Below are positions 1 to 64,000 of a stretch of DNA of 64,000 bases, piece by piece; positions within the stretch are counted from its first letter, which is position 1, and every line of letters begins with the position of its first letter. Where the stretch lies: assembly GCA_000310025.1 (NCBI GenBank), contig FN649750.1:952723-1016722 (forward strand), read 5' to 3'. Below the pieces are notes generated by a model. The model made no database searches. It was not told the origin of the DNA and worked only from the letters and a program-made list of their open reading frames with translations. This DNA comes from Ectocarpus siliculosus. Lineage: Eukaryota > Sar > Phaeophyceae > Ectocarpales > Ectocarpaceae. Made by a program: the position numbers and the translations under genes.

Positions 1-1326
1 GTCTCGTGTCCGCGTTTTTGCGCCCCGCCGGCGGCTTGTTTTGGTCGGACTACCCCCTTCAGACGGATGCCACGAGTTCCAGCTCTTACGGGACATACGA
101 GGACATCGTGTCCTTCCTCATGATGTCCGTAGGCGGGATCTACTTCCTGCTGGTGAGCTCGTCGGTACATGTACCCTCCCACCGTTGATGTCGCGGTTAG
201 CCGCCCCACACACACAATGCTTTGTGGTGTGATAGCCTGGCCCGGTGAAAACTGGACGTGGTCCTTCCCGGCTTTGTAGGGATGCGAGGTCAAAGGTCTA
301 GCGACTACTGCATGCACGGCCTAGAGTGGACACACCCCCGCTCCCTGATGCTTACCGCGGTACTATCTATGTGTACTGCTGGGGCGAAGAAAGTGGGCCC
401 CATAGGCGGGAATATATATATATCGATAGGACAGATAGGCTAGGGAGAACGCTTTTGAGCCACCTTCGGCAAAGTAGAATGATTGGCCATCGGTGATCGG
501 TCCTGTGGGAACGCCTGTCCGTCCTCTCGAGAGGACGCGTGGTCAATGGTCTAACGACTTAAAACACTCAAAGCATGAGTACGCTTCCCCCTTGTGCTCC
601 CTTGGGACGACACTTGGTGTGCATATTTATTAGAATTTGTTGGCAGCTGTTGTTTCCATCGCTGCAAGGAGAAAATGACGGCGATGTTTGCGACAAGTCG
701 TCGAAAGACCTTGCGCGAGTTGCCCCGTCTTGCTTGAATGATGCTGCCCCATGCCGGTGGTTGGACCTGGTTGATGAATCGATGAAGTATGCTATGGGTG
801 GTTTGCTTTTTTGGTATGCAATCACTTCCGTGTGTACACAGAGGGACGAGAGTGCTGCACTCTTCTCGCATTAAGAATCGAAGGCAACGCACCGCGGGAG
901 GGGTGGGTAGAGGGTCTTAGGGGGAGGAACCCTTCTGTGTGACCACGGGTTAGAGTAAACAGCATAAGTGCTGTGAGCGCTGATTTGCAGTCAAGACACC
1001 AAAAAAGAAAAATAATGTTTTGTCGAAAACTCACTTCTGACTCGAGGTTTTGCTGAAATTCACACGATGTCTCCGCGTTCCAGGCTTCGACTACCTGTCC
1101 TTGGACTCTTTTGTGAATCCTCGACAAGTGTATTGTCGTAGCGCCATTCAAACCCTCGACTTCCTTCGCAGTATGAGGGAAGTTGCGCAACTGAGACGAC
1201 TCCCCCTGATGGCAATGTTCGTGCCCCACACACCCCCACACCCCTCGTCTCTATTTCTTGTGACAGGGCCTTGCGTGCATGCGGACGGTGAAGGAAGCGG
1301 AGCGTGCCCGACTGGCTGACGAGTAA
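1..1326 (+). CDS. 3' part of an unidentified membrane protein gene (5' end outside window)
   Basis: Two exons are visible. The first enters from the left edge and ends at a GTGAGC donor after base 152; it encodes a Trp/Tyr-containing, Ser-rich loop followed by a hydrophobic stretch (residues like IVSFLMMSVGGIYFLL) that would make one membrane helix. The second starts after a TTGTGACAG acceptor (base 1267) in matching phase 0 and adds a short charged helix rich in Glu, Arg and Ala. The frame then meets GAGTAA: either the protein stops at 1324-1326, or GA|GTAAGT is a donor and a later exon supplies a few residues (an acceptor near 1965 would give a stop after three codons). I do not recognise the family. 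The clean splice signals and conserved phase make it a real gene end rather than a chance ORF. Confidence 0.5.
232..347 (+). repeat. Dispersed short repeat, subtype A (degenerate copy)
   Basis: It contains the block GGCTTTGTAGGGATGCGAGG, then GGTCAAAGGTCTAGCGACTA, a CATGCACG box and a C-rich end. The same order of blocks recurs at 6745-6920 and, inverted, at 7075-7200, 15025-15125 and 15388-15550. Confidence 0.6.
454..597 (+). repeat. Dispersed short repeat, subtype B
   Basis: Reads GAGCCACCTTCGGCAAAGTA, ATGATTGGCCATCGGTGATC, GAGGACGCGTGGTCAATGGT and ends CATGAGTACGC plus a C-rich tract. The reverse complement of 15573-15702 is a close copy over the whole length, so the two define a second subtype sharing only its 3' part with subtype A. 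Confidence 0.65.
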
Positions 1327-4300
1327 GTTGCTCCTTTTGTCGTTGCGCCGCATATCACGTCGTTGCACCGCATACCACCGTGGGACTTTTCTCATGATCG
1401 CGGCGTGGCGCTCAAAAACTGCTGTCTGTCGAGTTTCCAATATTTGTGTTTTCTTGTTCAGTCTTTCAACCCTCGGTTGACTGTTGTTTGTCGGTGTTGA
1501 TGACGGGGCAACTTGTGCCATGTTGCCCACAACGCGATGTGCTCTCCCCCCCCCCCCCTGTCTCCACGCGTGGAGTGCAAGCGAATTTGTAATGTGTGTG
1601 TGTTTTCGTCCTTTTTATTTTGGGCTCCCGTCTACGTAGTATACAACATTCGGTATTTTTTTATCGCGCCGGCTTGGGTCGCACAGGAGGAAGATCAATC
1701 CCGTGTTGTTTTTTGTTGCGCGATTGAAAAAACAAAACAGAAAACAAAACGCAAGAACCTATGGAAGGGTCTAGGTTTCTGCGTTGCCTGAACCTGGTTT
1801 TCTCTGAAACGTGGTGGAAAATGTGCTTCGCCTGGAAAGAGAGATGCACTAGCAAGCGGCAAGGGGTCCCGTATCTCGCCATACACCCATCACAACTCAA
1901 GTTATCCCCCACCCTCCCCTGCCCCCTGCCCCCTGCTTTCCCCTCCCTGCCCTTGCCTACGCAGGAGCGCATAGAGTTTTTTCTTGGATGGAATTATCCG
2001 CGTTCAAGAGCGACAGCGTGAGCGAGAGCGGAGAGCGCCGAAGTATTGATAGGGCAGGAGAAACGGACAATGATTGGAAGGGGGGGGGAAATCGGGGAGA
2101 TAGGTAAAAACCCTCCCTCTTTTTGTCGTCATTTCCTTCCCGGGATTGATTGCTGGTATCATACAGTTTTTGCTCTTTTTTCAAGGAGAAAAAACTAACA
2201 CACACACACGCAGGGGAGGAGTGAGCGCCTGTACTGGTTAGCTTAGCGGCAACGCTCCCCCCCCCGTGTTTGCTCTTCTGTCTGACCCTCGCCTCCAGAC
2301 GAGCCATGGAAGCCCTTGCGTCGAAAACGCTGCTTTGTGCCGAGGGAAGAAGATGTTACGTCGGGTGACGGTGATTGTCTTCCGCTCCCGCCACTTTTTT
2401 TTGTTGTTGTTGTTCATGACACCCTCGTCTTTCTGGGAAGGTAGGGTAGAGCACCTTGTTTAGATGTTTCCCACTGCCTTCCACTACGTTTTCTTGTGTC
2501 GGTGTTTTGCAAAAAAAAAAAACTTTTGAAAAGAGACGTCTGGCCGGTCGGCAAAGGTGGAATTATGTTGTCGGCACAGCTGTAGAGGTGGTACAAGTAG
2601 TTTTTGGTGCCCTGGCTGGGTGTCGATGATTTTCCGCGTCGGTTATTGCTCTCTCCTCCCACGCGCTGTCTCTCTACGTCAGGCTTCAGGCTGATTTATT
2701 TCCGTTGGATGTTTCTGAAGAAACGCTGGCAAGGGACTCTGGTTTGTGAAAGAAAATCCTTGTGTTGGTTAGGACAGGTGAAAGGAGGGCGGTTCATGGG
2801 GGTTGTTAATTCGTTAGACATGCTCTGAGATATATATTTAATTGTTTAACCAAATATTTCTACATTTGGTAGGGTTTTTATTTGGCCGTACAACAGTCGC
2901 AGTGGTTGTGGTGAAGGTGTTGGTCGCGTTGGTTTGGCAATGCGCGAGGCAATCATGATGTTAATTCCTGTGAGTCGTTGCTTGGCGGTCTTTGCATGTA
3001 AATTTATGTATTGGCGTGCGATTCTTGCGAAACGCACTCTCAACAACAATTATTCTCTGTATAATGAGTTTCTCAATCGTGAGTCCTGAACACAACCTTG
3101 CCCTTCCTGCCAAGCGCTTCAGCCCATTCGTTGGCATGCTCCTGGGAACGAAGGAAGGGCAGAAAGGTCGTTTTTTTCCCGTCGCCACGGCAACGCATTA
3201 TTGCCCAGCTTTGTTTTCTTCAGGCTACATGCATTTTTTCAGCTAACTAGGCGAGACATCGAACGATGCCACAAAGTGGATCGTCGCCGCGTGTTTTGGT
3301 GGAAGGGCTGTTGGCAAATCGACTTTTTCTTCACTTGCTTTAGCCGAATCCGAATGAAGACAGGGTATACTTCGGGAGAGATCATTCGCATAGATAGTGC
3401 GAACTCCAGACAGACGTGTTACGAGATTCGAAGGCATTTTCCCTATCGTTTCCCTGCGAACAAAGAGTGTGCGTGTAGCCTTCGGTGATAGCATGCATTT
3501 TCCTACGAACTCTCATCGCAATGCTTCATCATGTGTCAGGTTTCCGCGGTTTCCACCGAATTTTTTCGTGCCGTGCCGTGCAAGTACTGCGCCGTGTTGT
3601 GTTGCGGAAAGTGACCATCACTCGCGTCAAGAACAAGTCTACAGCAAATACGTGGTGCACTTTTTGGTGTTATATGTGCGGTGGTAATATTGAGGCGTGC
3701 GCTGCTTGTTGCTGAATTTTCCACGAAAATGTAAGCCTCTTATGTGCTCTTTTGAGCTCGAAACATGCAACGTATCGCGTTTCCCGCTTGTCGTTCTCCG
3801 TCGCCTGGGTGGCACCAGCAATGCCGATGATGTCATAGCTGGCTTGTGTTGTCCAAATTTCCGAATACCTTGTTCGCCCCTTTCCCGCTCCAGGCCCCAA
3901 CATGTCAAGCGGGCACTCCTTGACTGTTTCTCTAGTCTAGCTGTGAACCGCAGTACAATGGTAGAAAGAAAGAGGTCGCGGGAAGACTAGAGACTAGAGA
4001 GCACCCGATGAGAAACGAACAACGATCGAACCGAACCACAAAAAACGGCTCATGCCCCCTCGGCATAGAGACAAGCGCGGGTCCACCCGTACTGTGGTCA
4101 AGAAGTATTCACAAACTCTCCCCCTTACGCCTCAATCGCGCCAATATTATTGTAATCTCCATCCACTACTGTTGTTGTCGACATCTTCACCCAGCAATTT
4201 CGCGTCACCCCCTCCGACACAATCATCACTCAACCCTCCCATCGTTCGCGCTACGCCTCCATCATTTCTGCGTCGACAAAATCATCCCGGAACACCACCG

Positions 4301-4929
4301 CTATACGACCCGGAATCGGGGCCTTCTGGTCCCTAATCCCCGGCCCTCTCCTCGGTCCCCCCTTCGCACCCTCCCAGGCGTTTGCGGTTGTTGGGCGCTG
4401 TTGAGCAATCACAACGTTCTGGACGAATTCCTGCCATGTCTTGGAGACTAATGGATGGCAACTAGACATCGATTTCTCCCTGCACGAAATGAACGCGATC
4501 ACTGTGCATGGCTGATGGTCCACAGTTTGTTGCAGCTGGTATGCATGAATATCGTAGCTAACGCCGCCACCCCCTTCGCCCCCTTCCCGGTCGCCCTTCG
4601 GGTAACCTACTTGATTGCTTTTCAAAAGGCAGTCTCGCTATTCGGTGTTTCAACATAGTCAAAACGGCCATCAGTCTCGATGGCTTGCCCGTCCATTCCA
4701 CCCCTTCCGCCCAGTATTTTCGAGTCCAGCCCACCACCCACAGCAAAGAAAAGGGAAAAACACGCAAAACCCCTAAAGACTGGGGGTGTCCCTACAACAA
4801 GGGTATTCTATTCCCCACTTTTTGTCGTCTCATCACTTTAAATCAGCGCTCACAGCTCAAATGTTTTCTGTCGGGAATGCAGGAGCTCCAACCCGTGGCC
4901 ACACAGACCGTTCCTGGAATTTCTTTCCT
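1327..4929. other. Intergenic region without a supported gene
   Basis: I find no exon with credible coding composition plus splice sites here. The stretch has poly-C, poly-T and CA-rich tracts and only short ORFs of biased composition. A weak exon-like piece with an acceptor-like CTCCAG lies near 2297-2350, but its frame gives no recognisable protein. The far end is the 3' flank of the Ku80 gene on the other strand. Confidence 0.5.
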
Positions 4930-7648
4930 TCACGCCATGTCATCGAGGTCATCATCGTCGCCCGCTTCCTCCTCCGCCTCCTCTTCCTCCTGCTTCACCT
5001 CCTCGGCCTTCATGAACTCCGCCGCACTCTCCGGGGTCATGCTCAGGCTCGCGTCGTCCTCAGAGGTGATTGGCCACGTGCCTTTCTCCCCCATTACCTG
5101 CCGGTCCATGTTGTTTGTTAACTTCAACAGATCCCCTTCGATCTCGTGGATTATGTATGTTTTCTAAAAAAGCACAACAAATAAATTCTCACTGTTTTCT
5201 GAACTGATTGTCGGTTTTTTGTCACGCCAGTTAGACCACCGGTGCGGATGTTGGAGGGTTCTCAGCAGAGGGCAGAACGGTTTATAACGTGAAGACAACA
5301 ACAACGACAAAAACCTTCCCCTACACAAAAAAATAGGTATACAACGTGACGGTTTTCTCTTCCGTTGGCATGCAACTTTCTCGCTCTCCCACCTCCTCCA
5401 TTGACTTGATTATTGTCATCGTCCTCTTCTACTGTCTGTCTCTTCCGAATGCCAACGGCGTTCTCAAGACATGACCGAGTGATGCAAACTCCTCTTCCCT
5501 CGAGGCCCACTCTGGTCTCACCATCTCCCAGATGTCGGAGTTGTCCCCTCTCTGATACTTGGCCTTCATGACCGCGAGGAAATCGTTGTACCGTTGACCC
5601 ATGATGTGCGCCACGCTCGCGGCGCGCAAGGCCTTGACGCAGCTCACGGCCTGCAGCCGTTCGTTCGTGTGGGAATACAATACAGCGACGAGTATCCTTG
5701 CAGAATGAAGATTAATTAGCGTTGGAGATGTCTGGCATTGGTGGATAAGTTTCACCTCCTAAACACCAGGTTAGTGGCGGAAACAAACGGATATTTATGC
5801 GGGGGGGACGGGGTCTTGCCTGGCGCAAGTGTCGCGGTAGACATTGGGTGTGGAACAATGTACTTGCGATGAGGTACTGTAGGTGCGACGAAATTTGAAC
5901 AGTGTGCTCACTCTTGGGACCAGGCCGCGGCGTGTGACTGGAGGGTGGGTGAAGTGCCAACGATGCTTTTAATGCGTAGGGGATGTTCGGCCCGTAAGAT
6001 GAGGGGAACATTCGTGAGGTTTTAATGAGTACTGCTTGTAGGGCCAGTGGTCGGGGCACCTTTGAGACTCCGCTTCCCCCGTTTGGTCCATTCGCGGGAA
6101 TTCAACTGACCGTTTCGCTGAACGGGTAGCAGCCATGTTTGGGAGCTGTGGGAGTTTCGCGGAGAACAAATAAATCGAAAATAAACCCTGTTTCCTGCTG
6201 TGCCGTGGAGGCTGGAAGTTTCTTCTAGCCAGCTGTATGGTAGTTGGTGCGAACGGGGGAACTCCAACAACGACGGGAGAGAGAGGGCTCACAAGCAGCG
6301 GTTGGGCATTCAGCGGAGAAGAAAAAATCCGGGGGGGGGGGGGGCACCGTGTGCAGTACTAATACGTCCACTGCACCCATGGAGGTCGCCATAGGGTTTG
6401 CAGTGTCCCACGTACGTACACGATTGTATATACAGCAGTGGGGGCCCTGTTTAGCCGGTGTGTGCCCAGGGAGTTGGCCGGCACTATATCGGGCACCGGC
6501 ACTAAACAACCCCCCCCCTGTAACCATAATGGTGGTCGAGTAGATCATGTTGTGCGGGGTCGAGAAACCTCACTCCGCGCAACGGGGGATGATCGCACCA
6601 CGTTGTGTTAAAATGGTCAAGCTTCCTCGAGGCAGCTACACAGTGCGTACAACTGTCTCTGGAAGTGAAAGCACCAGAAAATAAATTAAGTCATACGTAG
6701 CTGTCATCCGTACGCAAGGAAGTAAGCCCAGATGCCGAACACCCTTAGCAGGATGCAGCTCACCCTTCATGCGACTCGCCAAATACCTCACGGCGCTTCG
6801 CGCTTGGTGATGTGAGAGCCTGGTCCGGTGAGAACCCGGCGTGCTCCGTCCCGGCTTTGTAGGGATGCGAGGTCAATGGTCAAACGACTACGGCATGCAC
6901 GACTATGAGTACACCCCCCCCTCCCCCCCCCTGTAGTCGTCAATGACAAGTGGCCAATCAGCACGCACCTTCGCCCGAAGCGAGGAAGTGGTGCCCTTCC
7001 TGACCAGCGTGTGGATCACGGCCTGCATCTGTTGAACCGCGAGGTCCGCCAGTTCCTGGCAACAGCAGGTAGGTGTGCAAAGCGCCCGGGGGTGGGATGT
7101 ACTCATGTAAACGCATGCCGTAGTCGTTAGACCATTGACCTAACACCCCTACAATATCGCCGGGACGGAGCGAAAAGCCGGGTTTTCGCCGGGCCCAGGC
7201 ATGTACGTTTCACAAGGATGACCCAGCTGTGAGTGCTTACCAACTTGCATATAAGCTCGCCTCTTGGACTTGCAGAGAGGACACACGCCCTCCCTATGGT
7301 GACAATAAGAAAGGCGAATAATTTAGAAAGACTATGCCGCCGCCCAAAAGACCTCATCTTGTGCCTGCTTAGGGCAAAACACTAGTGTCAAGATTGCTGC
7401 CAAGCAGCGTTGGGGGGCATCAACAAAACGGCCTTGTGCAAGACTCTTCTTTCTCCCTCTCACCGGCCCCCCTTCATCTCCGGCTATCGCTGAGGCCATC
7501 ATCGCCTGGAAGTCCGACACGGGGTCGATGCTGCCCACCTTCCGTGTGGTCGTGCTGCTGGCCACCGGCTGCTGCTTCAAGGACGTGTCCATCGTTATGG
7601 GTCATTGTTTCAGTCTGTCGTTGTTATCCTTTCGATGCTTCATGTTGC

Positions 7649-7679
<31 letters not shown>

Positions 7680-10600
7680 GTCGGTGTCAAGATCGCTCTA
7701 TCCAGTACAGCAGTCGGCCCTCAACAACGCCGCTTTGATAACGCCGGTGGCCCTCTGTAGCGCCGGTCCCTCTTACTTATCGGTACTCGCCAAGGGAAGG
7801 AAGCAAAGCAGAAAACCTTCCGATGTACAGCTTGGTTTTAGTATGGGCTACCGGGTGGGGTGAGGGATAGGGATACGAACTCCCCCTCTCTATTCGTAGA
7901 TGAAACAATAAAATCCTCGCAACGGCGGCCTAAGGCAAGTCCCGCGAGGTCACATCCAACCCAAAATTAAGCGGCATACTGAAAAAGTATGGAGGGTAGA
8001 TATCGCTGTAGCTGCTGGGGGAATCGCAGGAACACAGGTATGTAATAGTGCTACGCTAACCCTATGAATTCGCTGCTTGTTTATCCTAGAACGTTTTCTG
8101 CCCACACAGAGGCAGATTGTTGTTGTGTTGTAAATAGGAGTTTTGTAAACAAAAAAAAGTACAAAAGCTCTGAGGACGTCCCCAACTTGCAAAATGAAGA
8201 TATCTACCGTCTCCAGACGCCAGGAGGAACAAAAAGGAAAGATGGAAAGTTCCTCTTGAATCCTTCTAGCGACAAAAATGAAGGCAATCACCGCAATAGG
8301 AAGTCTGAGAAAGAAAGCTAAAACTCGCTGTGTGGCCTTCCTCCAGTGGTGTGACCCCGGCTGGTGAGTCCAGAAATTATAAGGTAAAGAAAGGTGTATG
8401 ACCGACGTCCAGAACAACAATAACTAAAAAAAAAAATTCTGGACAGAACACTAACAAAACAGCGAGAGAGAAACAGACAACGTTTTTTTTTGTTTGTCCC
8501 ATCTAAATACCGCCTGGACCGAATTTCAAAGCTCGAGTACTCCACGACGACGAGGAGGATGAAAAAAACAAACGATGTGTGGTTGCGGAAAGCTCTTGAC
8601 CAGAGGGAGGGTTCCTTCCACTGCTCGCTGCTATTTTCGGCACTGACTGCTCGTTGCTATTTTCGGCACTGCTCGCTTCCTTTCTGATGTTGAGCAATCG
8701 AGCGTTGAAAACCAATCAACGTGAAATATTTTGTCACCTACGGTGGTGGTAGGAGATAGTCTGGGCGCCAGTGTTACAGCGTTCGGTATACTGCCATCAT
8801 GTTGTATTGCAGCACAGCAAGCCGAGGTCAAACAAACGCACAGACTACACATACATTTATTTCCTGTGGCACTTATTACTTGCCTTAAATATTTCAATAT
8901 TTGATACGAAGTGAAATAATACTGTCAACTTCGAGCTGCATGACGTGTAAGAAAATCACGAAAAATGTGTATCTTTCACGATACATACATACGTGGTCTA
9001 CTACTTCGTATATTATCCCACAGAGTAGCTCGGGTCGGTCGGTGGACATCAACCAATACAGTTAATTGTAAACAAATGAAACTAAATACAACAATCATAG
9101 CGAGGCGTGCGTACAGCAGGAGGAGGAAGAAGAGTGACCCAGCAGCAGCAGTAGCAGCAGCTAAATAGTCGCAATTACTACTAGACATACATTACATCCA
9201 GTCAGTCCAGCGGAGGAGGACCAACACAAACAAACTACGTGCGTGCGTGGTGGTGAGATGTGCGCTCGCTGTGATTGGTGTTGTTGTTGCTGTTGGCTGT
9301 TTGTGGGGGGGTTTCGTTGTGGGTGTGTTGCAGGAGGCACCGTTCCTCAGGTTCGTCAACAGAGTCGGTCGCTTCCGAAAAAGAGACCGCAGGTCATCGA
9401 AATCAAGTACTTCGCGGGACAAGCCCAGGATGTACTGAAAAACCATCACTGCTCTGAAGACTTTATCATCCTCATCGGAATCGGTGGGTTTGCCTTGTTT
9501 TGGATAAACAAAGCGGAGACTGACCTGTAGAAATGATTCTTTTGAGTACAGTCATACTGCTCTCGATGCGGTAGGTCCGTACTTATATAGTCTGCCGCCC
9601 TAAACTCACTATTTTGGTCTGCGCCAAACGAACAAAAACTGCGAAATACGTAAAAAACACACATCAATGCTATCTGATGTACATGGTTGCAAGACAGGGG
9701 GTAGGGACGTGGCCTTTCCTAGATGTATTGACGAACCGTTCGTACTTCATGTCTACACTTCATCTTCGGCGGTTACTGGGGATTTAGAGCTGTGTGCGCA
9801 CGCAGGACGGATGGCAGTAATGCGCACAGCTGCTGTCTCTGTGATCTCTGGGGGGAAAAAAAGTCAAACCGTTGTTTCTTGGCAAAAAGAAAGGGCGGGC
9901 AACGCACGCGCACGCACCGAGAATTGAACCCACACTCTGCGCCAAAGCAAAAACGTGCCCTCCAGTACAATTCGAACACACCGTGCGTCTATACTTGTAT
10001 GCGTCTGCGTTGGTCCGTATCTTCCGGAATTTATTCAGGTAATCAATAGGGGTTGTTGAACAGAAAACTGCTCCCGCCGCGATTCACCGTTTTCTTATTT
10101 GCTTTCTTCGTGTGTGCGCGGGTGGAGTGCGCTTCCTTCCGTCAAAGAGAGTTGTACTTCTATACAGTGGGTTGCGTAGGATACCATACCCCCCTTGGGA
10201 CCGATTTTCAAAGTTCATTGGTCACCCCGCGGCGATGAGGACGCCAAAATCGCTTGATGTATTTTCGGAACGCTCGTAATAAGGAGGCTCCAACGCCACT
10301 ATTTTGGGCATCTGTCTTTATTGCAGAGTAGAAATCGAGGAAATCGGTCAAGGGGGTGTGATATCTTATGCAACCTTGTGCGGTAGTCAGGGCAGGGAAC
10401 GTCCGTCCGTCCGTGGGTATGTCCAACTCGAGCTATTAATACAGTGCCTGTTAACACTTAACAAGCTTTTAAGTGCCCAGGCTCGTGTCGTAGTTAGTTA
10501 CCGGGTGATCCAACATCAACAATATTGGTACTCCTAGTGAAGGAAGGCTTCTCGGGCTGAACAGCTTTTTCTGATGGTCAAGTTCTTAAACTTTGGCCAA

Positions 10601-13308
10601 TACAAGTAAAAAAAATATATTCCAAAAGGAACGGCGTACTCTGGCCTCGGATACCTCATTTTAGGTTCCTTGGTGGTGGCGCTAGTTCATCAATGTATCT
10701 ATGTTGGAGGACCTCGTAAAATATCTCACGAAGCTGTTCAATCTTTGCCGAGGTCCACTGTTGTGATTCCACCCGAGATCAACTTCCCGCTTCCTTTCGC
10801 CAAAAAAAAAGCTCATGTCAGACTACATTGGTCCTGCTGATGGCCCCCCTTGGTTTGTCGGTCAAATAGGGGTGGGTGCTGGCTAGCCCCGACGTCGCGA
10901 TTGCAGAGAGGTTTTCGCGGATGATGTGCCTGTGTCTGTGTGTGGGTAGACATCACGAGATGTGCCCCCCCCCCCCCCCCCCCTGCGGGGAACTTCCCAG
11001 GGCCCTGTCCCCCGGCGGAGAGAAAGCTTGAACGAGGGGGGCAACAAAACTGGCAATTGCCTTGCCAAAGATAAAAAAACACAGCATGAATGAACAACAC
11101 AACTTACGCCCACAAAGCTGATGCTGTTTCAACGTCATGAACGTCGAAGAAAAAATGCAGCATCTCACAATCCGTTTTGGAGCACACAACACCATCCAGG
11201 TGTTTTCTGAATTCAAAGCGACATGAACCGCCCCTTTTGTGCGTGTCTCCTGCCCCTCCTTTTGAGCGCTTTCTTTCCAACCAATCAAATGGAAACGAAA
11301 CAAAAAAAAAAGGAAGAGGAACGGGACCAACATGGCGACAGATTTCCCATTTAGCAAAAAAGGGAGGCAACACTCACCGTGCGTGCATCAGAGGCTAACA
11401 CACGCACCGCACCGAAGGACGGTAAAGAGCGTGGTTTTCGTCAGCCATACGCTACGTCCGGCAACCTTTTCAGCACGAACGCGGATGGGGGGTGGGGTTC
11501 GTACCTTGTCCTGAGGAGCGCCAGCGGAACTGCTGCCGCCGCTGGTCTCTGTTCGACGCTTCTTAGAGGGGGACCTGGAGAAAAAACAAAAAACAATCAG
11601 ACAAAAAACCAAACGTAAACAATAGAAAAAAAATCTAGACAAACATAGTCCAATTCCGGCAATCCGTCTCTCTCTGGACATGGTATTGCAGGGTCTTAGT
11701 TTGTGGCGAAATGGCGAGAAATTTCGTGAGTATTCCATACCATACCAAAATGGAACAAATACGAACACATAAAACAAAAAAAATCCATTCAAAAATGAAA
11801 CAAATAACCAAATACATGAAAAACACCTCCAGGTGCTATTCAAGTATCAAGTGCTACCGTGTTGTGGGTCGGCCGATGACTCTGTTCACGGGTACTTGTT
11901 TCGGCACCGGGAGCACTACGAAGCAGGAGGCAGCTCAAAGAGGCACCAACTCTTGTATCTCTCAAGGGGAAAAAAAACAACCATCATGAGACCATCAGGC
12001 GGAGGGACAGTAAGCTCTCCGAGATCGTCAACGCGTGTTGCAGTTTGAAGCAGGATGTGCCGCACAGGCAGCAAACCATGAGCATGCCCTGGACTACAAA
12101 ACCTGTGGACGGACTGCAGCAAAAATGAAACGGTTCGCCTCCAACGTCAGGTGTGCCACTGCGGTTGGTCGAACAAACAAGAAGCACAGAAAGGACTCAG
12201 TCTATTCTGGTCGCAGTCAATCTATGCGAGTCTCAAGTCAGTCTATTCGTTTCGTAGTCAGTCCACTCGTGTCGCAGATATGTCTACTCATGTCGAAGTC
12301 AGCCTATTCGTGTCGCAGTCAGCATAGTCGTGTCTGATGCAGTCTATTCGTGTCTGGTGCAGTCTATTCGTGTCTAGTTAGTCTACTCGTGTCGAAGTCA
12401 GTCTAATCGTGTCGCAGTCAGTCTAGTCGTGCCGCACCCGTCGCCAGCGGTGGGCTTCTCCGGCTCTGCTAGGGTGAGGTCGCTGAAGTAAATCACCCGC
12501 TTCTTCCCCGCGCCCTTGGCTCGCTCTTGCTTCTCGAACACGAAGGTCTCTCGGTATTCCTGCAATCAATCGGCGATGGGCTTCGCTAGTCATACACCAT
12601 CAACCTCAACAAGACATTTTCCAAGAATTTATTGAATTTCCAAACCTTTAAGTCTGAAAGAAAAATCTAGGAATGAATGTGGGGTGACACGAAAACACGA
12701 AAAATGGGCCATTTTATATCTACCGCCTGTATCCTTACGAACACACGATTCTAAAAGCACCTCGAAACGTCCGAGTCAGTAGCAGCTAGTTCTGCATGTA
12801 TGAATCGGAACATCATTCTTGTGCCAACTGCCTCCGTTGCCTTCAGACCAGTACATTTCCTACCCTACCACGGTCGAAAACACCCATCGTCCGTGCGGCT
12901 TGCCAACAGCGGGGGTGCGAGACGGCGTTGTCTGCGGTATGTCCCAGAGAACAACACCATTGAATGAAGGCATTACCATGTTTCATGCTCGTGTTTCATG
13001 GGGAAATACCAGAACAACAGAATTCCACCACGACAGTGCAGCATATCATCTGCATGTTCGTATTTCATGTGCAGGGCACATGTACCAGAGCAACACAAGC
13101 CAATGACGATGCTGCAGCGTCTCATGCTACACGTTCATATCTCATGCTCATGTATCAGGTGTACGAATCTCAATCTGAAGACCTTAATTAAGATATCAAT
13201 CACCTCGAGTACGGACTTGGCCCTGTCCAGGAGCTGCGGCTCGGGAGCCAGGGCGGCCTGAACCGAACAGAACGTACGAAACAAGAAGTCTGGGTCGGTG
13301 CTTCTAGC

Positions 13309-13366
<58 letters not shown>

Positions 13367-16300
13367 GGAGGTGATGGTGGTTGTGGTGGTGGTGGTGGTG
13401 GTGGTGGTGGTGGTGGTGGTGGTGGTGGTGGAGGTGATGGTGGTTGTATAAAAAAAGGCTGTGACGAGCTCTGCATAGTACCGTCAAAATATTGGATGCT
13501 GCGAGGCAATCGAGGGATGCACTACTAAGCAAAATACGAAGCGTATGCATATATTGGTCGCAAGCAACGGAGACTGCGCATCCTCGCAAAACCAAATAAC
13601 AAAGTCCCGTAATGACGTCGAAAATGAGACGACACAACAGCAGTTAAAAAGAAAAAATGAAAAGCAGGACATGCTGACAAGAAAGAATTGATCGCAACAA
13701 GTTGTCCTGCCTTTCTACACACGAAACACGTCCAATGGTCAACAATTCGCGCTCAAACACCAACATTTCAACAGATGTCCTTACCCTCACGGACGGGTTG
13801 ACGTCCGGCAGCTCGCACTCTGGGTCCATGGCACGCGCTACCTTTGCCCTGGCGCATGTGAATCAAACAATGAACGCACGATCAAACACATGAATCGGGG
13901 GACGGGAGGGTGCCTTCAATGTCGTGGAGGGACGTGGCAATTGGATAACGGACAGACCAGGCGGGATGGAGGAGCATCCGTATTCCGACTGCTAGGCGGC
14001 GGGGCTGGGGGGGGGGGGGGGGGGCAAGGGTCGATGAACAGTGTCATTTGTAGTTATCATAAACACGTACCCCCGCCCCTCACCATCGTGTATGGGCCAC
14101 CGTTCTCAGACAAAGAAGACAACAGACGTCTCCATCAAGTTCCTCAACAATCATGACCCGCCACAGGATAGGCTAATGGATGGCTGGTACACAAACGTGT
14201 GTCACAAACCGTTACACGTATCATTGTAGGTAAGCACATCATGGTTGTCGTCCACTGCACCCCTAACACACACACGAGCAAGAACGGCTGCATAAAGAAC
14301 ATGTCAGGAAGAACGCCGTGACGGAGGACATGAAGCTTTCGCCAACCAGGGATGAGTGGGGCGAGGGTGGTGCGTCCTCAGCACCATGCAACGCCCTGTG
14401 GCAGGCCTAGGATCAGGTACACTGATAAATTGAAGGAAAAAAAGACACGATCTGTGGTCGCAGGATTTCCACATAAGCAACCCGGCGTTTTTTTCTCCTG
14501 GTGTGGTACATGATTGCTGCGGCGATGGTGCTACTGCTGTGTACTGCTAGAAGGGATAAACCGAGCGGAGAACCGGACGGCTTTTGATGTGGCGGAAGGC
14601 GTAAGACGTGTTTAGCGTTCAGGTCATGGGTCCTCCCCTGCGAGTACAACCTTTCTTGGGGTGGCTTTCGCCCCACCAATAGGAAGACACGGGGTGGCTT
14701 TCGCCCCACCAATAGGAAGACACACCGAGCACGAACCGGCACGACTAACAATGCGATGCAATCACATGTCTTCATGAGTTGCACCGGGGGGGTGGGCGGT
14801 CTCTGCTGCTGTCTGCTCCGGCCAATGAGCACTACACTCTACCCTCACCCGTTGATGCCCTGGCGAACCGGATCGAGAACCAGACCGCCGCGAACGCCTC
14901 CTTGCATGTTCCCGTCCAACTCGGGGATCATCATCGCCTCCACCAGGGACGCCGAGACTCTCTTCTGTTCGTCGGAAGGCGTGCGACTGGGCGGGGGCTG
15001 CAAAACAGGAGAGGGACGGGGGGGGTGTACTCATAGTCGTGCATGCCGTAGTCGCTAGACCTTTGACCTCGCATCCCTGCAATGCCGAGACGGAGCCCTT
15101 CGGTTTTTCACCGAACCATGCCACTNNNNNNNNNNNNNNNNNNNNNNNNNNNNNNNNNNNNNNNNNNNNNNNNNNNNNNNNNNNNNNNNNNNNNNNNNNN
15201 NNNNNNNNNNNNNNNNNNNNNNNNNACCGGAATGGAAAACCAGACCCCCGGAAACCCCTCTTGGAATTTTCCCTTCAAATTGGGGGTTCTTTTTCCCCTC
15301 CCCCAGGGACGCCGAAATTTTTTTTTTTTTTTGGAAAGGCGTGGGACGGGGGGGGGGCTCCAAAACGGGGGGGGGAGGGGGGGGGTGTATTAATAGTCGT
15401 GCATGCCGTAGTCGCTAGACCTTTGACCTCGCATCCCTGCAATGCCGAGACGGAGCCCTTCGGTTTTTCACCGAACCATGCCACTGTAGCACATCACCAA
15501 GCGCGAAGCGCCGTGATGAATTGGGCGAGTCGCGTGGAGGGTGCACTGCATCCTGGGGGGGGGGGGGGGGGTACTCAAGTTCTGCATGCCTTAGCTGTTA
15601 TACCATTGACCACGCATCCTCAAGAGGACCGAGAACTGTTCCCACAGGACGGACTGATCACCGATGGCCAATCATTCTACTTTGCCGAAGGTAGCTCAAA
15701 CCAATTTCCCCATCCCATCTATTCCGTAACTTCTTCCTCTTTTTCAGTTTTCACTTCCTTCGCCCCAGCCGCGTTCTCCTGGTCACTACATGCCTCAAAC
15801 ATCTCTCTGTAACTTACTTACTTCTTTTTTCCCAGCTTAGTAATGCGCCTTTCTCTCTCCTTTTCACAAAGCAGGCATTCGGAGCGCGCGGGTGAGCGGG
15901 TAATCCCGTAGATATGTGGTACTCTCTTTTGCTGGTGAGGTAGGAGCGCCACTCGGCTCAATAAAAACAACTAGTGGGATTTCGATAATTTCAAGCTTGG
16001 CTAGAGGATATTCCACGTAGCCACACTGTGAAAAACAGAAGGATGTCGATACACGTTAAGCTTGGCTGTAGGATATTCTGTGTCGCACGGTGGAGGGGAA
16101 ACTGTTGTATCTAGGCGTGATCCCACGCGTTTTCGTCGCTGGAAGTATCGGCCCACCCTATGGCTCTTCCCCTTTGACGCGGAGATGCTGCGATCAGAGG
16201 TCATACAGAGCAAATCCTGTGAGATGCACGTCTATTTAGAGAACGTCCGAGGCTTTTCTTAGCTCCAAAAAACGAAAAACAGGAGCAGCACACAAAACAA

Positions 16301-19300
16301 GCACCGACACGTACCGGATACTGCTGCCTGCAACAGCCACTGTTCAGCAAACATCTACGTGCAATCACAGAAAGAGGGCACATAAAAAAAAGCAACACAC
16401 ACTCTGCTGCCCGCCGCGTCTCTTATCTAGAAAACATACAAACTTGCAATCACAGAAAGAACATAGTCGAGGGAAAACGTTGAATTACTGGGGAAAAAAG
16501 AGTCTTGCAGGGACTGAAATAACGAAACAACCTACCGCACCTTCGCTAAGGAGGGGAAGTTGAAGGCTCGGACGTCCTCGATGAATGGGATCTTCTGGAA
16601 CAGGAGCCGCTCCGTGGGCACCACCCCCGTAGAGTCCGGGATCAAAATTCCCAGCCACGGCTCCCCCGACTTTCTCCTGACGAACCGAGCCACGGCCACC
16701 TTAGTTGGGTGGGAAGAAGGGAAACCAAATTTCGACAGAATGGTGGAGTTGACCGAAGTGCTGCGTATAGATTCTTTTGTGCTCCCAATGTTGGACGTCG
16801 GTACTTAACAACAGCATGGGCATGAATTCGAATTAGTGATGGAGTTGACCGTTTACTATTTATTGTTTTTATTGTGGTGTCATTTATTCTGGACGTCTTG
16901 GGTGTGTGGAAAAGGACGGGCTTGCTGTGTACGTGTAACCGTTACGCTTGCTGATGAAAACCGACCAGAAAAAGTCGGTCCTGTTCTTGCACGGCTGATT
17001 CTCGACTAATCAACAACTGGCTCGCCGGAAAACTCAACGACCGTCTTGCAGCGCGGGAATCTCGAAGTAGCACCAACAGTAACAACAACAACAACGACAA
17101 AAAAACGCCACAAAACGACAAGAACACTAACGCCAATAACACAAACACCAACACCAACAACACTAACAACAACACAAACACCAACAACAACAACAATAAC
17201 AACAAACAATGCAACCACCAACACCAGCGCCACCAACAGCAACCAACGAACCACCGAATAAGCAACGCAGGCAGAACCAGACATGCATACCTGGTCGAGG
17301 TTCCGCATGGCGCTCGAGAGGCTGGAGATGGCCCCTGCCGCCTGGCCACTCCCTGGTTCGGAAAGGAGCACGAAAGTGTCGTCCATGTAGAAATGCCTCT
17401 CGACGCTGGAGGACGGCGTGAAGCCCAGCACCTTGAGGGACGGCGGCTCGTCCGGCAGCTTCAGGGAGCCTTCGTCCACCGAGTTAACCGGAATGTAGTC
17501 CTGTTGTGTTTTCATGTATCGTTGTTGTTGTGGTTGTTTTTGGCTGTTCGTCGTTAGCGTTGTTGTTGTTCTCTTAGATTTATCACCGGAATGTGGTCCT
17601 GTCGCTGTAGTTGTTGTAGTTGTTGTTGGGTGTTCGTCGTTATCGATGTTGCTGTTCGAGTAGTTTTATCACCGGAAGGTAGACCTGTTGTTGTGGTTGT
17701 TGTCGGATGTTCGCGATTGTCGGTGTTGTTGTTCCCTTAGATTTATCACCGGAATGTAGCTGCGTTACGGTCGTTGTTGATTGATTGTTGTTGGATGCCT
17801 GTCGTTGTCGTAGCATTGGTTCTTTTGGTTGTGTCTGTCGTTGTTGCTGCTGCTGCCGTTTGCTGTAGTTGTGGGCTGTTCGGCATGACGATGACGATCT
17901 TGCTGTTCAGGTGGTAGTTGCCTCGGCAACCCTAGATGCTGCCTACAGCAGGTGGTACCACAACTCATCAATGTCGTGGTTCTTCTACCGCAAAACTCCT
18001 GCTTCTTCTACCCTAAAACACACGATGCGCCATTGAGAACGGCTGTGGGTGCTACCGATGTAACGGCATCGTACCTGGCCATAGCGGAAACCTTTCACCT
18101 GGTGCTCAAAGTCCACCTCCACCTCGGGCATCTCTGCAAAACAAAAAGTTCACGGCATCAAGGCTTCGAAATAGAGAACCGCAAGGGCTTGCATGGTGTT
18201 CTCTCTGCACGGCGAAATAAAAGATGAACACGGTGGTTGCTGGCACAAACGGTTCGGGACCCCAAAAAACGGTTTGTTCCCAGAAACTTCGAAGTCGAAG
18301 TCGAAGACTCCAACGTCCTTAGCAACGCCTCGGCAAACAGACACAACAGGATATTCTGTTCGTCAATTTGACAGTGAAGTTGATTCAGTTGCCTGGGTTC
18401 GTGTTTGGCATGTTCATCTCACCGTTTTGACAGTGAATTTGCTCGATTCAATTGCATGGGTTCGTGTTCATCATCATGCTTGATTTTCTGCTCTCAGACG
18501 TGGACACGACGCAAAAAAAGATGAGCAGGAGGGCACCTGGATCCCTGTAGGTCTTGTCGACCCTAACCTTGCCGTCGCTACCACTCCCCCCGGCGGGGTC
18601 GTAGGACGCGATGGACTCCTTCTTGAGCGACTCCTTCAGACCCGTGTCTGTTTTCTTGAAGAACCTGTTTTACGTAAAAGAACGTCGAAAACAGTCAGCA
18701 AGAAGAAACATTTGAAACTGATTTCTTGTTTCTTCGTACGCATACTTGGTTTGTACGAATGATGTTGCTGTTTTTTTGTCCCAAGAGGGTCGAGCACAGT
18801 CAGCCAGAAAAATAGTCTACTTTTCGTCATCAGCAAGAAAAATGTTTTACTGACTTTTTCGGTATTTACAAGTATTTGGTTTTAGATGTTTGTACACAAG
18901 ATCGTCGAAACCGCAGCAACTTGGTTGATGGATTTCCGTTCGTGGTAAAATAGAAGGAATGCACCTCAGGGAGGAATTGTCCAGTATGTGCGTATCCTCC
19001 GCGGCTTGTAGTTCCTCGTGAAGCAGGCAAGAGTAGCGTTAACACTGGCCTAGTCAAAGAGTCTTGCCATTTCGTTCTTCGAAAAACTGCACTGTATACG
19101 TACATGTGGGAGAGTAGCGGCAGAGGATTCCATATTATTCAAGGAAACTCAAAATTAACCTCTCGCGCACCAGTGAAAAACAATCCTCTCCCTCTTAGAG
19201 ACGTTGATTTGCCTGAAAGAACAACGGAACCGATTTGTTGAAGGGGGGAGCATACTAATGCTCGGAACCATTTTCCTCTGAAGGCAATACCTCGGCCTTG

Positions 19301-22300
19301 TCCCGGACGCAGTACATCATACTATACCACGTCATACCATTAATCTACTGCTGTACCGTCCCTACACCATGCACTAGCAACCGTACCACCTCACCTGCAG
19401 TGCAAAGTCAGGTTGGTACCCAAGGACAGGTCGACCTTGGACTGGGAGGAACAAAAAAAAAGAGCAAACAACACAGGGGGCAAACATTACGGTCATTTAG
19501 AAGTAGTAGAGTCCAGGGACAGGTCAAGTTTGTGCTAAAAAAAACAATTAAACAGGTAACAGTGAAAAAAACAGCAAACAAAAGCGAGAGATAATCGTCG
19601 GTCCCTTATAAGCGAGATTGGAAAGAAAGACGGTAGGGATTTGTGAAAAACAGACAACAAGAGAAAACAAGAGACGGGTAGAGACAAGACAACAGACAAC
19701 TGACCCATCCCAAGCAGATTTGCGAACGGACGGGTTTTCATGGAAGATTGACAGGGAAAAAGATCCACTATTGGCTGTGCCTCTAGCGGTGGCTCTATCA
19801 CTGGAAAAATAGGCACTGTAGCTGTAGCTATAGCCTGGATTCCCTTGGAAGATTGACAGGGACAAAGATCCGCTGTTAGCTGTGCCTCTAGCGGTGGCTC
19901 TATCACTGGAAAAATAGGCACTGTAGCTGTAGGTGTTGGTGTAGGTATAGCCTGGATTCCCCTTTCCCATCAAAGCATTCAAATATTTCTTCCCTTCCTG
20001 TTCCATTGTTCATCCCACAGAATCCCATGCCATCCATAGAACAAAACAGTACCGCTACTGGTGGTTGTCTTGGCGGCCTACATCGACTTCAACGGACACA
20101 AGGTCAACTACCCAGTGACGTCATCGACATAAAAAAATAACGTTCTGGCCCTGTACCTCAATCGACTCTCTCTCCCTCCGTCGAGTCAAAGTCCCCGGTG
20201 ATCGATCGACAGCGCAGGGCACGACACCCCACTACCAAAGAAAGGAAAAAACAGGAACCCGCCAGTTGCCAGAGCAGCGAAAAAATAAAACCAGGACGCG
20301 GAATAGTCAGCTGCTGCTGTGCTCGACGACGTTCTCCCCACGCCATCGACAACAACCGCAACAACGTACCAGGACCGGATTGGTAGTCTTGATTGTCGAC
20401 TCGCCCATCAGGTCCACCACAGTTTGAGCAGGCACCACAGTGCCTCGAGTGGCTGCCGCAACGCTCGCTAGCATCTTCTCGTTCTGCTCCTTGACGGTGC
20501 CCCCTCCTTCCTCCGCGGGGGCTCCGTGGCCGAAGCCTATGAAGTGCAGCCTGCGCGCGAGGAGAGAAATATTGGCCACAAAATAACCAAAACAGATCCA
20601 ACAGGTTAGTCGCACAGCCCAGCGACGTCAAGTTGCAAGCAATCAAACACGCACCCGTCTCTGTTTAAACGTCGGACATGTTCATGCCGCAAACATTAAG
20701 CATACTTACAGAAGGTGCCCCATACAATGTTTATTGGGTTTTCGGAGGACATACAAGTAGGTGTTTGTGGAGGGCAAGGGGAAAGACAGAGGAACTCACT
20801 GGTATTATCGAGAAGGCATCGACGAAGTTGTTGCGCGTTAAGCCCGTCGGCGCCGTCCCGTGTGGCGCCGTGGGGTGCGGCGATCCCACACCAATTTCAT
20901 CGCACTTTCCGCGTAGGTTACACAAGATAACACCCCCCCTCCTCTGGACCGATTGTTACAGCTCGACTATTTACAACTCCACAAAGGCTACACAAGATAA
21001 AACACACACCCTGGACCGGTTGGTACAGCTCGACAATCGTATAGCTCAACTACGACAAAAAAAATCCTTCGTCGTTGAAGCAAAAGGAGGCCGCTGGCAG
21101 AAAGCCAGACACTTCCTCGAAGCCAGTCAAGAAAATCTCCGAGGTGACGCTGATTGGCCCAAGTTTCTTGTTCAGCACAGCACCGACCGCGCTTTTTTGG
21201 AACACCTACCAACAGTACCCGTTAGGCAGCGGCTGCGGCGCGTCAACTGGAGACGTTTTGGCCCTCGACCAGCGGGCCCAATCACAGCAAGTCTCGCTTG
21301 GGAGCGTGGCTGCGACGGCGGACCAACGTTTAAGGTGGGCGCTCCTCCCGAGGCCGGGAAATTCGGACCGCGTCCTTCGTACCACCTTCCAACAACCACC
21401 TACGTGACGCGATCTGTTTCTTCAGTCCCCTCGTCAACCATGGCAGACTGAGCCACAATACTCAACGGCTCAGGAACAGTACTGAAGGGCTGTTCTAAGT
21501 GTCAGGGGAGCGTTTCTGCGTCTTAATTAATCACACAGAGCAACACGAGTGGAATTGGAAGGGGGCGGGAAAACGAATATATAAATCTGTAAAATAGGTG
21601 CCCGGAAAGCGCCCGCGTTCAGGCCACAAAGACGGGGTTCCATTTCGAAATCCCAGCCACACAAAAAGCGCGCGTGTTGCGCTTCGTTTGGACCTACCGG
21701 CACTCCATGGTCGGGTCCGTGTACATGCCGACGATGTCACCGAGCTGCGAGACCTCCGCCACAGGGGTGGCCGCGTCCGTCAGAAGGTACACGTGCCGGA
21801 TGTACTTCCTGTCGCGTTCGTCCATTAAAGCAAGTACCACCTCGGTTTAGTGAGGCGTCTCTCTCGATAAGGTGTCAGGCCTGTTGGTATACCACCGGAA
21901 AGACTGCTGGGGGGGGGGAATCTACCGGGTTGGCAGCAACGATCCAGAGCTCTTATTTTACCGTTAATGGCAGCAACAACAGTTTCGAAGAGGTACACAA
22001 ACCACAAACGCAACGCAAATCCTCACTTCTTGAGGGTCCTGGAGCGAATCATGTGCATCCCGACCACCATGGCATCCAGCAGGTCGCCCGTCGCCGGCTC
22101 GCCGGAGTCCGGGACGTTCATCGCTTCCACCTTGCGGAGGACCGCCACGCTGCCCTTGTCAAGGCTACAAATAACAAAGAAACAACACATGAAACACAAG
22201 GGATGGGGCAGGTCAGGGGTGCCGTGTGTCGGTTTCAAGGTTTGGGAGGGTTAATGTTGGGGCGAAAGCGATGTCAGGTACGGAAGGGGCGCAACGGCGC

Positions 22301-23554
22301 GTTAATGTTGGAGGTGGTACCGAAATGAGTCCGTAACCCGCAACAGCAAGTCGACGACACTCCGTCGGAGAACCAGCACGATAGAGCGCCCCCGTGGAGG
22401 ACGACAGCAATGTAGGCCAAGAGCGTTGCAATCTGTTTTCAAGAAAAAAACGAAAAAACTCAAGCCGGCGGGACAATGGGTTTTGCTGACGTAAACGTTT
22501 GGGGGGGGGGGATGACGGGGCTGGAGTCCCCATGCAAACGAACATGACCGAGTAGGGTCAAAACCGGAAAGGAAATGTATGGTGGGTTTAACCCTACCTA
22601 TATCTCAAATCTGTGCACGACTCTAACGTCACAAACTCTCCCGTGCAGATTTAACAGCGTGCAGAGATGGCACACGGCGGTGGGTTTTAAAGGATGCAAG
22701 CAGGCCTGGCTTGGGGACTCACAGGCAGTACTCCTTGACGCCGAGGTAGTCGCTGGTCTCGGCCTCGTTGAGCTGGTTGGCGGTCTCAGCCTCGGGCAGG
22801 CCGAACAGGACAACTCCGACTTCGTGCTGTAGGGGCACAAAAATCGTAAGACAGGAAGGTGACGAATGTTGCAGTTGTTATTGTTATTGGTGCCCTCACG
22901 GAGAAACAACACCCTCGGGAAAAGCTCTGTGGCCGCTGCTGATGAGCACACACTTTTCTGCCTGTTTATCGCATACGAAGTCACCGCAATATCGACACGC
23001 GGCAGACAAACACCAACACCAACTAACGCCCTGCTGATTCAAATTTCCGCCGAGATCAACTCCATGACGGCAAGCTCTCGAGTCGTCGGGCGAATTTATT
23101 GGTCCTGCGTCCGGCGTGATGATAGAGACAGGACCGCTGGCTCAGCACGTGCAACCCGTGCATGACGAAAAAGTGCAAGCATGGCGGGCGCCTCGCTTCT
23201 TCCATCATGTAGTTGCTCCGTTTGACATACGCACTATGTAGCAAACCAACGTCCTCCCGTTGCCGCACTGCTCTCTGAGAAACCCTGCTCCCGTCGACAG
23301 CGCACTCTACTGTAGCAAACCAATCGGTCCTTCCCATGCTCTTTCGGCACACAGCTCTGCCGACTGACAAAATCGCATGCATGTGCACCACACGGCGTTT
23401 GCCGCTCAATAGGGGGGTGGTGTGCCAATTCCGACGCCCCGCTGCTGAAGGTGGCATGCTCTTCGGGAACACACCTGCTTGCTCTGCAGCATCTTCTGGA
23501 CCATCAGCACCCGAACCGCTCTCCTTGCTAGCTCCATGTGGCCGCCCATGCTGG
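4930..23554 (-). CDS. Ku80 (XRCC5-type) DNA end-binding protein, 19 of about 20 exons
   Basis: Subunit of the Ku heterodimer, the nuclear ring that binds double-strand DNA ends and starts non-homologous end joining. Exons in transcript order: 23554-23475, 22826-22723, 22164-22027, 21808-21698, 20550-20370, 19441-19395, 18664-18537, 18133-18075, 17500-17291, 16699-16541, 14997-14849, 13848-13785, 13257-13204, 12559-12438, 11574-11505, 7568-7464, 7055-6969, 5650-5522, 5097-4930. All junctions are GT-AG with compatible phases, giving 720 residues; human Ku80 has 732. The first five exons form the vWA-like domain; exons 20550-14849 carry the beta-barrel core (GFRYGQDYIPV, LGFTPSSSVERHFYM, IPFIEDVRAFNFPSL); then the helical arm, a basic KKRR linker, a VGSIDPVSDFQ motif, the C-terminal helical domain, and an acidic tail ending DDDDLDDMA like the DNA-PKcs-binding tail. 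The initiator exon, expected above 23555, was not found. Donors at 13204 and 16541 are the least certain. Confidence 0.93.
6745..6920 (+). repeat. Dispersed short repeat, subtype A (full-length reference copy)
   Basis: Begins near GGATGCAGCTCACCC, contains CACGGCGCTTCGCGCTTGGT, a GC-rich hairpin-like segment, GGGATGCGAGGTCAATGGTC, and ends GACTATGAGTACACCCCCCC. It lies 49 bases downstream of the 3' end of the Ku80 exon 6969-7055, in an intron. Confidence 0.7.
7075..7200 (-). repeat. Dispersed short repeat, subtype A, inverted relative to 6745-6920
   Basis: The plus strand reads ATGTACTCATG, GCATGCCGTAGTCGTTAGAC, CATTGACCTAACACCCCTAC and a GAGCGAAAAGCCGGG segment, the reverse complement of the copy at 6745-6920. 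The pair brackets the 87-base Ku80 exon at 6969-7055. Confidence 0.65.
12195..12440. repeat. Minisatellite, about 20-bp unit, in a Ku80 intron
   Basis: About eleven diverged copies of a unit resembling GTCTATTCGTGTCGCAGTCA follow one another, with variation such as TCTAGTCGTG and TCTACTCGTG. The array ends directly at the donor side of the Ku80 exon 12438-12559, so slippage here could affect splicing. There are no spacers of constant length with conserved repeats, so it is not a CRISPR array. Confidence 0.75.
13298..13446. repeat. Trinucleotide tracts (GTT)n then (GGT)n
   Basis: A run of GTT units passes into a long run of GGT/GGA units. On the minus strand the frames read as poly-His, poly-Gln or poly-Pro, but the tract lies upstream of the acceptor of the Ku80 exon 13204-13257 and is best taken as intronic. 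Confidence 0.85.
14656..14723. repeat. Two direct copies of a 33-bp hairpin-forming unit
   Basis: The unit GGGGTGGCTTTCGCCCCACC followed by AATAGGAAGACAC occurs twice head to tail. GGGG and CCCC within each unit can pair around a CTTTCG-type loop. It sits in a Ku80 intron. Confidence 0.8.
15025..15125 (-). repeat. Dispersed short repeat, subtype A, truncated by the assembly gap
   Basis: The plus strand reads GGGGTGTACTCATAGTCGTG, GCATGCCGTAGTCGCTAGAC, then CTTTGACCTCGCATCCCTGC and stops at the N run. The same sequence continues after the gap at 15388. Confidence 0.8.
15126..15225. other. Assembly gap of exactly 100 N
   Basis: All bases are N. The round length indicates a placeholder, not a measured distance. 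The sequences on the two sides overlap (see the duplicated exon copy), so the true gap may be zero or negative. Confidence 0.98.
15226..15387 (-). pseudogene. Degraded duplicate of the Ku80 exon 14849-14997 beside the gap
   Basis: The segment aligns with 14868-15024 (ACCAGACC, CCAGGGACGCCGA, AAGGCGTG landmarks) but many positions are replaced by homopolymer-like runs such as a long T tract, a pattern typical of a poor read end. It is more likely an unmerged contig end than a biological pseudo-exon. Confidence 0.7.
15388..15550 (-). repeat. Dispersed short repeat, subtype A, second copy across the gap
   Basis: Its first part repeats 15025-15125 essentially base for base (GTCGTGCATGCCGTAGTCGC onward). 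It continues into CACATCACCAAGCGCGAAGC and ends in CACTGCATCC before a G tract, which completes the subtype A element. Confidence 0.75.
15573..15702 (-). repeat. Dispersed short repeat, subtype B, inverted
   Basis: Starts directly after a long G tract with GTACTCAAGTTCTGCATGCC, continues ACCATTGACCACGCATCCTC and ends near GCCGAAGGTAGCTCAAA. It is the reverse complement of 454-597. Confidence 0.7.
17498..17765 (-). repeat. Tandem copies of the acceptor and start of a Ku80 exon
   Basis: On the minus strand the exon at 17500 begins CAG|GACTACATTCCGGTTAAC. Three further copies lie upstream in the intron, each a CAG-like acceptor followed by a sequence close to ACTACATTCCGGTGATAAAT, spaced about 85-95 bases and separated by AAC-rich tracts. 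They look like expansion of a unit that included the 3' splice site and first codons. Confidence 0.7.
19741..19950. repeat. 105-bp tandem duplication in a Ku80 intron
   Basis: The unit starting TGGAAGATTGACAGGG at 19741 repeats from 19846 with few changes (shared TGCCTCTAGCGGTGGCTC and CACTGGAAAAATAGGCACTG). A third partial beginning follows. Minus-strand ORFs here show repeated peptides only because of this duplication. Confidence 0.85.
20925..21030. repeat. Diverged tandem duplication (about 60-bp unit)
   Basis: TACACAAGATAA, CTGGACCG and TACAGCTCGAC occur in the same order twice. It lies in a Ku80 intron between the exons 20370-20550 and 21698-21808. Confidence 0.6.
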
Positions 23555-26514
23555 CTAAAGAACGGTGCACACGCGAAAAAACCCGTGAGCGTGACAAAAA
23601 GAGGCTTGAGTACCCTTGGAAAACAGATGAACACAAAAAAGGAAGTGGGGCGTCAAAACAAAACAACCTGACCACGAATCTGTGATATTTTTGAGAGGGA
23701 CACGCACTGACCATTCGTTTAAGAAATCAAAGCGGTATTACGTGTATTCGTACTGTACTCCGCACACGTGCAACAGGGCATCTCATTTTTTTTTTTGTAT
23801 TTCATCAGTATGACCACAACAAATCCATCTCTATCGAAGAAAAGAGTATAAGACAGATTAGCAATGAATACACGGAGTCAGCGAAAGTTCTGTTTTTCCA
23901 CGATTTCCCGAGCAGCACACACCAAGATCTTTCCAACAGTATTATCAAAACTGACTCTATTCCCAAGTTTGGTTCCGGGTGTGTTCACGCGTTTGTCCTC
24001 CCGCCCCCCCCATATTGTCCAGTTACAACACAGCCTGCTGTAGCATGAACACCACCAGCAAAACACGAGCAGAGCCTCTCGGCACAAACAAAAGCTTGTC
24101 CTGCTGTAGCAGGAACGTGCTGTGGGCGGTACAACGCTCTTTGAGGTTGATCCGGCCATCGACATGACTCGCGGTTTCATGTGCCCAAGGCAGATGTTCA
24201 AATAAGGCAACACCCACCGTTGCAGTCCACCAGAAAAACGATTGCCTCCTTTCCAGCCATGCTTAAGCAGAGGATTGCCTAGACCTGCAGCCTTCACACA
24301 GCAGTCCCTTCGCTTGCTTGGAACCCTGTCGCTGCTGCTGTCTCTTTTCAGCGGCTCTCTCCACGGCGCGCACACGCGAATTCGTCGTCGTCTGGAATAT
24401 CCGTGAGAGAGGCAGAGCCCGACGAGGTAATCAATCAGTCCTGCTGCTGTCAGGAAAGCGGAGGATCCTATCCGGAGGGCGTCAAGGCTTATGTATTCTT
24501 CACCTGAAGATACTGCTCGTGCTTGCTGCTTTCGTTCTGTGTCGCGCTCCTCTTGCTCTGTGCTTGTGCTGGGGTTGTGCGAACCGAGCTGCAGCGACTT
24601 CTGGGGGGCTCCGTACATCACACATTTTCAAAATTATCCCTCCCCAACGAATCCCCTGCGTGCAGTTCGTGCAGTTGCGCCGCATCTACGATCGCCGTGA
24701 CACTACAAGGCCACAAGGACTGCTGTACACTCCAAGCGCCAGGTTCGCCAACAAATCAGGTCCCAGCCGGCTAACGGTTCACCCATATGTTGTCGGCAGT
24801 CTGACATCTATTCGTAGAGAACGAACAAGAAGGGCACGCTCGATTCGCGGCTCCCACGCGCTAGATCGGCGTTTAGACTTGGTTTTAGAGACGGGCCTGA
24901 GATGGAGCTGGCCGCGGACATGTCTGCTGCACGGAATGCGCCAGGTGCCCGGCAGACTGCATGGGTGAGCACAAACACGCGTCTACCCTTGCTTTGCTTT
25001 GCACTTTCAGACAATAGAGTGGAACAGGCGGGGTTTTCAACTCTTGTCTGTACACCCAGTCGTGTACTTGTCTGCTACTTGGTTGCGATCCATCGTTTGT
25101 CCTTGAGGGTACATAGATTGGCCAATACAGCAGTACTGCTGCACCTTGAATATCGGTCAGGTACAATAGACCACGATGTACGTGTACGTCAACTGTTAAC
25201 TGTCGTGTAGGCCATGGAAGTACGCCGTTCGTTACACGGTTGTGTACCTACTCATCACCGTCACATCATCGCGCGCACAGCGGTGTTTGGCACGCAACAT
25301 GAAGAAGCTTGTACTTAGTATGTAACATCCTCCTCCGGCAGCTTTGCCGAAATGCTGATCGTTATCACCAACCTACCAACTTTCATCCAGCCGGGATCGC
25401 CGGAAAAGAGTTTCCGCCTGCGAGAGCCACCTGTACAGCAATATGGGATGCTTGATATGTTCCGCCGCTTCGTCTGCGGCAGTACTTGAAGCTGCTTTTG
25501 TTTTACGCGCAGCGGGTACGATTTGCACTCGTGTTGCAAGTCCCCACAAAAAACGTTATTTTTTTATTACGACAAGGCATCGATCACGCGGAGCCCCCAC
25601 AGCCGCCGAATTCCTATGGGACAGGCCGTTATTCGTCAACAACTCCGGCTGTAGTGGCGATCCAAAAAGTGGCCAACCTTCTAAAGCAACCTTAGGCATG
25701 TCTCTACAGCGTGGTGCCGAAAAAAAAAATGGACGGGATCGTTTCTTGAGCGCGGATACAGCGTTGAAGGTCAAATTGCGGGGAACTTGCCGGAGAATTC
25801 CAACAAAATTGGAGGTAGACGCGTTGGGCGTGTTTGGTGGACATATAGGCGATAGAGTGGTTCACTGGAACGACCTTCGTAGTAGCGATCCCAAATTTTG
25901 CCAACCCCTCAATGCTACCTATGCCCATGTAATGCACTCTGGCGAAGTTTCGAGCGAAATCGTCAACTCCTTTGCCCGCGGGTAGCAGCGTGAAGTTTGG
26001 TGCTGAGAGCTGCGGAACGGGCTTGAAGCAACAGCTCTTTCACTTTTGATAGCACGGCATTTGCCAGGTTCAGAGCGAAACCAGGCCAAACCAAATGTCT
26101 GCGCGTGTAGAACACTGCATGCTTGAGGTATCCTGCAGGCTTCATGGCACGTAGCCATCTGTGTGAGGAGCACCAGCAGTGACAAAGATGTGCACCAGAT
26201 GGTGGAGCCCCTTTGTCATATTGTTTTTGCTTTTTGTGGGACTTGCAACACGGGTGTTTAGGAAGAAACATACTCTCGGCCATATCTATCCTCTCGGTCA
26301 TGCGGTAGTATTTCTGTCCATTTCGTTACGCTCGGCCACCACCGCTGTGCGCAGGTGTGGTACACGGCGTAGGTCGGTTGCCTGTTTTTTGTGTTACTGC
26401 TGTCTTTGCGCATGATGGAATCCAAAGAGAGGATGATTTGCCGTGGGCCCTCGGAGCAGAGCTCTTCACTAGCGTTGCTCTAACTGTGGGGTAGAAGCTG
26501 CGAGAGACCAATCC
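23555..26514. other. Ku80 5' end / PSMG3 upstream region
   Basis: The missing first Ku80 exon (phase 1 at its 3' end) should lie here on the minus strand, and the promoters of both divergent genes probably do too. I could not find a convincing Ku80 start with the expected vWA first strand and Asp. Long ORFs here (for example 23878-24621 on the minus strand) have no recognisable protein character. Confidence 0.4.
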
Positions 26515-26523
26515 ATGATAGGG

Positions 26524-27670
26524 ATGGATGACACCAAGAACGTTCCCAACTCAACGCAGGCGGCCGCTGCGCGCCCCCCCCTCCCGCGAGCAGATGCTGA
26601 GCGGGATCCGAACGGAGGTGGTGGTGATCCCCTACGCCGACCGAACTTTCGTCATCGTCACGCAAATGAAGAAGCTCGGCAACTTGGTGAGTGTTTGCTC
26701 GGCGGTCAGCCCGATACAGACCGTGCAGAAAAATAGCATTGTATGGAAAAAGCGCCGCCGCTTGAGAACCGTCGACTAGGCCTGAGTTCTTTTTCCCCTG
26801 TGAGGGCTACCCTAAAGCCGAATCTGGGTTCAACATCAGTTTTTATTGCGGGGGATGAATATCGGCTAACCGAACGTGCTCGAGCTCTTTCAGATTCGAT
26901 TTTTTTCGTCGATTTCTCAACTGCCAATCATTTGTGGGGTCATGTTTGACCTATGGAACCAATCTCCACGACAAAGTTTTCGTCGCCACAGGATACCCAG
27001 AGTCAAGTTTAGGTTCGCTCTCTTCCTGCACAAACCCCCAGATGAAACTCCTCAGGGATTTTCCAAGGCAGCCTCATGCCGCCATCCGACGTACCCTCAT
27101 AACTCGGTAGAATGCCTCGTTACAGATGCGGAACCCCCCTACCCTTTTCTCAACACTGGGACGCCCTTGTTGACAGCGGGCGCCCCTTTGCTTGACCTGG
27201 CCTGCTGCAGTTGATGGCGACGTCGGATGCCGCCGGGGGAATGATGGCGGGCAGCGGGGGGCGGAGATATAGCGTGCAAGTTCTGCTTGGAAGGAGGGAC
27301 GACCCTCTTCTCTGCTTGTACGCGCGCCAAATGCTGGAACAGATGAAGTGAGACGGAGCTGCGCACCTTGTTTTCGCGTTCGGAAAACTGATCATTTTGT
27401 GTTAAGAGATGTGTGCTTGTGCTCCTCCTCGACAGAGACTCCGGGTGAATGCGCCCGAACGACGGTGAGAAAAAATAATCCGTAATCTCGAGAGCGACGC
27501 GTTGTCAACAGCTAAGGCATTTGAAACACTCCCCCTTTTCCCGCCCCTCTGACTTCAGGTCAGACAAGCCACTGCTACTGGCAGTATGTCTCAAAGAGGA
27601 GGGGCGGGATACGAAGACGTTCCAAGAAGTGATCAACCAGGTTCTCTCGCTCGGAGGATGGAGCGGGTGA
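26524..27670 (+). CDS. Proteasome assembly chaperone 3 (PSMG3/PAC3) homologue
   Basis: PAC3 acts in the cytosol with PAC4 to help assemble the alpha ring of the 20S proteasome. Three exons with matching phases: start-26686, 27211-27347, 27559-27670 (TGA). Diagnostic features are TEVVVIPYADRTFVIVTQMK in exon 1 (human TQVVC...LVLVTQFGKMGTL), VQVLLGRRDDPLLCLYARQM in exon 2 (human VLLGQDEPLIHVFAKNL) and a final LLLAVCLKEEG...VINQVLSLGGW segment like human VLLAVAVKD...REVIRVCQVW. Length is about 135 residues against 122 in human. The start is ambiguous. ATG 26528 is in frame but gives an Arg/Pro-rich leader. ATG 26515 or 26524 (MDDTKNVPNSTQAAAA) looks more natural but is in the neighbouring frame, separated by the C8 run at 26574-26581, so a one-base homopolymer error is possible. 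The gene is head to head with Ku80. Confidence 0.9.
27495..27545 (+). repeat. Fragment of dispersed repeat subtype B in PSMG3 intron 2
   Basis: GACGCGTTGTCAACAGCTAA, GGCATTTGAAACACTCCCCC matches the 3' part of 454-597. It ends in the C-rich tract just before the final exon acceptor. Confidence 0.45.
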
Positions 27671-30600
27671 TGCGATAACGGCGACGAATGAAGGGGGCCA
27701 AGAGGCCTATCAGATGCTCATCCGCCGATATTTGTCAGGGATAAAGAATTGATCCCATCATTTCAAGAACGGGTCGGTCAATCGAAGAACAGGTCGATCA
27801 TTCGAAACACAGGTCGATCATGGATGTTTGAAGGAGCACGAGTTGTAGATGGCAAAATAGCTTGACCCCAGGGAAAATGAAAAGACACGGGTGTCTTACA
27901 GACGACACCATGTGGAAAGGTGCACCAATTTTGGGTAGGCGTCTGTTTACTGTGACCATATTCCGTTTGTGCACCTTCGCATTTGATCCGTAGGGGTGTT
28001 TTGATGCGAAGGTGAAGTGGATGACGACGAGTTGATTACGTGGGTCCAGCAATGGTGCAGAGCATCTGTTGTACATGCTTGAGGCCGTCAGGGTTGGAAA
28101 AATAACTGCTGTTTCGATTGATCAGCGCCCCTCGCTTTTGTACTAGGATGAAGCAACGTAGACGTGGCACCGAACTGGCAATGTAATTGATTGTGACGTA
28201 GGCACTGTTGCTGTTCGAGTGAGACTGCGTACGGTAGACTTTGAACCTCTGGCGTTGATATTGCAGTAGTAAAGTGACCCTCGTGATTTTTTTGTATTTC
28301 TGTGTTGGGGGTTGAATGCACATTCGAGTCAAAGCCCCCACGCGTGTGCCACGTGTGCTTCACTTGTTTCTGGGGAAGAGCTTCGAATGTGCACTGGATC
28401 GTTTAGAGATACTTGATCTCGGATGTTGTTGTCGTTTGTCGTTTGCATTTTAGAGAGGACCCTGACTATGTGGGTGGCCACAATGATATGAGTGAGGACT
28501 CTCACTTTCGTCCTGATTCTCTGTTTGCCATGGCGCTATGCATTGGGTAGTTTAAGCTCCAAAGCGAGTAATTAGGAAAGTTTAGAGCCAGTAATGCCTT
28601 GCCCAGTAGGATGGCAAGCGGTCGACGCCGCGCTGGTATCCTTAGCTCAGCAGTTGACGAAAGCACGAACTATGGATGCGAACGCGGCGACCGGCGAAGG
28701 GGATGTCCTACACATCGACTCGTTCTATGCATAGGAAACATGCGCGTCGGCGCCGAGAGTTTCGTTGTTGTTGGCAACAAAACTAGAGCGCCGTGATTCG
28801 ATGGTGGTGAAGGGAATTCGCGGGTCGAAAAGAAAAGTTGACAGCAACAATCCGGTGAAACCGCTGACGATGCAGCATTGCCAGCACTGCTGTGGACATT
28901 ATATTTCTCTTTCATTACAGACTACATGCACATGGTGAGGAGGGGAATAGGGGATCGATCCTTCTCGCGATTAATCTCACTGATGGCACGCACCACAGCA
29001 AGTCTCAGTACGGGGTTAGAGAGAGAGTTCAGAGTCAGATGCAGGGTTAAGAGTAAGGAATAATGAATCTGTGTGGCATCCTGTGTGACCGACCCCGGCT
29101 GGTGCGTCCAAATCGGATAGAACCACACTCGGTAGGCTGCGACAATTTCGAGTAGTGCGGTTGTTTGTGGTGGTTTGTTCAGGGAACGAGCGCTATGCTG
29201 AAATGCTGAAGGGCGTCGGTCCCCTGTTCACGCTCAGAAAGGGACGATAGCAGGCGGCTTCGTCGTACCAACATTTACGGGCCGCCCGGGCTACCTCGAT
29301 GCTACAGCTCGCTCGGCGTGAGAGACACACGAATAATGTGTGTGTAGAGAGAGAGGGGGGGGGGGGAGAGCGATGTTGTCTGCCACTCCACCGCCCCGTT
29401 GCCCGGGAGAAAATCCTTGCGTGGTATCTTCGATCTACGACATCTACGATCAAGGATGCGTGGGTGTCGAATTTTCCAAGAAATTTCCATGCGCGCACAT
29501 CGCGACGTCAGCCCCCGCCCCTTTGCTGCCTCTTTCATCAGAACCAACGCCCACGGAGCATAGGCGCCACCACTCGCAAGATCAACCAGATAAGGGGTAA
29601 GACGGGATGGGAGAGCTAGGAGACTATGCGCGTTCACGTCGTTTCCCGCAGTTCAGGAGCGCAGCAGTGCAGCGGTGGGGGTGAACGCCCGCCGGGACAA
29701 AAAGTCTGATGTTCCGCTGTCCCATGAAGCCAAGTTACTGGTGTGGCATATTTTAAGTCCCGAGCTCAACAGTCGGCACGTTTACAGGTGCAAGCCTATC
29801 GCAGTCGAGCCACCCCCCTTCGCTATTACCACCTTCGTATTTCGTGGGTGGCCAAAGCCTGGACGTGTGGACAATGGACAAACAATCTTTTCTGTTCCAT
29901 CTATTGTTCAATAGGAGCGGTCCCACAAAAATCACAAACTACGTAGTACGCGCGGTGCCTCTTTCACGACAGTCCCGTTTTTAGGATTAGGAGCGTCGTT
30001 ACAGGGTCGCTGCCTGCCCCGCCAACAACCGAAGGATTCGGGATCGGCGACCGTATAGACTCCAGGCTATTGCGTTCTTACTGTAGCGCGAACACTGCCT
30101 TCCCCCCAGTCAATGTTGACGATCTAAACTACACTCCTGTACAACATGTACATAGGTCTGCACGGCTACTACCACAGCATCAAGTGTTGACGTAGCCTGG
30201 ATTGAACACCTGCGTATGCATACGAGGTGCAACTCTTCGCACGAAAAGTAAAACGCTTCTTTCCACCAGGGAGGTGGCTGTTCCTTTCCGTCGAACCAAA
30301 ATATTTAACCTCACGTCCACAAGCAGGTGCAAAAAGAGGGCTGGATGAAGGGCGACTTGAATTTCGAAATTCCAATATTGAACAAACAAGCGTGCGCGCG
30401 ACCCAGTTCTGTTCCAACCAATTTGTACCTCAGCTGAGTACACCGCGTCCAGTGCCACTCTTCTTCCTGGCTTTCCAACTACTGCCTACTCGCAGCAGCA
30501 AGTTGATCTTGATGAGCTACATGCACGATGTTGTATTGCGTCTGTGGCGTCGGTCTTTCCCGTAGCATAATGGGGAATTCTATGCGTATTAATAAGTTAT

Positions 30601-31016
30601 CTTTGAGGTGAGTGTGGCTGCATTTAAAATCATCAACCCCCGCACTCTGCAGACTCATGCCGCAGGCATCAATTTACAAGCTAGGGTCCCCGAGAAAGCT
30701 CTCAGGGGAAGGCAACACCTGGGACATACTCTGGGCGCTGCAAATAAACGGGGCCGTTCATCAGGTATGGCGAAAGGAGCTGTGCTTGTTGTGTGAGAAC
30801 GTTGCATTCCATTTCATTATTTCAGGGGCCGGTAAGCTGTTTCCCCATTGATGAATTCGTGTTGTTATCACGAAGAAGCTCTGGAGGAAAACGGTGCAAA
30901 GAGGCCGGCTTTTGTGACCCCTGGCGCGACTCCACACTCTGGCTGCACCGCTGAGTCTGCGCGTGCGATGTCCACGACACTTGGTTATGAATTTTGCCAT
31001 GATCTAGCACGCAAGG
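27671..31016. other. Gene-poor stretch
   Basis: Apart from one small plus-strand ORF (28594-28734) I see no supported gene. Short direct duplications (GGTCGATCATTCGAAACACA type near 27770-27820) and C- or G-rich tracts occur. A minus-strand piece at 29190-29300 has an acceptor-like CTGTAG followed by an open frame to a TAG but no recognisable family. Confidence 0.4.
28594..28734 (+). CDS. Small ORF or unplaced exon, unidentified (46 aa)
   Basis: ATG at 28594 opens 46 codons ending in TAG at 28732-28734. The peptide has balanced composition (VGWQAVDAALVSLAQQLTKA, then an acidic VLHIDSFYA end) and could form an amphipathic helix, unlike the Arg/Pro/Cys-rich shadows around it. I do not recognise it and see no partner exon, so it may be chance. 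Confidence 0.2.
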   Translation: MPCPVGWQAVDAALVSLAQQLTKARTMDANAATGEGDVLHIDSFYA

Positions 31017-32888
31017 ATGCTTTCATCCACCACAACGCGGCATTGGAGATCAGGGGCTGGAACCGCTCTGAAAATTTACGCCTCCTTGCGCGCACGTACG
31101 TATTCCTCGACCAAGGTGTCGATGCAGAGGAGGCTCTCCCAAAAGATTATCGTGAAGCACGACGGGAAGACCTTGCTGGACAAGGTCTTCGTGTTGACGA
31201 AACCTTACGAGGGCTACTGCCTCGTGGCCTGGGTCAACCAGGGGATCAGTTTCGGGATATTCTGCACAACGGTAAGGGCGGTTCAAGTAAGCGACGGCCT
31301 CCACGCCAACGGCGACTTCAGTCCTATACCCGCGAGATGCCGTCGTTCTCCAGGCGGATGTGAATCTCGACCCTGACCCGACACCGCGCGCGCCTTTGAG
31401 GTATCTGTATTGACGAGGACGTCCAGTTGCGTCAAGCATACCCTTTTTTGTCCGCGTTGACTGACCTTTCCCTGACAACTGTCTCCTCCCTGTAAGCGTC
31501 AGACCTAACAACAAGCCCTGCTTTGTCCAGGAATTGAGGTGCATCCAGACAAACGCCGATCACTACGACCTCCGTGTCAATGGGGTCAAGTTCACGGCCT
31601 TGCCAGACGGCTGCCGGTTGAGGCAGATACAACAAGATGCTGCTCTCCGGCGGTAAGTGTCGTTGTCAGACGTGACAGCAGTTTGTGGCCCTCGCAGTTT
31701 ATGCAACCAAAGAATGCCGCCAGGCGGCACGAGGTTTAGAGACCCTCCAGTCGGTAGTGCTATTAGTGTTGTTCGGGCGAGAGTGTGAGAAAATTTCTTC
31801 TAGCAAATGAGATAGAGGCGATGCGTGTTATTGGCCAGCACAAAAGCGAATGTGTGGTGTTTGTTTTGAGCGCATTGGTTGAGTGCTCTGGTTCCTGGTA
31901 CCGTAGTTCGGGGGCGATTTCGCGAAATCCTACTGCCCTCAAGGGATGAGTGATACCACCAAATGAGTGATACCACCAAATCAGGTGGTGGAGGTCATTG
32001 CAAAAGAGAGCTAGCTCTCGAGCGGTGGGCGTTCCAGTGTTACAAACGTTTCTAGCTTGGTTCGGGCGGAAGCAACTGTTCTATCCTTCCCAAGCAAGTG
32101 GTGTTTTCTGGACACATTTTTTATTAATTAATGATGGCAAACGTGTCGAGGGATGCGACAGAGTACGAGGAAGTATCAACAAGGCAATGAGGGAACGCTG
32201 CCGAGAGAACTATCTGAAGCGGCAGAATCTAACAGCATGACGGCATGTGGTTTGGGGGCAATGCTACACGAGATCACCATCAACAAGTACTGTCTTGCAT
32301 ATCAACACGAAAGCATGCTCGATCGGATAGGCGTTGCTTTTATTTTGTTGTTGTTGTTGTTCTTGCCAGTCAACCCTTTGCTTTTCTTGGAGTCGCCCAA
32401 AAAACATTCGGATTGAACCCCACCGACACACCTTCTCCCCGCGGTCGACCCGGCCCATTTTGTGTGCGTTCGGTTCCGACCGTGGCGAATGTTCCCTATC
32501 CCCCTTCAACAAATGAATCATCAAGTATTCATCATTTGAGCGGTCCGAAAGTGCCATTCGGCATGGCGACTAGCTACGGGAGAACGGTGTGCTTAAACCC
32601 CTCGACGTTGTGAAAGTTGTAGTTTTCCGATGTCGACCCCCAACGAACGTCGTCGTTCTTGCCTTGCCCCGTTTCTCTCCGTGTGCGTGCAGGTCTGCCT
32701 CCGTTCCCAACATGTCCGGCGCCCGCGCCGGTGACGCCTTCGGCGACGGCGGCAACGGCCACAGGGGCAGCAACAACGGTGGGGCCGGCCGTGACAGCAG
32801 GGGCTCCGCGGCGGAGGCAGGGGGGAAGGCTTCGGCGACAACGACGGTTCCACCCAAGGCCCACGCCATCTCCCGTATGACAACCTGA
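31017..32888 (+). CDS. Unidentified three-exon gene
   Basis: Exon 1 ends at 31271 before GTAAGG, exon 2 is 31531-31652 between a TTGTCCAG acceptor and GTAAGT, exon 3 is 32693-32888 with TGA at 32886. Phases 0 and 2 match at both junctions. The predicted middle region (KHDGKTLLDKVFVLTKPYEG, ending WVNQGISFGIFCTT, then HYDLRVNGVKFTALPDG) alternates strands like a small beta-sandwich domain. The last exon is low-complexity Gly/Ala/Asn/Ser. ATG 31017 is the first in frame, and the N-terminus it gives is basic and Ser/Thr-rich, but an acceptor-like site (ACCAAG|GTG near 31114) leaves room for upstream exons. No family assigned. Confidence 0.55.
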
Positions 32889-35088
32889 ACGAGGCCCGTC
32901 GTGGGCGTCGCAGCGGACCCCCCACGGATCGATGCAACGTCTCCAGTGGCGTGTGGTTGCGGAACATGCCTCAGAACGGTCTCGATGAAGGGCTTTCTGT
33001 TGGGTACAGGTACACACACGATCGCTCGGCCACAAAACGTCGGGTTTGTAGAGATAAAGCGTTTTCTGCTGCGTACGAAAATTTGCATCAAATCTTCCTG
33101 CTGAGCCTTCAATGTTAACGAGATGTTGCGTGGAAGGGAAAACACCCATCTTAGGAGGGACGAGTGACGACAACACGTATATGGGAAAATCGATTTGTAT
33201 GGTTGGCGGTTCTCCTTCGATGTTCACATGCTGCCTCCTAACGTTCGGCGTGTGTTCTGAGGTCACATGCTGCCTCTTTACGTACGGCGTGTGTTGAGGT
33301 CACGTGCCACCCGTGTTTTGAGGTCACATACTGCCTCTTGACGTACAGTGTGTTCTTGCGGTCTGCAGTGCCGGCGGTACATCCGTGTCGTGGGAGTATT
33401 TCAATTTCAGAGGGCCTCTCACCGGCGAAGAGTTTCATGGTCAACTCGCTGTGGGCTGTTCTGTCCCAAAACGGTCGCTTATGTAGATACGCTGTCGTCG
33501 AAAGCCTCCCTCCAACGGTTTCAGTAGCAAGATGGCAGGGGGGCGGCCGTAGGCGTATTAACAGGGTTTGAGGCGTCTGTTGCTGTGCTAGAGAGGGCGG
33601 GTAGCGAAATCACTACGCCGAGGGCACCGGTATGCGCGTCAACCACAAAAATATGAGTGCTGTTCATTCCAGTGAGGTGTAACTATCCTATCCTCTCGTC
33701 AAAACGGCTTCGGAAAGTACAAGCCATCACGAATCACGCACACTTGTACGGCGGGTTAGTTACGACAGATGCGAGCTGGTAACTACGTGTTTCATATTGT
33801 TCCGGTTATATTTCGAAAATATGCGTGTTTTGAGCAGGTGGTGTTGTGTGTTGCATGTATGATGCGAGTCGGCGGCATCCCTTTTGGTAGTGGTTGAAGC
33901 TTCACATCGACGTAAGACACAGGGAATAATAATTTCATTGTTCCTGCGCACGGTGGCGCTGAATCTCCGATTCATGTTGTTTGGTGATTGACTTTGGTTG
34001 GTACGACACATGAACGCACCACATTGCTGGGTGGGGATTGCGACGTTATTAGATGCAAATCGGCAAAGTACTTGTAGCGTATCGTACATGTTTTCACGAG
34101 GCATTTTGGCCCGGGCCAAAATTCGTCCCATGATCCGGCAATCGCGTCGTCACATGATGGCGTTCAATCAATTTTAACGTCATTTTTTTCTCGTCTCTTT
34201 CACCAGATTGCCAACAACACAAACACTCAGCACACGTCACCGCAGAGTGCGGCATACCAATCGCGGAGAATCAACCGTTCTTCGACCAGAAGTCACCGGG
34301 GCGTGACGGGTACAACACGGACAGAATTTTACTTCGCTAGGGCAAAAAACACGCCCACACTTGCTGCTTTTCAACTGAACAGCATTTGTACTTCGTTATC
34401 TCCAAGCCAGGCTTGTTTCTCATGTTAGTGCTTGTCCGAATTTTCTAGTGCCAGTGGTGACGAAAACAGGGCACACACGCCGGGAAATCGACAATGAAAA
34501 TCACACACGCAGGGTGACGATAGGCACGGGGCTCCTGGGTACGGTCCTCCCCCAACGTACTACAAAACAAAACAGCAGTAAATAGGGGACATTCATCTCG
34601 GAAAAACAGAGTAAATTTAGGAGAACCAAACCAGATACCATTGTCAGGCCAGACCAGGAGATATATGCTGGGGCCGCACGGCTTCCCCACCCGCGTAGTA
34701 TGCCCGAAGGTTCCACATCGGGTTTTCACCGACCAGGCGCCCCCCTCCCGCACCACACGCCTCCTAGATTAAGTACCTATTTAGTGGAGTGTGGTGCGGA
34801 GGGAGGGCATCGTAATGGCAAAAAGAAGAAAGAACAAAGAATAATAGCAAAAACATCTCCAACGACTAAAATGCCGACTAGGGGCCAAAGCATGCGTCTG
34901 GAGGTGGTCAGCGGCGGGCAAGCAAGGGGTCGTCTACCAACCACGACCAAATAAACCAAGGCCAAGGCCAAGGGGCCGGCACCGGCACCAGGGGCATACA
35001 GACAAAAGTACAGAAGCTGGAGGGGGAGAAGACAACACGCACCCAGTAACAAAATATAGTAAGACAACTGTAACACGTGCAATCTTTC
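32889..35088. other. Intergenic region with a minisatellite
   Basis: Holds the 33228-33360 repeat and otherwise only short ORFs without coding character. The right end is the 3' flank of the histidine kinase gene. No exon with supported splice sites was seen. Confidence 0.5.
33228..33360. repeat. Short minisatellite (three to four diverged units)
   Basis: TTGAGGTCACATGCTGCCTC followed by a TTACGTACGGCGTGTG-like segment recurs with changes (ATACTGCCTCTTGACGTACA, GTGCCACCCGTG). Confidence 0.7.
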
Positions 35089-37410
35089 TCACTTCCCTGT
35101 TGCCGGATGTGCACCGGCGTCGTTGAGGTGCCTCCTCGCGTGTTCCTTCTCCTCGGGGGAGCAGTGCCTGGCAAATATCTCCACGATCTTGGCCTTGGTC
35201 ACTGGCTTCGTGACGAACCCGCTCCCCCCCATCTCGGAACACCTCGATATTACGTCGGACTGCACGTTTGCCGAGACGAAGATCACAGGAGTCTCCTTGT
35301 TGCGAGTGCCGGACCTGATCTTCGCGCACGCATCCACCCCGTTCATCACGGGCATGACCATGTCCATGAGAACGAGCGAGTACCTGCCGGCGTCGCACAT
35401 CTGGACCGCCTGGAGGCCGTTGTCACACGTGTCGGCGTCTACACCGACGCTCTTGAGGATCCTCGACAGCACCTTCCTGTTCACGAGCACATCGTCGACC
35501 ACGAGGATCTTCGGGTGGGTCGAGTTTTCTTGGGGCTCCAAGGTTGTAATGGGATCCAGGGCGCACGCGATGGACGAGGCGGAGCTTTCGGTATTTTTTG
35601 CATCGTCTACGGTGGCGTCCGTGTATACTTTCCTGAGCGGTGGCACGGTCCCGCCGGGTTCGGGCGGGGTTTTCGCCTCCACCGTGAAGGTGACGGTGGT
35701 CCCCACCCCTAGGGTGCTAGAGCACACGATCTCTCCCCCCATGAGCCCGCACAGCTGCCTGCAGATGCTCAACCCGAGCCCCGTCCCCCCTACGTCCGTC
35801 CTGGAGTGAACCTGCTTAAAGGCTGTAAAAGCCTCCTTCGCGCTGTCCTGCGTCATGCCGCACCCGGTGTCCTGGACACTTACGCGGATGTAGCGCTTGG
35901 CTCTGGCTCCGGACTCGACTCTGGGCTTGGAATCCCCCTCCTCCACACAAGAGATGGCTGTGGCTCTGGGCCTGGCTCTGGGCCTGGCTCTGGGCTTGAC
36001 GTCCCCCTTCTTGATGCAAGAAACAACTATTTTGATGAAGCCGGCGTCGGTGAACTTCAGGGAGTTGGTCAGCAGGTTGATGAGCACCTGCTGTATCCTG
36101 AACCCGTCCCCAACGATCTTCTCGGGTACCCCGTCCACGAACTCCAGGGCAATCTCCAACTTGATCTTGTTGGACTCGTGCTTCATCCTGTGCGCTATCA
36201 ACGCGTTTTTCACGGTGCTCTTGACAACATCCTGCACCCTGATGGTGTCCTCCCTGATGTCCAGGAGCCCGGCCTCTATCTTGGACATGTCGAGGATATC
36301 GTTGATTAGCGCCATGAGAGTCGCCCCGCACGATGATATGGTCTTCACGTAGTACTTGGACGTGGAGTCAAGGTTCTTCTCCGCCAGGAGCTCCGACATC
36401 CCCAGGATTCCGTTCATGGGCGTCCGGATCTCGTGCGAAATGTCGGCGATGAACCTCGACTTGAGGCTCGAGTACCGCTCGGCCCTAACCCTGGAACCGT
36501 TCATGAGTAGCAGAGTCACGGCCAGGCTGGCAACGATGGCCACGCCGGAGACGAACAGATAGACGAAGAAGTCGCTGTACTCCTGATTGTCGAGCTCCGA
36601 GACAAGGATGTCCATCACGCTCGAGTTGAACCGCATCGAGTTGTCGTCGTCCAGGTCTCTCTGCGGTTCCGAGTCGAAGACCTTGTTGCCGTCCACGAAA
36701 ATCTCTACTTCGGTGCCGGGGAACGTCGACTCCAACTCCGTCACGAAACTTTCGAACAAGGCGTTGTATCTAATTACCATGGCGAGCACTCTATTGTTAG
36801 AAGGCCATGCCCAGCTGGAGATTATGGGGTAGAAGCCCACCCTCCCTAGCTCTCCTGTGTCTGCCAGGACGACATTGTCCAGGAACGTGGCCTCCCCCGA
36901 TTGCACCGCCGTGTCTATCGCGTCCGCCCTGGATTCTTCGGAATTTACCACCAAACCGAGGACGAGTTCATTCCTCGGAAATACGTACTCCACGACGTAG
37001 AGATCGCCCTCCACGTCCCGGTCGGTGATGTATCTCGGGACGATGGTCGTGTTGTACATCCCGCTCAACTCGCTGGCCACGGAGTCTAAGAGGGACGGGT
37101 CTACCCTCCTGATCAGTACCACCTGAGATATTTCTTCCTTGCTCGCCTGCTTGTCGGACAGGGTGTCAAAGTCGTCGGGGTCGGTGACATTGATGAAGCT
37201 CAGGGCGGTCACGAGCTCGGGCGTCGACGACGTCGTCGCGAAGAGAGAGAGGGCTCTCTCTGCGGAGAAACCCGACTCCTCGGAGTAAACCCACTCCTCC
37301 GCCGAGCCGCGGGAGGAGTCCACGAGCCTGGCCAGCAGGAATGAGCACGCGACACCCACCGCGAAGAAGACAAACGACCCTATCGAGCACGCGAGAGAGG
37401 CCTTGTCCAT
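35089..37410 (-). CDS. Intronless membrane hybrid histidine kinase (CHASE-like sensor)
   Basis: A 773-residue two-component sensor: ATP-dependent autophosphorylation on His, then transfer to its own receiver Asp. Order: membrane helix about 7-28; extracytoplasmic sensor about 30-280 with a CHASE-like core (LVLGLVVNSEESRADAI and a GELGRVGFYPI segment); second helix about 281-303; HisKA with H326 in SHEIRTPMNG; HATPase with N449, the DTGCGM box (D514) and GGTGLGL (541-547); receiver from about 634 with D639/D640, phosphoacceptor D683, S713 and K735. All key residues are present, so it is likely active. A 40-residue insertion rich in Lys/Arg/Pro (about 466-506), containing a tandem repeat, splits the ATPase fold. 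The gene has no intron, unlike its neighbours, which suggests retroposition or acquisition; brown-algal phaeoviruses (EsV-1 type) carry hybrid kinases, so a viral source is possible but unproven. The substrate is unknown. Confidence 0.93.
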   Translation of the reverse strand: MDKASLACSIGSFVFFAVGVACSFLLARLVDSSRGSAEEWVYSEESGFSAERALSLFATTSSTPELVTALSFINVTDPDDFDTLSDKQASKEEISQVVLIRRVDPSLLDSVASELSGMYNTTIVPRYITDRDVEGDLYVVEYVFPRNELVLGLVVNSEESRADAIDTAVQSGEATFLDNVVLADTGELGRVGFYPIISSWAWPSNNRVLAMVIRYNALFESFVTELESTFPGTEVEIFVDGNKVFDSEPQRDLDDDNSMRFNSSVMDILVSELDNQEYSDFFVYLFVSGVAIVASLAVTLLLMNGSRVRAERYSSLKSRFIADISHEIRTPMNGILGMSELLAEKNLDSTSKYYVKTISSCGATLMALINDILDMSKIEAGLLDIREDTIRVQDVVKSTVKNALIAHRMKHESNKIKLEIALEFVDGVPEKIVGDGFRIQQVLINLLTNSLKFTDAGFIKIVVSCIKKGDVKPRARPRARPRATAISCVEEGDSKPRVESGARAKRYIRVSVQDTGCGMTQDSAKEAFTAFKQVHSRTDVGGTGLGLSICRQLCGLMGGEIVCSSTLGVGTTVTFTVEAKTPPEPGGTVPPLRKVYTDATVDDAKNTESSASSIACALDPITTLEPQENSTHPKILVVDDVLVNRKVLSRILKSVGVDADTCDNGLQAVQMCDAGRYSLVLMDMVMPVMNGVDACAKIRSGTRNKETPVIFVSANVQSDVISRCSEMGGSGFVTKPVTKAKIVEIFARHCSPEEKEHARRHLNDAGAHPATGK

Positions 37411-38104
37411 GGCGCAGGACCTGTTACTGCAGTAGTAGTGCGTCCGTCTCTGTGAACGTCGACTGACACACAGTCGAATATGACGTCAAGGTGTACAGCA
37501 GCACATGTAGTTCGCGTCTTTGTCGGATGTCAACAAACCGGGTGAGGGAGAGAGAGTGAGAGAGGTCGGTCAAAAAACACACACATACATACGGTCTAAT
37601 CCGAAGGATAGTTTAGCCTCCCCCATGCTGCCCCCTCCCTCACGGGGTCCCCAGTTCATGGCAGATAGAAGTGTTTTGTGTTTTCACCCGCACTAAGACT
37701 GGCGTCTTTTCATTGGCCACCCGGTTAGCGCGGTCGATGCTGATGATATTAAAAATACATACATTCGATCAGCCGGTTTAGCGCGGTCGATGCAAACAAT
37801 AAAAACACATTCGATCCACAGAGAACGCACTCGGTCGGTGCGGTCAAAGTTGTCGGCACCGAAAAAACATTCTGTGTCTTTCGCCGACCTTCGCCGAGGG
37901 TTCTTTTTTGTCACTCATGCCAACTTGATTGTATGCACGCAAAAACTGAAAATGCTGCTGTAGTCGGGAACTCTACAAAATTGAGCCGTGACACAGAACC
38001 AAAACAAGCATTACATTTTTTTCGCGAACCCAAAAAATGATACTCACTCCTGGTAGTTCTGTGTAGGAACAGGAACACAGGGACCATGGGTAGGGATGAA
38101 TTTT
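37411..38104. other. Upstream region of the histidine kinase / left flank of transposon
   Basis: No gene is visible. A diverged direct repeat (TTAGCGCGGTCGATGC near 37725 and 37778, each followed by an A-rich tract and CATTCGATC) could be part of the kinase promoter region, but there is no clear core promoter. Confidence 0.4.
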
Positions 38105-38121
38105 TTAACCCTTACGTGACT
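38105..38121 (+). repeat. Left TTAA site and terminal inverted repeat of the piggyBac-like element
   Basis: TTAACCCTTACGTGACT. It pairs in inverted orientation with 48034-48050, with one mismatch. Confidence 0.88.
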
Positions 38122-38576
38122 ACACCCCCGAATCGGGCATGTTAGCAGGCACGATAACTCTTATATGCGACAACTTTCGAACCGAATTGAGCTGTGGATA
38201 CCTGCGTCGACGACGGCTCGACGGTACGACTAGACCGCTCGAAAAGAAACAAAGTAACGACCGGGGACAGAAACAGCACGTCCCCTATACAGAAAATTGA
38301 AAGCCTGGGAGTTGCAATGCTCCGCAGCACCCTGCATCCCGCGCTGCTGCTGTGCTGCTGTGGACCTCAGTCCAGCACGCAGAAACGCGATAATGATGCT
38401 GTTTTTCCTCCTGCTTGTTGCGATTTTTCGCACGAGCGCTATGGACGGGGTTCCTGTGTATCACGTTCGCAAGGAACAGGAGCTAGCTCCCCAGCCGGCT
38501 GCGTTGGGCCAACGGGTACAGCAGCACATCGATGGATCTGCGTCGCGCATCATTTGCAGCACAGAATTGACAAGAG

Positions 38577-39379
38577 GTGGGAGGGTTATGGTCTTGCCCG
38601 AACCGCGCTGGTGTGTATACCGTAAAGCCGGATGGCCACTGCGGGTTTAGTGCGATGTCCGCGGGTGTGCAGGTTTGCCTCGGTAGAACAAGGGCCGCCC
38701 CCACCCCAGAGAACATGAGGAGCGTGGTCGCCCGTCGAGCCACGGAACATGTTCTTGGCGCATCCGGTGTTGAGGACTTGACAGCTGTACTCTCACCAGA
38801 CCAGCTTGGGCGGGCCCGGAGTGTGCGTATACCGGATGTTTTAGGAGCTGCCGTGGAAGAAATGACGGCGCCGGAGGATAAGACGGTCGGTTGGTTTCGC
38901 GAGAAAGCCCAGCTAAGTGCAACAACAAAATGGATTGACGTGACCTGGTTCTCTTTTCTGGCGTCGGAGTACGGGGTGAACATCATGTTGTGGGAGCCAA
39001 GCCCCACGTACGGCACAGTTCAGCCGTACTCAGCAGCCCTCACGGCAGGCATGTTCTTGTTCGAGAAAAAAGACAAAATGGACGAGGAGGGGGATCGCTG
39101 GGTGCATCTGCTCTATCGGAAACACGACGATCCGTGGGCAGCGCGCGAGGGTGTAGGTGAGGCAGGCCATAAACAGCACAACCACTTCGACCGTCTGCAG
39201 CTTGGACTCAACGTACATACTTCCTTCATCGATGTCGTCAGAGTTGCAAAGGAGAAAGCGCTAGGAATGGCGGCGCCGGTGCCGTCGGCGAGCGCCACGG
39301 CCGGGAAGAAAGCGCCAGGGTCCGCAAAGGTGGACGGAGAAGAGGAGGACGATCCCGAGTTCAGCATGAGACCAAGCGG

Positions 39380-39410
<31 letters not shown>

Positions 39411-39458
39411 CGGCAAGCGGAGGGAAAGGCTGCAGCGGGAAAGAAAAGGTCGGGGTGA
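38577..39458 (+). CDS. OTU-like cysteine protease domain ORF of the transposon
   Basis: OTU proteins are papain-like peptidases, mostly removing ubiquitin. The domain begins with VKPDGHCGFSA, the OTU Asp-Gly-x-Cys signature (D19, nucleophile C22), continues through KWIDVTWFSFLASEYGVNIM (the W...LA...GV.I strand) and reaches HNHFDRL with the likely catalytic H203. After about residue 225 comes a low-complexity Ala/Ser/Lys/Asn tail. The stop is TGA 39456-39458. The next ORF starts in the -1 frame within the same four bases and continues the basic Lys/Gly/Ala composition, so this ORF is probably the N-terminal part of one large transposase protein. Upstream, 38441-38610 in another frame (ALGQRVQQHIDGSAS and onward) looks like the missing N-terminus, shifted at a GTGTGT run. 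Family confident; activity not. Confidence 0.8.
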
Positions 39459-42400
39459 AGCGACCAACCGAGAGGCAGCCAGGGGACAGCAAGAGGCACA
39501 AGGCGGGGGGTGCACCGGGGAAGCAGCGCAAGGCGGTTGGTGTGCCGGGGAAGCGCAAGGCGGGGGGTGCACCAGGGGAGGGGAGGCGTGCCGCAAAGAA
39601 ATGCAAGAGTACGCCGACGGGTAGGAGGAAATCGGTGAAGAGCAACGGCCAAGTAGACGAAGCCAACTATGATTCCGACGGCAGCATCGGGGGGGGGGAC
39701 CACGAGCGAACCCAGGGCTCCTTCGCTAGCATGTCGCAGAACGAGAAGAAGGTGGTGGCCGCCATGAAGAAGATCCAGGAGCTCAAGTACAGGCGGGCGT
39801 ACTTGCTGAGCAACAAGAGGAGGGCGCGGGGTCTAAAGGTGGGTTTGTGTTCGTGTAGACTTTTCTCTTGGCATTTTCCAGGTGAACAGGCGGACCTAAG
39901 AGAAGACGACGATTTATGGTGGTGCAAAAGTTGAGTCCGATAAATAGTGCGAATCAATACTGCTGTAGCAGTTTCTTACGTTTTTTTTTTCGCTTGGAAT
40001 ACCGAGTAGAGAGTGCCCTATCAACGCTGAACAAACGCGTGTCTAGGTAGGCACTTTGTTTCGCCTCGTGTGGTCGCTAGTCTCTACCAAAAATAATCTT
40101 AGAAGTGTTGGTAAAAAGCACCTGGTTGCTTGCATGATCATGTTGACGCCTCCGTGCCTGGCTCCTGTTGCTCAACACGGGTGTGGTTTCCAATGTTGGC
40201 AGGGGGGCAACGAATGTCGAGTTCACGATTCGGAGTATGTAAATGCATGTGCGTGACCTGAACACCCTACTGGCCCTGTATGGTGTTACTTTTGATCGCC
40301 GTGTAAGTTTCACGTGAATCTCTCGCTCGCTCGATTCGTAGGTGTTAGTGACACCGTCGCCTCGTACGACTTTATTTTTTTTCGGATGATTGAACACAAC
40401 ACGGCAGGGTATGAATTGACACAACTGCCGCTCTGTTTCCGCTGTTTGCCGACGACGTGCTCAACCCAGCTCAAGGCCATACGCGACAGGGAGAAGGAGA
40501 GGCTCAAGAAAGCGGCAGAAAAGGAAAAAAAAAAACAGCTTCGGCCGCGGCAGGAGGTGGAGGAGGGGGAGCGACAAGAGAGAGAGGAGCTAGAGAAGCA
40601 GCAGCAGCAGGAGCAGGAGGAGTTGAACGCTGAGGCGGAGGAGGCCCCGGAGGTGGCGTGGACTGACCGCGGCATTCCTGACTTTGCGGGAACGACGGAC
40701 CACAAGAAGAGAACCCGGCGGCAAGCGGTCAGCGCTGCTTCGCTGTCGGCGTCCGCGCGATCGAAGTTGCCCTCTCTCGATACCTTCATGGGCGGCCGCG
40801 ACGAGAACGGAGAGTTCCCGCTGAGTGGTTTGATGAAGACGTGCTTCAACATGATGTTCCCCGACAAGGCAGTAGATCTTTTCGTGCAAAAGGTGAGCAT
40901 TGGTGTTTTCGTGTGGTCGCATTCCTTATTAAGTTGCACTCGAACAACTCACTAGGGGGGTTGCACGCAAGTAAGAGACCGAGCCGTTATGCGTCGGACT
41001 TGAAAGTAGTTCCGCGGGAAGGGGGGGAGGGGGGGGGGCGGGATGAATTGTATGACCTTTGTTGGTGTTTACACTGCATGATGTCGTCTGCATGCCTTGG
41101 TCGCCTAATCATACTGGCCGAATGTAGATCACAGCTCATCAAGATTGTCAAACACACGGGGGTTTATGCGGTGTTCATGCATACTTCCCTCCTGACGTGC
41201 TACGTACCAGCGTATCGTGCAGGGGGTGGTTTGCAAGGGCGGATGCAATACCGCGGAATGTACTCCCTGTAGAGAAGCACCCTCCCCCCCCCCTATCCAG
41301 CGCGCGGGATCCCTGTTATGTATGTTGTAATTTGATTACCGATATCCACCCGACCAACCCAACAATTGAAAGCGGGTACTAGGTAGATGCCTGAGAACAC
41401 AGTCTGTTGTGGCCCCTTGCGGTATTGCTTACGTTCCAAGACACCCGCGGAAGGCGTATGCGGATTAATTTAATCAAACATGTCTGTGCTGCCACGGCTT
41501 GCATCAACAATCATTGTGTATATATACGACACCTCGGCGCGACCTCTAGGGCGAATATGCTAATCTTCGCTCCGTCTTGTTGTCCCTGACCTCTTCCGCG
41601 CGAAACGTGATACTTTTCCAGGACAACAAGTACGTGAACCTTTGCACCACACCACCACCCCCCGGAGCTACGGAGAAGCGCAAGGAGCATCAGATGAAGA
41701 AGACGAGAACTCTAGGCAGGGTCACCCTGCCGGAACCCGCATTCGAGCGCAAGCACATCTACGGCATGCTGGGCATCACGATCACGATGGGGCTCACCAA
41801 GAAAACGCGCATGAGGAAGCACTGGAGTAGATCGTTGCACGACGACTATCCTCTAGTGAGGGCGTGCATGCCGCGTGACTTGTTCGAGCTGTTGTACTGC
41901 CGTTTCATCCACTGCTCGGACGGCAACGCTCCTCCTCGATTGTTGGACGAGGACAACACCCCTAACCCGGACTTCGATTCGAAGTGGCACATCAGGTGAG
42001 TTTTACCCGTCGGAGACTTCGAGCGTTCTGACTGTTGGACCACGCTCCTCCATTTTTTCATGTGGTGAAATAAAACGGCCTCCAAGCCGGCGAGTACCCT
42101 AGAATCCAAACCCAAAGGGTTCATGTCGTTGTACCTGTCGTTGCCCTACACCACCCGCCCTCCCCGTGGAATACTACACGTGACCACTACAGTAGCGTAC
42201 AGTTGTACACCACCCGCCCTCCCCGTGGAATACTACACGTGACCACTACAGTAGCGTACGGTTGGGATGATCATAGCTACGGACTAGCGTGGTTGGTGTG
42301 TGTAATCAATAGGCGAGCATTCGTATGTCCGTTCGTGTCCCACGAATGTTCTACAACAGATTAACCAACGCCACACCTCCGTGCTAATCTTGACGTCGCT

Positions 42401-44587
42401 TCACCGGCAGAGAGCTCGAAGACATCTTGAACACCGCGTGGACGGAAAACATGGACTTCAACCAGTGGCTGTGCTACGACGAGCAGATGGTGAAGACTGT
42501 GTCGAGGTACGCGCACTTCCTCATGAGACACCAGCCCAAGAAGCCCATCACCCACGGTACGCGGTTTGTGTTTCGTGTTGTATGGACGATTCCTGCCGAA
42601 TGTGTGTTTTCCTTGTGACGGCCTTGCGGTGTGAGGGCTCGGCGGCTGGGGACATGGGCGAAGACCTTGCATAGTATTCGGTTTTCAAGGGCCACCATGT
42701 GGTGGAGTTGTCATTTTTGCTTTGTGGAGTTGACCCCCCCCCCCTCTCCCTCTACTGGGAAAATAGGAGCAGGAACATTTGGCGTTTAGGTCACATGAAG
42801 AAATCATGCCCGTGGGCATAATCCAAAGCTCGATTGCTACACAGAGCTCGGCGGTGCCGAAAATGGCGGAGCTGGAACCGTCAATGACTGTCCACGAGTT
42901 TCAAGCGGCAAACTCGAATAGAGTGCAAACGGGCACGATTGACTGCTGCGCCGCCTTGTTAATTCGCTCCACCATTTTTCCCTATTCACGTTGTTCCAAT
43001 GCAGGCGTGAAGATGCTCGCGATCTGCGACGTCGCGGGGTACTGTTTCGTCAGCAGCGTCGAGGGTGGATTTTCGGGGGATCCCAAGCTGAGGAAGTGGT
43101 CTGACTGCCCTCTGGGACGGACCACTCGGCACGTTCTACATGTCCTGCTCGACGCCTGCAAGGAGTTCGGTGACAAAATCGACGGCTCTGGCGTGCACAT
43201 CGCAATGGACAACTACTTCACAAGCCCGACACTGTTCGAGTGTCTTGCGGCCCACGACATCTTCGCGGTGGGAACGTGCCGGGTTAACCGAACCGCTGGC
43301 GCGATCCCTTTCTTGCAGAGCCTCGATCGCATCCCCGTCAAGCGGGGAGACATGCACTTCGCCCGCGCCGGCAATGTCGCATTCGTGCAGTGGCTCGACT
43401 CGAAGGATATCATCCTGTGCAGCACCATCCACCTCGCGCAACCTCGCGCCGCCATCGGCCAGCCCAAGAAGGAAGACGACGACGGCGGCGACGACCATTT
43501 CGCACCTCTACCTTACAGGTGACCTTTTTTGTTGTTGTTGACCAGATTCATGTTTTTATTTCTGCGTCTTCATGTCGGATGCCTCGCTCGAGTAGCATGT
43601 CGGTCAAACTGGTTCGTGCAAAGGTTGATGGAGTTCAAAGTTTGGTGTTGCCAAAATGCAGCGGCTCGGGTTCATGCCTTTAGTATTCGGTTCGTCACAC
43701 AGGCTGTTCTCACCGACCGGGAACGTGCTTGGGGCTTGAGCATTGTAGTGTTGACAGGGGCTGATGCTACGCCGGGGTAAAAATAGGTTGCTACGTCCGA
43801 CGACCTCCATCCAGTTCGTCGTCGCCGCAGCCGCAAGTGTGGTGCCTGACCCATGTGTTCCGCCTGCCCCCCGCCTGCCTGCCCCTTTTCGTGCGTGTCC
43901 AGCCTGCGCAAAGCTGGGCAGAAGGGGAAACCCATGGAGCTACAGCAGCCGTGGATGCGTAAGGATTACGTGGCCAACATGGGGGGAGTAGATACGGCCG
44001 ACCAACAGAATGGTTCCCACGCCCATGACCACAAGGCGTGCACGAACTACTGGCGGCGAGTGATGGAGGCCAAGATTGAGCAGACGTTCACCAACATTTT
44101 CGTGATGTTCAAGGCTTTGGTAGCCTTCTGGGACGGTGAAGCGAAGGAGAGGCTCGAGAGAGGAGACCTAGACCTTGAGTCGTCGATGGAGTTGGAGGGA
44201 GTGGTGAAGGAGCTCCGCAGGTTGGCCAATCTTGAGAGGTCGGACTGGGACGAACAGATGTCGACGGAGCTCATGGGGAGGTGCGGTGTTGGTAGCCTCA
44301 ACAAGGGGGGGAGACAGGTCAAAGATACGGAACCCCCGAAGGACGTTTGGGGGAGCGTTCACATTAAGACAAAACGCAAGTGCATGTACCCCGGATGCAA
44401 GAAAACGACAAGAAAAGGGTGTGCCTGCGAGGCGTTCTGCGGTGCAGGGCGGGAGGGGGGCGGGGGGGTTTTGATGTGCAAGGGATGCTTCGAGAACCCG
44501 GCGAGGCACGCTAGGGCCGCACGGGCTGAACGGCAGGCCTCGAAGTTCGGAAAAAGGACACGGAAGGATATGAACTGGTGCTCGTGA
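39455..44587 (+). CDS. piggyBac-type transposase (DDE_Tnp_1_7), six exons
   Basis: It would cut and paste the element at TTAA. Exons with matching phases: 39455-39838, 40470-40892, 41622-41995, 42411-42556, 43005-43518, 43903-44587 (TGA), about 841 residues from 39455. Exons 1-2: basic linker and a long charged coiled-coil (RERE/KEKK/QQQE). Exon 3: N-terminal transposase fold (RKHIYGMLGITITMGL, CMPRDLFELLYCRFIH). Catalytic candidates: Asp of YDEQM (42478-42480), Asp of MDNYFTS (43208-43210) and Asp of GGVDTADQ (43991-43993), corresponding to D268, D346 and D447 of the cabbage looper enzyme. The C-terminus has a Cys-rich cross-brace-like finger (CMYPGC, CACEAFC, CKGC), typical of the family. 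There is no credible independent ATG: the GTG at 39455 overlaps the OTU stop, which suggests a fused or recoded product. Five introns are unusual for piggyBac. Confidence 0.9.
42147..42264. repeat. 59-bp tandem duplication in a transposase intron
   Basis: TACACCACCCGCCCTCCCCG begins at 42147 and again at 42206, followed both times by TGGAATACTACACGTGACCA and CTACAGTAGCGTAC. Only a base or two differ, so the duplication is recent. Confidence 0.9.
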
Positions 44588-45854
44588 CCGTTTTTTGTTG
44601 TTGTTGCGAGTGTTTCGGGCGGAGGAAACAGGGATCGACTCGTGTAAGGGTCCCTTGACATATTTTTTGGCAGGCAGACTGATCGTAGCGCATCATCTTC
44701 CCGTCCGTCATGAAAATGTTTTACTCCGTCGTTTACCTGTTGTGTCTTCCCGATAGCAGTGGTATTATAGTGTGGGGCGTTTGTGTTGTGTACTTGTTTA
44801 CCACCCATCTGTATCATGTAGCGGTCGAAGTACGATCGTTTTCATCCTTGCGAGATAAAGTGCAAGTTACTGAATCACAATATTGTAGGTCTTTTATTCC
44901 GCGCTATTTCTGAAAGCGTGTGTCTTTAGAGTCTGAAGCGTCCTCCGGGATATGCGGTGAAGAGTGCTTGTCGGGCAACTGTTGGTGGGCGCCGGCGGTG
45001 TCACCTGCGGTAGTGAGTTTTTAGCCCCCCCCCCTTTAGCCCCCATTCGCTTGTGACTACTGTCAGTGTTGTTGCGATTAGCCACGGCTCGTGTATCGCT
45101 CGTTGTGTGTCGTTTTTAACCCGAAACCTATGTGGCAAGAGCCTTAGGTTTGGCGTCGGTATCCCGTGCTTTGGTCGACAGACATGTTCGCACGTAGACA
45201 AGGAATGGAGTACGAAGTGTACAAGGTTTGCAGATACCAAGGTTTGCAGATAAAATCGAAAGAAGTCTTCGGCATCTAGATAAACAACGTTTTCCTGGCA
45301 CTTTAGTTTTTTCACTGCGTGCGGTGTAGTCTAGTCCTTTCGTGCGACAACGTCATACACACCACGTGCCGGTGGTGCTCACCAGTAGTTCAGAAACCGC
45401 AAACGGCATCGGAATCCAACCGTGTGCCAATGACAGACATTCCGGAAACCTTCATGCGATCAAGTCGTGAATACTTGCAAGATCATTTGTTCCATGTTTA
45501 TTCCATTTCTTCATCTCGAAACCAAGGCGCTGATCTCTGCGAAAATGCAATACACATCTCCCGGCGAGTGCGCCTGCAACATGCGACGAAACATACGGAA
45601 TTTTCAGATCACACCATTGCACCATCGGTTGTTCCACCGAGTTGTGCCTTGCAGCACTCTTTCTCCAAATAACCCCAGCGAATTGAACGACAAACCCAGC
45701 GAAACTCAAAGTCATGCGGGGGCACGACGCCCTGCAAACTAGCCGAGCGCAAACCTTGAGGGTCTGCTCGAAACTCTTGTAAGTACGAAACCCTCTCCAC
45801 CCCCCCACCCCACCCCTCAGGCTCCATGATCAGCCTAAAACACGCGCTCGAGAA
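44588..45854. other. Spacer inside the transposon between convergent genes
   Basis: 3' flanks of the transposase (+) and of the minus-strand passenger gene. No coding exon was recognised; open frames are short and compositionally random. Confidence 0.5.
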
Positions 45855-47090
45855 TCACGACAATGCCTCCGCAATGGCCGCTGGTATGGCTTCGTCTCCC
45901 GGCCACACCGCGCGGCACGCCTGCGTGAAGCAGTCCCTCCTCGTGATTTGAACGCCACGACCCCTCGCGTTGAGGCGGGTGCTCACGTCGAACGAAGCCT
46001 GCACGTTGCGGGGGAAAAAACGACGACGTAGGCTTGTTTTTTTAGAGCGTGCACTCCAGTCTTTCGTGGGAAAATGGAGAGCCAACAAACGTTACGTGGC
46101 ATGCAGTATCTGTGAGAGACAGACGTTCACGCAATGGGGCGGCGCGTGCGTCTTTTTCTCCGTTCGGACTACTAACCGCCCGTTCGGATTACAAAACCTA
46201 ACTTCGGACAAGACAGAAAATTATGCTCGGCCTCCCCAGTACATCGTTACCCCTACTGCTGTCTAATGCGGGGAGTACAAAGCTGCGGGCTGCCAGCCTA
46301 TTCGTACGAAATGGGAGAGTCTCCAACCTAACTGATACGGAAGATAACACCATATCTGTCTCAAAAGGGGAGTCGACGCGCTGGGCGCCGCTTGTCTTTC
46401 CAGAGCATTTGCTGAGCATTGCGGAGGTTCATAGGGATAGGGTTGCTGTAAACGCGTCTTTCAGGTCTCTCATCCCTCTTTCCTGTCTACTTCGTGTGGT
46501 GATATGATCTGTCTGGCAGCTGCTTGATCCGCAGGCTCGAAAAACACACGCACGTTAGTCCAGGTTGAAGTTTGTGGGCCTAGTGTACTGTTGTAGCACT
46601 CTTACAAGCCACCATGTCAAACAAAGCTGAACGTGAAGCACACCTATAATACACGAGGTGCAACGCGCACAGCAGGTGCACAACCGATCTGGGTCAGCAG
46701 CCCATCATTTGTGGGGTTGCCGAATATCAATTGTACTATACTTACTTGATTCCTCAGACGCTTCGCTGTGACCTGCCCCCCCGAGCTCCTCTCGGCTGCC
46801 TTTGCGAAATCTACATCCCCGATCCAGCGGGAGTGGTGGTACCCGCAGAGTCCGGGGTGCTGCTGAGCTGCGGTCCTCCTTATGTCTGGGAGGGGCTGGG
46901 GCTCGTTGTCCCCGTGGCAGCAGAACCGCTTCCCAACCGCCCTGGCTGCAGCAGATGTCGCCTCGGGCAGGAGCTGGGGTGTTGTGTCCGCGATGAGAAC
47001 CAGCTCGTCCCACACAACTAGGGGAGCATTCACTGGGTCCCACTCAGCCGCTTTGGCCTCCCAGAACTGAGCGATGTCCTCTGGGTCCAT
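45855..47090 (-). CDS. Two-exon passenger gene of the transposon, function unknown (162 aa)
   Basis: Exon 1 runs from ATG 47090 to 46746 (donor CAA|GTAAGT), exon 2 from 45998 (acceptor GTGCAG) to TGA at 45855; the phase is 0 at both. The protein begins MDPEDIAQFWEAKAAEWDPV, has an Ala-rich helical part, a short Cys/His segment (RFCCHGDNEP, CGYHHSRW) and ends with a compact helical piece containing RRDCFTQACRAVWPGDEA. I do not recognise a family; the Cys/His residues do not make a clear zinc finger. It lies wholly within the inverted repeats and is transcribed towards the transposase. It may be an accessory factor of the element, a captured host gene, or part of a longer gene with exons I missed. 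Confidence 0.6.
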
Positions 47091-48033
47091 GGTGGTGATG
47101 TTGGTACTGCTGTACTGCTGTTGTTGCTGCTGTTGTGCTGGCAGGCTGTGGCGGAGTGACAAAGTGGCAAAAAGAGACACCCGCCCCCGTGCCTTCGCGT
47201 TTTTGAGAGGGTTTTCGTGACTACAGGCACGATAGGAGGCATGATAAAACCTGTCTTTATCTGGCACGATAAAGCATGCTCTCGCTGTTGACTTGTGTGC
47301 CTTCTTCCTTGCCTTCGGAATGTGGTTGCAGAACTGAAGGCCAAGCTTACGAGGCCTCTCCCCGAGTTCTCCTGCGCGAGTGTGTGTTCGAGTGTATTCC
47401 TTGTCCGTCTTCAACCAACCGCCACCACAAGGCATAGTTTATCTCTCGCGCGGCTCGTGCTTGCTGCTGCTGCTGCGGCGGGCTGCTGCTGCTGCTGCTG
47501 GTGCTTTTTCATTTCGTTTCGCATGCATGCATCCAACAAACAAACCGCGTGCGTGTGTGCTTCTTGTCTCCGCTGGATTTACCACCCAACCAAGTGGCAT
47601 TAGAGGCGGTGCCATGCCTTGCGCCAGTGTGCTGCATCGGCGGCGGGGTAGAACTGCTGTGCATGCGATGTATCTCTACTGCTGCTGCTGTATCCATGTA
47701 GACTATCACCATGTAATCGTGTTTGGGGTAAAGAAATACGGTGCCCTCTCCTCTCTCTCTCCTCCGGTTTCCGACAGCACCTACATACAGCAGTACAGCA
47801 GTCAGTGTAGTTATCGGTCACTCATCACATTCTTCACGTGAGGGTTACGCTGCTGTTGGGCACTAAACCTTTGTGGCACCATGGGGTGCGTGCGGTTGAC
47901 CCATGTGGGAACCTGTTGGTGCGCAAACGTGCAAACGTTCAAGTGCGGGTGTCGTGTGTGTGTGTCTCATGACTCATCGGTCTATTCGGTCCCGGCAGAA
48001 CAAAAAAAAACGCGGAAGATCCAGAAAGAACCC

Positions 48034-48050
48034 AGTCACGAAAGGGTTAA
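48034..48050 (-). repeat. Right TTAA site and terminal inverted repeat of the piggyBac-like element
   Basis: On the minus strand it reads TTAACCCTTTCGTGACT, matching the left end at 16 of 17 positions. The plus strand shows AGTCACGAAAGGGTTAA. Confidence 0.88.
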
Positions 48051-50497
48051 AAGCGGCGCCTCTGATTGGCCCAAACCACCGCATTTGAACGAAGCTGATT
48101 GGGAGTTTAAAAGCGGGTTTTAAAAGCGGCACTTGGGATTTGTACGGGAGGAGTTGTAGAGACTGCGCACGCGTGCATTCTACTGAGAACCAGAGTAGTG
48201 TTTACACATTGATAGTATATCTTTAGGACTGACGCGTTCTGATTGGTCGGGCGTTGTTCGGCGTTGGTTCTGGCGGCCGATTCCTCTCCAGCGCCCTCTC
48301 CCCGTTCCGCATTCCGAGCGCGCGGCGCAGCCGCGTGCCGCCCAGTTCGCGGCCGCTAGGCCGTGCTTTGGCCGTGGGCGAGGGTTAGGGTAGATGTGGG
48401 GTGAGCAACCTAGCCTTGCTCGCGTGAAGAACCTAGCCTTGCTACGTTCAACATCGGTTAGTACTAAAGAGTTACTATCAATCAAGTGTAACCAAGGCTC
48501 ACCAACGTGCGCGCCGGCAGCACTGCACAGCACACAACACGTGCTTGCCGGCGTATGTATGTCGCGTGGACAGATGCCGCGACGTGGTGAGATGCCAAGC
48601 AACGCCCCGCATGAAACCACCTGGGGCTGGGCTGCTACTGCGGCGGCGTGAACCTCCTGCTTGAAGCAAACAACCTCAACATCAACCAGAGCGCCGGTTG
48701 TGTGTTGGCGTCATCATCATGATGACCACGAAGCAACGGACATGGGATAAGGGCGTGGCGGCGACGGCTGGCTGTGTAACACAAGTTGCTGAGCACTGGC
48801 GGCGGTTAAGCTAGGAGGAGAGGCAGAGGTAGCAGCGGTCACCCCGTTTCGGCTTTTCCAGGTGAATATGTTGGTGCTACAAGCAGGTGTACAGCAACAG
48901 CAGTGAGTTGCAGCGCTTTAGCCTTCGTGGGGTGTATCGTGTGCGTTCCTCTCTGTACGCTGCTTAGCACCCCATTGATGTGACGGCTGCTGCTGTACTG
49001 CTGTAGTGTGCGTACATAACGGGCACCGAACGTTTCTTCATTGACAGATCAGCAGGTGCTATCCTGCAACGTCGTCACGCAGTCAATCGGTCTTTTCTCG
49101 CAAGCAGTTCACCACAGCGCAGCAACTTTACAGCAGTGTAGCAGATAGAGTCGATGACCGTCAGCAGTGCCGGCCCGCTCGTAAGAGCTTGGGCGAGGTT
49201 AAGCACCTTGCCGCAGCCATGTGAGCTGTTTATCAGAACAACAGATAGAGTTCTGTTGTTAGAGTTCATGCCCACCCCCTTTGAACACGAAGCTTTCATC
49301 CCAGTATGTCTAGTCTACCTCAGAAGAAGGCGTTAGAAGACCGTCTGCAAGCACCTTACAGTAGGTTACCGTTCCCAAATGAGAACTCACCCGATCTATC
49401 GTATGCATATTTATCCTCATCCTCGGTCGCTGTTTCAAACGTTGAGAATCCGCGCATGTTTCCGTGCCGGGGTGCCGCTCATCGCAGCCGTCGATCCGCT
49501 CGGTCAACGCCTATTCTCCCACGGATGATTTCGCCTCGTCTACACTGCTCGCATCTAGAGGCAACGTTACGCAAATAGTCCTTTGATGGGGCGTCAATGC
49601 CACGCCGTATGCATACATCGTCGTACATGTGGCTGTTCAGGGCAGCCACCTGATTGATCTGCCCCAACAACCACCCCCGAACCGAGCCTCAAGAACATAC
49701 AAACAACCAAATACAAAGCGCAACCTAGCTCGTGAGGGGGGGACCTCCGAAGACGAAATCCGTCCGGAAGCTGCATCGCCGCATGTATCAAGCTGTGACT
49801 AGGGGTCAAAGGCCGTTTCTTCCCACGTCCAACCTCAAATCCTTTCTTTTGTAGCAACTGTATCCACGCGGTCCCTTCCGAGGAACTGGAGATCTGTGAA
49901 GGTCTGCTTGCTGTACATCGGCAACCTGGTCGTGGTTCTTCTTTTTTGTCGTCAACGTTCAATTGCAACCTTCAGCAGTATGTAGCGGGTTGTTTGTTCT
50001 TTCCTGTACCGCAGTTTTATGTACATAGCGCGAGCGTAATTCCTACTTGGACAGCAGTAGTTTCAGGGTTTTATCATCGGTAACCCTCGTTGAGGCGGAC
50101 ACAGGGTGCAGGCTTGTATCGTAGTAAATACGTGGTACATCGTTGAGGCGGGTCAATGCACTTGCTGACGTTTTCCCTCGTGTATGTTCTTCGTGCCCCT
50201 TTCCTCCTCTTGCTCCATCCGTACATCAGGTAGACTCGCTCAGCATCCTAACGGCACCGCGGCGCTGGCGGGAAGCCGGCCGCGACTCGAGCTTCACTGG
50301 ACAAGCCGGTTCATCTTTAGGTGGGTCATATGCATAGAGTAGCAACAGGGGGTTTCGTGCAGTCCAGATTGTGATACAACTGCTACGGATGAGCGTGATA
50401 TTGTGAGGGATACACTTGCGTGTGTGCTGCTGGGAGCGACATTTGTGCTACTCAAGTATTTGTAGAGTTTCTGCATTTTTGTTTACGACGCATATCG

Positions 50498-50584
50498 ATG
50501 GCACAACGGCCGGACACACTTTTTCCAACTGCCCGCGGTCGAACCATCGCACTACAAAGGGCCGTAGAGAAGTTCGACGCTTGG
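50498..50584 (+). CDS. Possible first exon of an unidentified gene
   Basis: ATG 50498 opens 29 codons (MAQRPDTLFPTARGRTIALQ then RAVEKFDAW) ending exactly at a TGG|GTATGT donor. The peptide composition is protein-like, with an amphipathic helix at the end. I could not find a following exon in phase, so this is tentative. Confidence 0.25.
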
Positions 50585-53034
50585 GTATGTTCACTTTTGC
50601 CTTTTGGCCTCTGATGAAAATACTGAATCGCAAAGCACATGTCATGTTCTCGCTTTGGATGAAAGGTGTTTATGCAACCGAGCGCTGGACATCAAAACGG
50701 GGTCGAAGGCTGATTTGGCGGTTCCTCTCCGTCGAACAGCTACCCAGCCTATGGGGTGCCAGGGCAGTGTTTGAAGACGTGGTGTTAATCCTGCGCGATG
50801 TAACGGCGATTAAATGCGAACCTCTTGGTGATCATTGGCAGCCATCTTGCATCTTGCGGATAACTGTTGTGACGACCGGAAGATGTAAACGCTTGGTTTA
50901 CGCACAGGCACATTCGGAGATCTAGGGTTCGTTTTCCATGCTTAATCGTTGCTATTTCAGCGAGCGCCTATTCGGCGAGCAACTGCTGCTGTGTCCCGTT
51001 GGAATTTGGAAACGCCTTGTGTGTAGGTTACAGCGGTAGCAGCGGGTGACTGGGGTAGTGAGTAGGGGCGGTTTGGTGGGGACGGGGGCGTCCATGCCGA
51101 ATGCGAAGGTGGGGATGAGGGGATAGAAGTACCATCCGTGCTATGGAGGCTGGACATGTGTCATTTTTCGGGGGGGCGTGCAAACCTTGTGGGCACCACA
51201 ACAGCAGTAGGAGTGCCTGGCAGCAACGCAAGTACGAAGCAGTCATGGGAGAGAACTACATCATATTGGCAAACTCTGCTGTCGCTGAAGTTCCAATTTT
51301 TGTTTCCCAAACCGGTTTTGGGGGTAAACGGCAACGGCCGATGCTAGCCCTGATCGGGGTATGGTACAGGTGTTCTGTAGCAGAACCAACCTACACAGAC
51401 GTGATGCTGCCGTGTTTTTCGTAGAGGTCTGAATGTAGAAGAACACATGGCTTGAATGTACACGCATCGATCCTTCTCGTAAGAGGCCCAATGTAGAGCA
51501 AAGCACTATACTTTGAAATCGAACTCGATTTGAAAGAGATATGTACACGTACAACAGACGCACGCAAGCAAAAAAAAATGGTGGTACCTTCCGCGCAATC
51601 ATAAAGCCTCTTAACACTCCCTCGGCCGCAAATCCTTGTACATTCCGATGCGCATGCATCATTCCTCCTCGCAAAGTGCCAGGGAATGCAGAGCCAAAAA
51701 CGATTTTGAAATCGAGCTCGATTTGAGCGAGATAACAGTCAAAACAACAGGGCACAAAAAGGAGAAAAAAAATAGGCTTCAGCCCAAACGCCTCTCCGTA
51801 TTTTTTTCGCGCTTCGCGCAAAATTAATATAGCTCGTTCCCGGGTTGCCCTACCCAGGTCGCTGAGCCTTCTTCTTCTTGTTGGTTCCCTCTGGTCCCCT
51901 GTCCCTACTATCCTGCTTCCTGGATTTGTGCGTTTGCGCGTTTGCCCAGAGTACACAAGCCCATAAACACGGCCCCGTGGGCAGCAGGCAGCAGCCAACA
52001 GTAAGAGCAGGACAAGCAGCAGAAGGTGGAATTTCTGTCTCTTGCTGGAATATTAAAGGAGCGCGGGGGTCTGACACGGTGGTGATGGCGCATGCAAGAA
52101 ATCCAACCGAGCCGGTGTACGCACCTCCTTACGAAGGAACAACGACGTGTACTGTAGCTACGCAGTGCTCGATCGATCGAATATAAACTCCTTGTCCTTG
52201 AAAAGGGAGCCTAAAGACGAGTGTTTCACCACCACGATTCTACATGCACTTTTCATGATGTCTACCCAGAAAGTCCGGATCAAGCATGACCTCGGGTTCT
52301 ACATTCCTGTGGGCCGTTAGACCTCGGCCTGTCGGATTGGCAGCTTTCGGTCCTAAGGGCCCAGCTAAAACATGACTTGCATAGGAAGGGTCCACCTATT
52401 TATTTCCATCGCGGCACAAACAACAAATCAAGTGGCGCTCTGTGGCGCCCGCATGTAGAAAAAGTCAATATTTCCCTCGGGCCCCCTGACAACTATTTCC
52501 CCCCCCAAATGGCGCTGTGACCACGCATACACCGCCATGTTTATGCTTCCTCCACCCCCTGTGCCCATGCTCTCGAGCAAGTTGACACAGGTGCCCACAA
52601 GATGCGCAGAGATGACTCCGTGAGTGATTTTTTTTTAGAAGTAAAAAGATTCAGCCAATCAAAAATTGCACACCGTGTTCTACTGTTATTATCATGTTAT
52701 ATATACAAGGGCTCCGGACTTCGGTCGCAGAGGCGCCCTCGTCCTCAGTAGTAGGCTTAAAAGGGAAGGTGTGAAGGCTGTGCACAGCATACCAAGGGCA
52801 TGAAGCCGCAGGGTGACCGAATGAACGGTGTGAAGATGTTCGCGTTGTATTCGAGAAATGTGCCGTTCCCGGTGTAACATGAAGAAGCCAAAAGAGTCGC
52901 GTGTACGTGATTTTTTGTCTAGCTTCGCCCGGTGCGGACAAAAAGGAGATGTAAGCTACGATCGCCTCCCTTTTCTTGCGCCGGTAAGAACGTAGTAACA
53001 CTCTCAAGCAACATTCTCTAAGTGGCTTTGCTGT

Positions 53035-53415
53035 GGCCAATATCCTCCCCAAAGGGGCCAAAGAAAGAACGAACACTGCAACTGTTCGACGGTATTGCCG
53101 GTAGTTGATGGTACTGGTGTGTTGCCGCCTAACTCTCATATTCACACTTCTTCAGTGTCGCGCCTTTCTCTAATATCCCCCTCTATTGTTCTGGAGCTAT
53201 TATTCTAACTTTTTCGGTGTCGTCCCGCTCGAATGGTCATATTCTAACTTCTCCAGTCTAATGTCGCGCCCTTCTCTAATGTCCCCCTCTAATGACACCG
53301 ATATGCGGTATCCCTCACAATGTGAAAGGAGCCGAACACCTACAACATTCAGACAAAGTAAGAACAAACACCGCACGCCGTGGTTTGACGGCGTTGCCGC
53401 TAGTTGACGGTGAAA
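53035..53415. repeat. Diverged duplicated block (about 280 bp apart)
   Basis: GAACACTGCAACTGTTCGAC with GGTATTGCCGGTAGTTGATG near 53071-53110 resembles AACACCGCACGCCGTGGTTT with GACGGCGTTGCCGCTAGTTG near 53365-53410. Between them, units with TAATGTCGCGCCCTTCTCTA and TCCCCCTCTAATG occur two to three times. Confidence 0.55.
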
Positions 53416-54208
53416 GAGTTGACGCCTCCCGCCTCGGGTCATCGTTGCCCCTTACGGCCCTGGTGGTTATTGCCGATTACGACTGCGGAAGGTATGGTTT
53501 CGTTTGCAGCCTTGTACGCAGGTAGGTCTCGAGCTTCTTAATGTGGAAGCGTGACGGTGATGGCCGTGATGATGTCGGTGATGGTGCAGGCGGTAGGGTG
53601 CCTGCGCTGGCGGCAGAATGCAATTATTGGGGAGATGGATGTAAGAGCGTGTACGTGTCATAACCGTATAATGTAAATTTAGAGCAGAAGAAAGAGGTTG
53701 TTGGGGAGGAGGTAATGTGGACGCATTAAATAAACTGGATGTTTATCTGAGCATCAAAAGTTCGTTTAGCTGCGATGATTTCTTCGACACGGAATAGTTC
53801 TCATAATGTTGTTGGAGGTCGAATATGCCGTGGTAAGCACGTTTCATGCAAGGTGAGCATTGAAGGCGCTGGCGGTTCAGTCCATGTCTCTTTTTGAATA
53901 CAGCCTGCGCCTAATGCAGTAATTCCGAAAAGCCCGTTGTATCGTGATATCACACCGTTTCATGGAATAATTGGGTGGAAGCTAGGGGTGTGGATTGTGA
54001 CGTGCAGTATGTGATCGTGTTTGGCGATTGTGAGATGCGGCTGCTGAACGAGTTACCCAATGAATTGGCGTCAGCCGACATCGATGATTGATTGTCAGAC
54101 ATGGGGTGACATCTTTACTCTATTGATAGTTGGCGAAAGCCAGTTGCAGGTGGCAACAATCTACCTTGAATTTCTTGAGACGAAATGGAAACACGCGTCT
54201 TACTTTAT

Positions 54209-55362
54209 TTAGAGGTCGGCGTGGGTAGTTCCCAGGTCGTGGTGCTCGTCGGTCTTGTTGAGGATCTCGTTGATGGTCTGGTCCCACAGGCGGCGGGCGC
54301 ACTGGTAGTGCAGCGGCGGGGAGTCTCAATCCTTGATGATCAGGTCGTCCTCGACGATCTCGCCCGTGCACCCGTCGGCCAGGTCTTCCTCGTTAGTCGC
54401 TGCGTCGGGACACCTTTGCAGTGGATATCGGATTGGTGACAGGGAAAAATATAAGGAAAAAAAATCGCAAGGTTTTACATTATAAAAAAATGATATTTTT
54501 ATTTATGACATCGACGGTTGAACTCGGTGCACTGACAGGGGAAAATATAAGGAACATATGTCACATGGTCTCCCCATACTAAAAAATGCTATTTTTTTTA
54601 TGACGTCGACCGTGTACTTTTGTGACATATGGGTAACTAATTTACAGTCGGATGCATCCGCGCACCCATATCTAGGTAACTACGCACACACACGAGTGGT
54701 CACTACACAATCACGTTCCGATGTAAACGGGTGTGCACATGATTTACCCCGATAAGGCTGGCGGGGGCGACGGTGACGTGCATGAACTTCTTGCCGTCCG
54801 AAGACTTGGCACCAACGCAAAGACGCCACACCGCGTGGATAATATTCCACTCTGACAATAACAGCAAGCAAAAAGGGCATTGTTGTGGAGAGATTTAGCG
54901 GTTGCGGTTGCGATGCAGTTTCATGCCAGGCCTTCATGCAGCACCTGAACAACATTCAGGCACACATCAGTCGGAAACTACTTGATACAATCAAAGAGAG
55001 AACATTCTTTTACCTTTGTAGCCGCGGCTGTTGACCTGGTCGGTTGGGATTCCGAGCGAAGGAGTACCTCCCATCGGGGCGAGGCAGAGCTGGCACGGCT
55101 TGGGGTACGTTGTCGACGGGGTGAGGATGGTGCAGGATACGCTACAACTGTCCGCGTCGCGGTTGTTGGTACGGTCGCAAGGGGCAAACTTGCCTTTGCC
55201 GTCGCGCTTGTTTATGAGCTTGAGGTGACCGCCGTCGCAGTCGGGCCCGGGGCAAGGCCAGTTGGGGTCGCCCTGTTGTACAGGGCGGCGGTACACTCCA
55301 CTACGACTCGCTGACTGGGTGGACTTACGTTTTGCTGGGGAGCTACGGGAGAGGGCGTTCAT
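54209..55362 (-). CDS. Zinc-ribbon-like gene with an in-frame TGA
   Basis: Exon 1: ATG 55362 to 55014 (donor AAAG|GTAAAA). Exon 2: 54851-54748 (acceptor TTGTCAG, donor GTAAAT). Phase 1 matches. The last exon starts about 54415 and ends with TAA 54209-54211; its junction to exon 2 is unresolved. Exon 1 encodes a basic Ser-rich N-terminus and a Cys-rich region (C37, C42, C62, C73, C77, C90, C93) with a CPGPDCDGGHLKLI...GKGKFAPC pattern resembling the topoisomerase/GRF type of zinc ribbon. The last exon has coding character on both sides of a TGA at 54326-54328 (EDDLIIKD | DSPPLHYQCARRLWDQT). That codon could be a nonsense mutation, a sequencing error for Trp TGG, or selenocysteine; I cannot decide. 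The Ser/Thr-rich basic start resembles DNA-binding proteins, but the function is unknown. Confidence 0.5.
54440..54620. repeat. Diverged tandem duplication, AT-rich
   Basis: TGACAGGGAAAAATATAAGG (54437) and TGACAGGGGAAAATATAAGG (54532) each lead into an A/T-rich stretch and TATGAC(A/G)TCGAC. Unit about 95 bp; it lies in an intron of the zinc-ribbon gene. Confidence 0.75.
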
Positions 55363-55434
55363 GTTGTTGTGTTGCAGCTGAAGGTCGACGCGGGAATGAG
55401 AGGAGAGGATGTCGAAAGTGAGAGTGACCGGGAT

Positions 55435-55600
55435 GTGCACTCTTTCATTCACTCTGCATTGACTAACTTCTGACTAACTTCCAGCAGATATTCTAACTTC
55501 TGACACACCTCCAGCAGTTATCCCATGAAATGTGCACTCTTTCATTCACTCTGCATTGACTAACTTCTGACTAAACTTCCAACAACTATTCTAACTTCCG
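55435..55600. repeat. Direct repeat in the upstream region of the zinc-ribbon gene
   Basis: TGTGCACTCTTTCATTCACT with CTGCATTGACTAACTTCTGA occurs at about 55434 and again at about 55530. Shorter TTCTAACTTC(T/C)GAC units follow. Confidence 0.85.
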
Positions 55601-55660
55601 ACTATTGTAACTTCCACCAATTATTCCATGAAACGGTGTGATATCACGAAAAGTTGATCT

Positions 55661-55676
55661 CTGTATATATACATAT
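55661..55676 (+). promoter_or_regulatory. TATA-like element
   Basis: TGTATATATACATATA lies 55-70 bases before ATG 55730, in a spacer between divergent frames (minus-strand ATG at 55362). It is the best core-promoter-like site seen in the window, but is supported by sequence alone. Confidence 0.35.
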
Positions 55677-55729
55677 ACGATGTAGCGCAGTCTACAGCAG
55701 CACCTTCAATACAACAACAACAGTACAAC

Positions 55730-56014
55730 ATGTTCACAGTATTGCAGAAGACATATGCCTACAACCTTGCAGCACTTGCAGCAATTGACGATGCCGTGAG
55801 ATTTGCGTGCATGTTCAAGCTCAAAACAGAGCAAGTTACGTCTAAAGTTAGTTGTGGCGTACCACAACAACAACGATCAATCTACATTTGTCAAATCTTC
55901 CTTGCTACATACAGCTGCAGAATATTAGGAACAATAAAAACACACATACACAGAAAGATGCAGAATACGTGCAACTTGGAGGGTGTGTTTGGCATATACG
56001 TAGTACGTACGTAA
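55730..56014 (+). CDS. Small ORF downstream of a TATA-like site, unidentified (94 aa)
   Basis: ATG 55730 follows an A/C-rich leader (CAATACAACAACAACAGTAC) and opens 94 codons. The first part (MFTVLQKTYAYNLAALAAID then DAVRFACMFKL) is balanced and helical; the rest is more random, so the true gene may splice after about codon 40. No family recognised. Confidence 0.3.
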   Translation: MFTVLQKTYAYNLAALAAIDDAVRFACMFKLKTEQVTSKVSCGVPQQQRSIYICQIFLATYSCRILGTIKTHIHRKMQNTCNLEGVFGIYVVRT

Positions 56015-56364
56015 CCTCCGTGCGGTGACAATACACGATGCACATACTCCAGTTCGCGTTGCTTCCGCTAATAGAGAAGAAGGCGACAGGATGCATGCAT
56101 GCACTACTGTACCTACCTACAACGCATACCATATAGTACGGACAGTCTGTCGATATCTATCTACAGATGAGACCACGCGGCAACAAAAAGTCTGTTCTAG
56201 GTACTGCTTGTATGCTTGTACTTCAAGTATGTGTCATGATTTATGAGTTGACGTTCTCCGAAATCTCATCCAATGAGCTGCGTGATTCTTTAGAGATCAC
56301 AGTGGTCCCTTGATGTCCCTTGCGTAGACGCGCCCGGATGCACGATAATTAGCCGTACTTCACG

Positions 56365-56640
56365 GTGCTGTAACTCGGCTCGCCCTTGGAGTCTAGAGCT
56401 CGCGACAGGGGCGCTGTGGTCTCGAGAGTGGCACGCCCACGTCGGCGAAGACGGCCGAAAAATTTGTTTGAACCCCATTAAAAAAAAAAATTAAAACCGA
56501 TTTACCGCACCGCAACGTCTAGCTCAACGACTGAAATAGTGGTTGCGTGCATTCACCGTGCGTGCTGTAACTCTACTCGCCTTTGGAGTTTCGAGCTCGC
56601 GACAGGGGCGATGCGATCCAGAGACTGGCCCGCTGCAGCG
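56365..56640. repeat. Duplicated 70-bp segment (two diverged copies)
   Basis: CTGTAACTCGGCTCGCCCTT with GGAGTCTAGAGCTCGCGACA, GGGGCG near 56369 recurs as CTGTAACTCTACTCGCCTTT, GGAGTTTCGAGCTCGCGACA, GGGGCG near 56566. The copies are about 197 bases apart. Confidence 0.8.
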
Positions 56641-56904
56641 GGCAACAACCGGCGAAAAAAAAAGTATCAAGGCGACCGCGAACTGATGCACCGCAAAAAA
56701 ACGTCTTGCTTTTAGAGTGCAACAATGGTTGAACTCTTGCGTCTCAGGCCTCCGACATAATTGTAGTGAAGTCTATACTCACAGGATGGTCGTCGTGACG
56801 CGATACATTTCTTGATATTAGTATGGAAAAAAATAAAAAAAAAAGATGGCTCGATTTTTGTATTTCTACATACAGCAGTATGGACCAGACGCCGACTGTA
56901 TATG

Positions 56905-57470
56905 GAAGTCGTACGAGTGTCGACTCAGTTGTGCTGTCACAGCATCTTCCACGCACTTCTGCCAGTGCTGGTTTGTCGATTGGAGTCTTGTAGGTCGAGA
57001 TACAGCAGTGAGATTCTCGGGTTGTGGAGGCAAAAGTGAACCAGCGCAAAAAATTGCATGCATAGCTCGATTACTGCTGTGCTTTTGCAACAGCAGTATG
57101 GACTAGACGCCGAACGACGTCCGCGTAATACCGCAATGACCTAACTGGATGGGATACTTCCTGCCACGGCGAACCATAGTACAGTGCGATGCAAACGTCC
57201 GTTCGTGTGTGGCGCGGCTGCCACATGTGTCGACGACAGTTACACATAGAGCTCTCGCCATGTTGTCGTTACCGCGCAGGAGGACCCCTCGGAGATCTTC
57301 CACATGGTGCTACAACGACAGCAGTACTAATGTACATTGATGTCGTAGGAGAGTGGAGTTGTGCTGTCACGGCATCTTCCACGCACTCTCCTACCGGTGC
57401 TTGCGTCGATTGGAGTCTTATAGGCCGAAGTACAAGAGTGGGTTGGGTTCCGGGTTGTGGAAGCAAACCT
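56905..57470. repeat. Duplicated 130-bp segment (two diverged copies)
   Basis: GTTGTGCTGTCACAGCATCT, TCCACGCAC...GATTGGAGTCTTGTAGG (about 56929-57030) recurs as GTTGTGCTGTCACGGCATCT, TCCACGCAC...GATTGGAGTCTTATAGG (about 57357-57465). The plus-strand frames keep similar peptides (LCCHSIFHAL and LCCHGIFHAL) and so do the minus-strand frames (CVEDAVTAQL), so coding strand cannot be inferred. Confidence 0.8.
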
Positions 57471-57499
57471 GCCTGCAACAACAGAGAAGGCGGTGTTCT

Positions 57500-60400
57500 A
57501 TTTTTACTAGAGTGTCCCGCTCGCCTTTTTTTTTTTTGCGACGTGTGGTTGCATATTTCTTTGCCACTGCCGAAAAAGACCGCTGGATCTTTACGCAGTC
57601 CACCTTTCGCATTTATCATTTTACACCGAACGACGCAGGACGGGTCGACCTTCATCATTGTTGTTGTTGTTGTTGTCTTCACATGAAAAACCGTTCCGAT
57701 CTCTCTCTACCCAGTAACTTCAGATGTCCGCTTACTTGTGGATTACCTGTTGGAAATTGTGGGAATCCCTTCATTCCGAGAGAGCCACAGGTCGGCATCA
57801 GGCCTTTTCTTTTTTTTGTATGCACTTTTCTTAGATGCACTTTTCTTCCTGTGAAGTTTTGACGTTGCGCTTGCCATCGTCGCTGAAGTGTTTGTGGCTT
57901 CAAACCTTCTCAGCCGACCTTCAAACTTCTTGCTTGTTGATGGTAACTTCTCCGCGCATGAGTCATATGCAGTTATGACCTACCTGCGCTTTGACTTTCA
58001 CGATGGGTATTTTACCTCTTTGTCTTGCATTGGTGAGTACCTGCGTTATACGGAAGGATCGTTCCACTACGCAAACGTCGACGTCTCCGGTTTTTTTTTT
58101 GTTCCCTCCGCACTCCTTCCTTGCGGCGGTTTTCACACCGACTTCGAACGTGGGGTGCAATTTCCTCTCTTCGTACCTTCCTCGTCGGCCTTCTCCATCG
58201 GTATGTACATCATGTATACCTCGATTTTTCGGATTTTCGATTCCGATTGAGACAAGACTACGGACTGACATTTCCCTTTCACCTCCGACGAGACCGCGCG
58301 CTCGTCGAGTGCCGAAATTCTTCACCACTTCCTTGCCTCTCCCAACACCGCCCCTTCTTCCCGCCCCAACAAATCTTCTCCCCTTCTTCTTCTTCTTCTT
58401 TCCTTCCTCCCGGACACTCACCACCATCCGTCCTGGATGTTGGCCCCCAGCCCCATTGGGGGGCGGGGGGCCAATCCTTAACCCTAGTACGATTTGTACG
58501 TAGCCAATAACGTAGCCAATAAGAAATAAATCGTCCACGTACATATCGGGCAGTCGTGTGATAACATTGTTAAGTGTTGTAGCACGATTCAGGACGATTG
58601 AAAAAAGTTCGGGGGACAGTAGTCACACGGCCTTCTACAGAGGGAATATATTACCATGCTTGATGAAAGCTTCCGGAAAGTGGTGGAAGCTACAGTAGTG
58701 ACTAGTGACCATTGCTTCTAGGTGGAAGCTCAGTGGAAGTACCTCCATCAGGTTCGAGCAAGCAGCGCTGGAGGGTCCGCAACGACCGTGGAAGCTTCCA
58801 TGCAAGCTTCCACCATGTCCACAAACATCTGACACCGGCTGAAAAGGGCGTTGAAGTCACTTAAGCAATCCTTTAGAACGCGACATGGGTTTAGGACAAG
58901 AGGAACAACGGCACTGTGTATATTCAAAATCAGACGAGACAAGGACCAACAAAAGTAGTCGTGTTGCGCCCACGCATGGTTATCGGGACAGCTGGCTAGG
59001 GGCAGTCGGACGCGGTGCAGGGCAGGAACTAACTATTCCCAGGAGACCGACAACTCAGCACTTCCCAAAAATCATCAACACCATCGCGCACTGTCGTAGC
59101 AGTCACGGCCAAAGGCAACGATCCATCAGCAGCGGGGCGCTCCACCTTCCCCAACATCAGGGGACACTACAGGCGGGTATCCAAGCTGGCTTCTCCGCTT
59201 GTCCTTGTCCCTCGTCCTTCGTTTCCAGCCTATCTCCAGTCAGCTCTTCGGGCGCCATCTTGTGGTTGGGTTCACACCCACCCCCGTCCCGTTCCCGCCG
59301 CCGAGTTCCTTGTTGGCTCTTCCAGTAAACCATCAATCTTTCCTTTACCATCTCATTTCCGTTGATCATTCTTGACCCTCGACCGAACAAGTGCGGGTTG
59401 TGCAAAGAGTAGGTGAGCGCAAGGGGCGCAGGTAAAAGGTCGCTGCGCAGAAACTGCAACTCCTACCAAGAGCACTAATAGAGGGTATCCAAGGGTGTAT
59501 CACGAAACTTCTTCCTTCCTCATGATGCACATCCTCTGTCCTGACAGTGCATATCGATGCAGTAACTTTAATTCCAGACAGAGCAAGCACCGCCACATCC
59601 GAGCGGATGACAAAATTTTGATCGACTTTGTTTTTCTCCAAATTTCATTGAAGTGGGCACCATAGTTGAAGATAGCCTGATTACTGGTATCTTACTCCCA
59701 AGGACTTCTCTGATCACGGCTGCCCCAGCATTTCGGCACCATTCGCGCACGAAGAGAGTTTCCAAGTCGACGCGGCATGCTGACCACAGACACGTTGAGG
59801 AGGCGAGCACAACGATGAAAAAATCGCCACCGTGTCGCAAACGGTACGGAACCGCTTTGGCTTGGGCTGCACGTCTCTTGGACTGCAATAACAGCCCGGG
59901 GGTAGCCCCGGCCTCAACTGAGGTCCCTTTCCGTTTTGCCAGCGGGCTCACGAAAGGAAGGCCCATCTCACGAGCAAAGTCTCCAAAATGTGTGCCAGAG
60001 CCATGAATACATTAACGAAGTTGGCTTGGGCTGCACTTTCCCTTTGAGTGTCACCATCTAAATCGCTCGTGTCCGAACCGTTCGTTCACTTTTCCCGCTC
60101 CATTTTTGGTTTTGCTAGGTGTATGTGTGGAGGGAGGGAGAAGAGCAGTTTCTGCAACGGGCGATTTGTCGGTGGCGGCATAGAGCTCCTCAGACTGCGG
60201 ACGCCTCAAGGACGCCGGAAGGAGCGGGGCACGGGGGAGAATGGCCGGCAACCGAGTGATGCTACGGTAGGGGGGTCACCTCATCCTACACTTTCGGGTA
60301 CGGAGACGCGTTATACTTAAAACCTGTTGGTTGCAATGTTTCGATGTAGAATCGCCGCAACAGGACTACAGCACATGCTGTGTACCACAAGAGTAGTATG

Positions 60401-60850
60401 TCGCCCCAAACGAGCCCCCCCCCTACCTACCGTCGCATCTGCTACCCCGACGGCGAAAGGGCGAATTCGCCATTCAAAACCAAAATGGGCATGTTGTCTC
60501 CATGATGACGGGTTTACGACGAAGCGCACAACATCGTTGTCAAGGCGTCGCCTGCACAACTCAAGGAAAGGTAGAGGTTCATGGGGTCTAACAGCCACCG
60601 CCCTGAACGCACACACACGTGGCTACATTGCGGAGTTAACACACCCGGGTGTGCAATGTGTTTTGCCGCGTTGTGCGCTGAGGACGCAAGGAAGAGAGGA
60701 CAAAGAGAGAATCTTCTTCTTCACGTCGTCGACCGATTCATGGATTATCCCACGGCGAATAAGTGCTCCATTAACATTTGCCGCATGTGCATACACATAT
60801 GTGCTTAACATCGAATCCATCACGGATACCTGCATGCCCATGGGCGGCCC
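57500..60850. other. Stretch without a supported gene
   Basis: It contains poly-T and TTC-rich tracts, a cluster of GGAAGCTTCCA-type palindromes (58725-58820) and a short duplicated ACGTAGCCAATAA (58499-58520). Open frames up to about 190 codons exist on both strands but are compositionally biased (Lys/Arg/Gly or Ser/Phe/Pro rich) and I recognise none. Confidence 0.4.
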
Positions 60851-60951
60851 ATGAAGTGCCCACCGTGGGCACTTCAACCAAGAACTTTGCCACCGGCACA
60901 TCAACCTAGAACTTAGCCTCCAGCGCCAACCTAGCACGTATCGCCTGGGCT

Positions 60952-60982
60952 TGGGGTTAGGGTTAGGGTTAGCGTTAGGGTT
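60952..60982 (+). repeat. Telomere-like TTAGGG tract (interstitial)
   Basis: Four TTAGGG-like units in a row with one GCG interruption (GGGGTTAGGGTTAGGGTTAG, CGTTAGGGTTA). Only about 30 bases, in the interior of the sequence. Confidence 0.85.
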
Positions 60983-62294
60983 ATTAGCCGCTATAGTGCC
61001 CGTTCGAACGCGGATAATCTATCTATTGCTTAGGAGTACACTGATTCGGTTGAAGGGCTCTTATTGGCCGCCCATGGGCTTCCGCCCATGGGCATGCCCA
61101 TGGGTCGCCCACGGGTCACCCATGGATCACCCATGGGAATCCCATGGGTCGTTTGCGAAAACTGTAGAAATTGTGGGAGACCCCCGACGCTAGACGTTGG
61201 TTACTGGATGCTGATTTGCGCAGGTTAAGTCACGTCAGGTCCCCGAAAAATGAGAGACGACGTGTCTTGGTAGGGCTCCCCATGGCCCTTGCGCTATTGG
61301 AGGTAGCTGTCCTGTCGTCCGTACCTAAGTAAGATGGGCTGTGGCACTTGTACGCGCAGTCTTTGGAGCTGTTGTTTTTCATGAAGGGAACACAACAGTA
61401 GTATCACGTCCGTATAAGTAACGACCCTAATGGGGGAATTTCGGGAATGTGTGTATGTCGACAATTTTCACCAAAACGGGCGTGCCTAACCATGAGATAT
61501 CGGGGGAAGGTATGCGTACGTCCTTGACAAGAGTACCAGACCAACCGTCACGAGGTACTTGGTTGCTTGGACCCGAGATAATACCGAGATCAGTCCAGTG
61601 AAATGATGGCATTGATTGAAAACCAAACGACTAAAACCGAAAGACTGTCTCTTTTCGTCCAGGTTTTGAAGAAACACAACGTCTTGGAGAACGCGAGCGA
61701 CGAGACGACTACGGCCAAGTTCGCTGCACACGACGATGCTATGTGCTCAATAAAAAAAGAAAAACTTAGTCGCTTCAGCCCTTCAGACACTTGTGATGGC
61801 TATATTCATTGAGAACACCCAGTCATGTGCGGTCGGTCACCTCGCCCAGTGGCTCATGTTCTTCGACCTGCGCTGCGTGGCAAGCAGTTGGCTGTTGAGA
61901 GGGATCGGTCCACCAGTGGGCTTGTTGATAATGACGAAACGTTGACATTTCAGATGACTCCCTCCTGGATCTCAAATCCCATCGCCCAGGTACAATCGTT
62001 GAGCGCATGAAAGCCAGCCCATCGCCACCGAAAACAAAGATCTGTCGGTACAGGCTGGCCCATCTACACCGACCTAAACCAACGATTAATGAATTTTCCT
62101 GGCGACTCTTTACGGACCTCTCACAACTCAACTGCCTGGGTGTTGGGGGCCCACAACACCCATGGGGTACCACAACAAATTCGTGAAAAATGTAAGACTT
62201 CCCTTCCCTGACTTTCCAAACACCAATGCCGCAGGTTGAATCCACAACATCTGTCGGCACTACAAGAACTTTACTGTAATTTCTACCGGTTCAC
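60983..62294. other. 3' flank of the TPR gene
   Basis: No supported exon beyond the palindrome cluster. A plus-strand ORF at 61603-61812 has balanced composition but no splice or family support; the C-terminal exon of the TPR gene (minus strand) may lie here unrecognised. Confidence 0.35.
61065..61152. repeat. Cluster of CCCATGGG palindromes
   Basis: CCCATGGG or one-base variants (CCCACGGG, CCCATGGA) occur about eight times in under 90 bases, for example GCCCATGGGCATGCCCATGG. A related GCCCATGGGCGGCCCATGAA lies near 60836, on the other side of the TTAGGG tract. Confidence 0.85.
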
Positions 62295-63916
62295 ATGGCT
62301 CTCCAACAGCAGTGCCCTGTTGTTGCGCCATGTGGCAAGATCCAAGTTGTCGAGGCTGAGATTCTTCTCCCCAATCGCAATAGCTCGAAGGTAGAGAAGG
62401 TCTGCTTCCTCGTACTCGCCCTGGAAGGGGAGGAGAAAGCACAACACGGGTGGAACCAAGGCAACCGGGTGAAATGCCCAACAGCCACTCGGTCGTTGAG
62501 CAATGGATTCACACCAAGCCAAATATTTCCGAGCATAACCACGTTCCACACATAACAACTCTAAAAGAAAAACTGAACATTTTGACGGCTCCAAACATCT
62601 GCTTCAACCGCGTCAGGCATCCTCACGAAACCGCGAGAAATACAAAACAACCATGGCTTTCACCTGTTTCTTTAACAGCAGCGCCAAGTTGTTGAGACGT
62701 GGGGCAAGATCTAGGTGATCGGGGCCAAGCGTCTTCTCGCCAATCTCAATAGCTCGACGATACAGAGAGCGTGCCTCATCGTACTCGCCCTGTGGAGCAC
62801 GCAGCGGGGTGGCGTGAGGCATCGGGACCCTCCAAAAGTTTGGAATATTCAACAAATGACGGTGAGAACACGTTCTCCTGGAAAACCCTCATGTTTCTCA
62901 CCTGCAGCTCCAACAAAGCCGCTCGGTTGTTTAGTCCTGTGGCCACTTGGGGGTGCTCACTCCCCAACGATTTTTCCCAAATGGCAAGCGCACGCTTGTT
63001 TAGAGGATCGGCTTGCTCACAGATGTCCTGATACGTGATGACAGGAGAATGAGCGGGACGAAGGCTAACAATAGTGAGGCAAACGTCAGGCGGCAGGGCT
63101 CCTCAAGCTGGGACCAAATATTCAATGGTGCTCGGAGAATATATGCTTTACAACTCCGCTCGGAAATGTGGCAAGATCTGGATAGCCTGGGAAGCGTTTT
63201 CGTACCAATTTCAAAGCGTCGAGGGTGCAGAGGGTGTGCCTGGTCGTTATTGCTCTAACAAGCAGCAAAGAAGTGGTATGAGGCAGCGATCCCACCAAGA
63301 GCTTTTCAGTGTTCTACAAATGGCGGCCGTGAGAAGCTTCCTGTCTTAGTCTGATGGTGCTCAACTGGCACTCCGACAACCCCGCCCAGTTGTTGAGCAA
63401 TCCAAGCAAACCAGCAGCAGCTTCTAAGAACTTTGAACCTTCTACACGGAAAATTCTCACGTGCTGCTTTAACGCAACATCATTCACAGGGTAACATGAG
63501 AAACTTCCTTGGTGCTTCTGACAGATCTCGCCTTCTTGACCGCTGCCAGGTTGTTGAGCGCTGCGGCCAAGCTCGGGTGCTCAGGGTCGAGATTCTTCTC
63601 TTGTTCCATACACCGCTCGCAGAGTTGCTGAGCTTCAGCGAGTTTGCCCTGGAAGGGAAGTGCAAAGCACGAAACGGGTGTAGTGAACGCGTTGTACTAC
63701 GCTGCGGCAAAACAAAAGGCCAACAACCGCGCCCTGTTGTCGAGCCTCGTGGCAAGATCTGGGTGGTTTCCTTGGAAAATTTAGATGCGATCCCACCTGC
63801 TTGAGCTCTGCCAGGTTGTTGAGCGTTGCGGCCAAGCTCGGGTGTTCAGGGCCGAGGACCTCCTCCTCTATTGCCATGCACCGCTCGTAGAGTTGCTCAG
63901 CTTCAGTGTACTTGCC
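62295..63916 (-). CDS. TPR-repeat gene, one TPR per exon (3' part; 5' half outside window)
   Basis: Kinesin-light-chain-like tetratricopeptide units form a helical protein-binding superhelix. Good exons in transcript order: 63916-63797 (40 codons), 63648 to about 63532 (39), 63027-62902, 62789-62664 and 62420-62295 (42 codons each). Each follows a CAG or CCAG acceptor. Those at 63797, 62902, 62664 and 62295 precede a GT donor and keep phase 0, so whole repeats can be gained or lost without a frame change. Typical unit: GEYDEARSLYRRAIEIGEKT, LGPDHLDLA, RLNNLALLL. The second exon lacks a clear GT donor and is one codon short in its turn. In brown algae this architecture belongs to NB-ARC-TPR candidate immune receptors; the NB-ARC part would lie beyond 64000 and is not seen, so receptor identity is inference. 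The C-terminal exon was not found. Confidence 0.8.
63090..63250 (-). pseudogene. Degenerate TPR cassette
   Basis: The minus strand keeps a blurred TPR core (ALKLVRKRFPGYPDLATF, cf. A..I..K.LG..H.DLAT.LNNLA) without a good acceptor or LNN-LA end. It is spaced like the neighbouring cassettes, which suggests a decayed exon in what is now intron. Confidence 0.5.
63365..63412 (-). pseudogene. Fragment of a TPR cassette (C-terminal helix only)
   Basis: Minus strand LLNNWAGLSECQ resembles the LNNLAxLLxxQ end of the intact units and stands where a cassette would be expected. Confidence 0.4.
63715..63765 (-). pseudogene. Fragment of a TPR cassette between two intact exons
   Basis: Minus strand HPDLATRLDNRARLLA matches the second half of the TPR unit, but the first helix is missing. 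It lies between the exons 63532-63648 and 63797-63916. Confidence 0.5.
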
Positions 63917-64000
63917 CTGAAGGGTAAGGGGCAAGCACGAAACGGGCGTAGCCAAGACATTGTACTGCACTGCGGGTAGAACAACAGGCCAACATGGGTG

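Follow-up and report, generated by a model that had tools for sequence, protein, structure and literature searches.

A young piggyBac transposon of Ectocarpus siliculosus with an OTU-like domain, probably fused to its transposase, and a conserved convergent second gene

Ordinary piggyBac elements span a few kb and contain one gene. The window analyzed here, a stretch of 64,000 nucleotides from Ectocarpus siliculosus, raises the question of whether a much larger unit, which combines a putative OTU protease region, an intron-rich transposase, and a gene on the opposite strand, can be a single transposon of this superfamily, and how the protease-like region relates to the transposase. A sequence-only reading had proposed one element of about 9.9 kb. 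This is borne out by ends common to copies and by empty sites, and positions 38105-48050 are confirmed as one structurally complete piggyBac-superfamily element with the following limits.

38105..48050, strand not assigned: whole element, TTAA to TTAA, 9,946 bp; ends common to copies and empty sites
38105..38121, + strand: left terminal inverted repeat, opening with the TTAA duplicate; 17 bp, differing from the right end at one base
48034..48050, - strand: right terminal inverted repeat, closing with the second TTAA; single TTAA at empty sites

Short inverted ends that start with CCC after TTAA are a piggyBac trait. The element's ends, TTAACCCTTACGTGACT and the inverted TTAACCCTTTCGTGACT, are of this kind (short, inverted, CCC after TTAA; TTAACCCTTWCGTGACT), and the 17 bases with one mismatch noticed initially were seen again. 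In other copies the match to the window begins at 38104-38107, the exception being copy C162, where it begins at 38063 and extends 42 bp into the flank; in copies with a readable right end it stops at 48039-48051. The joined flanks of the window matched across the junction at 13 loci. All eight loci fetched from this set read ...TTTT-TTAA-AAGCGG... with a single TTAA, which demonstrates insertion with duplication of a TTAA target site. These empty sites are uninterrupted paralogous copies of the target repeat, not excision products, and they break exactly at 38105 and 48050 and not elsewhere. Six of the 11 copies read (the window copy, C162, C21, C456, C53, and C57) retain TTAA at both ends; in the remaining five, one end is mutated, truncated, located in N, or past the contig end.

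The host genome was also searched with the ends, as initially proposed. An 18-base end pattern occurs 125 times, versus zero times for the reversed control. Among the 100 places listed of these 125, at least 14 inward-facing end pairings lie within 12 kb, and at least seven of these span 9,880-10,112 bp, the window's 9,946 bp included. Because ten other copies, which differ from the window copy by 0.4-1.4%, have the same left end and layout, the OTU-like region falls within the element. The OTU-like ORF was found within all 11 copies read (window included) and the opposite-strand gene within all 10 copies with a readable right part (the window and nine others), so that no readable copy had boundaries excluding either gene. 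Genome-wide, OTU-like matches occur at 33 loci; with only 39 transposase places serving as anchors for this survey, 26 of the 33 are followed on their own strand by a transposase anchor, and 21 also have the convergent second gene. The element is young and multi-copy, and its past mobility in multiple copies is demonstrated. In none of the 11 copies read are all exons open. The earlier description of the element as intact holds for its structure but not for its coding capacity, as the OTU exon of the window copy is frameshifted.

The transposase was assigned by a profile search, also proposed at the outset, in which the spliced window exons 2-6 matched PF13843 with 6.4e-33 over profile positions 4-347 of 349. 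PF13843 is the sole transposase domain found, and a Ginger1-type, Gypsy-integrase-like transposase was not encountered. The motifs YDEQM (42478), MDNYF (43208), and GVDTADQ (43991), all in conserved exons, contain the three Asp residues pointed out earlier, which we take to be the catalytic triad of the piggyBac family; the Cys-rich tail at the C terminus is likewise present and presumably forms a finger. This transposase and the OTU-like domain belong to a first gene of six exons.

38441..39838, + strand: exon 1, with the OTU-like domain, a basic and Q/S-rich linker, and the conserved tail YDSDGSIG...KRRARGLK; frameshifted in the window copy
38631..38642, + strand: D-G-H-C, proposed catalytic Cys motif; D-G-x-C in 8/8 aligned rows reaching the motif
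39180..39191, + strand: N-H-F-D, proposed catalytic His; His in 6/8 rows reaching the motif
39839..40469, + strand: intron 1, phase 0, from the OTU exon to the transposase exons; GT-AG in the window, ten copies, and the sister C184
40470..40892, + strand: exon 2, N-terminal part of the transposase, charged/coiled
41622..41995, + strand: exon 3, N-terminal part of PF13843
42411..42556, + strand: exon 4, first Asp motif (42478); within the whole-protein PF13843 match
43005..43518, + strand: exon 5, second Asp motif (43208); PF13843
43903..44587, + strand: exon 6, third Asp motif (43991), Cys-rich C terminus, and stop codon

Of the 60 donors and 60 acceptors in 12 sequences, 59 donors carry GT and all acceptors carry AG. 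In the window copy the OTU exon is split over three frame segments (38258-38650, 38571-39458, and 39173-39934). In six of the ten other copies, OTU-like domain and tail are read in one frame without interruption (504-565 aa), and the exon-1 frame of the C16 lineage comprises 603 aa with no stop before the donor. The annotated Pylaiella littoralis protein P0005 (1157 aa) contains the OTU-like domain ahead of the same conserved junction and the transposase, and in P0003 (EukProt, 979 aa) the second half of the domain stands in this place. Homologues with a named source come from Ectocarpus, Pylaiella, and Hapterophycus. The start Met of exon 1 was set by P0005, which starts at the matching position. 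A candidate signal peptide (MMLFFLLLVAIF...) before the OTU domain in the C162, C472, and C16 exons is the less likely reading: it is translated pyrimidine-rich DNA, and because this stretch ends in AG just before the Met of P0005, the acceptor of a leader intron is the likelier explanation.

The OTU signature residues noticed upstream of the transposase, D-G-x-C and a later N-H-F, recur in all eight and in six of the eight aligned rows that reach them, respectively; L041 has Tyr in place of the proposed catalytic His, and P0005 lacks this His. In a profile alignment to host OTU domains, D-G-H-C falls on their DGNC/DGAC. The profile scored 30.4 against these domains, a value that none of 100 column shuffles reached (best 18.5); with lineage C183 added, the score was 31.8 and none of 200 shuffles reached it (best 20.6). 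A structural comparison gave weak matches in which OTU proteases rank first to fourth and sixth of the best 12 rows, and a low-confidence structure model places a helix (residues 68-80) directly after C67. The OTU identity suggested earlier thus agrees with the shuffled-profile test, but Pfam makes no OTU call. Because PF02338 had no match at E<=10, we name the domain OTU-like and do not regard it as a member of the Pfam family; the label is a prediction from the motifs, the shuffled-profile test, and the weak structural matches. The domain was found in four of the six transposase lineages examined, at the same place in each, including C183, whose transposase is 40-47% identical. Neither C16b nor C7 gave a significant profile match (best E 0.18 and 0.63); the domain may have been lost from these lineages or may have diverged too far. 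No OTU was found in C234, though its near kin C16, C122, and C187 carry one.

The opposite-strand gene, convergent with the first, is real, as judged by sequence comparison, and conserved across lineages. The ORF initially listed for it (46644-47438) is mostly leader and intron, however, and the coding exons are as follows.

46746..47090, - strand: second gene, exon 1, MDPEDIAQFW..., with C-x2-H / C-G-x-H-H; donor GT in 11/11 rows
45855..45998, - strand: second gene, exon 2, NARGRGVQ...CFTQACRAVW and stop; acceptor AG in 11/11 rows

The predicted product of 162 aa has Cys/His clusters and no known domain, and the annotated P0011 covers both exons. Exon 1 is 42-68% identical at the amino acid level in other lineages (dN/dS 0.23 versus C184), and exon 2 is 57, 53, and 37% identical in C234, C16b, and C183. 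As this two-exon gene is conserved across lineages, it is a component of the element and not a one-off capture.

Several alternative explanations must be weighed. That a nested insertion or a chimera of unrelated elements mimics one unit is conceivable, since nested insertions are described as frequent in giant Ectocarpus transposons (PMC12477816), but this explanation is refuted by the boundaries common to the copies: 11 copies have the same layout and outer ends, sister lineages share the gene order, and the empty sites are clean. A host OTU gene captured once as passive cargo is disfavored and would be a very improbable origin. Transposons do capture genes, and the host genome contains 25 other PF02338 matches, yet none of these coincides with the 33 transposon OTU loci, and the domain sits at one place in four lineages, apparently fused to the transposase. 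Clearly unlikely, though less so, is that OTU-like ORF and transposase represent neighboring genes of the element with separate protein products. The annotated P0002 (ENA) consists of exon 1 alone and continues into intron 1 (505 aa), and gene predictors can join neighbors, so that P0003 and P0005 are no proof. However, the exon-1 frames that run open to the donor, the conserved phase-0 junction, and the shared conserved block at which two separate annotations make the join speak against separate proteins. We therefore favor fusion over mere adjacency on these sequence grounds, in agreement with the initial suggestion of a domain ahead of the transposase or fused to it.

A more serious contender, if still an unlikely one, holds that the domain derives from an OTU or other papain-like protease, has lost its enzymatic activity, and has a ubiquitin-binding or structural role at the N terminus. 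In its favor are the missing Pfam match, the loss of His in L041 and P0005, and the weak constraint on the OTU part, whose dN/dS, where computable, is 0.38-0.65, compared with 0.25-0.37 for transposase exons 3-5 and 0.11-0.32 for the second gene. Against it, D-G-x-C persists in every row reaching it, and N-H-F in most, between lineages with only about 34% identity in the domain.

The explanation we prefer, with a probability of about 0.7, is a young piggyBac transposon with two genes, one encoding a fusion of OTU-like protease, linker, and DDD transposase and the other the convergent 162-aa protein. The product of the first gene would be made as one chain of OTU-like cysteine protease, basic linker, and piggyBac DDD transposase, in which the protease domain might remove ubiquitin (or a relative) in cis. 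If ubiquitin is taken off the transposase itself, the enzyme could last longer; if off chromatin and repair proteins at the cut site, safe excision and TTAA repair could be helped. The second protein may be an accessory DNA-binding or regulatory factor. More tentatively, at slightly less than even odds, a brown-algal piggyBac clade has built its transposase on an active N-terminal deubiquitinase with a dedicated partner and placed ubiquitin control within the transposition machine. With transposases of only 40-47% identity among its members, such a clade would be old.

With the piggyBac superfamily the element shares the TTAA duplication, CCC ends, full-length transposase domain, three Asp motifs, and Cys-rich tail; it differs in its size of 9.9 kb, in having six exons, and in carrying an OTU-like domain at the N terminus and a conserved convergent second gene. 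OTU or Ulp1 domains attached to transposon proteins are reported from Ginger1, Helitrons, and Mutator (PMC2836005). In Ginger1, a DDE transposase is likewise joined to such a protease domain, for which a role in ubiquitin or repair processes was proposed, but that transposase is Gypsy-integrase-like and the protease C-terminal (PMC2836005), whereas here a piggyBac transposase carries the OTU-like domain at its N terminus. Helitrons/Helentrons also have transposon proteins with OTU (PMC2836005), exemplified in the host by L046 and L047 (the latter a Helitron-type protein with a PF02338 match of 1.6e-6), but on the C-terminal side of a Pif1-type helicase protein, and these host domains are very distant from the element's. 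Ectocarpus Harbinger elements have two tail-to-tail genes and Sola1-1_Ec32 an accessory gene on the opposite strand, a likeness in gene arrangement between different superfamilies (PMC12477816). For Ectocarpus, the same source counts four PiggyBac families with 1,588 copies; neither 'OTU' nor 'deubiquit' appears in its main text, while its supplements and figures might describe these families. Literature searches for piggyBac with OTU, Ectocarpus or brown-algal piggyBac, and OTU with transposase found no OTU-piggyBac fusion.

An OTU-like domain on a piggyBac transposase would be a further, apparently independent attachment, made to an unrelated DDE transposase and at its other end. If so, this would suggest that removal of ubiquitin or a relative is a repeated advantage for DNA transposons. 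PiggyBac elements are widely used for gene delivery, and a naturally occurring form that adds a regulatory protease domain and a partner protein, in a young, multi-copy family of a tractable algal group, raises the question of whether ubiquitin limits transposase lifetime or TTAA repair.

The termini that the sequence-only reading placed at 38105 and 48050 are real and consist of 17-base inverted ends with one mismatch. In the host genome (189 Mb, 492 contigs), the end pattern has 125 matches against 0 for the reversed control, and seven inward pairings of 9,880-10,112 bp occur among the matches listed (100 of 125 places). Ten other copies were fetched (on contigs C3, C162, C27, C14, C21, C456, C11, C66, C53 and C57). 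Their match to the window starts at 38104-38107, except in C162 (38063), and, in copies with a readable right end, stops at 48039-48051. When the sequences on either side of the element are joined over one TTAA, the result aligns with 13 other loci across the junction at 77-94% identity, and all eight loci read contain a single TTAA. Together with the shared copy limits, these uninterrupted paralogous sites prove insertion at TTAA with target duplication, and they show that the mobile unit includes both the OTU-like ORF and the second gene, as had been proposed. Only 0.40-1.36% substitutions separate the window copy from the ten others, which indicates that the family moved recently. The hosting repeat measures about 170 bp or more (flanks 38070-38104 and 48051-48200; L060-L067) and is uninterrupted at the 13 loci; the short left flank of C162 also resembles it, the right one does not. 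In seven further cases among the matches listed, the same ends face inward at shorter distances (1,081-5,446 bp); these are possibly non-autonomous relatives, and one of them (C12:1703040-1708485) retains OTU sequence. Directly upstream of the element lies an open frame (35089-37485, minus strand, 798 aa) with CHASE, HisKA, HATPase and response-regulator domains.

Exons of the two element genes (open frames and splice sites define the gene 1 model)
up to 39838, plus strand, gene 1 exon 1
40470-40892, plus strand, gene 1 exon 2
41622-41995, plus strand, gene 1 exon 3
42411-42556, plus strand, gene 1 exon 4
43005-43518, plus strand, gene 1 exon 5
43903-44587, plus strand, gene 1 exon 6
46746-47090, minus strand, gene 2 exon 1, donor GT in 11 of 11 rows
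45855-45998, minus strand, gene 2 exon 2, acceptor AG in 11 of 11 rows

Across 12 sequences (window, ten copies and the sister lineage C184), the gene 1 donors are GT in 59 of 60 cases (the exception is GA at intron 2 of C456) and the acceptors AG in 60 of 60. The description of the element as intact holds for its structure only: window exons 2-6 are open (713 aa; Pfam piggyBac domain PF13843, 6.4e-33, profile positions 4-347 of 349), but exon 1 is split among three frame segments. Exon lesions occur in all 11 copies read and differ from copy to copy; part of them may reflect misassembly at homopolymers. In C162, C57, C53, C66, C11 and C3, exon 1 stays open in a single frame over 504-565 aa and encodes the OTU-like domain, a basic linker and the tail YDSDGSIG...KKIQELKYRRAYLLSNKRRARGLK, which joins exon 2 by a phase 0 splice. 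Intron 3 contains a tandem 59-bp direct repeat (98%; 42147-42264). A protein search with exon 1 found only the exon itself (P0002), and the transposase search found seven proteins. Among these, P0005 (Pylaiella littoralis, 1157 aa) has an N-terminal OTU-like domain, and P0003 (EukProt, 979 aa) begins within the second half of this domain; in both, the domain is followed by the same YDSDGSIG tail and then the transposase. Being predicted proteins, they support a fused gene 1 product without proving one.

Gene 2 is also conserved. Identity in exon 1 is 68% with C184 and 42% with C16, and in exon 2 it is 57% with C234, 53% with C16b and 37% with C183. Two annotated proteins cover both exons, P0011 (Ectocarpus sp. 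CCAP 1310/34, 168 aa; 52% over 99%) and P0014 (37% over 99%). Pfam and fold searches yielded no family and no convincing fold, respectively; clustered Cys and His residues (RFCCHG, LCGYHH) suggest a metal site. Loci were paired with 39 transposase anchors, which are part of all transposase matches, and the linked counts are thus lower bounds. The 52 second-gene matches merge into 45 loci, at least 28 of them convergent to an anchor; the 43 OTU matches merge into 33, at least 26 with one or more anchors downstream on the same strand and at least 21 with an anchor plus a convergent second gene. Eight second-gene relatives without an entered anchor nearby (C33:1324447, C33:1326571, C10:2567724, C107:50461, C24:2863421, C53:16444, C399:9691 and C11:3621958; 41-52% over the conserved stretch) may belong to more distant elements or be genes that stand alone.

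The OTU-like domain is present in four transposase lineages: the window family, C472/C184 (about 61% amino acid identity), C16/C122/C187 (33-36%) and C183 (profile match, E 1.1e-8; transposase 40-47% identical). Host-genome and profile searches did not detect it in C16b, C7 or the single copy C234. In a FastTree of the transposase core, built from pieced-together matches and with some weak inner nodes (0.33), C183 clusters with C16b, C7 and the database protein P0008 in one part, and the remaining OTU carriers are placed in the other. From this distribution the domain looks ancestral, with losses; a later gain is conceivable.

OTU domains are already known from the DDE transposases of Ginger1 and from Helitrons (PMC2836005). 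Helitron-like ORFs in the same genome encode a Pif1 helicase that carries an OTU domain at its C-terminal side (L046; L047 1-1917, Pfam OTU PF02338 1.6e-6), a known type that is a useful comparator. The published literature searched on piggyBac, OTU and Ectocarpus or brown-algal transposons contained no piggyBac with OTU; the Ectocarpus survey lists four PiggyBac families and does not name OTU in its main text (PMC12477816). The setting is in keeping: the survey describes transposons of this host that have gained other domains or carry accessory genes on the opposite strand (PMC12477816). For this recently multiplied, TTAA-inserting element with two conserved genes and an established exon structure, gene 1 would be made as one fused protein, whose OTU-like domain, a putative protease, would act in cis at the transpososome on ubiquitin or a related protein; the gene 2 protein may have an accessory role. 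A role in protecting the transposase or repair at the TTAA gap is more likely than passive cargo, because the OTU-like domain forms part of the transposase and has persisted in four lineages. For Ginger1, OTU/Ulp1 domains were proposed to aid repair around transposition (PMC2836005).
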